Source of the DNA: Megaustenia siamemsis
Taxonomy: Eukaryota > Mollusca > Gastropoda > Stylommatophora > Ariophantidae
Reading direction: 5' to 3'
Assembly: GCA_032433765.1 (NCBI GenBank)
Contig: JAVIAB010000092.1
Location: forward strand, 36,730,853 to 36,794,852
DNA length: 64,000 nt
Shown in pieces: positions 1 to 64,000 of this stretch (the stretch's first letter is position 1; every line of letters begins with the position of its first letter). The notes beneath the pieces were generated by a model, which ran no database searches, was not told the DNA's origin, and was given only the letters and a program-made list of their open reading frames with translations. Both the position numbers and the translations under genes were made by a program.

Positions 1-503
1 ACAGAAGAATGTGGCCACTAACAGCACCCACAAGTGTGCTGCTGGTGACAGAAGAATGTGGCCACTAACAGCACCCACAAGTGTTCTGCTAGTGACAGAA
101 AAATGTGGCCACTAACAGCACCCACAAGTGTGCTGCTAGTGACAGAAAAATGTGGCCACTAACAGCACCCACAAGTGTTCTGCTAGTGACAGAAAAATGT
201 GGCCACTAACAGCACCCACAAGTGTGCTGCTAGTGACAGAAAAATGTGGCCACTAACAGCACCCACAAGTGTTCTGCTAGTGACAGAAAAATGTGGCCAC
301 TAACAGCACCCACAAGTGTGCTGCTGGTGACAGAAGAATGTGGCCACTAACAGCACCCACAAGTGTGCTGCTAGTGACAGAAAAATGTGGCCACTAACAG
401 CACCCACAAGTGTTCTGCTAGTGACAGAAAAATGTGGCCACTAACAGCACCCACAAGTGTGCTGCTGGTGACAGAAAAATGTGGCCACTAACAGCACCCA
501 CAC
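1..503. repeat. 47-bp tandem satellite, runs off the window edge
   Basis: About 10.7 head-to-tail copies of a 47-bp unit containing GTGGCCACTAACAGCACCCA. Copies alternate between two variants, one with GTGTGCTGCT and one with GTGTTCTGCT, so much of the array is organised as a 94-bp dimer. The unit length is not a multiple of three and no coding role is evident. The array is cut by the window start, so its true size is unknown. Confidence 0.95.
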
Positions 504-1020
504 ACACGTTTAGTACACAACTGTTTACTTTCATCTCAAAGTGGCACTTTAGTTATAATCTTGGAGATGTTGCAGTTATTTATAGATGAACATGTCATCA
601 GCCTAGTAGTACGTTTCTCTTATTCTTAAAATTGATATTTTATGGAAGGGCTTCAACTTGTGACACCAGATAAAGAAAAGTAAAATTTAGAGCTGAAGTA
701 AATATTTATGTAAGAATATCTTAGTTTCTACTGCTTGCATTAACAAGGTCAGAGTTAGGCTAATTTGAGAGTTTCGGATGGTGCAAGATTCAATTTTAGC
801 CACACAACTTCTTTTTTTCCCTTTATTTTAAGATGCACCTTCTAATCACTCTGAATGAACAATAAAAGAAGGACGTGTATTTGATTTTCGTCCAAAGATA
901 TAAATGTTACAATCAAATTTAGTATCGGCGGTAAACAACTGTGAATAAGATTTAGAGGGAGTCTTTTACTTTGTATTACTTGAGATATCATTTAATGTGC
1001 GTGCGCTTGTCCTACTTTCT
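504..1020. other. Unannotated AT-rich spacer
   Basis: No ORF, repeat unit or exon-like segment recognised. Positions 963-1019 resemble the sequence beginning at 2291, on the far side of the next LINE. Confidence 0.5.
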
Positions 1021-1033
1021 TTTACTTTGTATT

Positions 1034-2290
1034 CATCATCATCATGTGCCATACCAGTTGGCGTAGGCGATCATGTCCCTCCACAATCTTCTATCTACAG
1101 TGCATCGTATCAGTTCTGTTGTTGACTGTTTTCCATGCCATGACACCAAGCCATCTAGTATTTTCTCTTTGTCGTCCGCGATCTCTCTTTCCTTTCATTT
1201 TGCCAGTTGTAACCAAGTGTTCCAACTTTCCTTTTCTCACGATGTGCCCGAAAAATGTTGATTGTCTCTTTCTGATGTTTTTTAGGAGCTGCCTTTTTGT
1301 GTTGGTCTCTTTGAGAACTTCCTCATTAGTCTTTTTTTTAGCTGTCCAGGGAACTGTCAACATTCTTCTGAGAAATCCTATCTCTGTTGGCCTCTATTCG
1401 TCTTTTCATTTGTTTGTCTACTGTCCATAATTCGCTTCCATAGGTCAGAATTGGTTCTATATAGCACCGATGGACTCTCCTTTCATTTCTATTGACATGG
1501 ATTTGTTGCATAAGATATTTTTCATTTTCTGAAATGCTATTTTGGCCTGAGCTATTCTGCTTTTTATTTCTGTGGTGCATCTCCCATCTGATGTTATTAT
1601 TGTGCCCTAGTATTTCAGATGTTGCACTTGTTTCAAATTTGTCCTGTTTATTTTTATGCTGCATGCTGGTGATGATTGTTTCTTCGATATGACCATCACT
1701 TCTGTTTTCTTACTATTCACACTGAGACCTTTCTTGTAGCTTACTTTTACTATTATGTCTATCATTTCTTATAGTTCTTTCTCTGTCTCTGCTATTAAGA
1801 CTGTGTTATCCGCATATAGCAAATTATTTATGTTGTGACCGTCGACTTTAATTCCTTTTTTGTCTACTATTAATCTCATAATATGTTCGCTGTAAAGTGA
1901 AAACAAATCCGGCGACAGAACACAGCCTTGTCTGACTCCTTGTTTTATAAGTTGAAATTGTCCTGTTTGGTTGTTAATTCGTATTGCTGCTGTTTGTTGC
2001 CAGTACATGTTTTTTATGATTCGCAGATCCTTGCCATCAATGTTTAATTTCTCCAGCATATTGATTATTTCCACATGCTTTACTTTGTCAAATGCTTTTG
2101 TGTAGTCTATAAAGCACATATATAGATCTTTCTTTACCTCTATAGATCTTTCTATCAATGTTCTTAAGAAGATGTATATTGCATTATTGGTGCCCTTTCC
2201 TTCCACAAATCCACATTGTTGCTCACTTATTTTTTGTTTTATTTTGTTTCTTACACGTCTCATGATGATTGTTAGTAATATTTTGTTTTA
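1034..2290 (-). mobile_element. LINE family B copy, 5'-truncated, with target-site duplication
   Basis: Reverse-strand non-LTR retrotransposon. The frame at 2263-1769 encodes part of a reverse transcriptase: [11 protein letters not shown], the [18 protein letters not shown] block and an LLYADNTVLIAE motif in which the second catalytic Asp of the YADD box reads Asn. Downstream frames carry the C-terminal domain (YGSELWTV, TFFGHIVRKGKLEHLVTT). The 3' tail is a short CAT/ATG repeat at 1034-1045. A 13-bp direct repeat TTTACTTTGTATT flanks it (1021-1033 and 2291-2303). Several frameshifts and stops make it a dead copy. Confidence 0.88.
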
Positions 2291-2303
2291 TTTACTTTGT
2301 ATT

Positions 2304-2835
2304 ACTTGACATTATTTATTATGCGTATTCTTGTTCTACTTTCCTGCAAATTCTTAGTTGCTAGCTCATAAAGGACATTTCGTTCGAGAACATTACGCAA
2401 GGCAAAGAGCCTGTGAGACCTCAACAAACAAAGGACATAGGATTTGTATCAACGTGGCTAACTGCTTGTCCAATCATGGGTGATGCATGACCACCAGTTG
2501 TTATTAAACAGTTTAAAGATATTCTTATAATCTGCACAACCGTTTTTTTTTTTAATCAAAACTTTGTTATCATTTTGCTGGAGTCAGTGAAAAAGCATCA
2601 GAGAAATAAACAACCAGAGTTCTGGAAAAATTCTGTGAATTTAGTTTCTGTGTTAATTTCTCACAGCAAACAAGACGTTTAATTGGGAATGGAAAGGAAT
2701 CTACCTTACCTGATAATAAGTAAAGCTAATGATGAGATCAATAGATTTGTCAGGAATTGTTTGCACGAAGATTGCAGAATATAGTGTGTAATGATGACCA
2801 GGAAAAAAAACGACATTGTTGTTCCCTCAGTTTAA
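2304..2835. other. Spacer without recognised gene
   Basis: AT-rich sequence with no domain or repeat I can name. The last 150 bases may belong to the degenerate LINE that follows. Confidence 0.4.
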
Positions 2836-3205
2836 AACAAGCGGTACATTCACATGACAAGGCCACAGTTGGAATATATTGTAACAACTGGAAAAATCGA
2901 GGGACGAAGAGATAGAGGAAAGCAAAGAGACAGTTTAAGAAAATGGCTTGGCAGATGATCGTCACACAATAAGCCTTGTGAGTCACATAACTAAGATATT
3001 ACTAAGAATCATCATGCGAAGAGTGCGAAACAAAATCAGTCTAGAAATTAGTGATTAACAGTGTGTTTTTGTTGGAGGTAAAGGAACGAGCAATGCCGTA
3101 TACACCATAAGATCTTTAGTAAAAAGAGCCATAGAGGTGAAAACAGATCTATACCTATGTTTCATATATTATACCAAAGCATTTGACAAAGTAAAGCAAA
3201 TTTAA
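2836..3205 (+). mobile_element. Rearranged LINE family B fragment
   Basis: Plus-strand family B sequence whose order is scrambled. The C-terminal piece (LEYIVTTGKIEGRRDRGKQR-like, about 2855-2955) comes before a reverse transcriptase piece ([14 protein letters not shown], then YTKAFDKVK, about 2990-3205). The C-terminal part should lie downstream of the RT. Stops interrupt both. Confidence 0.7.
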
Positions 3206-3281
3206 TATCGAAATATTTGTTTAGTATTCTCTTCTTGGCAAGCTATTTTTAAAACTCTCACAAGACATCTTGTAGGTTTCT

Positions 3282-3282
<1 letters not shown>

Positions 3283-3312
<30 letters not shown>
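3283..3312. repeat. (TG)n microsatellite
   Basis: About 15 TG dinucleotides followed by a GC-richer purine tract. Confidence 0.95.
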
Positions 3313-3319
3313 ACGTGCG

Positions 3320-3855
3320 CGAGCGCGTGGAGGAGGGGAAAGGGGTAAGTTGGGGAAAGAAAAGAGAACAGTCAAATTGATTAGTGTCTACGACCCTATA
3401 ATACGTGATTGAGATAAAAGCAGAAAACTGTTTGACGAAGAAAATCACTCTGTCATATCTTAATAGTTTTCCTCATGGGATGTCACAGTCCTCCTGTTTC
3501 TTATGGAACACACGTCAATACAAATCCTTAAACGGTTTTAATTTCCGTTGTAGTTAGTTTAACAACAATTTATTTCCGAATTTGTATTACTAGCTTTAAC
3601 ACAACTTTCTAGCCTAAAGAGTAGTTGTATTTCTTTGGTGTCCTTTTCCAATTGTTTAGTTCAGCTCAACTTACTAGTGACAAAGTAAGCATGCCGACAA
3701 AAGTATCTTGGATCTCTTCAACACTTAAACTGACCTAACACAATTTTCTCCGGCTTGGTATAGAACCGTTGATCAGAGGTTTCACAAGCCGCCATTGTAA
3801 AAACGATTTTGTTAATGAAACGTAGACCTGATACAGAATGTGTAAATTAGCAGTA
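3320..3855. other. Spacer without recognised gene
   Basis: No conserved coding segment seen; stop codons are frequent in all frames. Confidence 0.4.
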
Positions 3856-3859
3856 GAAA

Positions 3860-4125
3860 GCCCTAATGTGGGAAACAACAGGTAACAGGAAAAGAGGAAG
3901 ACCCAGAGAGACACTGAGAAGAACACTGATGAGAGAGGCAAGAGCAGCAGGATTCGGCTCTCTCAATGACATAGAGCTGTTTGCACAGAACAGAGACAAA
4001 TGGCGAGATTTGATAAAATATCTTTAAAAGAATTGAAAACTGCTAGAACAAAATTTAGATAAGAGGAGTATCTGGGTCTACGCCCTTTGGGCCGGCTACG
4101 GCACGAAAAGTCAATAGATAGATAG
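3860..4125 (+). mobile_element. LINE family D 3' fragment
   Basis: Encodes the terminal family D protein segment (WETTGNRKRGRPRETLRRTL-like, then LFAQNRDKWRDLIKYL and stop). It is followed by the diagnostic 3' UTR (CTACGCCCTTTGGGCCGGCT) and a short ATAG-repeat tail. It is strongly 5'-truncated. Confidence 0.85.
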
Positions 4126-4287
4126 AACACGATTAAATGTAACACGAGGGTCATACGTTTAAAGTTTCTTTATTATTTACAGAATGTATCAATGGCTAAA
4201 GACATCATCCATCTTCAAACAACGTTGATTACGACGTTATCTCTAAATTGCAAGTCGTCAATTCCTTTCTTTCCTTACCGCTGTCCT

Positions 4288-4638
4288 GTGAGGAGAATGC
4301 ATGTTACGCTTCAAACAATGTAAGGAGAATGCATGTTACGCTTCAAACAATGTAAGGAGAATGCATGTTACGCTTCAAACAATGTAAGGAGAATGCATGT
4401 TACGCTTCAAACAATGTAAGGAGAATGCATGTTACGCTTCAAACAATGTAAGGAGAATGCATGTTACGCTTCAAACAATGTAAGGAGAATGCATGTTACG
4501 CTTCAAACAATGTAAGGAGAATGCACGTTACGCTTCAAACAATGTAAGGAGAATGCATGTTACGCTTCAAACAATGTAAGGAGAATGCATGTTGCGCTTC
4601 AAACAATGTAAGGAGAATGCATGTTACGCTTCAAACAA
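4288..4638. repeat. 32-bp minisatellite
   Basis: About eleven near-identical copies of a 32-bp unit containing GTAAGGAGAATGCATGTTAC. Copies differ by isolated substitutions (for example ATGCACG in one and GTTGCG in another). No spacers separate the units, so this is not a CRISPR array. Confidence 0.95.
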
Positions 4639-4639
4639 C

Positions 4640-5190
4640 ACATACGCAACTATTTTATCCTCACTAATTCCCTCCTGCGATCTCCTGGTAGTTATAAATT
4701 CTCGTCGTATGCATCCCATGACGCCCGTCGGTCGTTAGCAATTTATCTATGTGTTCTGAATATCTTTTTGTTTGTTTTAATGCCGTTTCATCTTATTTAA
4801 TATTCATGAAACTTTCTTTTTTATCCATATGCTGCCTGTTGCCTTGAAGCATCGCGGAAGAAAGAAGGAATGTATGATCTGCTGTCTGTAGATGTACTGC
4901 TTGCTCTTTTGGTCACTTCCCCTTTAGATGTAGTGTCGTTCTAGGGCGTACCTTGACGCCCTTGGGATAGAACAGTTTTGGTTATAGCATATTTCTTTTA
5001 TTCCGTCTATCCATCTCTTATTTGGTCTTCCACTTGCTTTTTCTTGATGTTTTGAGGCAGAAAGCTTTTGCAGTTGTGGTTTCATTTTTTTTACCAAGTC
5101 TCACTCTCTTTCTCTCTCTCTCACTGTCTCTGTGTTTTCCAAAAGCGGAGCCTATTGGTAATGTTTGTACTGGAGACAAATAATAATAAA
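4640..5190. other. Spacer, possible degenerate LINE
   Basis: The segment around 4950-5090 (TTATTTGGTCTTCCACTTGC-type sequence) resembles the reverse complement of a LINE GRPNKRW-type C-terminus, too decayed to assign. The rest shows nothing recognisable. Confidence 0.35.
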
Positions 5191-5194
5191 TGAA

Positions 5195-5412
5195 TATTAT
5201 TATAGAGGGAAACTTCCGAGGCGATAATTCAGGGAATCATAGGAGGAAGAGGTATGTACTACAGCACTCAGAAAATAATTACAAATAAACAACAACAGAA
5301 AAAAAACAAAGAACAATATATGGTCCGAAGCAGGATCGAACCCGTACTCCATGGCACCGCCCCTTGCCCCGATAAAAGCCGAACGCTTAGGAACACTAGC
5401 TGAGTGGCAGTG
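5195..5412 (-). mobile_element. tRNA-derived SINE with a TAAT-rich tail
   Basis: On the minus strand the segment starts with a tRNA-like head containing a B-box type motif (GGTTCGATCCTGC, about 5328-5342). The body ends in GGAAGTTTCCCTCTATAATA and an AT-rich tail. The same tail recurs at 25625-25703 and 54788-54870, which supports a dispersed family. It is not a functional tRNA: no cloverleaf is evident. Confidence 0.65.
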
Positions 5413-6080
5413 TGCATATTCGAGTTAATGAATTAGAAGAAAGTCTCCAAATTTGCAGATGTTGTGTGGATCAACCACTAGGGGAATTCAGGGATGGCCT
5501 AAGGCAATTAAAAAATAGCGATCAGTTGGATGATACCTCTAGTTCGAGGGGGGGGGGGGGAGAAGAAGGGGTAATGGAAAGTAAGAACCAGGCGGCATGA
5601 TCAGTTGCCTACAGTTGATCAAGAAATCGCTTCACTTCTTCAACAAGTTTCCTTATAAGCAGTTTGTGCCACACACAAATGGTTTGTTAGGTAAGGGTTG
5701 ATTTGATCCTTTTAGTGGTGAGGACTGTTGATATGGAATACTACTACTACATCATCAATCATCATCATCAGTCATCAACAATCATCATCAGGTGATACTA
5801 CAGTTTGAAACTCCGAGAACTAGCTACTAGACTCTTTATGAACAAGACAGGGCGACTTAGTCGACAATTAGGATGTAACAGTGAAGTTATGAAGACCTAC
5901 ACGAAACACCGCGCGTTCAAAAAGACACAACTTGGGTGTAATGTTGACGATTCTATCAACAAGTCATAAGTAATGATAATAAGAAACACGATAAACCAAT
6001 TAATGAGAGGAAACTATGCGGATTATTGCGGCAATAAATAAACCAATAGAACTTACATGGTTGCACAGAATATTCAATGC
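5413..6080. other. Spacer with a G-run and CAT-rich microsatellite
   Basis: Contains a run of about ten G near 5548 and ATC/CAT repeats around 5750-5790. The small open frame at 5412-5600 spans the G-run and has no recognisable domain, so it is not called as a gene. Confidence 0.5.
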
Positions 6081-7400
6081 ATCATGGCGCCAACAAAAAG
6101 CCACAGAAAACTGGTAACAGGCAATCATCGTACCAATAAGAAAGAGAATAGAAAAATAACGGTAGCATGAGAGACTGCAATAAATATAGAAGTATATCGC
6201 TTTTCAGCCATGTGGGAAAGTTATACGCCAAAATTATGGGAAAAGGTTGAGACAAATAACAGAACTACAGAAAAGCGATTCTCAAATAAAGTTCCGAAAA
6301 AGACAGAAGATGTACTTTGGCTATATACACCCTCAAACAGCTAGCAGAAGAGACGACAGACCAAAATCAAAATGTCTACATAGCTTTAATTAACCAGGAA
6401 AGCATCTGACCGAGTGAACAGAGAAAAACTATGGGGGATACTAACAACACACGAAATAATTCAGCATCTAAAAAACCTAATTAATGGTCTCTACATCAAC
6501 AACAGCCGGACAATCAAAACAGCAGCAAGCTACACAGGCCACTACGAGGTTAGATCAGGAGTAAGACAGGGGTGCGTACTATCTCTCGTTTCCATTATTG
6601 TTCATTACATACATGGACTACATATGCAAGCTAGCAACCCATCAGAGACAGAGGAGATCAATGAGCTTCTATTTGCAGACGATCAGGCACTAATACATGG
6701 ACAATTAGAAAACCTACAAGAACACTTAAATAGACTCAACAGTACAGGCACAAAATACAACACGAAAATCAACATAATCAAAGCAGAAGTCATGAATATC
6801 GCAAAAGAGAAACAGAACATCAAAATAACGATAGACGGCAGCCAAGTAAAACAAGTAGAGGACTTTAAATACCTAGGAAGTCTAGTGACAAACGATAATT
6901 CGCAAACAGCAGAAATAGACTCAAGATGCAACAAAGCTTGTCAAATCATTGAACAATTATCACCACTATTGTTCAACAAGGAAATAACTCTAGAGGCAAA
7001 ATAGGCACTCTGCAATACAATATTCATCCCGACGTTGTGCTACCAGTGCCAGTCCTGGACTTATTTGCAAGAACAATAAGAAAAATAACCTCTACTGAGA
7101 TTAAATGTGTCAGACGAATGAAATGAAAAAGATGAGAGATAAAATCAGAAATGAAGAACTGAGAAAAAAGCTAGGAATAACCCCCGCCATAGAATATATA
7201 AAGAAACAATAGATACAATGATTTGGCCACGTAATGAGGCAGAAAGGTCAAAACATAACACAACGAGCCTTCAATAAACGTTGCCTAGGACACAACTAAC
7301 TAGGACACATAACAGCAGCAGAGGCAAACAAAGGAGTAAAAGACCGAAAATTATATCTCCCCTCGACGCTGAAAGGCAAATGAGGTTGGAAAGAAAATAC
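6080..7400 (+). mobile_element. LINE family E copy, decayed
   Basis: The longest frame, 6414-7004, reads a reverse transcriptase core: NREKLWGILTTH, HYEVRSGVRQGCVLS, then ELLFADDQALIHG (the FADD catalytic box) and VEDFKYLGSLVTND. Upstream sequence in another frame matches the preceding palm region. Downstream, 7010-7400 continues the C-terminal part with stops. The family E copies at 21110-22440 (minus) and 16560-16970 share these blocks. Confidence 0.85.
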
Positions 7401-8363
7401 GAATAAAACGTAATTTATCTTCTCGTACGGTGAAGTATATTAGAAATAACAGATGATTTTAACTTGAATATAATGTATACATTTTATAGCGAGTTAAGCG
7501 CACATTATAGGAATCCCGGAACATTTTTATTTTACAGCAAAGTAAGTTCACGTTACCTGAAAACTTCTGGAGGAAGAGGAGAAATTATGTGAATATTGGA
7601 CAATACTTTTGTTATAATGAAATATAACTACTCTAACGAAAGCCTAACAATTCTTTCAGGATCTGCATTAGACAAACTTCCCTATAGTCGGTAATTCCAG
7701 ATTTGAGGCAATGCTGAATGAGGATATAACTTTTCAGTTACCATATCTCTTTCTACTATTTTATCTCACTCTGTCTTTCTTTCTCTTTTTTTCTCACCGA
7801 CTGTTCTATTGTCCCCCCTCTTTCTTCTGGACGTGCCATCTTTTAGCACATCACCGTAGCATACTGTTGAACGTAAATATTATAAGTCAACTTATAGCAA
7901 TGTCTTTTAAAGAGAATGATAAATAATTGGTATTAAAATCAAGGTAATAAAAAACAAAGTCATACGGCGGTTAGATAAGAACAATTCAAGAAAATAAAAC
8001 CGAAACAACTTACAAGCACAACTCACAAAGCCAAACATGGATGTGCTTGTTTAAAACTCATCAACCACATCTTTACATTCAATAACTCAGCAACTCAATA
8101 AAAGGTTCACATTATATTTCTGAGCTCCTTAATCAGTTTTCTTCCCTCCCCCCTCAAATTTCCTTCTTTCCGGAATCAATTTCTAATCAAGGATTTTAAT
8201 GGTGGACCAGAGACTAAAAAATGAAAGGAATTTCACAGCCAACTATAAAATATCAATATGCATTTCGATCAGGGACCGGTAAAAACGTGTTCTGTAAAAC
8301 ATGACAAGAGTGAAGATAAAAGCTCTGGGAAGTCTGCAAGCGATAACGTGATTTAATACTTAC
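7401..8363. other. MCTP intron sequence without recognised element
   Basis: It follows the 5' splice site at 8363 on the minus strand, so it is intronic to the MCTP 5' part. I found no further exon here. A pyrimidine-rich stretch lies at 7750-7830. Confidence 0.5.
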
Positions 8364-8443
8364 TTGTTCATCTCAAGGGTTGTGAGGTCAAGATCTGCCC
8401 CGCCCATTGGGTCATCGTTCCAGGTGCGGTCATAATCAAATAC
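8364..8443 (-). CDS. Mctp: MCTP exon: distal part of the first C2 domain
   Basis: Minus-strand exon of 80 bp between an AG acceptor (8445-8444) and a consensus GTAAGT donor (8363-8358). It reads VFDYDRTWNDDPMGG then ADLDLTTLEMN. It joins in phase 0 to the exon at 11429-11287 and ends in phase 2. The VFDYD...DDFMG pattern is the Ca2+-binding loop 3 region of the first C2 domain of MCTP proteins; the aspartates that coordinate calcium in this loop are present. The following exons, which would complete this domain and encode the second and third C2 domains, are not seen between here and position 1. Confidence 0.88.
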
Positions 8444-8744
8444 CTAATAAAGGCCACAAATAGAAAATCCTAATTAATTTCTTGGCCATGGACAAGCCAT
8501 CAATTAGATACAGCAAAACAAAAATGGTAAAAATAATTATAGTCTTAGAGGAAATACTTTGTCAAAACACAAGCTCCCATGTTACGTCCTAGACATTCCT
8601 AGCTCAAAAACAATATTGGGCAAAACTTGACGTTCGACACTTAACCTGTTCCCATTTGTATTGCACTAGAAACATTCCAATCACAATTAGTTTATAATAT
8701 AAATATAGACATCACATTCTTATATTACGTGCCATTTATACTAT

Positions 8745-9235
8745 CAATATCATATGCAATACCAGTTGGTTTAGGTGATCATGTCCATCCATAATTCTGT
8801 AACCACAGTGATCTATCCAGTATCTTCTCTCTTTGTCCTCCGCGATCTCACTTTCCCTGTATTTTGTGAAAAAAAGTATTCCAACTTTCCTCTTCTCACG
8901 ATGTGCCCTTAAAATGTCGATTGTTTCTTTCTGATGATTCTTATAAGCTCCTTTTTTGTGATGGCCTCGTTGGTGTCCTTGTTGGTCTTTTTAGCTGTCC
9001 AATGAACTCTCAACATTCTACTAAGAAATCCCATCTCTGTGGCCTCTAATCGTCTTTTAAATTGTTTGTTTACTGTCCATGATTCACTTCCATAGGGTAC
9101 ATTTGGCTCTATATAGCACCGATGCGCTCTCATTATCACTTTCATTGACATAGACTTGTTGCACAGAACGTTTTTTTTTCATTTTCTGAAATGCTATTTT
9201 GGCCTGAACTATTCTTCTTTTTGTTTATATTTTAT
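8745..9235 (-). mobile_element. LINE family B 3' fragment in an MCTP intron
   Basis: The frame 9151-8909 encodes HRCYIEPNVPYGSESWTV, EATEMGFLSRMLRV, WTAKKTN and the IIRKKQSTF block of the family B C-terminal domain. The 3' UTR (ATGCAATACCAGTTGG on the plus strand) is degenerate. No reverse transcriptase is left. Confidence 0.85.
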
Positions 9236-9239
9236 TTCT

Positions 9240-9997
9240 ATAATTAGTGATAAAAAAATTGGTGTTGTAGTATATCGCTTACAATTTACTATTATTATTA
9301 GTGAATATTATTAATATAATTTGGGGGAAATGAGGGGGAGTTCTCAACTCTCAACATTTATATGTGATGCCATATGTTGAATTCTTTGATAATTTGAAAA
9401 ACAAGTAACGACATCTCAGCATTAATATGTAGTTATCTTTTGAATTGTGCGAAACATGTTATCTTTGACATTTTTATATGTAATGTTAAATGGGTGTTTC
9501 TTAGCTCTTTCATTTATCCTAAATCTTTGAACGAGGTACACATCCACAACAGAGTTTAATGGACCGTGATCTGATAATACAAATGTTTTGAAATGTCAGC
9601 AATCGAGTGAAATGCCTCTGTTTTAAAGTTATCTTTTGTTTTGCACGAACTTAGTTACCAGAACGTCATAAAGTTAGCTAAAGTTTAATGTCTGGGAACA
9701 CTTTCTTGAGAGTATCTGTCACAGCAGCCACGCCTACTTGACTAGTGCAGTGCTGATAAACAAAGTTGCGATTAGAGTCGGCACTCACAAACACATATTT
9801 ATCAAAATAATTAATTTGACAAAGTAAACAATTAGTAAAGTGTTGTACAAGCAAGACAATTAGACACACACGAAAACAGAGGTCAAAAACATGACAATTA
9901 AAACCTGTGGGTTTTGCCGTTAAAACCTATAGCATGCATAAGACATATAATACATACTGAACGTCTTCAAATGAGGATTGCTTAGTTTCGTGAATAG

Positions 9998-10030
<33 letters not shown>

Positions 10031-10240
10031 TTTCGGTAATTTACGAGTTTAGGTACATAATTTATTACTGTTTTAGAGCAACCGCCCCCTTAGTTGACGA
10101 TTATCTCTAAGTTCATCAATATACGATTGACTGCACGTATCTGAATTTATCAATTACTTCTAGTTCTTGTCCATTTAGTTTTATTTTTGCCACGAGGGTT
10201 ATCAACTCTAACCTAATAATTAGGGGTCTTCTAATGACAT
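9240..10240. other. MCTP intron sequence
   Basis: AT-rich intronic DNA with a (TA)n microsatellite at about 9999-10029. No exon or named repeat recognised elsewhere. Confidence 0.5.
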
Positions 10241-10245
10241 ATAGG

Positions 10246-10497
10246 GAGCCGCGATAGTGGTTAGTGAACTGGACTACAAAGGACAAGAGGTAGGTTTCGA
10301 TCTCAATCGACGACTTCCTTTCACCCAGCCTTTAATGGGTACCGGATTTTTTGGGGGGAAAATAAAACCGCACGGGCGTAATACCGACCACATTACCCCA
10401 AAAATCATGCGCCGAAGGTCTGTAAAAATTATGGTCAATAACACCATATTCCCTATACGCCACTTGGCGTGACGAGGGTGACTTTACTTTTAATGAC
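10246..10497 (+). mobile_element. SINE S1, plus-strand copy
   Basis: tRNA-derived SINE. The head reads GAGCCGCGATAG-TGGTTAGTG and has lost the five bases CTCAG from the A-box compared with other copies. A B-box-like GGTTTCGATCTC lies near 10291. The body runs through CCGGATTTT, CATTACCCCAAAAATCATG and CACTTGGCGTGACG and ends in a CTTTACTTTT tail. TAATGACA occurs just before and after the element and is a possible target-site duplication. Confidence 0.87.
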
Positions 10498-10639
10498 AGA
10501 TTAAAGTACCAGGGGACGTTACTTTCCAGAACATAAATGATTTATGTACCTAAACTAGTAAATTACCATAATTTTCATCAATAACATATATAGATTATAG
10601 TCACACATTTTGAATTGTACTTATACATTCGGACCATAT

Positions 10640-11045
10640 TCAATACCTTCATTGAGCACAGTTATTCAGTTAAATGTCGGTCATCATCATTGCACTCTGA
10701 ACATGTCCATAGGTGCTCAGATCTCCTCTTCAGCAAGTCTCGCAGTGTCCAGCGACTAACGACTCCAGTTCTATGTTGGTTGATAAGTCTTCTCACACGC
10801 CCACTAAGTTTCTCGTTTCTGGCTGTGCCCATCTTAACCCCCATCTCTTTCATCCGAAGAAGTGAGGTGGACTCATGGTTGTTGAAGTCCTGTGCTCTTC
10901 CCACATCTCGGAGGCCATTGATGATGTCCGCCCGATCCATTGGTTGACCGTCCTCTTAATATAGCGCAGCTAGCCAACCTGTTCACTCTTTCATTTCCCC
11001 GTACTCCCGCATGTCCAGTTACGTAGACAAAGGTGACCTTTCGTA
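10640..11045 (-). mobile_element. LINE remnant with an RNase H domain end
   Basis: Minus strand. The segment 11045-10950 reads KVTFVYVTGHAGVRGNERVN, matching the VxGHxGxxGNExAD motif at the end of RNase H domains in I-type non-LTR elements. The frame 10940-10662 continues as the C-terminal tail (LINQHRTGVVSRWTLRDLL, then HLWTCSECN, a Cys-containing end). A shift separates the two frames. Only this 3' part remains. It belongs to a different lineage from LINE families A, B, D and E in the window. Confidence 0.7.
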
Positions 11046-11286
11046 TTTTTTTACTTTTGCAATGATTCTAACCTTTGCGTGTGTACAGGGCGAACATGTA
11101 TATTGAGCAGAGTGGCATCCTTTAGTGTACAGTATTTTAATATATCTCTTTGGAATGTTCTACCGACGAATGAATTAGCAAATAAAGAACATTATATGAA
11201 CATAATATTTGTGATAAAATAAAGAGCATTGGAACTAAAAGAATGCAAATAAAACAAGTAATAATAGCAAATCAGATAACACTGAC

Positions 11287-11429
11287 CTTGATAATAAGTG
11301 GTTTTGTGACATCATCGACAGGGATGCTGAACTGCTCATCCCAGCGAGGGTTAAGGTTCTTGAACACAATGCGACTCTTATACAGCAGTTTGTTACTCAT
11401 TTTGAACTTCACGTAAGGGTCACTGGTAC
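11287..11429 (-). CDS. Mctp: MCTP exon: core of the first C2 domain
   Basis: Minus-strand exon of 143 bp. The acceptor AG is at 11431-11430 and the donor GTCAGT begins at 11286. It enters in phase 1, completing a Gly codon begun in the exon at 12381, and leaves in phase 0. It reads TSDPYVKFKMSNKLLYKSRI then VFKNLNPRWDEQFSIP and VDDVTKPLIIK. SDPYVKF is the signature of C2 domains and the Asp is a Ca2+ ligand. KNLNP.W.E is the strand that follows. The GTSDPYVKFK... pattern with KxLNPxWxE and VD...PLxIKV is specific to the first C2 of MCTP1/MCTP2. The ORF runs a few codons past the donor, which is intron. Confidence 0.92.
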
Positions 11430-11599
11430 CTGTTATAAGATTGTAAATCGTAGAACACCAAGAACTAGTAGAAAACAAACCTTCAATGATCAGACTTCAA
11501 ACACATTATGTCAAGAACAACAACAAAAATAGTTAAATTAAGATTTCAAAATGGTACATATATCGTACATCACGCATTTATGATAACAATAAAATCAAC

Positions 11600-12110
11600 T
11601 ACATATAAGGTACGACAACTATTACTCGTAATTTTAGGGTAAAAGTATATGATGAAAGCTATAGCAACCGTTACAGGTAACTTGGACATCAATGATACAT
11701 GTAATGACAACTATTACTTGTAATTCTAGGGTAAATGATACAAGCTATGGCAACTATTACTTGAAATTCTAATTAAATGACATAAGCTATACACCTATTA
11801 GGCGTAACTGACGTAATTGGCACAAGCTATGACCACTATTACTCGTAATTCTAGGATAAATGATACAAGCTATGACAACTATTACTTGTAATTCTAATTA
11901 AATGATATAATCTAAACACCTATTAGGCGTAACTGACGTAATTGATACAAGCTATGACCACTATTACTCGTAATTCTAGGATAAATGATACAAGCTATGA
12001 CAACTATAACTTGTAATTCTAATTAAATGATATAATCTATACACCTATTAGGCGTAACTGACGTAAATGATACAAGCTATGACCACTATTACTCGTATTG
12101 TTAACGTAAA
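11600..12110. repeat. 125-bp tandem repeat in an MCTP intron
   Basis: About four diverged copies of a 125-bp unit. The marker TTAGGCGTAACTGACGTAA recurs with its GGCGT at 11801, 11926 and 12051, which gives the period. Each unit is itself built from two similar halves around ACTATTACTYGTAATTCTA. Confidence 0.88.
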
Positions 12111-12380
12111 TATATGTTTGTATCCACCTTAAAGAATATACACATAATAGATACACTGTAATTGGACTGAAATGTATGAGTACACACAAGAGACACAGAA
12201 ATAACAGTAATAAAAAAAAAACCAAACAAATCATTAGATCACATAATCTTTAACACAAGTGAAAATACATATGAAACGAAGATTTCAGGTACAGAAAAAG
12301 TAACAATATTTCACACTTAAAGTTTTTGACACGGTACCTTCTTCAGAAGAAGGTATTGTTAAGCCCCAATCACTACTCAC

Positions 12381-12489
12381 CACAAGTGTCCCTAACGACG
12401 AGTTCTCTACCTTCCTGAAGGTGAATATTCAGCATGTAGAGGGAGTGCTGGAAGGACCCTTGGTGGCCAGTCGTATACAGTGAGGGTTC
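12381..12489 (-). CDS. Mctp: MCTP exon: start of the first C2 domain
   Basis: MCTP is an endoplasmic-reticulum membrane protein with three C2 domains followed by two membrane segments; fly and worm orthologues act in presynaptic homeostasis and ER-plasma membrane contacts. This minus-strand exon of 109 bp has an AG acceptor at 12491-12490 and a consensus GTGAGT donor at 12380-12375. It reads HSLYMLNIHLQEGRELVVRD then TCG, where the last Gly codon is split (phase 1) and is completed exactly by the exon at 11429. The L-x-I-x-L-x-x-G-x-x-L-x-x-R-D pattern is the first C2 strand of MCTP. The donor and C2 match are firm. The 5' limit is less sure: an alternative acceptor CCAG lies 42 bases further in (before CACTCCC). 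The upstream N-terminal exons are not found. Confidence 0.85.
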
Positions 12490-12819
12490 CTAGAAATAAA
12501 CCGCACCAGATGATATATAATTCGTCGCAATACATGATCACTTATACAAGTTACGTATTTTCTTGTTTATCCATTCATTCTTCACCACAAAATTACATCT
12601 ATGTTACCAGTGCTCGTCTATACCTTTTACACACATATAGAAAACAATTTACATACGGAAATCCTGTTACATAGGGACTATGTAATAAAACAATAACAAA
12701 TAAATGACGAACCTGGAACTCAAGAGAAACTTCAATAGATGCAGACATTATAACAGTGGATATTAATTACTGTTTGTAAGGAGATATGCATTATTGCTGA
12801 AGACGTTACTTTATAAGTA

Positions 12820-13000
12820 AAGAGCCCGGTGATACAACGAGACGTATAAGGAATATGGTGTTCGTGACCATGATTTTTGGGGTAATATGGTCAGTATTAC
12901 GCCCGTGCCGCTTTACTTTCCCAGAGAATATTCGGTACCCATTTAAGGCTGGGTGAACCCGGAAGTCGTCGATCAGGGTCGAACTCGAACTCTTGTCCTT
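12820..13000 (-). mobile_element. SINE S1, truncated minus-strand copy
   Basis: Matches the S1 body (GATTTTTGGGGTAATATGGT, then GGCTGGGTGAACCCGGAAG) but has lost both the 3' tail and most of the tRNA head. A small internal deletion removes the ATTTTACAGACC segment seen in other copies. Confidence 0.85.
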
Positions 13001-13950
13001 TGTAAGTTACTTCATGAATATATTTAAATCAAGTGAATGAATTCTAGATTGATTAAATCAATTTTACAAACAACACATGGCAAAATCAATGTTACTGTCA
13101 TTATCAGAAACTGGGAAAGAAATAACAGAGCATCAAAATACCATCGTCTACGTAGTCAGCATGCACACACAAAAACAGAGGCAAACTGAAGCTGTGATCA
13201 ACATAATGATAGCACAATGATCGGGAGTGAAACATAGGAGATACACTAATACTAGCCTGTCTCATGTGCTACTATAGCAAGGGAGAGATAATGTTGGAGC
13301 CTTCGGCTCAAACCATTGTCTGATTCTGTAACGATCTCTGGCGTGCCTTGATTAATTATAATTTCAGTAGCAGAATAAATATAAGTTTGTGTGTGTAGTG
13401 AAGGTTAACGTAAAGTTGATTAATATTAAAGCGATTGCAATAAAGGACATAAAATAACAACAGAAGAATTACCCGTCAACATTGAGATAAACACAGAAGA
13501 AGAAGAAGAAAAAAAAAGAAGAAATAGAAGAGAGAGAGAAATGAGGGAGATGGAGAGCTACTAAAGCACAACGGTTTTTTATATTGTGAAGGTATCTTCT
13601 ATGTTTTTTTTTCGCTTGCAATTAAACGTCGAGCGTGATAAATTTGGCCATGCTAATATTGCCCGCACTGCCGTACAGTTGACCAGGAGGAGAAATGTTA
13701 CATTGCGTTATGTGCTACTCCTTAGATAACAGTGCCGAGCATACACATGAGCATGTTTGTATGGTGTTTAGGTTTAGTTTAGTTGACAGATTATCTTCAT
13801 TGCAAAATAGATAATCCTACACTGCTCATATCCCTTCTTCAGCACGTTCCTCAGTATGAAGCACCCTCGCCACGCATTAACAAACGGAAGAAGGCTTCAG
13901 CTTAAATGCACGAACTCCGTAAAAGCTGCGAAGACCTTGGGTGTAACTTC
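13001..13950. other. Spacer with purine-rich tract
   Basis: A GAA-rich tract lies at about 13495-13560. No MCTP N-terminal exon or other coding segment was recognised. Confidence 0.45.
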
Positions 13951-13954
13951 CATA

Positions 13955-14212
13955 AAAAGTAAAGTAAAGTGCCCTCGTCACGCCAAGTGGCGTATAGGGA
14001 AGATGGTATTAGTGACCATAAATTTTACAGACCTTCGGCACATGATTTTTGGGGTAATGTGGTCGGTATTACGCCCGTGCCGCTTTACTTTCCCAGAAAA
14101 AATCCGGTACCCATTTAAGGCTGGGTGAACCCGAAAGCCGTCGATTAGGATCGAACCCTACCTCTTGTCCTTTGTGGTCCAGTTCACTAACCACTGAGCT
14201 ATCTCTGTAACT
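13955..14212 (-). mobile_element. SINE S1, minus-strand copy
   Basis: Nearly complete. It has the AAAAGTAAAGTAAAGTGCCC tail, the body, then a B-box (reverse complement GGTTCGATCC near 14147) and an A-box region GCTCAGTGGTTAGTGAACTG near 14180-14205. The terminal GCCGCGA of the head has diverged to CAGAGATAG. Confidence 0.9.
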
Positions 14213-14379
14213 TCCATAGAGACCTATTACGACACGACATGCGTAGCAGGTGGCAATGACTGTGTTCTTTACTCTCCTAACAGTGATCAGTGCCCTGGGA
14301 GTCACGCGGGAGATGTATGTGAATACATTCGAGTCAATATTTTGAGTTGCGCCGAAATGGTGGTCTTCCACTGATTCTT

Positions 14380-15090
14380 GACAATCTTATCTTAGCTTTG
14401 TCTCTTTTTATTCTCCTTCCCTCCCATAGGCTACTGCACTCGACAGTTCTGATAGTTTTCCAGATTTCGGCTGAGTACGTGAGTTATCCAACTTCAGCGT
14501 CTATCAATGTATACATTTAATCTCGACTGTAGCTGTTAATAGTTCATATTCGCTAATTTTATTGAGCCAAAGTTGCCTGAAAAGTCTCCACCACCAGGTT
14601 CTATGAATTGATGACAGTCTTGATATTCCTGTTTCTAATCTTTGACAAGAGTCAAATCCGCACAAAAGTGCCGAAAGTACCCAGCTTTCATGCATTCTTT
14701 GGTTAGCTTTTCTACTGTACCAGAAAAATCTCCAAATTAAATGTAGATTGAGAAGAGGTACCTGACTTTGTTTATGACATCCTCGCTGTAAACAATTGGT
14801 GTAGATATTATAATCGCATATGTAGATTCGTTGCTGCCATATCATGGTTCATTACATTGACCAGTGTACTGTTTCTGACATTTATCTTCTGTTTTTGTTT
14901 TGTTCTATCCAAGTTGTAAATTGCAATATTATATTCAGTTTTATTTTTAATTGTATGTAAGAGTCGATCAGTAATACAATACCATCTCCGTATCATAAAT
15001 CTTCCAATATCATCTTTCATATTCCTATAGGAATATCCTCCGCCGTGTATCTCATTATCGAGTCGATAACTGCCAAGAAGTTAATGGCAG
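14380..15090 (-). mobile_element. Degenerate LINE fragment
   Basis: The frame 14845-14504 reads NCLQRGCHKQSQVPLLNLHL and RTWWWRLFRQLWLNKISEYE, with several Cys/Trp-rich segments that look like a decayed LINE C-terminus. I see no catalytic motif, so assignment rests on general resemblance only. Confidence 0.4.
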
Positions 15091-15311
15091 AACTGGGCCA
15101 TTCCTGGCACACACTCATTTTTATTTTGAACCGTTTAGCTACTCTGACAGATTTGTCAATTCAGTACATATACTTTTGACTGATAACTGTTACTATTTTA
15201 TTGGGAATTCTGAATGATCTAAGTACTTTCAATCAACTGCCATTTCTGAGGTACATATAGTTGATGACATTTATCAAACGTCACGTAACTTCTGTCGGTA
15301 ACTTTTATTGA

Positions 15312-15566
15312 AAAAAGAAATAAAGTGGCCCGTCAGGCCAAATGGCGTATGTATGATGTTAGTGACAATAATTTTTACAGACCTTCGGCATACAAGACTT
15401 TTGGGGTAACGTGGTGGGTATTACCCCCGTGTCGCTTTACTTTTCCAGAAAAAAAAATCCGGTACCCATTTAAGGTTGGGTGAACCCCGGAAGCCGTCGA
15501 TCAGGATCAAACCCGACCTCTTGTCCTTAGTAGTCCAGTTCATTAACCACTGAGCTATCGTGGTTC
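15312..15566 (-). mobile_element. SINE S1, minus-strand copy
   Basis: Full-length copy. The tail and GGCGTATG body start at the left, and the tRNA head (GAGCTATCGTGGTTCCC on the plus strand) is at the right. More diverged than the copies at 17014 and 18967. Confidence 0.9.
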
Positions 15567-15609
15567 CCTCGCAACTTTTCTATGCTGTTCCACAATGTTT
15601 CTATGGGCG

Positions 15610-15882
15610 AAGATGTAGTGTGAATTGTACTCGTGGTTGGAAAAAAAAATACCCCCACGGTCGACCCAGCCGTTTGCAGAAATGGGTACTAGGGTTTTAC
15701 CCTGGGAAGGTGAGGAATGTTGCTTCGCATCTGAGTTACGATGCTTGAGGCGACACTATACAGAAATCTCCGAACATTTCTGGATAGGCGGCCGAGCACA
15801 TATGGGTGTAAACTCGCGTGCTGAGACGCCGGTTCGAGCCTCGTACTTTACCTTTTCATGTGAGATACAGGGGGACATGTTC
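15610..15882 (+). mobile_element. Second tRNA-like SINE family, copy 1
   Basis: The segment 15785-15850 resembles a Ser/Leu-type tRNA half: GGCCGAGCACATATGGGTG as A-box and CCGGTTCGAGCCTCG as B-box, followed by a TACTTTACC tail. The upstream body contains ACTCGTGGTTGGAAAAAAAA and GGTGAGGAATGTTGCTTCGC. A second copy in the reverse orientation lies at 62262-62510, which shows the unit is dispersed. Confidence 0.75.
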
Positions 15883-16074
15883 CATTTTGGAACTTGTTTA
15901 CCCTTTCCGTAGATTTGGATCTAATGTTCTGCAAGGCAAGAGGGTAGCGTAGCTTCTGGCACAGTCAAGGCAGCTCACGAGGGAGTATATAATCAGGGGC
16001 TTTACAGCTAACGCTTTCTTTCATGCAGTTATCTCTGTTTGTTAAATTTGTGAGAACAGTCATCATTATTAAGT

Positions 16075-16370
16075 ACCATGTCTGCTGGCGTAGGTGATCA
16101 TATCTCTTCACAACTTTCGATCTCGACAGTAATTTAACATTTATGTTGCTGACCTTCAGCCGAGCCATTCTCTCAAGATGTCTGGTATCTTTTCTCTTTC
16201 CTTCCCTCTATCTCTTCGTCCCTCAATTTTTTCAGTTGTTCAAAATATTCCAGCTGTTCCCTTCTCATTACATGGCCAAAAAATGATTATTGATTCTTCC
16301 TAATATTGGAATTAGCTCTCTCTTTGTTTTGGCCTTTTTCAGAACGTTTTCATGACTTTTACTTCATGAT
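16075..16370 (-). mobile_element. LINE family B 3' fragment
   Basis: The reverse complement carries the family B 3' region: GAGATATGATCACCTACGCC (the end of the ORF and the 3' UTR), the AERLAEGQQHK-type segment and the KKQSIIIFWPCNEKGTAGIF-like region with shifts. Confidence 0.75.
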
Positions 16371-16384
16371 TTAATATTAACAAT

Positions 16385-16580
16385 AATATAAATGTTAACA
16401 CATGGATGTGAATCATGGACAATAGGACAAAAGACAATAAAATCACTGGAGGCTGTAGAAATGTGGTTTTACAGAAGAATGTTGAGAATACCACGGGCAA
16501 CGCAGAAGAGTATAAACCTAGTGGACTTTAGATGCAAGAACAATAAGCAAAATAACCTCTACAGAGATGAAATGTGTTAG
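16385..16580 (+). mobile_element. LINE family B fragment, opposite orientation
   Basis: The frame 16392-16580 reads MLTHGCESWTIGQKTIKSLE and AVEMWFYRRMLRIPRATQKS, the family B C-terminal block. It lies tail to tail with the fragment at 16075-16370, which suggests 5' inversion or two independent insertions. Confidence 0.8.
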
Positions 16581-16975
16581 ACGAATGACAGGAAACAGTC
16601 TGAGAGAATAATTCAGAAATGAAGAACTGAGAAAAAATCTAGGAATAGCCACCGCCATAGAATATATAAAAAAACAACAGATAAAATGGTTCGCCACGTG
16701 ACAAGACAGACAGATCAAAACATAACACAACAAGTATTCAATAAATGTTGCGAGAACACCAGGCTCAAGAGCCGCCCACGAAAAAGATGGATTGACGGAA
16801 TATTAATAACACTAGGAAACATAATAGGTGAAGAGGTAAACATATGAGCAAAAGACCGCATAATATATCTCCCCTCGTCGCTAAAAAGCAAAAGAGGAAG
16901 GAAAGGAGAAGAAGAATCAGAATTAGAGACAATAAAAAAAAACACATAGATGACAACATATGACAAACTTTACAA
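16560..16975 (+). mobile_element. LINE family E 3' fragment
   Basis: Contains VRRMTGNSLRE and NEELRKNLGIATAIEYIKKQ-type coding, then the arginine-rich end (RPRKRWIDGILITLGNIIGE) and DRIIYLPSSLKSKRGRKGEE. The same blocks, in the same order, occur near 7130-7380. Confidence 0.8.
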
Positions 16976-17013
16976 GCAATAATCAAGAAATAAGCTAAGT
17001 ACAGTATATTGTG

Positions 17014-17269
17014 GGAGCCGCGATTGCTCAGTGGTTAGTGAACTGGACTACAAAGGACAAGAGGTAGGGTTCGATCTCAACTGACGGCTTCCAGGTTCAC
17101 CCAACCTTTAATTGGTACCGGATTTTTGTCTGGGAAAGTAAAGCGACACGGGCGTAATACCGATCACATTACCCCAAAAATCATGTGCCGAAGGTCTGTA
17201 AAATTTATGGTCACTAACACCATATTCCATATACGGCACTTGGCGTGACGGGGGTACTTTACTTTTACT
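17014..17269 (+). mobile_element. SINE S1, best-preserved plus-strand copy
   Basis: tRNA-derived SINE with a 13-bp target-site duplication ACAGTATATTGTG (17001-17013 and 17270-17282). The head GAGCCGCGATTGCTCAGTGG holds the pol III A-box and GGTTCGATCTC the B-box. The body of about 170 bp is followed by a TACTTTACTTTTACT tail. Intact flanks and both promoter boxes make it a good reference for the family. Confidence 0.93.
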
Positions 17270-17282
17270 ACAGTATATTGTG

Positions 17283-18230
17283 TATGAAAAATCATAAATT
17301 GAAAGCAAAATCTAAACATCTCACGAGCGAGAGACACATTAAGCTTACTTTTGAATACGAAAACAACACAAGAATTGCCATATTATCCTTAAAAAATAAA
17401 CAACTTCTGAAGTAATCAATGTTATAATTTATTTTCTAAAATATTAGCGAAATATGGCAATGCTCTCTTTAAGATGCAAAGATTGGGAAAGAAGCAGACA
17501 GGCATTGGCCATCATCCAGTTGTGGAGAATTGTAAGATCTCTCGTTCCAATATTTATATAAACATGGTACCACCTTCCTAAGAAAAGTCATCAATTATAT
17601 TCGAATCTGGAGAGAGTGCCTACATCAACAACATTTATTGAACATTCAGACATGAAGAGAAAGACATTGCTCATGTGGTCATTCTCCAGAAGATGTCTGT
17701 TGATGCAATCTTTACGATTCAGTTTGAGAACCTTCCGAAACGTGTCGACAGACAAATCTGTGTTTGGAGACCACAGTCGAATGTAATTGCTATAATCGGC
17801 ACATATGCCTACTACAAATAGGAGAGTTCGGTGGAGAAAAAGAAGAAGAGGAATAAAAATGAAGAAGAAGAAGTAGAGGAAAATGAAGTGAACGAAGAGA
17901 AAGAAAATTTAGAAGAAGTAGAGGTATAAAATGTAGAGGATGAGGAGGAAGATAGAAGCGCAAGCAGATAAAGAAGGAGGAGAAGAATGAAGATGATCAA
18001 GCCCAAGAAAAAAAGAACAATTTAAAGACAGACAGAAGAAGCAGCGCATAGCAGTAAGCAAAGCGGCGTATAAAATATTAACTGGGGAACATAAAATCAC
18101 CCACAACAATATAGTCTCGTTCCTGAAGTTGGAAGGCTTATTGAAGAAATACATCACAGAAACACGAAATAATACAATTAATCAGAGGCTGAAAAGGAAA
18201 ATAAAAAGCATCCCGCTATGATAGACTGTA
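17283..18230. other. Spacer with GAA/AGG-rich tract
   Basis: Purine-rich imperfect repeats (AAGAAGAAG, GAGGAGGA) span about 17825-18010; the serine-rich minus-strand frames there are products of that composition. No gene recognised. Confidence 0.5.
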
Positions 18231-18234
18231 TTTA

Positions 18235-20990
18235 TGATCATAAAGTATCGGGCCTACTGGCGTAGGTGATCATGTCTCTCCACAACTTTCGATCTCGGCA
18301 GCTATTTATCATTTCTGTTGTTGACTTTCTGCCAAGCCATTCTCTTAAGCTGTCTGTTATTTTTTCTCTTTGCTTTCCTCTATCTCATTACATGGCCAAC
18401 AAAAAAATGATGATTGTTTCTTCCTAATATTGGAAATTAGCTCTATTTTTGCTTTGACCTCTCTCAGAACATCTTCATTACTCTTCTTAGCTGTCCATGG
18501 TACTTGTAACATTCTTCTGTAAAACCACATTTCTACAGACTCCAGTGATTTTCTTGTCTATTGTCCTATTGTCCATGATTCGCATCCATATGTTAAGACT
18601 GGCTCAACATAACATTTAAGAACTCTTTTATTGTTTCTATTGTCAAAAATGGATTGCATAGTATCTTCCTCATTTTTTGGAAAACTGCATTTGCCTGAGC
18701 CATTCTACATCTCACCTCTTTTGTACATCTTCCGTGTGAGGTTAACAAAGTTCCCAAATATTTAAATGCATTTACCTGTTTTAATATTGTACCACTAGTC
18801 TTTATTTTGCACTGAGGTGATGTTTTTTTTTTCTTTGTTGTTACCATTACCTCTGTCTTTTTGCTATTAAGGCTGAGTCCTTTATTTTTGCTTTCCTTCA
18901 CAATAATGTCCAACATTTCTTGTAACTCATTTTCACTCTTAGCGGTTAAGACTGTGTCCTCAGCATTAAAAAAAAAAAGTAAAGTACCCCGTCACGCCAA
19001 GTGGCGTATAGGGAAATATGGTGTTAGAGACCTTATATTTTACAGAACTTCAGCACATGATTTTTGGGGTAATGTGGTCAGTATTACGCCTGTGCTGCTT
19101 TACTTTCCCAGAAAAAAATCCAGTACCCATTTAAGGCTGGGTGAACCCGGAAGCCGTCGGTTGGGATCGAACCCTACCCCTTAACCGTGGTAGTCCAGTT
19201 CACTAACCACTGAGCTATCGCGGCTCCGTGTCATCAGCATACCTTAGATTATTTATACTATGACCTCCAATTGTTATTCCAGGCATGTCCCTTATGGATC
19301 TTAAAATAATCTCACTATAAATATTAAACAAATCTGGTGACAGCACACAACCCTTTCTAACACCCTGTTTTATTTGTTGAAACATTCCCAATTGGTTTCC
19401 AGTTCTTATGGCCGCTGTTTGTTGCCAGTACATGTTATTTATTATTCTTAGATCTTTGCTGTCTACGTTTATGCTTTCTAAAATTTTTATTATTTCTTTG
19501 TGCTTTACTTTGTCAAATGCCTTGGTGTAATCTATGAAACATAGGTATAGATCTGTTTTCACCTCTATGGCTCTTTCTACTAAAGATCTTATGATATAAA
19601 TGGCATTGCTTGTTCCTTTATCTCTAACAAAACAACACTGTTCATCGCTAATTTCTGGACTGATTTTGTTTCGCACTCTTCGCATGATGATTCTTAGTAA
19701 TATCTTAGTCATATGACTCATAAGGCTTATTGTGCGATGATCACCGCATTCAATCGCACCCGAATTCTTTGGTAGGGCTATGAATATTGATTTGAGCATG
19801 TCGTCTGGTATATATCCGCTGTTGTAGATATCATTCAAAATTTTTGTTATTATTTCTATTCCAAAATCACCATGGCTTCAATCTCTTCTTTAGTTATATT
19901 ATCTGGTTCAGGAGCTTTGCCTGATTTCATATTGCGCAAGGCATCTTCCACTTCTTCTCTGAGTATTTCTGGCCCTTCTCCATTATCTTTAATATTTACT
20001 TCCGTTCGTTCAACATTATAAAGATCTTTAATGTATTCTGTCGTTCCCTTATGTTTTCTTGATCAATCAACAGTTCTCCTTCCTTTGATCTTAGACATCC
20101 ATTTTTAAATTGAGTTTTTCTTCCTGTTAATTCCTCAATTTGTTTGTATATAGCTTTAGCATCTCCTTTTTTTTTGTATATAGCTTTAGCGTCTCCTTTT
20201 TGTTACATTTCAATCTCTCTGCATCTCTCTTTTAGCCACGCTTCTTTTGCTTCATTGCATTATACTACAATTTCTTTATTTAATCTCTTATACTCATCTT
20301 CATTTTCTTTATTTCTTCTTCTTGTATCCATTAGCTGAAAATGTCGTCTGTCATCCATTTCTTTCTTGAATTTGTCCTCACTGGTGGTATGAACTCTTTT
20401 GATGTTTGCATTGATTCTTTTAGCATTTCCCACTGTTCATCAATGCTTTGTATCTTCTCTATTTCATTGTACCGGTTCTGAATTATGATTTTATATTTTG
20501 TCTTGCAGCTTCTTGTCTGATTTTAGTAAATCTAAATTTAACTTGATGTTAACTGAGGTTGTTTTTAATTTTACCCTAAGCATTTCCACAACTGGTACAT
20601 GATCACTATTGCAATCTGCCCCTGGTCTAGTTTTCACACACACCTGACTGTTTCTAAACCTATTGCTTATCATTATATAATCAATTTGATTACGTGCGTC
20701 CTTGGGCTTATCCATGTCTACAGACGACTTGGATGTTGCTTAAACCAGGTGTTTCCTATCATCATGTTGTGTGTTGCATTTATGAAGAGCCTCATTTAAC
20801 TCGTTGTAAAATTTATCACTTGTTTCCTCTAGACTGTCTGCTGTTGGTGCATAAACTTGTATAGGATTTATGTCTATTGGCTTTCCATTCAATTTCACTA
20901 AATTGAATCACTATGTCAGATATTGGGTAAAAGCCTTTCACTGTTCTTGCTCTTTTTGCATCCTAGATGATACCTACTCCTCTTTGGTGT
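18235..20990 (-). mobile_element. LINE family B, longest copy (endonuclease to 3' end), split by a SINE
   Basis: Reading on the minus strand: endonuclease C-terminal part at 20715-20491 (ARNQIDYIMISNRF, then GADCNSDHVPVVEM, holding the catalytic SDH motif); linker; reverse transcriptase at 19838-19215 ([11 protein letters not shown], the [15 protein letters not shown] palm block, [13 protein letters not shown], and a NNLRYADDT catalytic box); after the SINE insertion, the thumb and C-terminal domain at 18916-18593. The 3' end reads GATCACCTACGCCAGTAGGC. Frameshifts between the frames show it is inactive. Confidence 0.9.
18967..19227 (-). mobile_element. SINE S1 inserted into LINE family B
   Basis: Full-length S1 with a poly-A/AAAGTAAAGTACC tail and a GAGCCGCGATAGCTCAGTGG head. 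It interrupts the RT region of the surrounding LINE. The target duplication GTGTC[C/A]TCAGCAT (18954-18966 and 19228-19240) has one mismatch and continues LINE sequence on both sides, so the SINE is younger than the LINE. Confidence 0.93.
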
Positions 20991-21049
20991 TCAGTACCTC
21001 CAGAATAGATTATTTTATGTTTATCATAATACATCTCCCCTGATCCGAT

Positions 21050-21105
<56 letters not shown>

Positions 21106-21106
21106 C
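21050..21106. repeat. (TA)n microsatellite
   Basis: Two TA runs interrupted once, at the 3' edge of the next LINE. Confidence 0.9.
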
Positions 21107-21109
21107 GTA

Positions 21110-22168
21110 TTTCTGTACGCTGCATACTTCAATAAGCATTCCCGTTTCAGGAAGAAATTTTTGTGGGTCATTTTATGTTCCCGAGTGAATATTTGATCCT
21201 TCTGTTATACCTAGATCCGCAGCTTCCTTTACTGTTACACTTTTCATCTACTTGTTTTAGTTGTCTGCCGTCTTTCGTTATGTCGATGTTCTGTTTCTAT
21301 TTTGCGATATTCATGACTTCTGTTTTGTTAATGTTGATTTTCATGTTGTATTTGGTGCCTGTGCTGTTGAGTCTATTTAAGTGTTCTTGTAGGTCTCATT
21401 TTTCCATGTAGTTCCTGATCGTCTGCAAAGAGAAGCTGGCTAATCTCCCCTGTCTCTATTGGAGTGGTTAACTTGCATATATAGTCCATGTATGCGATAA
21501 ACAGTATAGGAGAGCAACCCTGTCTTACACCTGATCTAACTTCGAAGTGGCCTCTATAGCCTGCTGCTGTTCTGACTGTGCAGCTGCTGTTGATGTACAG
21601 CCTTTTAATTAGGTTGGTTAGATGTTGGCTTACTCCGTATGTTGTTAGTATCTCCCAAAGTTGTTCTCTGCTTACTCGATCGAATGCTTTTTCCTGGGCA
21701 ATTAAAGCTATGTACAAATTTTGATTGTGTTTTGTCGTTTTTTCTGCTAGCTGTTTTATTGTGAAGAGAGCTTCAGTACATCCTCTGTTTTTTTTTCGAA
21801 ACCCCATTTGAGAATCGCTTAACTGTAGTTCTATTATTGGTCTCAGCCTATTTCCACATTTTTTTTGGGTATAACTTTCCTACTTGGCTGAGAAGAGATA
21901 TACCTCTATATTAATTGTAGTCTATTTTACTACCGTTATTTTTCCACACAGATACGATGATTTTCTGTTGCCAGTCTTTTGGGCCTTTTTGTTGGTGCCA
22001 TGCTGCATTGAATATTATATTTTACCATGTACCTCCTGTTTCTCCTGCTGCTGCTATTATTTCTACTGGTATGTTATCTATCACCGGTGCTTTATTTCTA
22101 GGTGCATATTTGATTACTTCTTCGATTTTCACTTTCAAGATGTTGAGTTCAGAAACTTATGCTTTCTT

Positions 22169-22225
<57 letters not shown>

Positions 22226-22440
22226 TGTGTGTGTGATATGGTGGTTGGTGCCATGGTTAATAGGTCTTCAAAATATTATAATCCATAATTCCCAAATTAG
22301 GCACTATGTTGCCTATACCATTCTCTATACTATTATTTAGCCATATTATTTTTTCTACTCTCTTTATTATAATTTTTTTTCCTTCTTATCGATGTTTCCA
22401 AATATACAATGTTGTACTTTTATCACGGCTCCATGTTTCA
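21110..22440 (-). mobile_element. LINE family E copy with internal microsatellite
   Basis: The frame 21807-21373 encodes a reverse transcriptase core: NRGCTEALFTIKQLAEKTTK, EKAFDRVSREQLWEIL, EVRSGVRQGCSPILFIAYMD and LLFADDQELHGK (FADD box). Upstream, 22130-21810 holds the N-terminal RT part with shifts and 22171-22236 a TG repeat. It is closely related to the plus-strand copy at 6080-7400. Confidence 0.85.
22171..22236. repeat. (TG)n / (TGCG)n microsatellite
   Basis: Perfect GT run followed by GTGC units; it explains the CVCV-type open frames here. Confidence 0.95.
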
Positions 22441-23925
22441 CTGCTCTAACAAAAGATTGTATCTTAAACTTTTTAAATGCCACATGCTATATAGTCCTCT
22501 TGACATTTGGTTTCGTGTTGGTGTCTCCCGTATCTGTTTCTAAAGCAGCTGAAATGTAATATGCCTCTCTCTTTATTTATTTTATATTTTAATGTTCACA
22601 TTCTACCACTATGACATATTTGTCAATTAGACTTTTAAACACCTTTTTTTCTAACAAAGCATATTAGCATACAGTATGTTATTACAAACTACATTCTATC
22701 AGCAGTTTTATATAGACCAGTCTCTCCTGTCATGTACGCAACACATGGCGAACTTTCAGGTTGAAATACAGCAGGAGGTCGATGCCTGGGAGTCATAACT
22801 CAGACACCGTCAACACCCCCCCCCCCGCCGCCGCCCCACGAGTGTCAAGAAGCTAAAGGGCCGAAACACTTGATAACGGGGAGAAAGGGGGAGGGTCTAC
22901 TTCTGATGATCAGATTACGTTCCGCTGCAAAGGTCTGAATAAACAGTTTCCTATCATCGTCCTTGCCAGTAACTGGTGTGTCTGGTATATCATGTGTGAA
23001 TTTCATAATGTAGATGGGTAGATCACGTGATGTGCTAAACCTATGAGCGACAGTTTACGAAATTACAAGGTCGAACAAAAATAATTTGTTTTCACATTTT
23101 GCATTTGGGATTTTAATATTTAAGCAATGGCTTCCGGGCGACCTTCACTCAATAATCAGCCATGCAAGCCTTTATCTCTTGATGTCCACCTCGAGACCTA
23201 CATTTGATTTGATGTTGCTTCCATAAAACGCGTTTTTTTTTTTAATTCGTGGACAGCGACTTCAGCACTCATATTGGAACTTTCAACCAACAGAACTAAT
23301 GTTCACCACCCTCCTAATAGGCGTCATTTTTATTTGACCTCATCCGCATAATCCCGTACAGTTTAGACACTGCCAGAAGTAAAATTCCGCTGGCACAGCT
23401 TTATGAAGTGTTTTTTTTTTCTTAAATAAAGTATACAGGCAGTTAGTTGCAAGGTCAAACGATCATTAAATTCCTAAAAATTTAGCAGAACGCGTTCCTG
23501 ACCGTTGTGTCTGAAAGAAAGAACTGCCTTTAAAAGAATGATCCGAATACTGAAGATGACAAATCGTGTCAAAGGGTAGGCTCAAATAGCTGTAGAGACC
23601 AATACTAGTGAACGGAATAATAATTTGTTAAAAAATACCAGAATGGTAATAGAGACAATGAAGCAGAAAACCGAGTGAGAATACACGAATAGAGGGGACC
23701 AGAGGTAGGCGAATGCATGAAAAAGATAAGTAAGGCACGAAAACCGAAAGATATAAACCTACGACATAGAGAAATGCTCATTAAATTGAATTAGAAAAAA
23801 ATAATGTTCCAATAAAGTAATTTAGGTATCAAACATAGTAAGGGCGATTTTATAGATCAGTAGCACATTTAATCACATCAGTTCTGAAGTACGTGATTTG
23901 TTATTGCTTGTAAAATATCGTCAGC
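22441..23925. other. Long spacer without recognised gene
   Basis: A C-rich tract (CACCCCCCCCCCCCGCCG) lies at about 22815-22835. No conserved exon, LINE or SINE block recognised in the remainder. Confidence 0.45.
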
Positions 23926-23929
23926 TGGG

Positions 23930-25090
23930 GTTGTACTAAACAGTACAACCAACGGCTGCCCTGCTGCCTTGCAGGTATGCTCGGGAGAGTAAAAGGCTAA
24001 GTGAGGGTACCCTGAAGTAAAACAACCTCACTAACTTGTGGGTGAGACTTTTTAGTCAAAAGCTAGCGGAGCCAACCGTAAACAAATCGACAGAAGGCAA
24101 TAGAAAACCACCGTCGTAATTTCTCTGTACAACCTTGAATCGCCACAATAATACAATTTACGACAACAATGTTGAAGGGGATTCCAATGAAAAACCCTCG
24201 TTCAGTAGCGGACATCATGTGCTACGTCATCAAGCTACTGTAAGCAAAATAAAATAATCTATGGTATGCTGATGATACCGTCTTAATCGCTAAGAGTGAA
24301 AATAAGTTACAAGAAATGTTAGACATTATAGTGACCGAAAGCAAATATAAAGAACTCAGCTTTAATAGCAAAAAGACAGAAGTAATGGCAACAACAAAGA
24401 AAAAGACATCACCTCAGGGCAAAATAAAGACAAGTGGATCAATATTAAAACAGGTAAATGAATTTAAATATTTGGGAACTTTGTTAACCTCTGATGGAAG
24501 ATGTACAAAAGAGGTGAGATGCAGAATGGCTCAGGCAAAAGCAGCATTCCAAAAATCGAGGAAGATACTATGCAATCCATTTTTGGCAATAGAAAGAAGA
24601 GAAAAAATTCTTAAATGTTATATAGAGCCAGTCTTAACATACGGATGTGAATCATGGACATTAGGACAACAGATAACGAAGAAATCAGTGAAGTCTAGAA
24701 ATGTGGTTTTACAGAAGAATGTTGAGAATATCATGGGCAGCTAAGAAAAGTAATGAAAACATTCTGAAAGAGGCCAAAGCAAAGAGAGAGGTAATTTCCA
24801 ATATTAGGAAGAAACAATCATAATTTTTTGGCCATGTAATGAGAAGGGAACAGCTGGAATATATTGTAACAACTTGGAAAATTGAAGGACAAAGAGATAG
24901 AGGGAAGCAAAAAGAAAATATATCAGACAGTTTAAGAGAATGGCTTGGCAGAAAGTCAACAGCAGAAATGATAAATAACTGTCGAGATCGAAAGTTGTGG
25001 AGAGACATGATCACCTACCTAGCTAGCAGCCCGGTACTTGATGATAGACCTAAGGACCATGTACAATTAAAAATGAAAAATGTTTAGTGC
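23930..25090 (+). mobile_element. LINE family B copy with probable large internal deletion
   Basis: The 3' half is well preserved. WYADDTVLIAKSEN-like sequence at 24262-24315 is followed by the frame 24316-24744 (KKTEVMATTKKKTSPQGKI, FKYLGTLLTSDGRCTKEVRC, CYIEPVLTYGCESWTLG) and 24839-25087 (REQLEYIVTTWKIEGQRDRG, WLGRKSTAEMINN, RKLWRDMITYLASSPVLDD). Just upstream, 23930-24230 is a non-RT segment (GGCTGCCCTGCTGCCTTGCA) that could be the element's 5' UTR, joined directly to the YADD region. The endonuclease and most of the RT are missing. Confidence 0.82.
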
Positions 25091-25620
25091 TTAAAATCGA
25101 TGTAATGTTAATGCAACTGTAAAACAGCAAAAATAATCCAGTTTTGTGTTGTTACTGCGATGCTCTCACAGAAATGTCTTGAAACCTGAGTGCAAAAGAA
25201 ATTATACAAAAAGCCATTCGGGCAGTCTGATTAAAAAAAAAAAGTGTTACGGGAAACATATAAAAATGCTTCAATGGATTCATTCAAGTTTACTCTAGCA
25301 TTAGATATCGTCTTTAATAATGTCTCCGCACAAACAGAGGGACTTGTGGCCTTGAACTTTTTAGAAGGTCACAAAACAAAACAGCCAAATAAAGTGAAAT
25401 AGTTTACAGGAAAGCGACAGAGAATCTAATTAATAACAGACAATTAAAAAAAAACTGAATAAAGCGATAAATACTGATAGGAAGACATAAAAAGCTACCA
25501 CAAAAAGACGTGTTGATGTTTTTTACTGCTGATGTTTTTTTTGCTAAAGTATGAGAATGGAAAGTTCTGTTGTTGATCAAATAAAATGAACTAACAAATA
25601 CAAACGTAAACGTGCTGTAA
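25091..25620. other. Spacer without recognised gene
   Basis: AT-rich, many stops, no recognisable domain. Confidence 0.45.
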
Positions 25621-25624
25621 ACAT

Positions 25625-25703
25625 ACCTCCTCCGACGATTCGCGGAATTATCGCCTCGGAAGTTTCCCTCTATAATAATATTAATTTATTATTTGTCTCC
25701 TAA
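25625..25703 (+). mobile_element. Tail of the TAAT-tailed SINE
   Basis: CATACCTCCTCC...GGAAGTTTCCCTCTATAATA followed by ATTTATTATTTGTCTCC, the same 3' end as the copy at 5195-5412 (there on the minus strand). Confidence 0.75.
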
Positions 25704-25849
25704 CAAATACAAAACTGGCTGGTAGGGAAGTGGTGTAGTGAGAAAGAGAGTACAAGGCATATATAGTTAGTAGTCATCGGATTAGCCTAATCCCAAACTA
25801 GGCAGGTATAGAACTGGGAAAGAGTTTAGATAGATTATATTGATATACA

Positions 25850-26065
25850 GATATATTGTGATATATAACGAGAGAGGTTGAGGTACATAACGTCTGACAG
25901 AAAATAACAGAGAGGTAGAGAGTGTGTTAGAGAAAGACGAGAGTGAGATTGAGGTAATAACGTCTGACAGATAAAACAGAGAGGTAGAGAATGTGTTATA
26001 AAAAAACAGAGATTGAGGTATATAACGTCTGACAGACAAAACAGAGAGGTAGAGAGTGTGTTAGA
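25850..26065. repeat. Imperfect ~65-bp tandem repeat
   Basis: Three copies of a unit around GAGGTAxATAACGTCTGACAG followed by ACAGAGAGGTAGAGA and GTGTTA. Copies begin near 25878, 25950 and 26013. Confidence 0.8.
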
Positions 26066-26091
26066 GAAAAACAAGTACGTGCACAGAAAAA

Positions 26092-26129
26092 AACACACAC
26101 ACACGCACGCACGCACACACACGCACGCA

Positions 26130-26182
<53 letters not shown>
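26092..26182. repeat. (AC)n/(GCAC)n/(AG)n microsatellite
   Basis: Compound dinucleotide and ACGC repeats; explains the His/Thr and Cys/Val-rich frames on both strands. Confidence 0.95.
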
Positions 26183-26183
<1 letters not shown>

Positions 26184-26920
26184 AGGGAGAAGTTTAAGAG
26201 AGTGCACAGTAAAAACTGACTGTAGGATTGATACGTTTAAGAATATCCTAATGTGCGCGTGTGTGTGTACATCAGATGACCTCTAAAGGAGCTAGAAGAA
26301 CGACGTTCAAAAGGTGACAGAGGTTTTGTTGAAAAATAGGAGGAAGAAATTATGTACAAAATTTGAAAAATGTGATATTGTGGAGAATTAAGTCAAGGAC
26401 TGTTGGCACAATGATTTTCAAACCAATTATAACATGAAATACAGAAACTGGTAGTAGCTGATTCATCCCGCTCTCTCTTTCTATCTCTCTCCCTCTCTCT
26501 GTCTACCATGTATGGTTGGGAGACATAATTAGTTATTTTACGCAACAACTATCTTTGCTGATTGTAATCTCTGTATGTCAAACATGCCACAAGAATTAAT
26601 TCAGCTGATCATATCTTGCTGAAAGTGCACATATACAAAATGTATTCAATTAAGAATACCAAAATGTATAATTATTATATTAGCATGTGTATTAATAGTA
26701 ACTTGGGACCATCAAAACTAGAGACGAAAAATACAAAACAATAATAAATATAAGATCTGACGCAAAAGTAGAATCTTTAGGAACATTAAATATATACATA
26801 AAGCTTTAACGTTGAAACTGAAAAGAATAGAAAATGAAACTGATTTCCTGGAATTGTGATATGATAGTAAATGTAAAGAAAAGTTGTGAATGATTAAGAG
26901 GACAAAATAATGATGCCTTC
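26183..26920. other. Spacer without recognised gene
   Basis: Nothing recognised except a short pyrimidine tract (CTCTCTCTTTCTATCTCTCT) near 26470. Confidence 0.45.
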
Positions 26921-26924
26921 GTTC

Positions 26925-28010
26925 ATCATGTGCCATACCGGTTGGCGTAGGCGATCATGTCCCTCCACAAACTTCTATCTACAGTGCATCGTATCAGTTC
27001 TGTTGTTGACTGTTTTCCATGCCATGACACCAAGCTATCCAGTATTTTCTCTCTTTGTCGTCCACGAACTCTCTCTCCTTTTATTTTGCCAGTTGTAAAA
27101 AGTATTCCAACTTTCCTCTTCTCATGATGTGCCCGAAAAATGTTGATTGCTTCTTTCTGATGTTTTTTAAGAGCTCCTTTTTTGTGTTGGCCTCTTTGAG
27201 AACTTCCTCATTGATCTTTTTAGCTGTCCAGGGAACTTTCAACATTCTTCTGAGAAATCCCATCTCTGTGGCCTCTAATCGTCTTTTCATTTGTTTGTGT
27301 ATTGTCCATGATTCGCTTCCATAGGTCAGAATTGGTTGTATATAGCACCGATGAACTCTCTTTCTCATTTTTATTGACATAGATTTGTTGCATAATATAT
27401 TTTTCATTTTCTGAAATGCTATTTTGGCCTGAGCTATTCTGCTTTTTATTTCTGTGGTGCATCTCCCATATTATGTTATTATTGTGTCCAAGTATTTGAA
27501 ACGTTGCACTTGTTTCAGATTTGTCTCCTTTATTTGTATGCTGCATGATGGTGGTGATTGTTTCTTCGATATAACCATTACTTCTGTTTTCTTACTATTC
27601 AGACTGAGACCTTTCTTGTTGCTTTATTTTAGTATTATGTCTATCATTTCTTGTAGTTCGTTATCTGTCTCTGCTATTAAGACTGTGTCATCCGCATATC
27701 GCAAATTATTTATGTTGTGACCGTTGACTTCAATTCCTTTTTTGTCTACTATTGATCTCATAATATATTCGATGTAAGGTGAAAACAAATCCGGTGACAG
27801 AACACAGCCTTGTCTGACTCCTTTGTATTTTATATTGGAATTGTCCTGTTTGGTTGTTAATTCGTATAGCTGCTGTTTTTTGTTGCTAGTACATATTTTT
27901 TTATGATTCGCAGATCCTTGCCATCAATGTTTAATTTCTCCAGCATATTGATTATTTCCACATGCTTTACCTTGTCAAATACTTTCGTGTAGTCTATAAA
28001 GCACATATAA
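26925..28010 (-). mobile_element. LINE family B copy, 3' half
   Basis: Reverse strand: palm and fingers remnant with FDKVKHVEI-type sequence at the right edge, then RT decayed around 27700-27900, and the frame 27407-27081 (VHRCYIQPILTYGSESWTIH, EATEMGFLRRMLKVPWTAKK, QSTFFGHIMRRGKLEYF). It ends in the family 3' UTR ATGGCACATGATGAACG. It is very close in sequence to the copy at 1034-2290. Confidence 0.88.
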
Positions 28011-28720
28011 TGAAGCCTTAAATGATTTGAAAATCAAGAAAGTATCACTAAAATAATTCGAACAAGTCAAGTTAATCTCTGTTACATATAAAGAGACATA
28101 ATAACGTAGTGATGTTATTGTTTAAAACTGGCGAAATATAGGACACAAGAGTCAGAGACAAGCAGATATTGGAGAGGACTGATAATATCAAGAGCAGCAT
28201 GAAGCATGAGAAACTTTGAGTGACAACTATTGAAAGTCAAGTACAACTACCGAATGTCAAGTACAACTACCGAATGTCAAGTACAACTACCGAATGTCAA
28301 GTACAACTACCGAATGTCAAGTACAACTACTGAATGTCAAGTTTAGATGTGAAATCAGAGCAGTATGAAGATGGAATTGTGTACATAATTAAAGACTAAT
28401 TTTTGTGGACTATTTCTTGCTATCATTTAACTTCGTACACGTTAAGCTGGTACTGTTTGTGAATGTGAACACAAATCATCAAACAAACTTACATAAGCAA
28501 AAGATGATAATAAACTAGTCCTGGAAAAAGATGCACCTTAAGACAAGAAAGATGTGATGATTGATCTTGCTCATCTTTGTAATTGTGGAAAACTTACTGG
28601 TGAAATGGTAATGACATACTGCTGACCAAATTATCCTAAAATAAGCCGAAGGTTAAAACGAAATATGGTCACTAACGCCACAAACATTATCTTTTAATTT
28701 GCAGCTACACACAATAAAGG
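28011..28720. other. Spacer with short repeat
   Basis: Includes the 20-bp repeat listed separately; otherwise nothing recognised. Confidence 0.45.
28231..28340. repeat. 20-bp minisatellite
   Basis: About 5.5 copies of GAATGTCAAGTACAACTACC. Confidence 0.95.
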
Positions 28721-28721
28721 A

Positions 28722-29612
28722 GTTCTTTCTTTCTTCATTATTTAAAGGTTGTTCTTTCTTTCTTTATTATTTAAAGGTTGTTCTTTCTTTCTTCATTATT
28801 TAAAGGTTGTCCTTTATTTCTTCATTCTTTAAAGGTTGTTCTTTCTTTCTTCATTATTTAAAGGTTGTCCTTTCTTTCTTCATTATTTAAAGGTTGTCCT
28901 TTATTTCTTCATTATTTAAGGTTGTTCTTTCTTTCTTTATTATTTAAAGGTTGTTCTTTCTTCTTTATTATTTAAAGGTGTTCTTTCTTTCTTTATTATT
29001 TAAAGGTTGTTCTTTCTTTCTTCATTATTTAAGGTTGTTCTTTCTTTCTTCATTCTTTAGAGGTTGTTTTTTCTTTCTTTATTATTTAAAGGTTGTCATT
29101 TCTTCCTTCATTATTTAAAGGTTGTTTTTTCTTTCTTTATTACTTAAAGGTTTTTTTTCTTCCTTCATTCTTTAAAGTTTTTTTTCTTTCTTCATTATTT
29201 AAAGGTTGTTCTTTCTTTCTTCATTATTTAAAGGTTGTTTTTTCTTTCTTTATTACTTAAAGGTTGTTTTTTCTTCCTTCATTCTTTAAAGTTTTTTTTT
29301 CTTTCTTCATTATTTAAAGGTTGTTCTTTCTTTCTTCATTATTTAAAGGTTGTCCTTTCTTTCTTCATTATTTAAAGGTTGTTCTTTCTTTCTTCATTAT
29401 TTAAAGGTTGTTCTTTCTTTCTTCATTATTTAAAGGTTGTTCTTTCTTTCTTAATTATTTAAAGGTTGTCCTTTCTTTCTTCATTATTTAAAGGTTGTTC
29501 TTTCTTTCTTCATTATTTAAAGGTTGTTCTTTCTTTCTTAACTATTTAAAGGTTGTTCTTTCTTTCTTAATTATTTAAAGGTTGTCCTTTCTTTCTTCAT
29601 CATTTATAGGTT
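28722..29612. repeat. 29-bp minisatellite, ~0.9 kb
   Basis: About 30 copies of a 28-30-bp unit containing TTATTTAAAGGTTGTTCTTT. Variants swap TTCTTT/TCCTTT/TTTTTT and CATTATT/CATTCTT/TATTACT. The strand is strongly pyrimidine-biased. Confidence 0.95.
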
Positions 29613-29765
29613 GCTGAATGTTTGTCATGAAATGGGTGATAGTTCAAGCATCCAAGTGGACAGCTGTGAAAGTGTTCCCCGCCAAACTGATGAAACTCTT
29701 TAACTCCGGAGTTGTGTAAATGAGGATTGGAATCACGGTAGGGGCAACATGTTTTTTTCTCTCTC

Positions 29766-29766
<1 letters not shown>

Positions 29767-29805
<39 letters not shown>

Positions 29806-29890
29806 GTGCCATACCGGTTGGCGTAGGCGATCATGTCCTTTCACAATCGTTTATCACTTGTGCATTGTATCAATTCTGTTGTTGACTGTT
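29767..29890 (-). mobile_element. LINE family B, 3'-terminal stub with (ATG)n tail
   Basis: A run of 13 CAT repeats (29767-29806) leads into GTGCCATACCGGTTGGCGTA and the end of the 3' UTR. Only about 80 bases of LINE remain beyond the tail. Confidence 0.85.
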
Positions 29891-30275
29891 GTCTCCCCTC
29901 TCAGGAGATGAATTAAAAATTGTGACCTGAACACCTCGTGGCAACTGAACTTGACAAGCGACCTTTATTATCCAGTCCTATAAGTCCCCCAGGCAGACTT
30001 CAGGAATGGGATAAAACAGCACATAGAGGATGCCTGTTTTCTTTTTCCACCCAGTTTTCTTATTGTTAAAACATAACAATCTTATCAGACATCGTGAACT
30101 TAATAATGTCACCAAAATTATCTTTTTTCCTGAAATTATACCTGCCAAAGTGTAAGTCAAAAATAAAGAGCCAAACGTTGCACAATATAATAATAGGTTT
30201 ACTGGAACATGCACCTAACGAATCGTTGGCAGTGTGGGCTAAAGAGAAAACTTCCACAGTTATGTCTGTTTGGCG
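29891..30275. other. Spacer without recognised gene
   Basis: No exon or repeat recognised. Confidence 0.4.
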
Positions 30276-30278
30276 CAT

Positions 30279-30735
30279 TTTGTCTTTGAACTTTTTGTCT
30301 TTGAACTTTTTGTCTTTGAACATTTTGTCTTTGAACATTTTGTCGTTGAGCATTTTGTCTTTGAGCATTTTGTCTTTGAGCGTTTTGTCTTTGAGCGTTT
30401 TGTCTTTGAACATTTTGTCTTTGAACATTTTGTCTTTGAACATTTTGTCTTTGCACATTTTCTCTTTGAACATTTTGTCTTTGAGCGTTTTGTCTTTGAG
30501 CGTTTTGTCTTTGAACTTTTTGTCTTTGAACATTTTGTCTTTGAGCGTTTTGTCTTTGAACATTTTGTCTTTGAACATTTTGTCTTTGAACATTTTGTCT
30601 CTGAGCATTTAGTCTTTGAGCGTTTTGTCTCTGAGCATTTTGTCTTTGAACATTTTGTCTTTGAGCATTTTGTCTTTGAACATTTTTGTCTCTGAACATT
30701 TTGTCTTTGAACATTTTGTCTTTGAACATTTTGTC
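30279..30735. repeat. 15-bp minisatellite open in several frames
   Basis: About 30 copies of TTTGAACATTTTGTC, with variants at two positions (GAAC/GAGC, ATTT/GTTT). Because 15 is a multiple of three and the unit lacks stops, long repetitive frames open on both strands (SLNIL on plus; KDKMF and RQNVQ on minus). Nothing suggests a real protein. Confidence 0.95.
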
Positions 30736-30984
30736 AGAGTTTTCCACTTGGACACAATATTCGTGTCCATGTCTGTTTATTGTTTATATTTATCTAGCAA
30801 CAAAATCTCTCATATGAGGATTTTCTGTTATACACACTATAAGGGAGATTATTCATGACATAAATTCAATCAAAATACATTCATTCGACGCAATAAAAAA
30901 AAATAATGAAATAACTCAGTCTTAATGCCGATTATAAGGCAAATCAAATATTGGGACAACTATCCCTTATACTGTAACAAAAGG

Positions 30985-31505
30985 CAATAATTATTACCAC
31001 CATGAAATATCTTATACAGAGTATATTCATTTTAGCATTGTGCTACCAACGCCAAACATGGACACTTACGTCTAAGCATACAAGAACGCTTGTCATCACA
31101 GAGATCCGATGTCTGAGAAAAGCGCTTGGAGTAACCAGAAAAGACATCAGAAATGATATTATAAGAGAAAGAGCAGGAATGGAGCCAATCTTAAGCTACA
31201 TACAGAAGCAACAAATAAACTAATTTGTCCATCTAGAAAGAATGTCTTGTAGTTCCTTACCATATAAAACATATATTAAAAAAGAATTTGGCAGAAGAGC
31301 AAGAGGCAGACCTAGAGTGCGAAGGATAGACAAGATCAAAGAAACGTTACAACAGTATCATTTGACAATAAGTGAAGCAGCCAAAAAGGCGAGAACCAGA
31401 ATTTTATATCTCCATTTACAAGAGAAAGTGGAGAAAGAGAAGAAAGAGCGAATGCCGATTATTTTTCCACTCCCACTCCAACCTTGTCTGTCGTGCATTA
31501 ACTGA
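30985..31505 (+). mobile_element. LINE 3' fragment (family E-like)
   Basis: Frames 31002-31223 (RQTWTLTSKHTRTLVITEIR, RKALGVTRKDIRNDIIRERA) and 31242-31505 (GRRARGRPRVRRIDKIKETL) encode the C-terminal region of a non-LTR element, separated by one in-frame stop. Confidence 0.78.
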
Positions 31506-31765
31506 CAACTTTATATCTCCTCTTTATTTGCAGCTGGTCTAGTAGTAACCACTTTTAAGAGAGATACGTGCGTGAAGGGAGAAAGAGTGCAGGAGATAAA
31601 GAAATGTTCGTCATTCACAAAAGATTCCAGGATAAATATGCGCAGATAAATATACACGCAAACTGTGCCAAGATCTACAGTCGTTTTTATCGCGTTGATT
31701 GAAAGAACTAGTTTCCTAACGGCGTCGCCACAAGTTCCAACCATATTCCTGAAATAATGTAGATC

Positions 31766-31865
31766 NNNNNNNNNNNNNNNNNNNNNNNNNNNNNNNNNNN
31801 NNNNNNNNNNNNNNNNNNNNNNNNNNNNNNNNNNNNNNNNNNNNNNNNNNNNNNNNNNNNNNNNN
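31766..31865. other. Assembly gap, exactly 100 N
   Basis: A run of exactly 100 N, the usual placeholder for a gap of unknown size. It lies directly against the 5' part of a long, nearly duplicated LINE, which probably stopped the contig. MCTP exons to its left are on the minus strand; those to its right are on the plus strand. Confidence 0.97.
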
Positions 31866-34800
31866 GGGCCCGAAAGGGGAGTAAAGAATAGCGCGCTGTA
31901 CCCTACCAGGCATGTTCGTAAGAGGCGAGAAAGGAGGGTTAGGCATGGGACTGGCTATCCCATACTGTAAAAAAATAAGCCGAAAAAAACTTCACAAACA
32001 TGAACAAGTCAAAGAAAGATAAAGTTAATCCGTCAACCAGGAAAGAGAAGGGCTCTCTGTCTAAGAGACGTATGACGCAATCCGGAGAAAGCCATAAGAG
32101 TCCGGGTTGCCGACTCACCCTTTGTCTACCAGGAAATCATCCAGAATTGGCACCTGGAATGTTCGTACCCTTAACGAACAGGGAAAAGCGGCACAAGTGG
32201 CAGCAGAAATGACAACTACAAGATAGATATTCTGGGAATGTGTGAAACAAGATGGCTGGGAGCGGAGAGAATAAAATTGAATACAGGGAGATGATTTTAT
32301 CATCAGGACACCAGGAACCAGGAGCACAACATAGCGAAGGGGTAGCTATAATGCTATCAAAGAATGCACAGAAGACACTAATAGAATGGGAGGCAGTGGG
32401 ACCAAGACTGGTGAGAGCAACATTTAGAACAACCAAAAACAAAATAAAATTACACATTATACAATGCTATGCACCAACCAACGATAAAGATGACTCAGTT
32501 AAAGATGATTTTTATAAACAGCTACAATGCAGATGGATGCAAGACGAGCCAAGGATATTATAATCTTGATGGGAGACCTAAATGCTAAGGTAGGATCAGA
32601 CAACAGAGGCTTCGAAGAGATTATGGGAAAACATGGACTTGGAGATATAAACGAGAATGGAGAGATATTTGTGAATTTCTGCGCCCTTAATCAAATGAGC
32701 CTAGGAGGAACAATATTCCAACATAAAAGAATACACAAAGCTACATGGGTGTCACCAGATCATAGAACGGAAAATCAAATTGATCACATATGTATTAATA
32801 ATAAGTTTAAGTCATCCTTACAGGATGTAAAAGTATATAGAGGGGCAGATATAGCTTCTGATCATCATCTTCTGTTAGCCAAACTTAAAATTAAATTAAA
32901 AAGGTATACTACAACGAATAAGGGTAGAAAGTATTTCAATGTAGGGTTTCTTAAAGAACAAGGAATTAAAGATAAATTCGCAGTCACAATATCAAACAAA
33001 TACCAAGTCCTCCAACAACTAGAAAATACAATAAATATAGAAGATCATTGGAAACAGGTAAAAAATATATGGAAAGAGACATGCGAAGAAACACTGGGGA
33101 AAAGAGAACGCCAGAATAAGGCATGGATGACAGCAGAGACCCTGGATAAAATTAAAGAAAGAAAGAACAAGAAAGCAGACATAAATAAAAGCAAAACAAG
33201 AAGTAATAAAGCCAAGACACAGGAAGCTTACACAGAGGTGAACAAAGAAGTGAGAAGATGCATTAAAAGGGATAAGAGGAAATATATAGATGAACTAGCT
33301 AAAGAGGCAGAAGAAGCAGCAAATAAAGGGAATATGAAAGAACTGTACAACAGCACAAAGAAATTAGGTGGAAAATACAAACAGATCAACGCCTTTATCA
33401 AAGATAAGAAAGGAAATCTGCTTAGTAATATAAGGGAACAAATGGAGAGATGGAAAGACACTTTGAAGAACTTTTGAACAGACCCGGCTCAAATAATCCT
33501 CCAGATATACTACCAGCAGAAGAAGAGTTACACGTTAACTGCGGAAAACCAAGCAAAGAAGAAATAATGAAAGCCATCAAACTATTAAAAGATGGTAAAG
33601 CCACAGGACCAGATGAAATTCCTTCGGAAGCCATCAAAGCAGATATTAACACCTCTACCAAGATGTTACATATCTATTGGATAAAATTTGGGAGAGGGAA
33701 GAAATACCTAAAGACTGGAGAGAAGGTTATATGATCAAACTACCAAAGAAAGGAAGTTTACAGGAGTGCACAAATTATAGGGGAATTATGCTACTATCAG
33801 TGCCAGGAAAAATATTAGGCAGAATCATTCTGGAGAGACTAAAAGAGGCTATAGAGAAACACTTGAGAGATGAACAAGCAGGTTTTAGGAAGAACAGATC
33901 ATGTGCTGATCAAATAACTACTCTACGTATAATAGTTGAACAAAGTTTAGAACTAAAATCCCCACTTATATTGGATTCATAGATTACGAAAAGGCATTTG
34001 ATAGTTTAGACAGAAGAATGCTTTGGAAGTTGCTGAGTCATTACGGAATCCCCATAAAGTTTATTAACCTGATAAAAACAATGTATGAAGGAACAAAATG
34101 TAGTGTGGTGCATGAAGGACAGCTTACAGAAGCATTTGAAATAAGAACAGGAGTAAGGCAAGGATGCCTTCTGTCTCCATTTCTCTTTCTACTGGCCATA
34201 GATTGGATTATGAAAATAACTCAAAACAACAGAAATGGGATCCAGTGGTCACTGACCAAACAACTTGATGATTTAGACTTTGCTGATGACATAGCTCTCC
34301 TATCACACAGCCATCAACAGATGCAGGATAAAATGAGTATATTAGATGAGAGATCACAACAGCTAGGACTAAAGATTAATAGAGATAAGACCAACATTAT
34401 GAGAATTAATGCAGTTGGCAATAACCAAATAAAACTAGGAGAAATACCTCTACTAGACGTACAATCTTATATATATCTGGGCAGTAATATAGATAAAGAG
34501 GGAGGAACAGAAAATGATACCAAAATAAGGATATCAAAAGCAAGAGGAGCTTTCATTGCACTGGGAAACATATGGAAATCCAAAGAAATTAGGCTAAATA
34601 CAAAAATAAAATTTTCAACTCAAATGTTAAGTCGGTCCTATTATATGGCTGTGAAACATGGAGAATACAAAATTGACAATCACGAAGGTACAGACTTTCA
34701 TTAATGGATGCTTGCGCAGAATAAAGGGATGGAAATGGCAGGACAAAGTCACTAACGTGGAATTATGGAAATGTACCGGTCAAATACCAGTGGATAAAGA

Positions 34801-35052
34801 GATACAGCGAAGACGATGGCGATGGATAGGACACACACTACGGAAGCCAACTGAGAGTATTACACAACAGGCCCTTTTTTGGAATCCCCAGGGGAAAAGA
34901 CAAAGAGGAAGACCAAGGAATTCTTGGAGAAGACAGATGAAGCAGAGATGAAGATGATGGGGAAGACATGGAATGATCTTAAAAGAATGCAAAAAACAGA
35001 ACGACTTGGAAAGTGTTTGTTGAAGACCTATGCTCCACTGGAGCTAAAAGGT
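31866..35052 (+). mobile_element. LINE family A, copy 1, broken by many 1-bp indels
   Basis: Non-LTR element with an N-terminal AP endonuclease and a reverse transcriptase. The endonuclease pieces are at 32252-32563 and 32527-33477 (IILMGDLNAKVGSDNRG; ENQIDHICINNKF; GADIASDHHLLLAKL). The RT pieces are at 33450-33982 and 34018-34704 (KATGPDEIPSEAIK, NYRGIMLLSVPGKILGRIIL, DEQAGFRKNRSCADQ, GVRQGCLLSPFLF, LDFADDIALLSH), and the C-terminal domain at 34658-34951 (RRRWRWIGHTLRKP, GKRQRGRPRNSW). It is nearly identical to copy 2 (37532-40748) but carries at least ten single-base deletions that split the frame. Its 5' end is lost in the N gap. Its 3' flank is LINE B sequence, so it sits at a different site from copy 2. 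Confidence 0.92.
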
Positions 35053-35410
35053 AAAGACAAAAATGGATTGCATAGTGTCTTCCTCATTTTTTGGGAAGCT
35101 GCTTTTGTCTGACCATTCTGCATCTCACCTCTTTTGTACATCTTCCATCTGAGGTTAACGAAGTTCCCAAATATTTAAATTCATTTACCTGTTTTAATAT
35201 AGTTCCAATTGTCTTTATTTTGCATTGAGGTGATTCTTTTTTGTTGTTGCTACCATTACCTCTGTCTTTTGCTATTAGGCTGAGTCCTTTATTTTTGCTT
35301 TCCTTCACTACAATGTCCAACATTTCTTGTAACTCATTTTCATTCTCAGCGATTAAAACTGTATCATCAGCATACCTTAGATTATTTGTATTATGACCTC
35401 CTTTATATTC
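35053..35410 (-). mobile_element. LINE family B fragment
   Basis: The frame 35323-35084 carries MLDIVVKESKNKGLSLIAKD and FKYLGTSLTSDGRCTKEVRC of the family B thumb region. It abuts the 3' end of LINE A copy 1 at about 35058, so LINE A copy 1 probably landed in it. Confidence 0.85.
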
Positions 35411-35499
35411 TACTATTATTCACTCCATAAACTATGAATTATTTTAACCCAAACAAATAACAAGAATTTTCTTTGTGTACAGACCTGTATCACTTCTTC

Positions 35500-36250
35500 A
35501 CTACTCTTTTTCCTTTCAGCTCCCTGTGGAGCATGTCTTCAACAAACACTTTCCAAGCCGTCCTGTTTCTTCCAATTCATTTAAGATTGTTCCATGTCTT
35601 CTCCATCCTCTTCATCTCTGACTCCTTGTCTTCTACAAGTTTTTTTGGTCTTCCTCTTTGTCTCCTCCTCTGAGATTCCTAGAAAGGGCGTATTGTGTAA
35701 TACTCTCAGATGGCTTCCGCAGTGTGTGTCCTACCGGCTGCCATATCTTTGTCATATAGCTTTTTCGACTCATACTTTCCCATAATCCTATGTTAGTGAT
35801 TTATCCTGCCATTACCATCCTTTTAATCTGGCAAGCATCCATTAATGAAGGTCTGTAAAAAAAAAAAAAGTAAATTACCTCCGTCACGCCAAGTGGCGTA
35901 TAGGAAATATGGTGTTAGTGACCATCAATTTTACAGACCCTCGGCATATGATTTTTGGGGTAGTGTGGTCGGTATTACGCCCATGCCACTTTACTTTCCC
36001 AGAAAAAAAAATCCGGTACCCATTAAAGGCTGGGTGAACCGGAAGCCTCGGTTGGATCGAACCCTATCTCTTGTCCTTTGTAGTCCAGTTCACTAACCAC
36101 TGACCTATCGCGGCTCGCAATGAAGGTCTGTATCTTTGTCATTATTGTTGTTCTCCTTGTTTCCATATAATAACTGATTTAGCACTGGAGTTGAAAATTT
36201 TTATTTTCTATTTAACTTAATTTCTTTTAATTTCCATGTTTCATAGTTCA
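35500..36250 (-). mobile_element. Older LINE (family A/D relative), split by a SINE
   Basis: The reverse complement of 35520-35850 resembles the family A C-terminus (GRQRGRPKKTCRRQGVRDEE-like, WEDGEDMEQS) and the block ending in AGRTHCGSHLRVLHNTPFLG. Sequence resumes after the SINE at 36119 with the preceding thumb region. Frames are badly broken. Confidence 0.65.
35858..36118 (-). mobile_element. SINE S1 with 14-bp target-site duplication
   Basis: Complete S1 copy with a 13-A tail at the left and GAGCCGCGATAGGTCAGTGG head at the right. The perfect 14-bp duplication AATGAAGGTCTGTA lies at 35844-35857 and 36119-36132. It interrupts the LINE fragment at 35500-36250. Confidence 0.95.
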
Positions 36251-36539
36251 TGAGACGCTCCTCTTGCTTTTTGTATCCTTGTTTTGGTATAATTCTTTAT
36301 TCCTCCTTTGTCTATATTACTGCGTAGATATTATAAGATTTTCTGATTCAGACTGCTTCCTGTTTTATTAAAATTTGTTGATATATATTAACATAGAAAC
36401 TTGAATAACAATAAGTATTATGGACTGTAACCATTGATTGCCCTGCAAATAATCTATAATTATCTGATACGACTTAAGTTATAATTAAATAACAAATATT
36501 GAAGGTTTAAACAGTTGAAAATGAGCTATGTAACACAAT

Positions 36540-36800
36540 TCGGACAAAATAACTGAAATATTTTAGACATAAAGAGACACAGTGATCTACTGAAAGTCAT
36601 CTGGGAGAGGAATATACAAGGTAATGTGGTAGAGGCAGACAAAGACTAAAGTAGATGGACAACATACAAAAATGAACAGGAAAATCTATGACAATATACA
36701 TCCAAGCAATGAACAGAGTGAAGTGACACTCCAAAATTACCAGCCTTCTATGTGGGGATGGTACAAGATGGTGATGATTAGATAAGCATGAACTAATAAA
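36540..36800 (+). mobile_element. LINE family F 3' fragment
   Basis: With shifts, the plus strand reads a LINE C-terminus (VEADKD*SRWTTYKN, where GRQRVRWMDNIKE would be expected) and LPAFYVGMVQDGDD corresponding to LRCGDGTR. The minus-strand copy at 44486-44600 keeps the better form AEWRSMVANLRCGDGTR. Confidence 0.65.
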
Positions 36801-37093
36801 GCAAGACATAAAATCCTTTAAAAAGTAGGCAACAGATTGCTAAGTGAATGCCTCGGAAAATGATGAACAATCCTGAAATAGATGTGAAGTTGTGAAATTA
36901 GAAACAAGGACAATGGAATAACTTTAACCTGGAAAGTGAGAAGTTAAACCTAGACAAGTTTTAAAAAATAAGTAAAGTTGTAAGGTGACTTTGATTTTGC
37001 AATATGTGATCCATTTGCTGTAAATAATTATGTATTAACATTTATATAAAGCTATGGTAATTTTTGTATATTGCATTTTTATTTCTATTACAG

Positions 37094-37168
37094 ATTAAAG
37101 CAGGAATACGAACAGTAAACCCAAAGGAGGAAAAAATTATGCTTCCAGAACAAAAGTTTAAAATTTCG
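37094..37168 (+). CDS. Mctp: MCTP exon: linker after the third C2 domain
   Basis: Plus-strand exon of 75 bp with a pyrimidine-rich acceptor ending TTACAG and a GTAAAC donor. It is phase 0 at both ends. It reads IKAGIRTVNPKEEKIMLPEQ KFKIS. This corresponds to the VKASLRTLIPKEQKYIEEE segment that links the third C2 domain to the membrane region in MCTP1/MCTP2. The preceding C2B/C2C exons are not seen between the N gap and this exon. The next expected exon (the basic segment before membrane helix 1, ending just before VVWNFELY) is not found before 45291. Confidence 0.82.
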
Positions 37169-37199
37169 GTAAACTTCTGCTGGTCTTTATATTTGCTTT

Positions 37200-37531
37200 T
37201 TTTTAAACTTTAAATTAAAAGAAAGTTCTTAAATGTTATGTAGAGCCAGTCTTAACATATGGATCTGAATCATGGACAATAGGACAACAGACAAGAAAGT
37301 TACTGGAGGCTGTAGAAATGTGGTTTTACAGAAGATTGTTGAGAATACAATGGACGCTAAGAAGAGTAATGAAAATGTTCTGAAAGAGGCCAAAAGCAAA
37401 AAGAGAGCTAATTTCCAATATTAGGAAATGCAATCATCATTTTTTGGCCATGTAATGAGAAGGGAACCCTGGAATATATTGTGAAAATAAGAAAATTGAG
37501 GACAAAGGAATAGAGGGAAGCAAAGAGAAAA
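37200..37531 (+). mobile_element. LINE family B 3' fragment, left part
   Basis: Plus strand, beginning KVLKCYVEPVLTYGSESWTI, then a decayed EAVEMWFYRRLLRIQWTL and FFGHVMRREPWNIL. It stops at 37531, where LINE A copy 2 begins, and resumes at about 40757. Confidence 0.85.
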
Positions 37532-40500
37532 AGTCGCCCGTGCGCTGCCGGGGCCCGAAAGGGAAGTAAAGAATAGCGGCGCTGTACCCTACCAGGCATG
37601 TTCGTAAGAGGCGAGAAAGGAGGGTTAGGCATGGGACTGGCTATCCCATACTGTAAAAAAATAAGCCGAAAAAACTTCACAAACATGAACAAGTCAAAGA
37701 AAGATAAAGTAAATCCGTCAACCAGGAAAGAGAAGGGCTCTCTGTCTAAGAGACGTATGACGCAATCCGGAGAAAGCCATAAGGAGTCCGGGTTGCCGAC
37801 TCACCCTTTGTCTACCAGGAAATCATCCAGAATTGGCACCTGGAATGTTCGTACCCTTAACGAACAGGGAAAAGCGGCACAAGTGGCAGCAGAAATGAAC
37901 AACTACAAGATAGATATTCTGGGAATGTGTGAAACAAGATGGCTGGGAGCGGAGAGAATAAAATTGAATACAGGGAGATGATTTTATCATCAGGACACCA
38001 GGAACCAGGAGCACAACATAGCGAAGGGGTAGCTATAATGCTATCAAAGAATGCACAGAAGACACTAATAGAATGGGAGGCAGTGGGACCAAGACTGGTG
38101 AGAGCAACATTTAGAACAACCAAAAACAAAATAAAATTACACATTATACAATGCTATGCACCAACCAACGATAAAGATGACTCAGTTAAAGATGATTTTT
38201 ATAAACAGCTACAATGCCAGATGGATGCAAGACGAGCCAAGGATATTATAATCTTGATGGGAGACCTAAATGCTAAGGTAGGATCAGACAACAGAGGCTT
38301 TGAAGAGATTATGGGAAAACATGGACTTGGAGATATAAACGAGAATGGAGAGATATTTGTGAATTTCTGCGCCCTTAATCAAATGAGCCTAGGAGGAACA
38401 ATATTCCAACATAAAAGAATACACAAAGCTACATGGGTGTCACCAGATCATAGAACGGAAAATCAAATTGATCACATATGTATTAATAATAAGTTTAAGT
38501 CATCCTTACAGGATGTAAAAGTATATAGAGGGGCAGATATAGCTTCTGATCATCATCTTCTGTTAGCCAAACTTAAAATTAAATTAAAAAGGTATACTAC
38601 AACGAATAAGGGCAGAAAGTATTTCAATGTAGGGTTTCTTAAAGAACAAGGAATTAAAGATAAATTCGCAGTCACAATATCAAACAAATACCAAGTCCTC
38701 CAACAACTAGAAAATACAATAAATATAGAAGATCATTGGAAACAGGTAAAAAATATATGGAAAGAGACATGCGAAGAAACACTGGGGAAAAGAGAACGCC
38801 AGAATAAGGCATGGATGACAGCAGAGACCCTGGATAAAATTAAAGAAAGAAAGAACAAGAAAGCAGACATAAATAAAAGCAAAACAAGAAGTAATAAAGC
38901 CAAGACACAGGAAGCTTACACAGAGGTGAACAAAGAAGTGAGAAGATGCATTAAAAGGGATAAGAGGAAATATATAGATGAATTAGCTAAAGAGGCAGAA
39001 GAAGCAGCAAATAAAGGGAATATGAAAGAACTGTACAACAGCACAAAGAAATTAGGTGGAAAATACAAACAGATCAACGCCTTTATCAAAGATAAGAAAG
39101 GAAATCTGCTTAGTAATATAAAGGAACAAATGGAGAGATGGAAGGAGCACTTTGAAGAACTTTTGAACAGACCTGGCTCAAATAATCCTCCAGATATACT
39201 ACCAGCAGAAGAAGAATTACACGTTAACTGCGGAAAACCAAGCAAAGAAGAAATAATGAAAGCCATCAAACTGTTAAAAGATGGTAAAGCCACAGGACCA
39301 GATGAAATTCCTTCGGAAGCCATCAAAGCAGATATTATCACCTCTACCAAGATGTTACATAATCTATTGGATAAAATTTGGGAGAGGGAAGAAATACCTA
39401 AAGACTGGAGAGAAGGTTATATGATCAAACTACCAAAGAAAGGAAGTTTACAGGAGTGCACAAATTATAGGGGAATTATGCTACTATCAGTGCCAGGAAA
39501 AATATTAGGCAGAATCATTCTGGAGAGACTAAAAGAGGCTATAGAGAAACACTTGAGAGATGAACAAGCAGGTTTTAGGAAGAACAGATCATGTGCTGAT
39601 CAAATAACTACTCTACGTATAATAGTTGAACAAAGTTTAGAACTAAAATCCCCACTTTATATTGGATTCATAGATTACGAAAAGGCATTTGATAGTTTAG
39701 ACAGAAGAATGCTTTGGAAGTTGCTGAGTCATTATGGAATCCCCATAAAGTTTATTAACCTGATAAAAACAATGTATGAAGGAACAAAATGTAGTGTGGT
39801 GCATGAAGGACAGCTTACAGAAGCATTTGAAATAAGAACAGGAGTAAGGCAAGGATGCCTTCTGTCTCCATTTCTCTTTCTACTGGCCATAGATTGGATT
39901 ATGAAAATAACTCAAAACAACAGAAATGGGATCCAGTGGTCACTGACCAAACAACTTGATGATTTAGACTTTGCTGATGACATAGCTCTCCTATCACACA
40001 GCCACCAACAGATGCAAGATAAAATGAGTATATTAGATGAGAGATCACAACAGCTAGGACTAAAGATTAATAGAGATAAGACCAACATTATGAGAATTAA
40101 TGCAGTTGGCAATAACCAAATAAAACTAGGAGAAATACCTCTACTAGACGTACAATCTTATATATATCTGGGCAGTAATATAGATAAAGAGGGAGGAACA
40201 GAAAACGATACCAAAATAAGGATATCAAAAGCAAGAGGAGCTTTCATTGCACTGGGAAACATATGGAAATCCAAAGAAATTAGGCTAAATACAAAAATAC
40301 AAATTTTCAACTCCAATGTTAAGTCGGTTCTATTATATGGCTGTGAAACATGGAGAATAACAAAATTGACAATCACGAAGGTACAGACTTTCATTAATGG
40401 ATGCTTGCGCAGAATAAAGGGATGGAAATGGCAGGACAAAGTCACAACGTGGAATTATGGAAATGTACCGGTCAAATACCAGTGGATAAAGAAATACAGC

Positions 40501-40748
40501 GAAGACGATGGCGATGGATAGGACACACACTACGGAAACCAACTGAGAGTATTACACAACAGGCCCTTTTTTGGAATCCCCAGGGGAAAAGACAAAGAGG
40601 AAGACCAAGGAATTCTTGGAGAAGACAGATTGAAGCAGAGATGAAGATGATGGGGAAGACATGGAATGATCTTAAAAGAATTGCAAAAAACAGAACGACT
40701 TGGAAAGTGTTTGTTGAAGACCTATGCTCCACTGGGAGCTAAAAGGTA
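37532..40748 (+). mobile_element. LINE family A, copy 2, nearly full-length
   Basis: Long non-LTR element in an MCTP intron. The first frame (37598-37981) holds the start of the AP-endonuclease domain: RIGTWNVRTLNEQGKAAQVA and ILGMCETRWLGAERIKLNTG. The main frame of 860 codons (37939-40521) holds the rest of the endonuclease (MGDLNAKVG, QIDHICINN, SDHHLLLAKL) and the full RT: DEQAGFRKNRSCADQITTLR, GFIDYEKAFDSLDRRMLWKL, GVRQGCLLSPFLFLLAIDWI and LDFADDIALLSH. Two one-base shifts disrupt it, one after NTG (shared with copy 1) and one near 40443 (absent from copy 1). The C-terminal domain continues at 40401-40742. It is inserted into LINE family B; AAAGAGAA on both sides is a possible short duplication. 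Confidence 0.93.
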
Positions 40749-40756
40749 GAAGAAGA

Positions 40757-40870
40757 AAGAGAAGTACCAGACAGCTTAAGAGAATGGCTTGAATGAAAAC
40801 AGAAATGATAATACTGTCGGAATCAAAAGTTATGGAGATACATGATCACCTACGCCAGCAGGCATGGTGG
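40757..40870 (+). mobile_element. LINE family B 3' fragment, right part
   Basis: Continues the sequence interrupted at 37531: GACAGCTTAAGAGAATGGCT, then ATACATGATCACCTACGCCA. A further short tail-like piece (GACATGATTACCTATACCAG and TGATGATAATGATGA) lies at 41060-41110. Confidence 0.8.
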
Positions 40871-41110
40871 TTGATGATATGCATAATTATTATATTCATA
40901 CAGATTGATACATTTTTTTAATGTTTAATTTTTTAAAATCTTGTTTTACTATGACCTTCCAAAAATAATTATCTTACAGAATGACAAGTGATTTTTGACC
41001 CTTTATTGTGTTTTTGACGAGCATTGCAAATTCATATTTCATATTTTGATGAGTTGTTGGAGAGACATGATTACCTATACCAGCAGACATGTACTTAATG
41101 ATGATAATGA

Positions 41111-42040
41111 TGAATTAAAAATATAAAATATCAGACTTGACTTCCTCTTGTGCAGCATAGTTTGACCACAGCCAACTATAGTTTTACTAAAGCCTGTGGC
41201 TGAAAGAATCACTAAAACATTGTGACATTTTCAGCTTTGTGAGATTGGGCACTTGGGTAAAATGAAGATAGCAATCTATAGCTCACATAGCTGAAGACAT
41301 CGCAGGCTTTGAGTAATTTCAGGAAACGCTTTTTTTCCCACAGGCCTTGATAAAACCAGTTGCCTGGGATTTGGCAAACTATATGCCTGGGGTTTACAGT
41401 TCTCAAAGACTTATTGACTTTGATGTCCTTTACTGCAAGTCTAAGGTTGTGTAATGATTGTGTTATAAGTTCTAAAAAGTTTATGGATAGGTCTTTGTTG
41501 TAGAGAATGTTTTAGTGAATTACCATCTCAGGCCATAATTATGTAAGATTTTATCTCATAATAGCATGATTGGAGCTATTTCTTTCAAAAATAAAATATA
41601 AACACTAAACTACGTGGAGTCTATTGTAACAAGCAAACTTTGTTTTCTTCAATTCAAAGCTCTTTCAATCACTACTCAAAAGCACTTCGTTTTTCCACCC
41701 CAATCACCCCGCCAAACAACATAATGATAAAATTATCATAATAATTTTGCCTTCTATCATATGCTACTTTTGACATATTTCAATCTGAATGCAGATAATG
41801 AAAGAGAACATTAATCGGTGTCTCAATTGGTTGGAGTATTCATAGATGCGGGAAAATTCATCCAGAGTTGTTTTGACTGGCAGTCTCCATCTCGGACTAT
41901 TACAGCCTTTATTGTAAGTATAAATGAAAGATTGTAATTTTTTTAAGTCATGTGTTATACTAAAGTGAAGAAGCTGTACATTTCTTGTATACATTAAACA
42001 ATTAAAACAAATACCATTTTCCTCTTTTTCATTTACCCTT
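41111..42040. other. MCTP intron sequence without recognised element
   Basis: I looked here for the missing MCTP exon preceding membrane helix 1 and did not find it. A CT-rich tract begins at 42055. Confidence 0.45.
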
Positions 42041-42298
42041 ATAATTGCATCAATCTTTCTCTCTCTCTTTTTTTCTCTCTCTCTCAGCAAGCTGGCAACT
42101 ATCTTCACGATATATTGATTTAAAGCTGTTATATCTAGTGGTATTGTTGATGAATTAGACTTTTGCTTGTTTCTCTTTAGTTTGATTTTCATTTTAATCA
42201 TTACAGGATTGTGATCTGAATTAATATCTGCTCCTGAATAGGTTTTGGCTTTCTTTACGCTGTTACAGACCTTTCTTTTATCATTATGTAATCTATTT

Positions 42299-42300
<2 letters not shown>
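42040..42300 (-). mobile_element. LINE endonuclease fragment
   Basis: Minus-strand reading gives KAKTYSGADINSDHNPVMIK then MKIKLKRNKQKSN, the C-terminal end of an APE-type endonuclease with the SDH catalytic motif and the IKLKRN linker. Upstream sequence is lost in the TA repeat at 42301. Confidence 0.75.

Positions 42301-42366
<66 letters not shown>
42301..42366. repeat. (TA)n microsatellite
   Basis: About 33 TA dinucleotides immediately before the Tigger-like transposon, which uses TA as its target. Confidence 0.97.
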
Positions 42367-42369
<3 letters not shown>

Positions 42370-43657
42370 TAAAGTCTCGATTATGCGGTACTCAATAATC
42401 CGGAATTCTCAATTTAACGGACTTTTTTTTTTTTTTTAATTATTATAGGGAGAAAGCTTGAATCATGTTTTGTTCAGTTAAATTAATGCCTTTATCCGGA
42501 AATCGAAACGCTACAACACGGTTTGTGCGCTGCGCTTACTTCTACAGGCTCTATCATTACACAATATTGCGTTTACAATAGTGTATTTACAGTAATATAC
42601 TTCAAATAGGAGCGAACATATTTTATTCAATCCAGACATTGTGTCTCCAAATATTCCAAGTAAAAGCAACAGACAGTCTATATCTTCACTTTTTCCCCCG
42701 ACTAAATGTTTTTGTCGGGAAATCTTAGTCGTGCCAAAAACACTTATCTACATGATTTTACAAATTTGCTTAATTTTCTCATAGCCTGCTTTAGATCTAA
42801 AGTTGGTCATGAATTTGTCAAAAATATGGCGTTTGACAGTCTGACCGAACATTAGAAGCAGACGTATTGTTTGTGAAAATTGAAGAGCCCATAACTTTGA
42901 TGATTATAAATCAAGGTTGAGCAGCCGGCGTGCAGTGACATAGAGATGGTGAGAAGAAGGGGGAGGGGTTCAAAAATTACCGACTGGAAATTCAAAAAGA
43001 GTAAGATACAGAGTTTGACGTTAGTTTTGTCTCAGACATTTGTGCAAGCTGAAATTCGTTCCATCAGTATAAATTATACATGATATGCTATAAACGCATG
43101 TGTGCATACTTTTTAACGGAATACATTTTTGTGTTAAATAATGGCCTCTGCGAGTGCAAACCACACCTCAATTTCCCGCAAAGGTAAATGCAAGCGAACT
43201 GTATTGACACTGAACCAGAAGATTGAAATCGCTAGTAGACTTGAAAAAGGCGTTAATCGCAACGTTTTGATGACTGAATTTGGCATAGCCTCTTCAACAT
43301 TATATGACATACGAAATCAAAAAGATGAGTTGTTTAAGTTTGCGTCGGAGTCTGAAAGCAGCAACAATATACACCAGAGACGAAGTATGAAACGGCCAAA
43401 ATTTGAAAAACTCGACGACGTCCTTCATGTGTGGTTTTTAGAAAGAAGAAGAAAAGGAATGCCAATATCAGGACCCATGTTGATAGAGAAAGCTAGTGAA
43501 TGTCACACGAATTTAAATATTTCTGAGCATTGCAATTTTTCAATCATGTTTTTTCATAAATTTTGAGTTTGGTTTTCTTACTCTCGATTATCCAGAAAAA
43601 TTCAATTATCCAGAATGGGTTCTTCCCCGAGCATTCCGGATAATCGAGACTTTACTG
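42367..43657 (+). mobile_element. Tigger/pogo-like DNA transposon, internally deleted
   Basis: 1291-bp element with 18-bp perfect terminal inverted repeats, CAGTAAAGTCTCGATTAT at the left end and its reverse complement at 43640-43657. TA is present on both sides, the expected target duplication. A single ORF encodes only the N-terminal DNA-binding part of the transposase. Full-length relatives are usually over 2 kb and encode a DDE domain followed by a C-terminal region; both are missing here. Confidence 0.93.
43141..43566 (+). pseudogene. Truncated Tigger/CENP-B-type transposase
   Basis: 141 codons from the first ATG. Residues 17-60 (KRTVLTLNQKIEIASRLEKG, then FGIASSTLYDIRNQK) form the pipsqueak-type helix-turn-helix of CENP-B/pogo/jerky proteins. 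Residues 80-120 (KFEKLDDVLHVWFLERRRKG, then PISGPMLIEKA) begin the second CENP-B-type DNA-binding domain. The frame then runs into the right end of the element and stops, with no DDE catalytic domain. In principle it could still make a DNA-binding peptide, but nothing shows that it is expressed. Confidence 0.88.
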
Positions 43658-43680
43658 TATATATAATATATATATATATA

Positions 43681-44011
43681 CAGTAATCCCTCAGTTATTG
43701 CGGTTAATAGTGACCAGAACCGGCTGCGATAGGTGAAAAACCGCGAAGTAGTGTCACCCTCTCATTTTTAGCATACGTACAATTTTTGTGTATGTATATA
43801 TCAATAAGTGTATATGAAACCATATAAGTGCATATGTTATAATTAGAACATTAAAGAATAGGTCAAACATGTAAATAAAATATTAATAGTATAAATAACA
43901 TACATAAAATAATGTTTTTTTTATAATAATTCCTCATTTCGAATTTTTTAACAATCCGCAATGTACCGAGGCCGCGATAAATGAACTGCGAAGTAGTGAG
44001 GGATGACTCTG
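43681..44011. mobile_element. 331-bp non-autonomous inverted-repeat element (MITE)
   Basis: Starts CAGTAATCCCTCAGTTATTG and ends in sequence whose reverse complement begins CAGAGTCATCCCTCACTACT: imperfect inverted termini. TA flanks both ends. GCGGTT/CCGCGAAGTAG motifs recur near the ends. No ORF. The CAG start and TA target fit a pogo/Tigger-type MITE, but it is a different family from its neighbour, whose ends read CAGTAAAGTCTCG. Confidence 0.82.
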
Positions 44012-44036
44012 TATATATAGATAATATATAATAATA

Positions 44037-44427
44037 ATACGAATTCAAAACAAATGAGGAAATTAGAGAAATCGCCAGTCAACCACTAGTATCTTCGGTG
44101 GTAGAAAAGACGATGGTCATGCGTTGGACATGTGATGAGAAGAGATAGTGGCCGAATAGCAAGGCAAGCCCTCATATGGGAAACAACAGGTAAAAGAAAA
44201 GAGGAAGACCCAGGGAGACACTGAGAAGAACATTGATGAGAGAGGCAAGAGCAGCAGGAGTCGGCTCCCTCGGTGAGATAGAACTGCTTGCACAGAACAG
44301 AGACAGATGGCGAGATTTGATAAAATATCTTTAAAAGAAAACTGCTAGAACAAAAAAATCCATATAGGAGAAGGTGTATCTTGGTCTACGCCCTATGGGC
44401 CGGTTACTGCTCGAAAGGTCAATAGAT

Positions 44428-44432
<5 letters not shown>
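44037..44432 (+). mobile_element. LINE family D 3' fragment
   Basis: Encodes EFKTNEEIREIASQPLVSSV and, after shifts, the GRPRETLRRTLMREARAAG and LLAQNRDRWRDLIKYL end, then the 3' UTR (CTACGCCCTATGGGCCGGTT) and ATAG tail fading into a TA repeat (44433-44485). Confidence 0.87.
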
Positions 44433-44484
<52 letters not shown>

Positions 44485-44485
44485 C
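44433..44485. repeat. (TA)n microsatellite
   Basis: TA run with one interruption between two LINE tails. Confidence 0.95.
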
Positions 44486-44600
44486 ATCATCATCGAGTGC
44501 CGTCTCCGCAGCGAAGGTTGGCTACCATGGAGCGCCATTCTGCTCTGTCTCTTGCTTTGATGGTGCAGGCTGTCATAGGCTGATTTGTCCCATTTCTATT
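44486..44600 (-). mobile_element. LINE family F 3' terminal fragment
   Basis: The minus strand reads TACTIKARDRAEWRSMVANL RCGDGTR, followed by a short ATGATG tail. The RDRxEWRxMV...CGDGTR ending is shared with the copy at 36540-36800. Confidence 0.8.
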
Positions 44601-45039
44601 CCAATTTGCCCTGGACCAAATAATTGCAAAATAGCAGTTTTCTAGCCACATGACAAAGGAGAGTTCCCCAGTCAATTTGCACTAAATTGCAATCAGTTTA
44701 AAACTGCTGAAAATTAATTATGTGCTTGTAAAATGGACAAATGTTATCCATGCTAGTTGGAAGCTTTCCCTTTATGGAACACCCCACTTCAACTGAGTTG
44801 GATCCACATTTACTAAGAATTAAAACATAAAAAATGTTTGTGTTTTTTCATAAAAGTGTCATAGTACAAATGTGGCTGTCACAAATAGTGAGACTTCAGA
44901 TTTGTTTCTTCTGTATTTATAATTGTTCCAGTTGAAGACCTTATGACTTGAACATTTGATTGTTGTTTAGCCTTGTGCTATTTACAAAGTTGAAATATCC
45001 CATTTTTGTTTTTTTATTGTATATACAGATAGTTGCCTT

Positions 45040-45331
45040 AATCTGTTAATACAGTTTCTAGTGTATTTCAGATATATTTAGTGATTGTATGGAACTTTGA
45101 GCTATACAAGCTAATCTGTTAATACAGTTTCTTGTGTATTTCAGATATATTTAGTGATTGTATGGAACATAGAGCTATACAAGCTAATCTGTTAATACAG
45201 TTTCTTGTGTATTTCAGATATATTTAGTGATTGTATGGAACTTTGAGCTATACATTCTAATCTGTTAATACAGTTTCTTGTGTATTTCAGATATATTTAG
45301 TGATTGTATGGAACTTTGAGCTATACATGCT
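45040..45331 (+). repeat. 73-bp tandem repeat spanning an MCTP splice acceptor
   Basis: Four head-to-tail copies start at 45040, 45113, 45186 and 45259, exactly 73 bp apart. Each contains AATCTGTTAATACAGTTTCT, the acceptor GTGTATTTCAG and the first ~40 bases of the following MCTP exon (ATATATTTAGTGATTGTATG). The last copy runs into the real exon. The three upstream pseudo-exon starts (45072, 45145, 45218) would each meet a TAA stop within about 17 codons. Confidence 0.95.
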
Positions 45332-45416
45332 CCCTATATCATTGCTTCTAATTTTTACAAAGAATCTGGTGGTTGCACAAATTTTAGGAAACACAAGGAA
45401 GGAACCAGTGGAAGAT
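45291..45416 (+). CDS. Mctp: MCTP exon: first membrane segment and start of the acidic loop
   Basis: 126-bp exon, phase 0 at both ends, acceptor TATTTCAG, consensus donor GTAAGT at 45417. It reads IYLVIVWNFELYMLPISLLL then IFTKNLVVAQIL and GNTRKEPVED. The VVWNFELYM-P motif followed by a hydrophobic stretch is the hallmark of the first transmembrane segment of MCTP proteins; the hydrophilic GNTRKEPVED begins the loop between the membrane segments. The acceptor lies in the last of four tandem copies of the same splice site, and only this copy reads through without a stop. Confidence 0.92.
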
Positions 45417-45639
45417 GTAAGTGGTTGCAGCGATAGATTTATATACTTTCATTGACTGCAGTAATATATTTCTACACATTTATACATATTTTAGCTACAT
45501 TGTGAACCCTGATGGACAAGTGCATTTACACTTATGAGGTAAAGGATTATTCACCTTGGTTATTACTTTCATTATTACTAGATTCAAAAGGTGTTCATGG
45601 TAATTTAATTCATGATAAGTATGATGGGTTTTTTTTTCT

Positions 45640-45830
45640 CCAGAATATTATGCAGGGAACGGATTTATGACATAGCCTCTAGACAGGGAAGTCCTGGGTT
45701 TGAATCCTGACATAGGCAGTGAGAATTTGTCACTTCAAATCAGTAGGTTCTTCATGGCTTTACCTTTTCCTGGTCTCTAGGCAGTGAGATCAGATGTCTA
45801 ACCCTCTAAAAAAAAATTGTGCATAACTGA
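45640..45830 (+). mobile_element. tRNA-like SINE fragment
   Basis: GACATAGCCTCTAGACAGGG followed by a B-box-like GGGTTTGAATCCTGACA and a body CACTTCAAATCAGTAGGTTC. Resembles the tRNA-derived heads at 47900 and 58640. No TSD identified. Confidence 0.5.
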
Positions 45831-46004
45831 AGGTCCCTGTATTCCTGTATTCCCCCCCCCCCACTCACCACCACTTTTTTTAAGTTAGTTGTATTTCAAA
45901 GAAAGGGTGTGTCTTTGAATTGCCTACTTGTTGGGCAGCTACCTTTTTTTATAATAATCAGTGTGAAAATTGACTATCTATATATATATATATATATATA
46001 TATT

Positions 46005-47225
46005 TGTCATACAGGCTGGCATAGGTAATCATGTCCTTCCATAATCTTCTATCCACAGTGCATTGTATCAATTGTGATGTTGACTGTTTTCCATGACATG
46101 ACACCTAGTTTTCTAGTATCTTCTCTCTTTGTCATCTGCTATCTCTCTTTCCATATATTTTGCCAGTTGTAACCAAGTATTACTAGTACTATCAACCCTT
46201 ACATATGCGTGTGAAAGCTGGAAAACAACAAGATATATAGAAACAAAGTTGAACGCATTCGAAAATAAATGTCTAAGGAAAATACTTGGTATAGCGTGGA
46301 ACGAATTCAAACAAACGAGGAAATTAGAGAAATCGCCATCAACCACTAATATCTTCAGTAATAAAGAAAAGACAATGGTCATATGTTGGACATGTGATGA
46401 GATGAGATAATAACTGAATAGCAAAGCAAGCCCTCATATGGGAAACAACAGGTAGAGAAAAAGAGGAAGACCCAGAGAGACACTGAGAAGAACATTGATG
46501 AGAGAGGCAAGAGCAGCAGGATTCAGCTCCCTCAATGAGATAGAGCTGCTTGCACAGAACAGAGACAAATGGCAAGATTTGATAAAATGTCTTTAAAAGA
46601 ATTGAAAACTGCTAGAAACAAAAATTCAGATAGGAGAAGGAGTATCTTGGTCTACGCCCTATGGGCCGGCTATGGCTCGAAAGGTCAATAGATAGATAGA
46701 TAGGTAGAACCAAGTATTCCAATTTTCTTCTTCTCATGAAGTGCCTGAAAAATGTTGATTGTTTCTTTCTAATGTTTTTTAGGAGCTCCCTTTTTGTTGT
46801 TGACCTCTTTGAGAATGTCCTCATTGGGCTTTTAGCCCAGAGAACTTTCAACATTCTTCTTAGAAATCTCATCTCTGTGGCCTCTAATCATCTTTTCATT
46901 TGTTTACTGTCCATGATTTGCTTCAATAAGTCAGAATTGGCTCTATATAACACCAATAAACTCTCTTTCTCACTTCTATTAACATAGACTTGTTGCATAA
47001 TTTGTCTGTTTCTGAAATGCTATTTTGGCCTATGCCATTCTGCTTTTTATTTCTGTGGTGCATCTTCCATCTAATGGTATTAATGTGCCCAAGTTTTTGA
47101 CACGTTGCACTTGTTTAAGATTTGTTCTGTTTATTTTTATGCTGCATGATGGTGATGATTGTTTCTTTGATATGACCATTACTTCTGTTTTCTTACTATT
47201 CATGCTGAGACCTTTCTTGTTGCTT
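46005..47225 (-). mobile_element. LINE family B copy, split by a LINE family D insertion
   Basis: The reverse complement shows the 3' UTR (46005-46110) and C-terminal remnants 46120-46181, resuming at 46719 (EMRFLRRMLKVLWAKSPMR, ELLKNIRKKQSTFFRHFMRR) and running to 47225 in the thumb region. The two parts join in register if the family D insert and one target copy are removed. Confidence 0.88.
46182..46707 (+). mobile_element. LINE family D copy nested in LINE family B
   Basis: 5'-truncated family D: STLTYACESWKTTRYIETKL, NAFENKCLRKILGIAWNEFK, then the GRPRETL region with stops, the 3' UTR and an ATAG tail. The 11-bp target duplication AACCAAGTATT at 46171-46181 and 46708-46718 is perfect, and both copies are continuous with the host LINE. 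Confidence 0.93.
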
Positions 47226-47517
47226 TCTTTTATATATATATATATATATATTCATGTAGTCTTGTGTGTAGCCTTTCTCACTCACTTATTCAGCTGTCCA
47301 CTTTGATGATATTCATCATCATCTGTTTTGTTGTTTGTTTGCATTTTCCAGCTTTATATATCTAGCAAAGTCTCATGTACTGAATTTTGTGTGAATATCA
47401 CTTTTTTCCTATTTGCACACTCTCTTTTTTATCGTTGAGAGTTTCAACGTTTTGGTTAGATTTGGGTAGATTAATTTTGCCTAGGCAGTGGCCTTTTTGC
47501 CCTACTATTTTCAATTT

Positions 47518-47638
47518 GCAATATGTGCCATTTTGGCATGCAAGATTTATGTTTTTGAGATTGTGGTTCTACCCTATGTGCCGTCTTCGGCTCAAAAGGA
47601 CAATCTTCGGCTCAAAAGGACAATAGATAGATAGTTAG
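47518..47638 (+). mobile_element. Short LINE/SINE 3' tail insertion with TSD
   Basis: 121 bp of 3' UTR (GCAATATGTGCCATTTTGGC, CCCTATGTGCCGTCTTCGGC) with an ATAG tail. It is flanked by an 11-bp duplication ATTTTCAATTT (47507-47517 and 47639-47649). The segment CTTCGGCTCAAAAGGACAAT is tandemly duplicated just before the tail. The same 3' end occurs in the element at 53015-53288. Confidence 0.88.
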
Positions 47639-47679
47639 ATTTTCAATTTCCAACTCCCAAGGGTTCCTTTAACAGGTAC

Positions 47680-47910
47680 AGAATGCACACAGGACCTCCT
47701 GTTTTTTTTTTTTGCCAATGTCTGAGAGGAGTAGATGTTGGATCTCACTACTCAGAGATCACGGGAGGGTAAAGCCACAAAAAAACCAGGGATTTGATTT
47801 TAATTTTTTTTTTTTTAAATTGTCCAACACTTGTCGTGGGAGTAGAATGCGGGACCAATTTGTCTAGAGGTCGACATCTTACCCCTAGACCACCCAGTCC
47901 CCTTATCATC
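47680..47910 (-). mobile_element. tRNA-derived SINE, third family
   Basis: The minus strand begins GGGGACTGGGTGGTCTAGGG GTAAGATG, an A-box type tRNA head; a B-box equivalent follows (TTGGTCCCGCATTCTACTCC). The body includes CCAACACTTGTCG and CCTGGTTTTTTTGTGG. The related copy at 58490-58640 shares the layout. Confidence 0.6.
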
Positions 47911-48229
47911 ATCTAGTTGTTTGCCATTTGCAGAACATTGCTTATCATGCCAGTTTTGAAGGAATCTCCCACTTCCTCTGATGTCAAGTTCAAGGTCTCT
48001 CATCTCTTGAATCCACCTTCTTGTTAGTCTACCTCTGTCTCATCTTCATTAAACGTCCTCCATTATTGTTTGTTTTCAGCTCACTATTTTTTTATGGGAT
48101 GTAATATTTCAGATTTTTCTGCACTATATTGTTTAAATGCCAACTCTATACAAGGTTTAAGTCTTTTATTATGTCTTCATTTTTCTTTTCATATTCATGC
48201 TACTCAAAGAGTTTTTTCTGTTGGATTTT

Positions 48230-48545
48230 GTTTTTAGTGAACTACTTTTTTTATGACACATACTTATGACCAATATGACATTTATACTGGGAGCAAACAG
48301 CAATAATAAAATATAACAGACAGAACTCTACACCTATTGATATAAAAAGAGGAGTAAAACAGGGATGCACTTATCACCAAGCTTGTTCAATCTACACACT
48401 GAGCAAAACTTTAAAAACATAACAGATGCCAGGCTTAAACATTAATGGAAAATGATCAAAACCCTAAAATGTGCTGATGATAATGTATTACTAGAAAAAA
48501 TCCTAAAGATCTACAACTATTACTTAATGAAGTAAACATGACAAG
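48230..48545 (+). mobile_element. Degenerate LINE RT fragment
   Basis: Plus strand carries NRTLHLLI-KRGVKQGCTYHQ (GVKQGC block with a shift), SLFNLHTEQNFKNI and KCADDNVLLEKI (an ADD box remnant). Highly decayed. Confidence 0.65.
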
Positions 48546-48769
48546 CAAACTTACACCATGTGTATCTCCCACAGTTGTTCTCTGTTTACCAGTTACCTCT
48601 GTTTAATCATTTTTAGCCAAATTGTTCATGATTTGTAACCATATCCATTGTTATCAGGAAGGAGCTATCTTAAAATTTTCAGACCATAATTGTCGTGAAG
48701 TAACAACTTACATATTTGTGTGAAAATCTGAGCTGCCAAGTGACCTGAGTTTGTGTGTCTTGTGTCACG

Positions 48770-49360
48770 GAGGAAGAGACCAAAGTCAGACCAAAGAAAA
48801 GACTAAGTGCAAAAAAAATGCACACTCATCACTTTTTTCTGTGTCATGGCTGTTATTCACCTAGAATCTGTTCCTTCTGACACCACAATGAAAAACTCTT
48901 AATTCATTTGCTGTGTTTTGAGGTGCTTGAGAGAAGATGTGCATTTAAAAAGATATCATGAACTGCGGCACAAATGCAATCGGCTGTTGCATCACAACAA
49001 CATGCAAGTTCACACCTCACTCAAAATAATGCAATATTTTTTTTATAGAAAACAATATTCCTGTGGTATTTTTGTATTGACCTGGCTCAGCCCCTGTGAC
49101 TTCATTGTGTTCCCTAAACTGAAGCTGAGAGGACGCTACTTCAACACTGTAGATGACATCATTTTTGAGACTGCAGGAAGCTTGGACAACCTTCAGGAAA
49201 AAGAAAAAGATTTCCACAGTACAGTGTCTTTGAGACATGAAAGATGTGCTTACATTGATGTGTACATTCCCAAGGGAGTTGTTTCAGTGAAAAGATGGTG
49301 GCTAAATTTAACACATACAATGAGCCTCAAAAACTGGCTCTTAGAACCATGCATTTAACC
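48770..49360 (+). pseudogene. mariner-type transposase remnant, catalytic residues lost
   Basis: Decayed Tc1/mariner transposase. After a broken N-terminal stretch (EEERPKSDQRKD stop VQKKCTLITF), the frame 48918-49358 reads MRCLREDVHLKR, LLHHNNMQVHTSLKIMQYFF, LSPCDFIVFPKLKLRGRYFN and VDDIIFETAGSLDNLQEKEK. These match the HHDNAPAHTS and SPDLAPCDFFLFPKLK blocks of mariner. The first catalytic Asp appears as Cys (FFCVMAVIHLE), the second as Asn (HHNN), and the third (SPCDF) remains. Terminal inverted repeats were not located. Confidence 0.85.
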
Positions 49361-49690
49361 CTGTAGTCAGCTTTTGCATCTTTTATTTTGTTGGCATTTC
49401 CACAATTATTTCAACTAAAACCTTATAATTATCATATTTAACCTCTTTTACAACTTTCTAAGCAAATTGTTCAAACAAACCACAGATTTTATATTAATTT
49501 AATTAATTTTCTTGTTATTTCAATAGTTTTTTTTTAATTTTTAAAAAGTGATCAGATCATCCAAATTTGATTAAACCCCCTAGTAGGGAGTGTGTTAAGT
49601 AAGGTACGCCTGTACTTTTTTTCTATGCAAAGTCCAGAGACTTTCCAATACAGCGCTTGTTAATGTTTTATGTCTCAAACAACAGTTCTG
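49361..49690. other. MCTP intron sequence
   Basis: No element recognised beyond the 3' end of the mariner remnant. Confidence 0.4.
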
Positions 49691-49759
49691 TTAGATGTAT
49701 TGCATTCACAAGAAACACTGCACTGATTTAAGTAATACTTATATAGATATTTATTCCAG

Positions 49760-49810
49760 GACTACTGCACAGATGAGGATGATGAAGATGATGATGATGA
49801 CAAAGATAAG
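49760..49810 (+). CDS. Mctp: MCTP exon: acidic loop between membrane segments
   Basis: 51-bp exon, phase 0 at both ends, acceptor TATTCCAG and a weaker donor GTACTG. It reads DYCTDEDDEDDDDDKDK. MCTP1/MCTP2 have a short run of Asp/Glu ending in DKDDK at the same position between the two membrane segments. Without this alignment it would be missed as a gene because of its length. It follows the GNTRKEPVED end of the exon at 45416 in frame. Confidence 0.85.
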
Positions 49811-49889
49811 GTACTGTTTGAGTGGCGCATGTAAAATGTATTTGTGTGTGTTGTCATATTCTGTACATGTTTCTTTCATTTGATAAAAT

Positions 49890-50570
49890 CTATCTATCTA
49901 TCTATTGACCTTTCAAGCCATAGCCGGCCCATAGGGCATAGACCAAGATACACCTTCTCCTATCTGAATTTTTGTTCTAGCAGTTTTCTTTTAAAGATAT
50001 TTTATCAAATCTCGCCATCTGTCTCTGTTCTGTGCAAACAGCTCTATCTCTTTGAGGGAGCCAAATCCTACTGCTCTTGCCTCTCTCATCAATGTTCTTT
50101 TCAGTGTCTCCCTGGGTCTTCCTCTTTTTCTCTTACCTGTTGTTTCCCATATGAGGGCTTGCTTTGCTATTCGGTTATTATCTCTTCTCATCACATGTCC
50201 AACATATGACCATTGTCTTTTCTTTATTACTGAAGATATTAGTGGTTGATTGGCGATTTCTCTAATTTCCTCGTTTGTTTTGAATTCGTTCCACGCTATA
50301 CCAAGTATTTTCCTTAGACATTTATTTTCGAATGCGTTCAACTTTGTTTATATATATCTTGTTGTTTTCAAGCTTTCACACGCATACGTAAGGGTTGATA
50401 GTACATTTGATTTGAATAGCCTATGTTTTGTGTTTGTGCTGATTAGTTTTGATTTCCACGACTTTTCAAGGCTTCTGAAAGACATTGCTGCTTTAGCCAT
50501 TCTGATTCTAATTTCTTTACTTGTATCCCTTCTCGATCAATGTGACTTGTGATAATGAAATGTACACCTG
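49890..50570 (-). mobile_element. LINE family D copy with 12-bp TSD
   Basis: Minus strand. The frame 50341-49991 reads NAFENKCLRKILGIAWNEFK, SSVIKKRQWSYVGHVMRRDN, GRPRETLKRTLMREA and LFAQNRDRWRDLIKYL; the 3' UTR and ATAG tail are at the left. The 12-bp duplication ATTTGATAAAAT lies at 49878-49889 and 50571-50582. About 20 bases next to the right duplication do not match the LINE. Confidence 0.93.
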
Positions 50571-50582
50571 ATTTGATAAAAT

Positions 50583-51090
50583 ACAGAAGAAAAAATTGGT
50601 TGTAGATATTACGTCTCTGTATGACAATATTTGTGGTCTGTTTTTAAGAATATTCAGTAGATAATGAAATATACTATTTTTGTTCTGCTTTTTTTCTGTC
50701 TTATTATTACACAAACCCACAGAGGAGAGGGAGTGAAGGGAATTATGTAAGCAGAGTATTGTAAGGTATTATAAACTACTAATAATGACAAATAGTATCC
50801 ATATTTAATTTAAATATTTTTTAATGTGTTATTATCTTTTCCTATTCTCGGACAAAAAATTCTGCTCTCTTCATTTGGATTTTATCACTTAAACTTTTCT
50901 ATTGAAAATGATAAAGTTCTAGTTATATGAACAGGAAAGCACAACTTTTACAAATTATCTATGTATTTTCATTTCCTATTGCTTGAAAATTAATTTTCTT
51001 TACATACAGGTAGATTTGAAATACACTGTTAATTGTAATGGTAACTTTAAATTTATGTAAAACATCAGTCACTGTACAATTATATTTGGA
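50583..51090. other. MCTP intron sequence without recognised element
   Basis: AT-rich, no coding segment or repeat recognised. Confidence 0.45.
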
Positions 51091-51094
51091 ACAT

Positions 51095-51260
51095 TAGTAG
51101 CATGGTGGTTACATGTTGTTAAAGTGAATGTGAGTTAAGTCCCAGCCTGACACTCTCCAATAGCATCACTCTGGAAGGAAAGGTACCTGACTCACTGAGT
51201 TGGGGAAAATAATAACAGTCTGGAAGAAATCTGGACCTCTTCACCTTCAAATGCTGTGGA
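51095..51260 (+). mobile_element. tRNA-like SINE fragment
   Basis: TAGCATGGTGGTTACATGTT resembles an A-box and GAGTTAAGTCCCAGCCTGAC a B-box, followed by a non-tRNA body. Single copy in this window, so the family is not confirmed. Confidence 0.45.
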
Positions 51261-52220
51261 TTACTGTGATGATATTTATACTTCACTCATATGCATCATT
51301 ACTTATAGGACATCCTTTACCTGCTTATATTATTATAATAAAATTTAATACAACATGAAGAACAGTTTGACAGACTCGCAGGAACTAGTCAGCAATGACA
51401 AGTTTTTTTTTACTTCTGTTAAATGGAAACAAATGCATTATTTTTATTTCAGATTTTATCACATCTTTATATGTTTTAACAGAAATTATATTTCAAAATA
51501 TTCAGTCAAATAAATTTTATGAAAACCCTCTAAAACAGTGGTTCTCAAATGTGTGACATCTCTAGCTCCATTTCCATGTTGATCATATACACACAATATC
51601 CACTTGGCACTTGCGATCGTATAATTCTGAATCTTGCATTTATTTTCTACAAAAATAAAGAAGAATCCTTACTTCCTGAATGTTATGTCAAAGTCAAGGA
51701 TATTAATTTGGTGTGCAGAATGTAACAAACAGAAAGCACTACACAGAGTATGGAAAAGTTTGTGCACATATTCACTTTATATTCCTTAATATTAATTTAC
51801 TGGGCTTCCTGATAGAATCTATAAGATCTTAAATAACAACAGATTTAAGACTATTTTGTAGAAATTCATTTATATAGTAAAAAAATATATAAGCCTATGT
51901 GGATGTTTGTCATATTATAATTTCTAACCACTGAATAGGCACACAACAATATCCTCAAGATGACACCCTTGCCAGAGTTTAGCAACTTGTGAGCTGGCGC
52001 ACACTTTTGGGAGCAGGTGCTCTAAAAGATGTTACAGAATAAATTATAGTTTAAACAATAAATTAGTAAAGAGCATTGTGAATCTACAAAATGATGTGTA
52101 CAAGTATCTCTTTCAGTGCATTTGAAAAATCTGGCATACCAATTTTAATTAGTTTAAACATTCTCACATATCTCTGCTTGTTTATTATTTACAAACCTAT
52201 ATATATATATTTTTTTTTAC
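51261..52220. other. MCTP intron sequence
   Basis: No exon or repeat recognised; ends in a TA/T-rich acceptor tract. Confidence 0.45.
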
Positions 52221-52226
52221 AGCAAG

Positions 52227-52333
52227 AAGAAAAAAAGAGCATGTGTAGACAGATACCATGCTGTGCAAGAAGTTTGTTTAACAGTGCAACAGGCCCTTGA
52301 CATGGTTGCTAGTTTAGGAGAAAGGGTGAAAAA
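52227..52333 (+). CDS. Mctp: MCTP exon: amphipathic segment before the second membrane region
   Basis: Reads KKKRACVDRYHAVQEVCLTV then QQALDMVASLGERVK, matching the KKGFxxKIYAIQEVC...LDEVASFGERIK block of MCTP1/MCTP2. The donor GTAATT at 52334 is phase 2 and joins exactly to the exon at 53758. The start is ambiguous. The strong acceptor TTTTTTTTTACAG ends at 52222, but splicing there would put the exon out of frame with the previous phase-0 exon. The AG four bases further (CAAG, ending 52226) restores the frame. An over-called run of seven A is the other explanation. Confidence 0.85.
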
Positions 52334-53003
52334 GTAATTGAGGCTTGTATATCTTTTCTGGCACAATGATATTGAAGTTTAACTCTTTCCGTACATTTCG
52401 CCGCACTGTGTGCCATGCGATTTCGCCGCATACATTTTGCTGCATAGTGCACCACTCTCATTTTTATTAGTGTCAACTGTCATCAAACCATATTATTTTT
52501 ACATGTCTTGTATCATCTTGGTATTGGTAAAATCTAATACCTTGTTCAGTTATCTAAAAATTCATATATAATATGTTAAATAAATATAAATAAGTAGATT
52601 GATTCTTAAAACCATGAAAAGTTTTGTCTCTAAATTTTGTCTTCTGTTGCATCTATAAAAGCTTTCATATGGAAAGAGTTAAAGCTCATAAATATATTCT
52701 TGCAATATAATAATAGATTCTGCTATTCTTACAAAATAATATTAAAACTCATAAAAGTATTCTTGCAGAATAACATTAAAATTCATAAATATGTCATTTA
52801 AAAAATAATCTTGTAGAAAAACATTTTTTCTTGCAAGATAATATTTAAAAATCATGTATTTTATTGCAGGATAATATTAAGACTCATAAGTAGATTTTAC
52901 AGGACAATATTAACATGACTATGCTTTTGCCGGATGTTGCTAGGAATCATAAATTGGTTCTTGGTGGATATATTTAGATTAATACAAGTATTTTTACAGG
53001 ACT
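52334..53003. other. MCTP intron with imperfect repeats
   Basis: Loose repeats of TTAAAACTCATAAATATATT CTTGCA type occupy about 52680-53000. Confidence 0.6.
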
Positions 53004-53014
53004 AATGTTCAGTT

Positions 53015-53288
53015 AGCCCGTGTGTTACCGGGGCCCCATTATGTGGGATGTAAAGAATAGTGACACTGTGACCTTCCAGGCATGTCGTATGAGGCGACTA
53101 AGGAGGTTGATCGATGGCTTGACAAGCTGTCATTGTAAAAAGCATTGTTATGGAAACAGACCATAGATTTTAGAAGCAGTGATCTCTGCAATATGTGCCA
53201 TTTTGGCACGCAAGGTTTCTATTTTTGAGATTGTGGTTCTGCCCTATGTGCCGTCTTCGGCTCGAAAGGACAATAGATAGATAGATAG
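53015..53288 (+). mobile_element. 274-bp chimeric non-autonomous retroelement with TSD
   Basis: Flanked by a perfect 11-bp duplication AATGTTCAGTT (53004-53014 and 53289-53299). The 5' part (AGCCCGTGTGTTACCGGGGC, CCAGGCATGTCGTATGAGGC) matches the 5' end of LINE family A (37536-37660). The 3' part (GCAATATGTGCCATTTTGGC to CTTCGGCTCGAAAGG plus ATAG tail) matches the tail at 47518-47638. No ORF. Confidence 0.92.
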
Positions 53289-53638
53289 AATGTTCAGTTT
53301 ATCAAAGTTTTCTAATCCTGACATTTTGCTCAAAAGCTGATTTAATTTTAAACAAAGCATGCATTTATTTTTAAATGTGTGATATTTTAAAATAAATATA
53401 ATTTGTATCAGTATTTTTTTGTACTGGAAAAAAATAAGTGAATTTTTGTGGCTGCCATTTGCAAGCAAATCAGCATAATTTATTTCACCATCACAACTTT
53501 TTATAATTAGAAATTTTCTTAAAATTAGTTTAACATAATTATACTATTAGACTAAGTCTTTTTATATATATCTTGTCTTTTCTTTTTTGTCTTTTCTGTT
53601 AATGATTATTTATTCTGTATCTGCAATTAATGATCATT

Positions 53639-53641
<3 letters not shown>

Positions 53642-53683
<42 letters not shown>
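53642..53683. repeat. (CT)n microsatellite
   Basis: About 21 CT dinucleotides, about 70 bases upstream of the next MCTP acceptor. Confidence 0.97.
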
Positions 53684-53686
<3 letters not shown>

Positions 53687-53757
53687 TTGTTTAAATTGAT
53701 TTCACTTCAAAATTTTAATAGATTTATAGCTTCATACACTGTTTTTGTTCTTTTAAG

Positions 53758-53867
53758 CACATTCACTTGGAGTGTTCCATGGTTATCTTCCCTTGCAGTT
53801 ATTGCCCTTGTGGCAGGCAGTATTGTCCTTTTTTACATTCCACTTCGGTTTTTGCTGTTAGCCTGGG
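53758..53867 (+). CDS. Mctp: MCTP exon: second membrane segment
   Basis: 110-bp exon, acceptor TTTTAAG, donor GTAGTG at 53868. It enters in phase 2 and leaves in phase 1. It reads (N)TFTWSVPWLSSLAVIALVA then GSIVLFYIPLRFLLLAW(G). This is the conserved NTFNWTVPFLSWLAIVAL...LYFIPLRYIVLVWG segment of MCTP proteins, a hairpin-like membrane region. Both neighbouring junctions keep the reading frame, which supports the boundaries. Confidence 0.93.
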
Positions 53868-54021
53868 GTAGTGCTTCAGATATTTAGACTACAGTAATTT
53901 TTCTTCTTTTTGGTTTAAAGAATCATCCTTGCTGCACATGGGACTGATGCACACATATAAACACACATTTATGATCTCTCCTCTTTATTACCCCTCCTTC
54001 ACTTTCCATTTTATCAGGAAT

Positions 54022-54117
54022 CATCATCATCATGTGCCATACAGGTTGGCGTAGGTGATCATGTCCTTCCACAATCTTCTATCTGCAGTGCATCGTATCA
54101 GTTCTGTTGTTGACTGC
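54022..54117 (-). mobile_element. LINE family B 3' stub
   Basis: CAT-repeat tail followed by GTGCCATACAGGTTGGCGTA and about 70 bases of 3' UTR. Lies between two copies of the target sequence TTATCAGGAAT (ending 54021, and 54118-54128). Confidence 0.88.
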
Positions 54118-54128
54118 TTATCAGGAAT

Positions 54129-54341
54129 AGTAAAAAGTAAAGTAAAGTACTCCCGTCACACCAAGTGGCGTATAGGGAAATATGGTGTTAGTGACCCTAT
54201 ATTTTACAAACCTTCAGCACATGATTTTTGGGGTAATGTGGTCGGTATTACGCCCGGGCTGCTTTACTTTCCCAGAAAAAAGATCTGGTACCCATTTAAG
54301 GCTGGGTGAACCCGGAAGCTGTCGGTTGGGATCGAACCCTA
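54129..54341 (-). mobile_element. SINE S1, 5'-truncated copy
   Basis: S1 tail and body, ending in the B-box region (reverse complement of GTTGGGATCGAACCCTACC) without the A-box. The target sequence recurs immediately after (54342-54357). Confidence 0.9.
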
Positions 54342-54357
54342 CCATTTTATCAGGAAT

Positions 54358-54620
54358 AAGTCTCCTAATTCCAGGAATCTCAGAATTAACCATCATGTCA
54401 TGTTCCTAGAAAGCAGTCAGCAACCTCTATGTATCTTTCCTCTCAAATTCAAAGTTTTCACAATTACTGCCTTGTGAAGCACACCTTTTGTCAGCTCTTT
54501 TAAAGCACTCCACATTTAATGACCAGGATGGTAGGTCCACGCAAGACCTGAAATGCCAAAGGCCTCGAAATATTCTGCCTACACATAACAAAGTCCATGA
54601 AAGAAGAGTTTGACACAATA
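54358..54620. other. MCTP intron sequence
   Basis: No named feature recognised. Confidence 0.4.
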
Positions 54621-54623
54621 ATT

Positions 54624-54870
54624 ACTAATTTCAGGGAAGGTATGTTTACAACACACACAAAATACACAATCAACAACAAAAATATATAGAACAAAAGACA
54701 GCCCCAAAGCAGGATTGAACCCGTACTCTATACTTTATCTTATCTGTTGTTGATTTGTTTGTTGATTGTGGATTTTTCTGAGTGCTTTAAACATACCTTC
54801 CCCTGAAATTAGTCATTGATCTGTCACCACGGAAGTTTTCCGTTCATAATAATATTCATTTATTATTATT
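54624..54870. mobile_element. Two TAAT-tailed SINE pieces in head-to-head inverted arrangement
   Basis: ACTAATTTCAGGGAAGGTAT at 54624 is the near-perfect inverse of ATACCTTCCCCTGAAATTAG T at about 54795-54814; AATCAACAACAAAAA and TTGTTGATTTGTTTGTTGAT pair inside. A B-box-like segment (GCAGGATTGAACCCGTACTC) lies in the left arm and the family tail (GGAAGTTTTCCGTTCATAAT) at the right. Confidence 0.75.
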
Positions 54871-55375
54871 TGTCTTCATAATAACTACTACCCTTCTGAA
54901 AAGAGTGTAAGAGCCAGCATATTTTAAGTAACATGAAGCTTTTACTTTGCTTAAGATCATGTTAGGATATTCTAGTGTAATATGGAGGAATTTAAATATA
55001 GCTTTTTTAGCTTTGCACATTGGAAATATCCAAAACTGTGCCTAGTTTAAAGTAATTAATGGTTTCAACAATTTTAAGAAGAATAAGTCAAAATTAATAA
55101 AGCCTTATAGTTAAATCATAATAGTTTGGATTAAGAATTCAATAAACTGTATTTATAACCATATGCAATAAACTGTTGCACTTTGTATTTATATTGATTT
55201 CAAAATGTGTATTTATGTTCCTATATTTTTTTAAACATAGTATAAAGCTTCTTAGTTTTTTATACAATACATAACTCAGTGTTTCTGCCATTGTTGTCTA
55301 CCAATGGCATACATGAATGTTAACAGCAAAGGAGAAAAGAAAGATTACAACTATAACATAAGATGTCTTTGATGA
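54871..55375. other. MCTP intron sequence
   Basis: AT-rich, nothing recognised. Confidence 0.4.
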
Positions 55376-55379
55376 ATGC

Positions 55380-55710
55380 TTAATTTGACAATAAGAAACA
55401 TTAATACAAATAAAGAAATTAAGAAAAGAGTGGAAGCAACACCATTCCTAAGTACATCCAAAGACAACAAATTATATTATTTGGACATGTAGCATGGTTA
55501 CAGATAAACAGCTTCCCACAATAGAGATTAACAATCAGATGTAACAGTAGAAAAGGTAGAGGAAGACCTCACAAGAGAGAAATGTCTGAAGCCTCACAAA
55601 AAGTCACAAGTTTGAAGTGAACCCCAAAAAGCACTGAAAAGAAGACTCTATTTACCCTCAATGCTGAGAGGCAAAAGATGATTGAGAACAAGAACATTTT
55701 TAATGATATT
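55380..55710 (+). mobile_element. Degenerate LINE family E 3' fragment
   Basis: Contains IQRQQIILFGHVAWLQINSF-like sequence, then GRGRPHKREMSEASQKVTSL and a LYLPSMLRGKR-type end (AAGACTCTATTTACCCTCAATGCTGAGAGG) as in other family E copies. Confidence 0.7.
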
Positions 55711-55722
55711 ATAAGTTATGTT

Positions 55723-57174
55723 TGGAAAACAGAGAAGACGCCTCATAAATGAAAAAAGGAATCATTGTTAAGATCCCAAAAAAGGGCAATCTTAGAGATT
55801 GTAACAACTGGAGAGGCGTGACACTTTTGTCAGTTGCCTCAAAGTTATTCTGTAAAATCATCCTAAATAGAATAAAGGATTCAATAGATACAGTAATGCG
55901 TGAAGAACAGGCTGGGTTTAGAAAAGGGAGAAGCTGTCTTGACCACATTTTCACTCTACGACTTATATTGGAGGAACACATTGAAAAGCAAAAACCTTTT
56001 GTACTTAACTTCATCGACTTCAAAAAAGCATTTGATAGTATTCATAGAGATTCTTTGTGGAAAATTCTGAAGCAATATGGCTTACCATCAAAAATCATAA
56101 ATATTATCAAAGACATGTATGATGGTTACACATGTGCAGTTCGAACAGAGGAAGGACTGAGCGAATGTTTCCCAATAGAAACTGGGGTTAAACAAGGATG
56201 TATTTTATCGCCCTTGTTATTGGAATTGTTATGGACTTCATAATGAAGAAATGCTGCACTGGTAATAAAGGCATCGAATGGATACAAGGAGACCATTTGG
56301 AGGACCTCGACTTTGCTGATGACATAGTTCTCATCAGCAGTCAGATAAAAACGATGCAGGAAAACACAAATGAACTATCATCAATAGCCAGCAAAATTGG
56401 GCTTGAGGTCAATCATGAAAAGACTAAAGTCATGAAAAGTTTAATTCCAACAAGTGACAAAATATACATGGAAAACAAACCAGTAGAAGAGATCGATCAC
56501 TTTATCTATCTTGGAAGTCACATTGATCGAGAAGGGGATACGAGCAAAGAAATTAGAATCAGACTGGCTAAAGCAGCAATGTCTTTCAGAAGCCTTGAAA
56601 AGTTGTGGAAATCAAAACTCATTAGCACAAACACAAAACTTAGGCTATTCAAATCAAATGTACTATCAACCCTTACGTATGCGTGTGAAAGCTGGAAAAC
56701 AACAAGAGATATAGAAACAAAGTTGAACGCATTCGAAAATAAATGTCTAAGGAAAATACTTGGTATAGAATGGAACGAATTCAAAACAAACGAGGAAATT
56801 AGAGAAATCGCCAATCAACCACTAATATCTTCAGTAATAAAGAAAAGACGATGGTCATACGTTGGACATGTGATGAGAAGAGATAATAATCGAATAGCAA
56901 AGCAAGCCCTCATATGGGAAACAACAGGTAAAAGAAAAAGAGGAAGACCCAGGGAGACACTGAGAAGAACATTGATGAGAGAGGCAAGAGCAGCAGGAAT
57001 CGGCTCCCTCAATGAGATAGAACTGCTTGCACAGAACAGAGACAGATGGCGAGATATGATAAAATATCTTTAAAAGAAAACTGCTAGAACAAAAATTCAT
57101 ATAGGAGAAGGTGTATCTTGGTCTACGCCCTATGGGCCGGTTACGGCTCGAAAGGTCAATAGATAGATAGATAG
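55723..57174 (+). mobile_element. LINE family D, best copy in the window, with 12-bp TSD
   Basis: 5'-truncated element flanked by perfect ATAAGTTATGTT (55711-55722 and 57175-57186). Frame 1 (55749-56243) carries the RT fingers and palm: IVKIPKKGNLRDCNNWRGVT, EEQAGFRKGRSCLDHIFTLR, NFIDFKKAFDSIHRDSLWKI and GVKQGCILSPLLL. Frame 2 (56198-57073) carries the rest: LEDLDFADDIVLISSQ (FADD box), DHFIYLGSHIDREGD, the CLRKILGIEWNEF block and the C-terminal GRPRETLRRTL...RWRDMIKYL. One 1-base shift near 56215 separates the two. The 3' UTR ends in an ATAG tail. It appears to be the youngest family D copy here. Confidence 0.95.
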
Positions 57175-57246
57175 ATAAGTTATGTTATGTTAATTGTATT
57201 GCATTGTTCTGCATTGATAATTTTGTTACATTTCTATATCTCACAG

Positions 57247-57344
57247 GTATAAACAAATTCACAAAAAAATTGCGTAAACCAGATGCCATTTCCAACAATG
57301 AATTGTTAGATTTTTTGTCAAGAGTGCCATCAGACAATGAACTG
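57247..57344 (+). CDS. Mctp: MCTP exon: conserved post-membrane segment
   Basis: 98-bp exon, acceptor TCTCACAG, entering in phase 1 and leaving in phase 0. It reads (G)[19 protein letters not shown] then [13 protein letters not shown], almost identical to the [30 protein letters not shown] block found in vertebrate MCTP1/MCTP2. The downstream splice site is GCAAGT, a GC donor; no in-frame GT donor lies at the conserved boundary. Confidence 0.95.
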
Positions 57345-58485
57345 GCAAGTTGATCAATTTATAATCAATTTATACGATTTATTAATTTTATCACAGTTGC
57401 TATGAAACTGAGTTTTAAATTCTATTTTATGATTTTTAAATTTTATTTTATGACACTTTTTCTTCCTTTATTTTTTATTAGTCACTTTGTCATCTTCTTA
57501 TTAGTGTATTGTGTTGTCCAGTGTTTGTACTTTGCAATCTTGAGCATTAAAAAAATAGTCAGTGCGTATTGATAAAATTTGAAACATTAATGCAGTTTTT
57601 TTTTTTTTTGGTCGTGATATTATTATTCATTAAAATACTATTGATATGTAAAAGGAAAAAATACATTCATGATCGTACTGTTAAGGTGACTTATAAAACT
57701 AAAGAATAAACTAAAACTGTTATAAAAATGTTGAAGTGTAAGAAAAAGAGACATTTGATACTAGTTATAAGAGAGATAACTCTACTTCTTCACTTATGTG
57801 TAAACTTGATTGTTAAATTTATTTGTATTGCTTGCCCTTAAAAGGACTTTAAGGAGAATAGATGCATTGTGTTGTGGCTTACAGCAAGCTGCAATATTTC
57901 TTGCCTTTAGTCCAACACATCATTTGTCTGCATCATGGCATTTTGCAATACAGGATTGATTTCCATTCCTTTCAATCCCTACTTGCTTGGCTGGACCAGC
58001 AAGACTACTATTTTTATGTGACAATGTGAAGATTTTTAAGGTTTGATTAGGGCCTAGATAGTTTTAGTTCATGGATATTGTTGCAAGCATTCAGCTATGA
58101 GTCACCTATAGCTTTTGGCCCTGACATTCACCTTCGACCCCAGATATAATTCTAACTACATACAATTGCTGCCTTGCAGAAAGGTAAAGACAAACAAAGG
58201 CTAAGTAATCTATACTGAGCAAATGCATGCTGAGCTGGATGCACTGGAGTGTAAAATGCAAAACACAGTCCACTTATAATTAAGTAAACAAAAGATATAT
58301 TGAGAATGTCTGCTAATAGAAAAATATAGACGAGTAAGCTAGAAATAAGACACCTACTAGCACACATACATAGTAAGTACATTGCTGAAAGCAATGAGTG
58401 AGTCAGATCTGACTGCTTGAATCAGGTTCTGCTACATCAGAGCTGATCCAGACCCTACTCCACTAACAAGTGGTGCTCTCAAAAA
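57345..58485. other. MCTP last intron, left part
   Basis: AT-rich intron sequence, no recognised element. Confidence 0.5.
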
Positions 58486-58489
58486 CAGA

Positions 58490-58640
58490 TTAACAAAAGA
58501 GGGCTAGATTTTGGAACTCTCTATCCAAAAACCAGAGGAGGGATAAGCCTTGAAAAAACCATGGATTTGAAAAGAAAAAATTCCTGCAATGGATTCAAAC
58601 TTGGGACCATATTCACCAGAGGCTGACTACCCAGTGCCCA
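58490..58640 (-). mobile_element. tRNA-derived SINE, third family, second copy
   Basis: On the minus strand CACTGGGTAGTCAGCCTCTG GTGAAT is A-box-like and CAAGTTTGAATCCATTGCAG B-box-like, then TTTTTTCAAGGCTTATCCCT. Similar in layout to 47680-47910. Confidence 0.6.
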
Positions 58641-58649
58641 TTTTATTGT

Positions 58650-58965
58650 GTAAATATTAATCTTCCTAATTTGCCTTTCAGCGTCAAGGAGAGATATATT
58701 TTGCAGTCTTTTGCTCTTCTTTTAGCCCGGCTGCTGTTATTCCTAGTTTTTATAATATTCCATTAATCCATCTTTTTAATGGTCAGTCCTTGATTCTAGT
58801 GTTCTCGCAACATTTGTTAAAAGCTCATTGTGCTGTGTTTTTGGCCTTTCTGTCTTATCATGTTGGCAAACCATTTTATCTGTTGTTTCTTTATGTATTC
58901 TATGGCAGGAATTACTCCTAACTTTTTTCTCAGTTTTCTTCATAAAATATTAATAAATTTTAATG
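58650..58965 (-). mobile_element. LINE family E 3' fragment
   Basis: Reverse complement of 58665-58930 matches the family E end (AAAAGCAAAAGACTGCAAAA TATATCTCTCCTTGACGC, MVCQHDKTERPKTQHNEL-like, KKLGVIPAIEYIKKQ). Frames are broken. Confidence 0.75.
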
Positions 58966-59340
58966 CACACTGTTTTTGGAGTTAAAGTTTTAAACTGTAA
59001 ATATTATGACAGACACATGTTTTGTTTTCTAATTTTAATTTTTTTATTTCTTAGATTTATCATATATGATTTATATCATATGATTTGTATACTATTCTTG
59101 CAAAATTATATTTATAATGCTTTTTTTTCCAGAAAAGTTCATTCAGTTCTGCAAATTTTAATGTATAAAACAACATAAATATATTTAAAACTGTAAAAAA
59201 AAATGTGATATTAAGTACACATTCCTGTCTGAAATTTTGTTGTTTAACAACACAACAGAAAAATGTGATGTTTTTAGCTCATATAGTGAGAGTTCATGAA
59301 ATCTGGGATATATTAGTGTAGTAAGATTATTAAAAAAAAA

Positions 59341-59587
59341 GTAAAGTACCCCCATCACGCCAAGTGGCGTATAGGGAATATGGTGTTAGTGACCATATAT
59401 TTTACAGACCTTCGGCACATGATTTTTGGGGTAATGTGGTCAGTATTATGCCCATGCCGCTTCACTTTCCCTGAAAAAATCAGGTACCCATTAAAGGCTG
59501 GGTGAACCCGGAAGCTGTCGGTTGGGATCGAACCCTACCTCTTGTCCTTTGTAGTCCAGTTCACTAACCACTGAGCTATCGCGGCTC
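59341..59587 (-). mobile_element. SINE S1 in the last MCTP intron
   Basis: Complete S1 copy: A-rich tail and AAAGTAAAGTACCCC at left, GAGCCGCGATAGCTCAGTGG head at right. TAGTGTAGTAAGATTAT before and TAGTAGTAAGACTAT after form an imperfect target duplication. Confidence 0.92.
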
Positions 59588-59602
59588 ATAGTAGTAAGAC
59601 TA

Positions 59603-60130
59603 TAGATTGAGATAATATAACTGCCTTTATAGTCTAATTATTGGGATCGTTTACTTGGTTTCTTGATTTTGCAGGATTAAAGGGATAAAAATGTATGTTG
59701 ATTTCACTATATATAAGTGACTTTTGTGTATCATTTTTCTTAAATGTTCTTTTAATCTTTTCATAGATAGAATTGTGAAGGTTTCTTTCTTGGTGATATA
59801 TCCTGCTTTTCATTCCTTCTTTACAGTAATATTTTAAGAATAGTCACAACTGTCCCATTTTTTTTTTTAATCTGATTAACTATGTCCTGTTTGTTTCTTG
59901 TTTGAAGATTTGATATTCAGGTACAATGATGATGAAATTATTTTCATAAATAAAGGTCAAATAATATTTATTTTGTTAGTAAGATAGTTGGGTTTTTTTT
60001 TTCACTTTACGTTGGTCAAATGGCATGATGGAAACTTGATATTGTTTGATACAAAAATGTTATTAAATAATACAGCCTAACTACCTTTGTTACTCAGTTT
60101 GATATTAAAACATTAATTAACTTCATTTTA
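59603..60130. other. MCTP last intron, right part
   Basis: AT-rich, nothing recognised; ends in the acceptor TTTTAATTCCAG. Confidence 0.5.
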
Positions 60131-60137
60131 ATTCCAG

Positions 60138-60206
60138 TTGCAGTACAGAGAACTCAGGCCAGATATCCCCGCCAATACGCCATCCATGAAGAAAAAACGT
60201 TCATAG
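60138..60206 (+). CDS. Mctp: MCTP last exon: C-terminal tail and stop
   Basis: Acceptor TTTAATTCCAG; 69 bp including the stop, starting in phase 0. It reads LQYRELRPDIPANTPSMKKK RS and TAG. MCTP proteins end in VQYQELKPD...KRKKNN with the same length and basic terminus, so this is the true C-terminus. A basic Lys/Arg tail at the cytosolic end suits an ER membrane protein. A polyadenylation signal follows 126 bases later. Confidence 0.93.
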   Translation: MQYRELRPDIPANTPSMKKKRS

Positions 60207-60331
60207 CAGAAACAAAATGGCCACATTTCATCCATTGTGCCTTTCTAACAATTAAAACTATCCCCATTTATCATAAACCTTTATTATGAATATACATCAA
60301 CCTATGTTGTTTTCTTGAAATATTTTCCCAT

Positions 60332-60337
60332 AATAAA
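60332..60337 (+). terminator. Probable MCTP polyadenylation signal
   Basis: First AATAAA after the MCTP stop codon, followed within 25 bases by a TG/T-rich stretch (TGTTGTTGTTAATTTTTGAC). Suggests a 3' UTR of about 150 bases. Confidence 0.65.
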
Positions 60338-60359
60338 TGTTGTTGTTAATTTTTGACAT

Positions 60360-61020
60360 GATATGGTGCTTGTATTTTTTTAATATGTGAAAGATCTGCA
60401 GATGAATGTGAAAATGTTACAGCAAATGGTAACTTTTAGAAAAGAACTTTATGTAACATATCCTGTCTCCATTAGTGCTTATATGTGAAATTTTCTAATC
60501 ATTAATATTCTCATATTATGAGTAGATTTTTTTTTTAACAATAACAATATGAGGATGTAAATTGCATAAGAATTGTCCCATAGTATATGCTTCTCTAGGG
60601 TTTGTTTGATTCAAAATTTAAGGTACTTAGATTTTGTTTTTGATAGTGAATGGTCACTGCTGTTCATATTTGTTGAAGATTTGTAATTGTAGTAATGTAA
60701 TAATTGTGTGCTTTTGATTATAATTTTCTAAATTTTGAGAGTTTCTACAAACAATAACTAAATTTGAGAATTTGCAACAGTGAAGAGGCAACAATTCAAT
60801 GAAACAACTCATCAGTAATGATACACATTTCCGTGTCACAAGATTTTACAGATAATAGTGTCATAGCTAAAAACATGACATATCTCAGTTTTTAATTCTT
60901 AAGTTTCAAAAATAAAAATATGACCAAACTAATTTCATTACTATACTAAATTAATTTTGTAGGAACTTAATATACAGACTACATGGCATGCTATGGTGTA
61001 CGGGAATTACTGCACTGATT
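60360..61020. other. Intergenic spacer after MCTP
   Basis: AT-rich, no recognised element. Confidence 0.45.
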
Positions 61021-61029
61021 TATACAATT

Positions 61030-61795
61030 ATGTAGCCTACCACATAGTTACTCCTTATAATGGTAGCAGTGTTATATAACCTTCGGCAAACTCACAAAAG
61101 GGCATGGAACAACACGAAACTAACTCAAAAGACTAAACTCTTAATATATCAAACTTGTGTGCTTAGCACACTACTATATGGATCCGAAACCTGGACAACA
61201 TACTCAAACCAGGAAAAAAGACTAAATGTCTTCCACATGCGATGTCTCCGCAAAATAATGCACATCAAATGGCAGGACAAAATAACCAACTTAACTGTCC
61301 TGCAACGTGCTAAGACCCTAACAATCATGTCGATGCTCAGAAGTCGAAGGCTAAGATGGCTGGGGCATGTCCAACGGATGGAAGAAAAACGCATTCCTAG
61401 GCAAATACTATATGGCGAGCTAAAACACGGAAAACGACAAATCGGCAGACCTAAACTACGATATAGAGATATCTGCAAATCATCCTGAATGACTTCTCCA
61501 TCTGTGAAAACGACTGGCAACATCTGGCAAGTGATCGCACATCATGGAGAGCACGTATAAGGAACGGTATAACAACATTTGAGACTGTTCTAAGACAGGA
61601 CTTAGAAGAGAAGAGACTCATGAAAAAGGATGGTAAACCCTGTGGACCAGCGAGCCTGACCTGTTCATTATGTGACCGCGTGTGTTTGTCAAACATTGGT
61701 AGAATTAGCCATGAGAGAAGCTGTTCGGCAAAAACAATACCTCAAAAAAATACGCAATAGCCTCCACTAGACCGTCTGACAAGACGAAAAGGGCC
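61030..61795 (+). mobile_element. LINE 3' end with terminal zinc-finger-like motif
   Basis: The frame 61060-61488 reads LRQTHKRAWNNTKLTQKTKL, YQTCVLSTLLYGSETWTTYS, FHMRCLRKIMHIKWQDKITN and RRLRWLGHVQRMEEKRIPRQ. After a 1-base shift the protein continues LNDFSICENDWQHLASDRTS WRARIRNG to GPASLTCSLCDRVCLSNIGR ISHERSC, a C-x2-C...H-x3-C type finger at the C-terminus. The family differs from A, B, D and E by this ending. Confidence 0.85.
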
Positions 61796-61799
61796 ATAT

Positions 61800-62255
61800 A
61801 TATATATGTTATATAACATGAAAAATTCAAGACTCTTCATACACCAAATGTAGGATACATATTAACCAGTCAGACTAAGTGACTTGGTTAGCAAGAAGGC
61901 AAATCTTGTACCCAAAAATGCTTAAATGAAGTTGGGTTATTAGTTCAAGGGGCATAAATGTTACAGCTTGCTGTAAACCAAACTCAACTATGCCCATTTA
62001 TTGCTCTTTTAAGATCAGATATCAAAGGGGACTAGTTATTAGACAAAAATCAGAGAAACAAGAAGAACTATCTCTATGTTGGTGCATCTTCTCTCTCTAT
62101 ATCTGTTCAACACCTATGCTGAGAACATCATGATAAATGTCAGAAATATTGAAAACTTTGTGAATTTTCACCCTTTCACAATAAATGACAATATAATATC
62201 AAAACTCAGAAATGCTGAGATCACAGTCCTGCTCTCAAACAGTGAAAAAGGAATT
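61800..62255. other. Spacer without recognised gene
   Basis: No domain recognised; the frame 62076-62285 may be remnants of a LINE (NTYAENIMINVRNIE resembles the YSE...IM RT block). Confidence 0.4.
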
Positions 62256-62261
62256 AAAATG

Positions 62262-62510
62262 GTAAAGGTAAAGTACAAGACTTGAATCAGCCTCTTAGCA
62301 TGAGAGCTTTCACCCATATATGCTTGGCCGCCTATCCAGAAGTGTTCAGAGACTTCTGGATAGTGTTGCTTCAAGCATCAAAACTCACGATGCGAGGCAG
62401 CATTCCTCACCTCCCCAATAGTCATACCCTGGTACCCATTTCTGCTAGTGGCTGTGTCGACTGCATGGGTATTTTTTTTCCAACCACGAGTATAACTCAC
62501 ATTACTTCCA
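62262..62510 (-). mobile_element. Second tRNA-like SINE family, copy 2
   Basis: Reverse orientation of 15610-15882: GGTAAAGTACAAGACTTGAA TCAGCC is the B-box end, CACCCATATATGCTTGGCC the A-box end, then GAAGTGTTCAGAGACTTCTG, GAGGCAGCATTCCTCACCTC and TTTTTTTTCCAACCACGAGT. The two copies confirm the unit and its ends. Confidence 0.75.
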
Positions 62511-62759
62511 GTGGGAAACAAATATGGGTTCTCCGAACATTGGTAGCCCAGTCTGGTGGTTTTCCTAATTAGACTACTGAAGCCCCGAAGGTATTCAAAG
62601 AAACAATTGAGTGTGTTAAACACAATGAAGAGCAAAACCTGCATCTAAATATATTAAAAATAATGATAATGTCCACCGTCAAAATAAAAAGCCAACCCAA
62701 AATCAGCATTATCAGTGAAGAACTTGAAATTGTAACAAATTGAATATGTGGGATCTGTA

Positions 62760-63295
62760 ATAATTAACAGATGATACTGCCAGAAGGAGATCAAAGGAAG
62801 TCTGGCAATGGCAATACAGAGGTTAAATACCATAAAAAATATATGGTACAATACATGCAAGACAGTAAAATTAAAACTACTGAGGGCATGTATCCTCCAA
62901 AAAGCAACATTTAGTTTGGACAATCTTACAAACAGTGATGAAGAAAATTGGTTCATTTGAAACAAAATTCTACAGAAAAATCCTTAAGATACCTTTGACA
63001 ATGAAAAAGAGCAATGAAGACATAGTAAAAGAACTAAGTACAGGAAAGAACTGGTTTATGAACATCTTCCAGAGGAAATTAAAATATGATGGTTACTTTG
63101 CAAGAAAGAGAGGGCTTGAAATAACAATAATAGAAGGCATGGTTCCTGAGAAATGTTAGGAGCAGACCAAAAAGATGACTTCAAGACATCACAGACACCT
63201 TGAACATGACAATAGTTGTGGGAGATATGGCTAGAGACAGAGATTCTTTGGACGGGCTGCGATAAGTGCAGCATTCTACAAAGGTCATGTGACCT
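62760..63295 (+). mobile_element. LINE 3' fragment, unassigned family
   Basis: The frame 62935-63159 reads MKKIGSFETKFYRKILKIPL then TMKKSNEDIVKEL, a LINE C-terminal block (FE..FYRKIL.IP.). Upstream sequence retains broken thumb-domain coding. The end (RSRPKRWLQDITDTLNMTIV-like) lies at 63160-63240 with shifts. Confidence 0.7.
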
Positions 63296-63399
63296 GATGA
63301 TGATCTCTGTTAGTTAGGGTTAGTTCATAATTATTCCATAAGTTTAGTGTACTAATTTTGAGCCAGTGCACCTCCTTGAAGAATATTATTCACTGCACT

Positions 63400-63720
63400 T
63401 GAACATTTTTTTCTTTCTTTCTCCATTTGCTTTTCAGCTTTTAAGGAAGATGAAGTGTATGGTGTTTTGCTCTTCTTTAGGCCTCTCCTGCTGTTATATT
63501 TCCTAGTGTTTCTAATAATCTAACAATACATCTTTTTCTTAGTCTGCTCTTGGGGCCTGGTGTTATTGTTGCATTTGATGTAGGCTTTTTGTGTCATCTT
63601 TTGATCTTTTTTGTCTCATTATGAGGCCAAACAATTTTATCTGTTGCTTCTTTATGTATTCAATCGCTGGAATTTTCTTAGTTTTTCACTTTTGATTTTA
63701 ATTCTTTGGCACTTTTTCCT
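63400..63720 (-). mobile_element. LINE family E-like 3' fragment
   Basis: The reverse complement gives KKSKTPYTSSSLKAEKQMEK-type ending, then RPKSRLRKRCIVRLLETLGN and NKIVWPHNETKKIKR. It parallels the copy at 58650-58965. Confidence 0.65.
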
Positions 63721-63779
63721 GACATGTATCTTAACATTCACCAGCTTTTACCTCTGACTAAGCCCCTAGAGACTAGGAA

Positions 63780-64000
63780 CTTAGTTTTGAGTGTTAATCC
63801 ATTTTTCCCCGGCAGACATGTGCACAGAAATCCCACAGGCAGATAATTCTACCTTCGGAGATACTCATATTTTTTCGTCGATGAGTAATTGACATTTCAA
63901 GCCGGGCCTCTCTGCTGAGACCAGGGATGGTTGCCGCAGAGAGAAACCATAAATAAAAATCCCAACCAGTGCCGCCAAGACCTGAGCTCACAACCTCTCT
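63780..64000 (-). repeat. Possible dispersed repeat at the window end
   Basis: The minus strand begins AGAGAGGTTGTGAGCTCAGG and has an unusually high GC for the window. A short frame (SSGLGGTGWDFYLWFLSAAT) looks like the fortuitous frame of a repeat. Cut by the window edge; identity not established. Confidence 0.3.

Follow-up and report, generated by a model that had tools for sequence, protein, structure and literature searches.

A 73-bp minisatellite carries four copies of a splice acceptor in an MCTP gene of a gastropod

The stretch of gastropod DNA analysed here (64,000 nucleotides, referred to as the window) contains the C-terminal part of an MCTP gene, and in this gene a short tandem array lies across the beginning of the exon that encodes the first membrane segment. 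A first-pass annotation, made from the letters of the window, had recognised the gene as MCTP, and protein matches, tblastn exons and domain matches to homologues bear this out. When 166 C-terminal residues were searched, the best among the 120 matches listed included the MCTP1-like protein of Physella acuta at 74% identity and, over the same 166 residues, proteins of Biomphalaria (73%), Bradybaena (73%), Lymnaea (73%) and Elysia (69%), and Octopus reached 58%; Physella and Elysia belong to the Heterobranchia, the group of gastropods to which the MCTP matches point. Domain scores were above the cut-off both for C2 (67.1 bits) and for PRT_C (48.2 bits), the first C2 domain being the only one within the window, where it lies on the opposite strand and beyond a gap. 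Seven C-terminal exons on the plus strand were located by tblastn with five relatives as queries, and their edges were adjusted by eye; the exon at 49760-49810 comes from a scan for acidic residues and agrees with the alignment (Table 1). At these eight C-terminal exons the donors are GT or GC and the acceptors AG, and no stop was found where the exons match their homologues. From 45291 onwards the sequence encodes IYLVIVWNFELYMLPISLLLIFTKNLVVAQILGNTRKEPVED, which is the first membrane segment of MCTP.

Table 1. Coordinates of the repeat units, the premature stops and the C-terminal MCTP exons in the window
Feature	Position	Strand	Remarks
MCTP exon IKAGIRTVNPKEEK...KIS	37094..37168	+	tblastn
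MCTP exon upstream of the array, would join to the array	41795..41913	+	119 nt; a base shorter than homologues require
Repeat unit 1	45040..45112	+	acceptor before 45072; -12 is A; TTAAT, its A at -31
Repeat unit 2	45113..45185	+	acceptor before 45145; CTAAT, its A at -31; exon part with two private changes
Repeat unit 3	45186..45258	+	acceptor before 45218; CTAAT, its A at -31; a single private change close to right edge
Repeat unit 4	45259..45331	+	acceptor before 45291; sole copy with the remainder of the exon after it
TAA stop met from acceptor 45072	45120..45122	+	tail IYLVIVWNFELYKLIC
TAA stop met from acceptor 45145	45193..45195	+	tail IYLVIVWNIELYKLIC
TAA stop met from acceptor 45218	45266..45268	+	tail IYLVIVWNFELYILIC
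MCTP first-membrane-segment exon (IYLVIVWNFELYMLPISLLLIF...)	45291..45416	+	126 nt, phase 0 at both ends; GTAAGT donor at 45417
MCTP acidic-linker exon DYCTDEDDEDDDDDKDK	49760..49810	+	acidic-residue scan, alignment
MCTP exon	52223..52333	+	111 nt; a base longer than homologues require
MCTP second membrane-segment exon	53758..53867	+	tblastn
MCTP exon, apparently spliced to the last exon at 60138	57247..57344	+	tblastn; apparent GC donor gaactg/gcaagt
MCTP last coding exon (LQYRELRPDIPANTPSMKKKRS, stop)	60138..60206	+	tblastn

The exons that encode the first C2 domain (12468-12379, 11430-11284 and 8443-8363) are on the minus strand, across a gap of 100 N at 31766-31865, and are thus in the opposite orientation to the membrane exons (37094-60206, plus strand) of what is seemingly one MCTP gene. 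A misoriented contig is the probable cause, the alternative being a second MCTP gene. No later C2 exons of MCTP were found by tblastn in the 64-kb window, and a misoriented contig would explain their absence because they would then lie to the left of the window. Reverse-transcriptase-like retroelement fragments are present in introns of MCTP at 49994-50347 (minus strand) and 55749-57070 (plus strand); the part of the plus-strand fragment that was searched reached at most 65% identity among the 120 of 218 matches listed, and the named ones are distant.

Two 1-nt frameshifts interrupt the gene model, since the exon at 41795-41913 is one base short and the exon at 52223-52333 one base long with respect to the phases that the homologues require. 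Such lesions would suit a pseudogene or dying copy, in which an array and frameshifts could pile up without consequence, but this is very unlikely to be the state of the locus, given the open homologous stretches and the donors and acceptors described above and given the result of a test on invariant columns. In the C-terminal part the protein of the window shows 2 unique departures in 97 otherwise invariant columns, which is inside the range of 0-7 departures in 95-102 columns seen in 13 gastropod relatives (proteins picked from the 120 listed, with Nucella and Babylonia represented twice each, and with two residues at one frameshift masked). The N-terminal half was uninformative in this test, as the window shared just 8 columns there and none of them was invariant. 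The coding sequence of MCTP thus looks to be under constraint, and this points to a working acceptor still being in use; because the protein is otherwise conserved both frameshifts are probably indels of the assembly.

Tandem Repeats Finder (TRF) reports one array at 45039-45331, with a period of 73, 4.0 copies, 96% matches and 0% indels, and a comparison of the units with one another likewise confirms, in the given sequence, the fourfold head-to-tail repetition of a 73-bp unit that the first-pass annotation had described. The six possible pairs of units differ at 1-4 of 73 positions (pairwise identity 94.5-98.6%), and the match at a lag of 73 breaks off sharply at either flank of the array. 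In each unit the last 32 nt of the intron are joined to the first 41 nt of the MCTP1-like membrane exon, in keeping with the earlier description of an intron end, a CAG acceptor and about 40 exon bases, and the exon starts had been placed correctly at 45072, 45145, 45218 and 45291. The word TGTATTTCAG occurs four times in the 64-kb window, always on the plus strand and always within 45040-45331. Units 1, 2 and 3 have private changes, and one further change is common to units 1 and 2. Because there are so few changes between the units, their expansion is, on this comparison, young or homogenised. With similar head-to-tail units of a size within about 10-100 bp the array is a minisatellite, and with a tandem unit that spans an exon-intron boundary, here in four copies, it also has the structure of the arrays known as mirages.

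It is conceivable that the number of units is an artefact of assembly or a haplotype-specific state, and that the real or more frequent allele carries a single unit or some other number. Faults are indeed close by, namely the 100-N gap, on whose two sides the parts of MCTP face opposite ways, and the two 1-nt frameshifts, and the study of amphioxus mirages reports one mis-assembly in a draft genome as well as variation between haplotypes (PMC3087553). The four units of MCTP are, however, not identical, as the private and common changes attest, and non-identity of copies has likewise been argued to count against assembly error in studies on potato (PMC4974935) and fission yeast (PMC3629103); the array is, moreover, only 292 bp long. 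On balance an artefact or a haplotype-specific state is unlikely.

Minisatellites are frequent in the window, for example at 1-502, 4287-4638, 11691-12097, 28715-29613 and 30276-30735. TRF finds 19 distinct arrays with a period of at least 10, which occupy 6.0% of the bases. When the MCTP array is left out, the remaining 18 arrays occupy 5.6%, and under random placement, a model that takes no account of selection against arrays that hit genes, 1.17 exon edges out of 21 would be expected to fall inside one of them (probability of at least one, 0.70). On the same assumption 1.03 edges would be expected inside the 10 other arrays with at least 3 copies, and 0.20 edges (P 0.18) inside the 2 other arrays that resemble the MCTP array more closely, with both a period of at least 50 and at least 3 copies. 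Of the 21 MCTP boundaries, none but the one spanned by the 73-bp array lies inside an array. The repeat as such is not due to chance, and its position at an exon edge is less surprising than the repeat itself.

The donor score table, the branch consensus and the distance rule for nonsense-mediated decay (NMD) that are used in what follows belong to the general background on splicing. Each unit looks like a complete 3' splice site, with branch-point-like motifs, a pyrimidine tract and CAG. YTNAY motifs with their A at -31 and -23 are present in all four units, and between -4 and -20 there are 11-12 pyrimidines in 17 positions, compared with 9 to 14 at the other seven C-terminal acceptors of MCTP, so that at the level of motifs every unit supplies the branch motif, pyrimidine tract and AG of a tandem 3' splice site. 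The four acceptors had been thought to share an identical context; this holds for the last 11 intron bases, whereas at -12 unit 1 has an A in place of T, which creates an extra AG 10 nt ahead of its acceptor. The junction between units yields CTAAT in units 2-4, and unit 1 has TTAAT, for which reason unit 1 looks like the slightly weakest copy. The productive copy may thus have gained a better branch site (CTAAT) through the unit junction, and selection on that gain is possible. Folding of the array RNA was not clearly better than that of shuffled sequences (z -1.40; 8 of the 100 shuffles did as well or better), and no inverted repeats of at least 12 nt were found at 44900-45500.

Donors within the units are poor. 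The best GT, ATT/GTATGG, scores -1.7 bits and falls below all six GT donors of MCTP (-0.4, -0.1, 0.1, 0.8, 1.6 and 3.6), although the gap to the weakest of these is small. This bears on the idea of a nascent intron gain, in which cryptic donors in the duplicated exon piece would pair with the acceptor of the next unit. A boundary-spanning tandem duplication did make a new intron in the RdRp gene of potato (PMC4974935), and mirages have been proposed as a route to new introns in amphioxus globin genes (PMC3087553), but in MCTP such splicing would have to rely on the low-scoring donor and would leave a 15-nt exon, and we regard it as extremely unlikely.

The upstream exon ends in phase 0 at 41913 (ATT/gtaagt), and the reading frame in the array therefore starts with the first base of every exon copy. 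From the acceptors before 45072, 45145 and 45218 this frame meets TAA as the 17th codon, within the intron part of the next unit, whereas from 45291 there are 42 open codons up to the donor GTAAGT. The reading frames thus support the earlier statement that only the last acceptor reads through and that the other three run into an in-frame TAA. Among all 21 AGs at 45020-45300, 20 lead to a stop ahead of the donor at 45417, and the frame remains open only from the acceptor before 45291. The three truncated tails are nearly alike (IYLVIVWNFELY or IYLVIVWNIELY, followed by KLIC or ILIC), and in their best 19 residues they reach a hydropathy of 1.75-2.19, compared with 1.99 in the full membrane segment.

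A stop that lies more than 50-55 nt upstream of an exon junction makes a transcript prone to decay. The stops met from acceptors 1, 2 and 3 lie 294, 221 and 148 nt ahead of the donor, and each is followed by five modelled exon junctions, so these products lie well within the distances at which decay is expected and are, in theory, prone to NMD. To this extent the stop positions agree with the view that transcripts from the upstream acceptors would be open to decay. In simulated duplications of the MCTP boundary (two copies, intron part 20-60 nt, exon part 20-80 nt) a stop arose in 2244 of 2501 cases (~90%), and because hypothetical duplications stop so regularly the premature stops of the array need no selection. 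The notion that the decoys were shaped by selection for stops was rejected, a stop being the default outcome.

A regulated or graded array of poison acceptors, as the first-pass annotation had suggested, would require appreciable use of the upstream acceptors, with their transcripts passing to NMD and the copy number setting the output of MCTP. Four near-identical acceptors, three of them with a stop 148-294 nt ahead of the donor, would suit such a device, and the length of an intronic variable-number tandem repeat (VNTR) in ABCA7 has been linked to splicing and expression in a study and a review (PMC5954066; PMC6660495). It is nevertheless improbable, and tuning of expression by copy number is not supported here, as about 90% of hypothetical breakpoints would give a stop anyway, and as RT-PCR on the amphioxus mirages was read as showing no interference with regular splicing (PMC3087553). 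A rheostat on MCTP that varies in copy number is distinctly unlikely; in it each added unit would contribute one decoy acceptor, and the decoy transcripts would be degraded or, if they escaped decay, would give an MCTP with one membrane segment and without the second.

Judged by its anatomy, the MCTP array is of the mirage kind that is already known. In amphioxus BflGb6 the unit likewise combines an intron 3' end with the 5' part of an exon (exon 2), repeated head to tail with six units in one haplotype and three in the other, and there is an authentic copy used by the gene together with many repeats that have splice signals (PMC3087553). That paper gives unit sizes of 150-160 bp for BflGb6, 157 bp for BflGb9 and 10-72 bp for Adh3, reports instability of length and, at Adh3, somatic instability, and describes mirages as possibly general in cephalochordates (PMC3087553). 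The differences are that the amphioxus arrays come from a cephalochordate, with reported instability and RT-PCR, and that the MCTP array has a unit of 73 bp and is found in a gastropod. Because mirage clusters are reported to be unstable in length, it is plausible by analogy that the copy number in MCTP differs between individuals. The potato RdRp gene is similar in that a segment running from the 3' side of an intron into the 5' side of the following exon was duplicated in tandem, which copied the branch site, pyrimidine tract and acceptor; it differs in having two copies, a cryptic GTAAG donor and a new intron supported by RNA-seq (PMC4974935), whereas MCTP has four copies and no strong donor in the unit.

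The repeats of fission yeast, the minisatellite of IFI6 and the VNTR of ABCA7 are more distant parallels. IFI6 (6-16), a human interferon-induced gene, reportedly contains a minisatellite with multiple splice donors (NAR 1995); it resembles the MCTP array in supplying several splice sites to one gene, and differs in that these are donors and those of MCTP are acceptors. In the fission-yeast genes SPOG_01682 and SOCG_00815 tandem units each have a potential splice site and the copies are again not identical, but the units are exonic and 24 nt long, with AGGC proto-splice sites linked to gained introns, whereas MCTP copies a pre-existing acceptor (PMC3629103). The VNTR of ABCA7 is a tandem repeat in intron 18, and its length goes along with the splicing and expression of the host gene; the reported effect is skipping of exon 19 and lower expression, and not competition among copied acceptors (PMC5954066). 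A further paper (PMC3039753) concerns a minisatellite start site and was rejected as a parallel.

We conclude that the array is probably a passive, mirage-like minisatellite over a 3' splice site of MCTP, in which the last acceptor would do most of the productive splicing and the extra copies would have no selected function. It would have arisen by a short tandem duplication across the intron/exon boundary that later expanded as a minisatellite, and in each unit putative branch points, a pyrimidine tract and CAG precede 41 nt of exon. Any of the four nearly equal acceptors could, in principle, be joined to the upstream exon. Full-length protein would require the last of these, which alone adjoins the whole exon, and use of acceptors 1-3 would lead to a premature stop and probably to decay. 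Most transcripts would then be expected to use the last acceptor, with some leakage to acceptors 1-3.

The anatomy of a mirage in a gastropod suggests that minisatellites spanning an exon-intron boundary may be commoner than their description in cephalochordates would imply. The array may also serve as a natural case of splice-site competition, in which four nearly identical acceptors follow one another in 73-nt steps and only one is predicted to be productive. The choice of acceptor could reveal the role of order, of distance from the donor or of exon context, and alleles with other copy numbers would provide a dose series.
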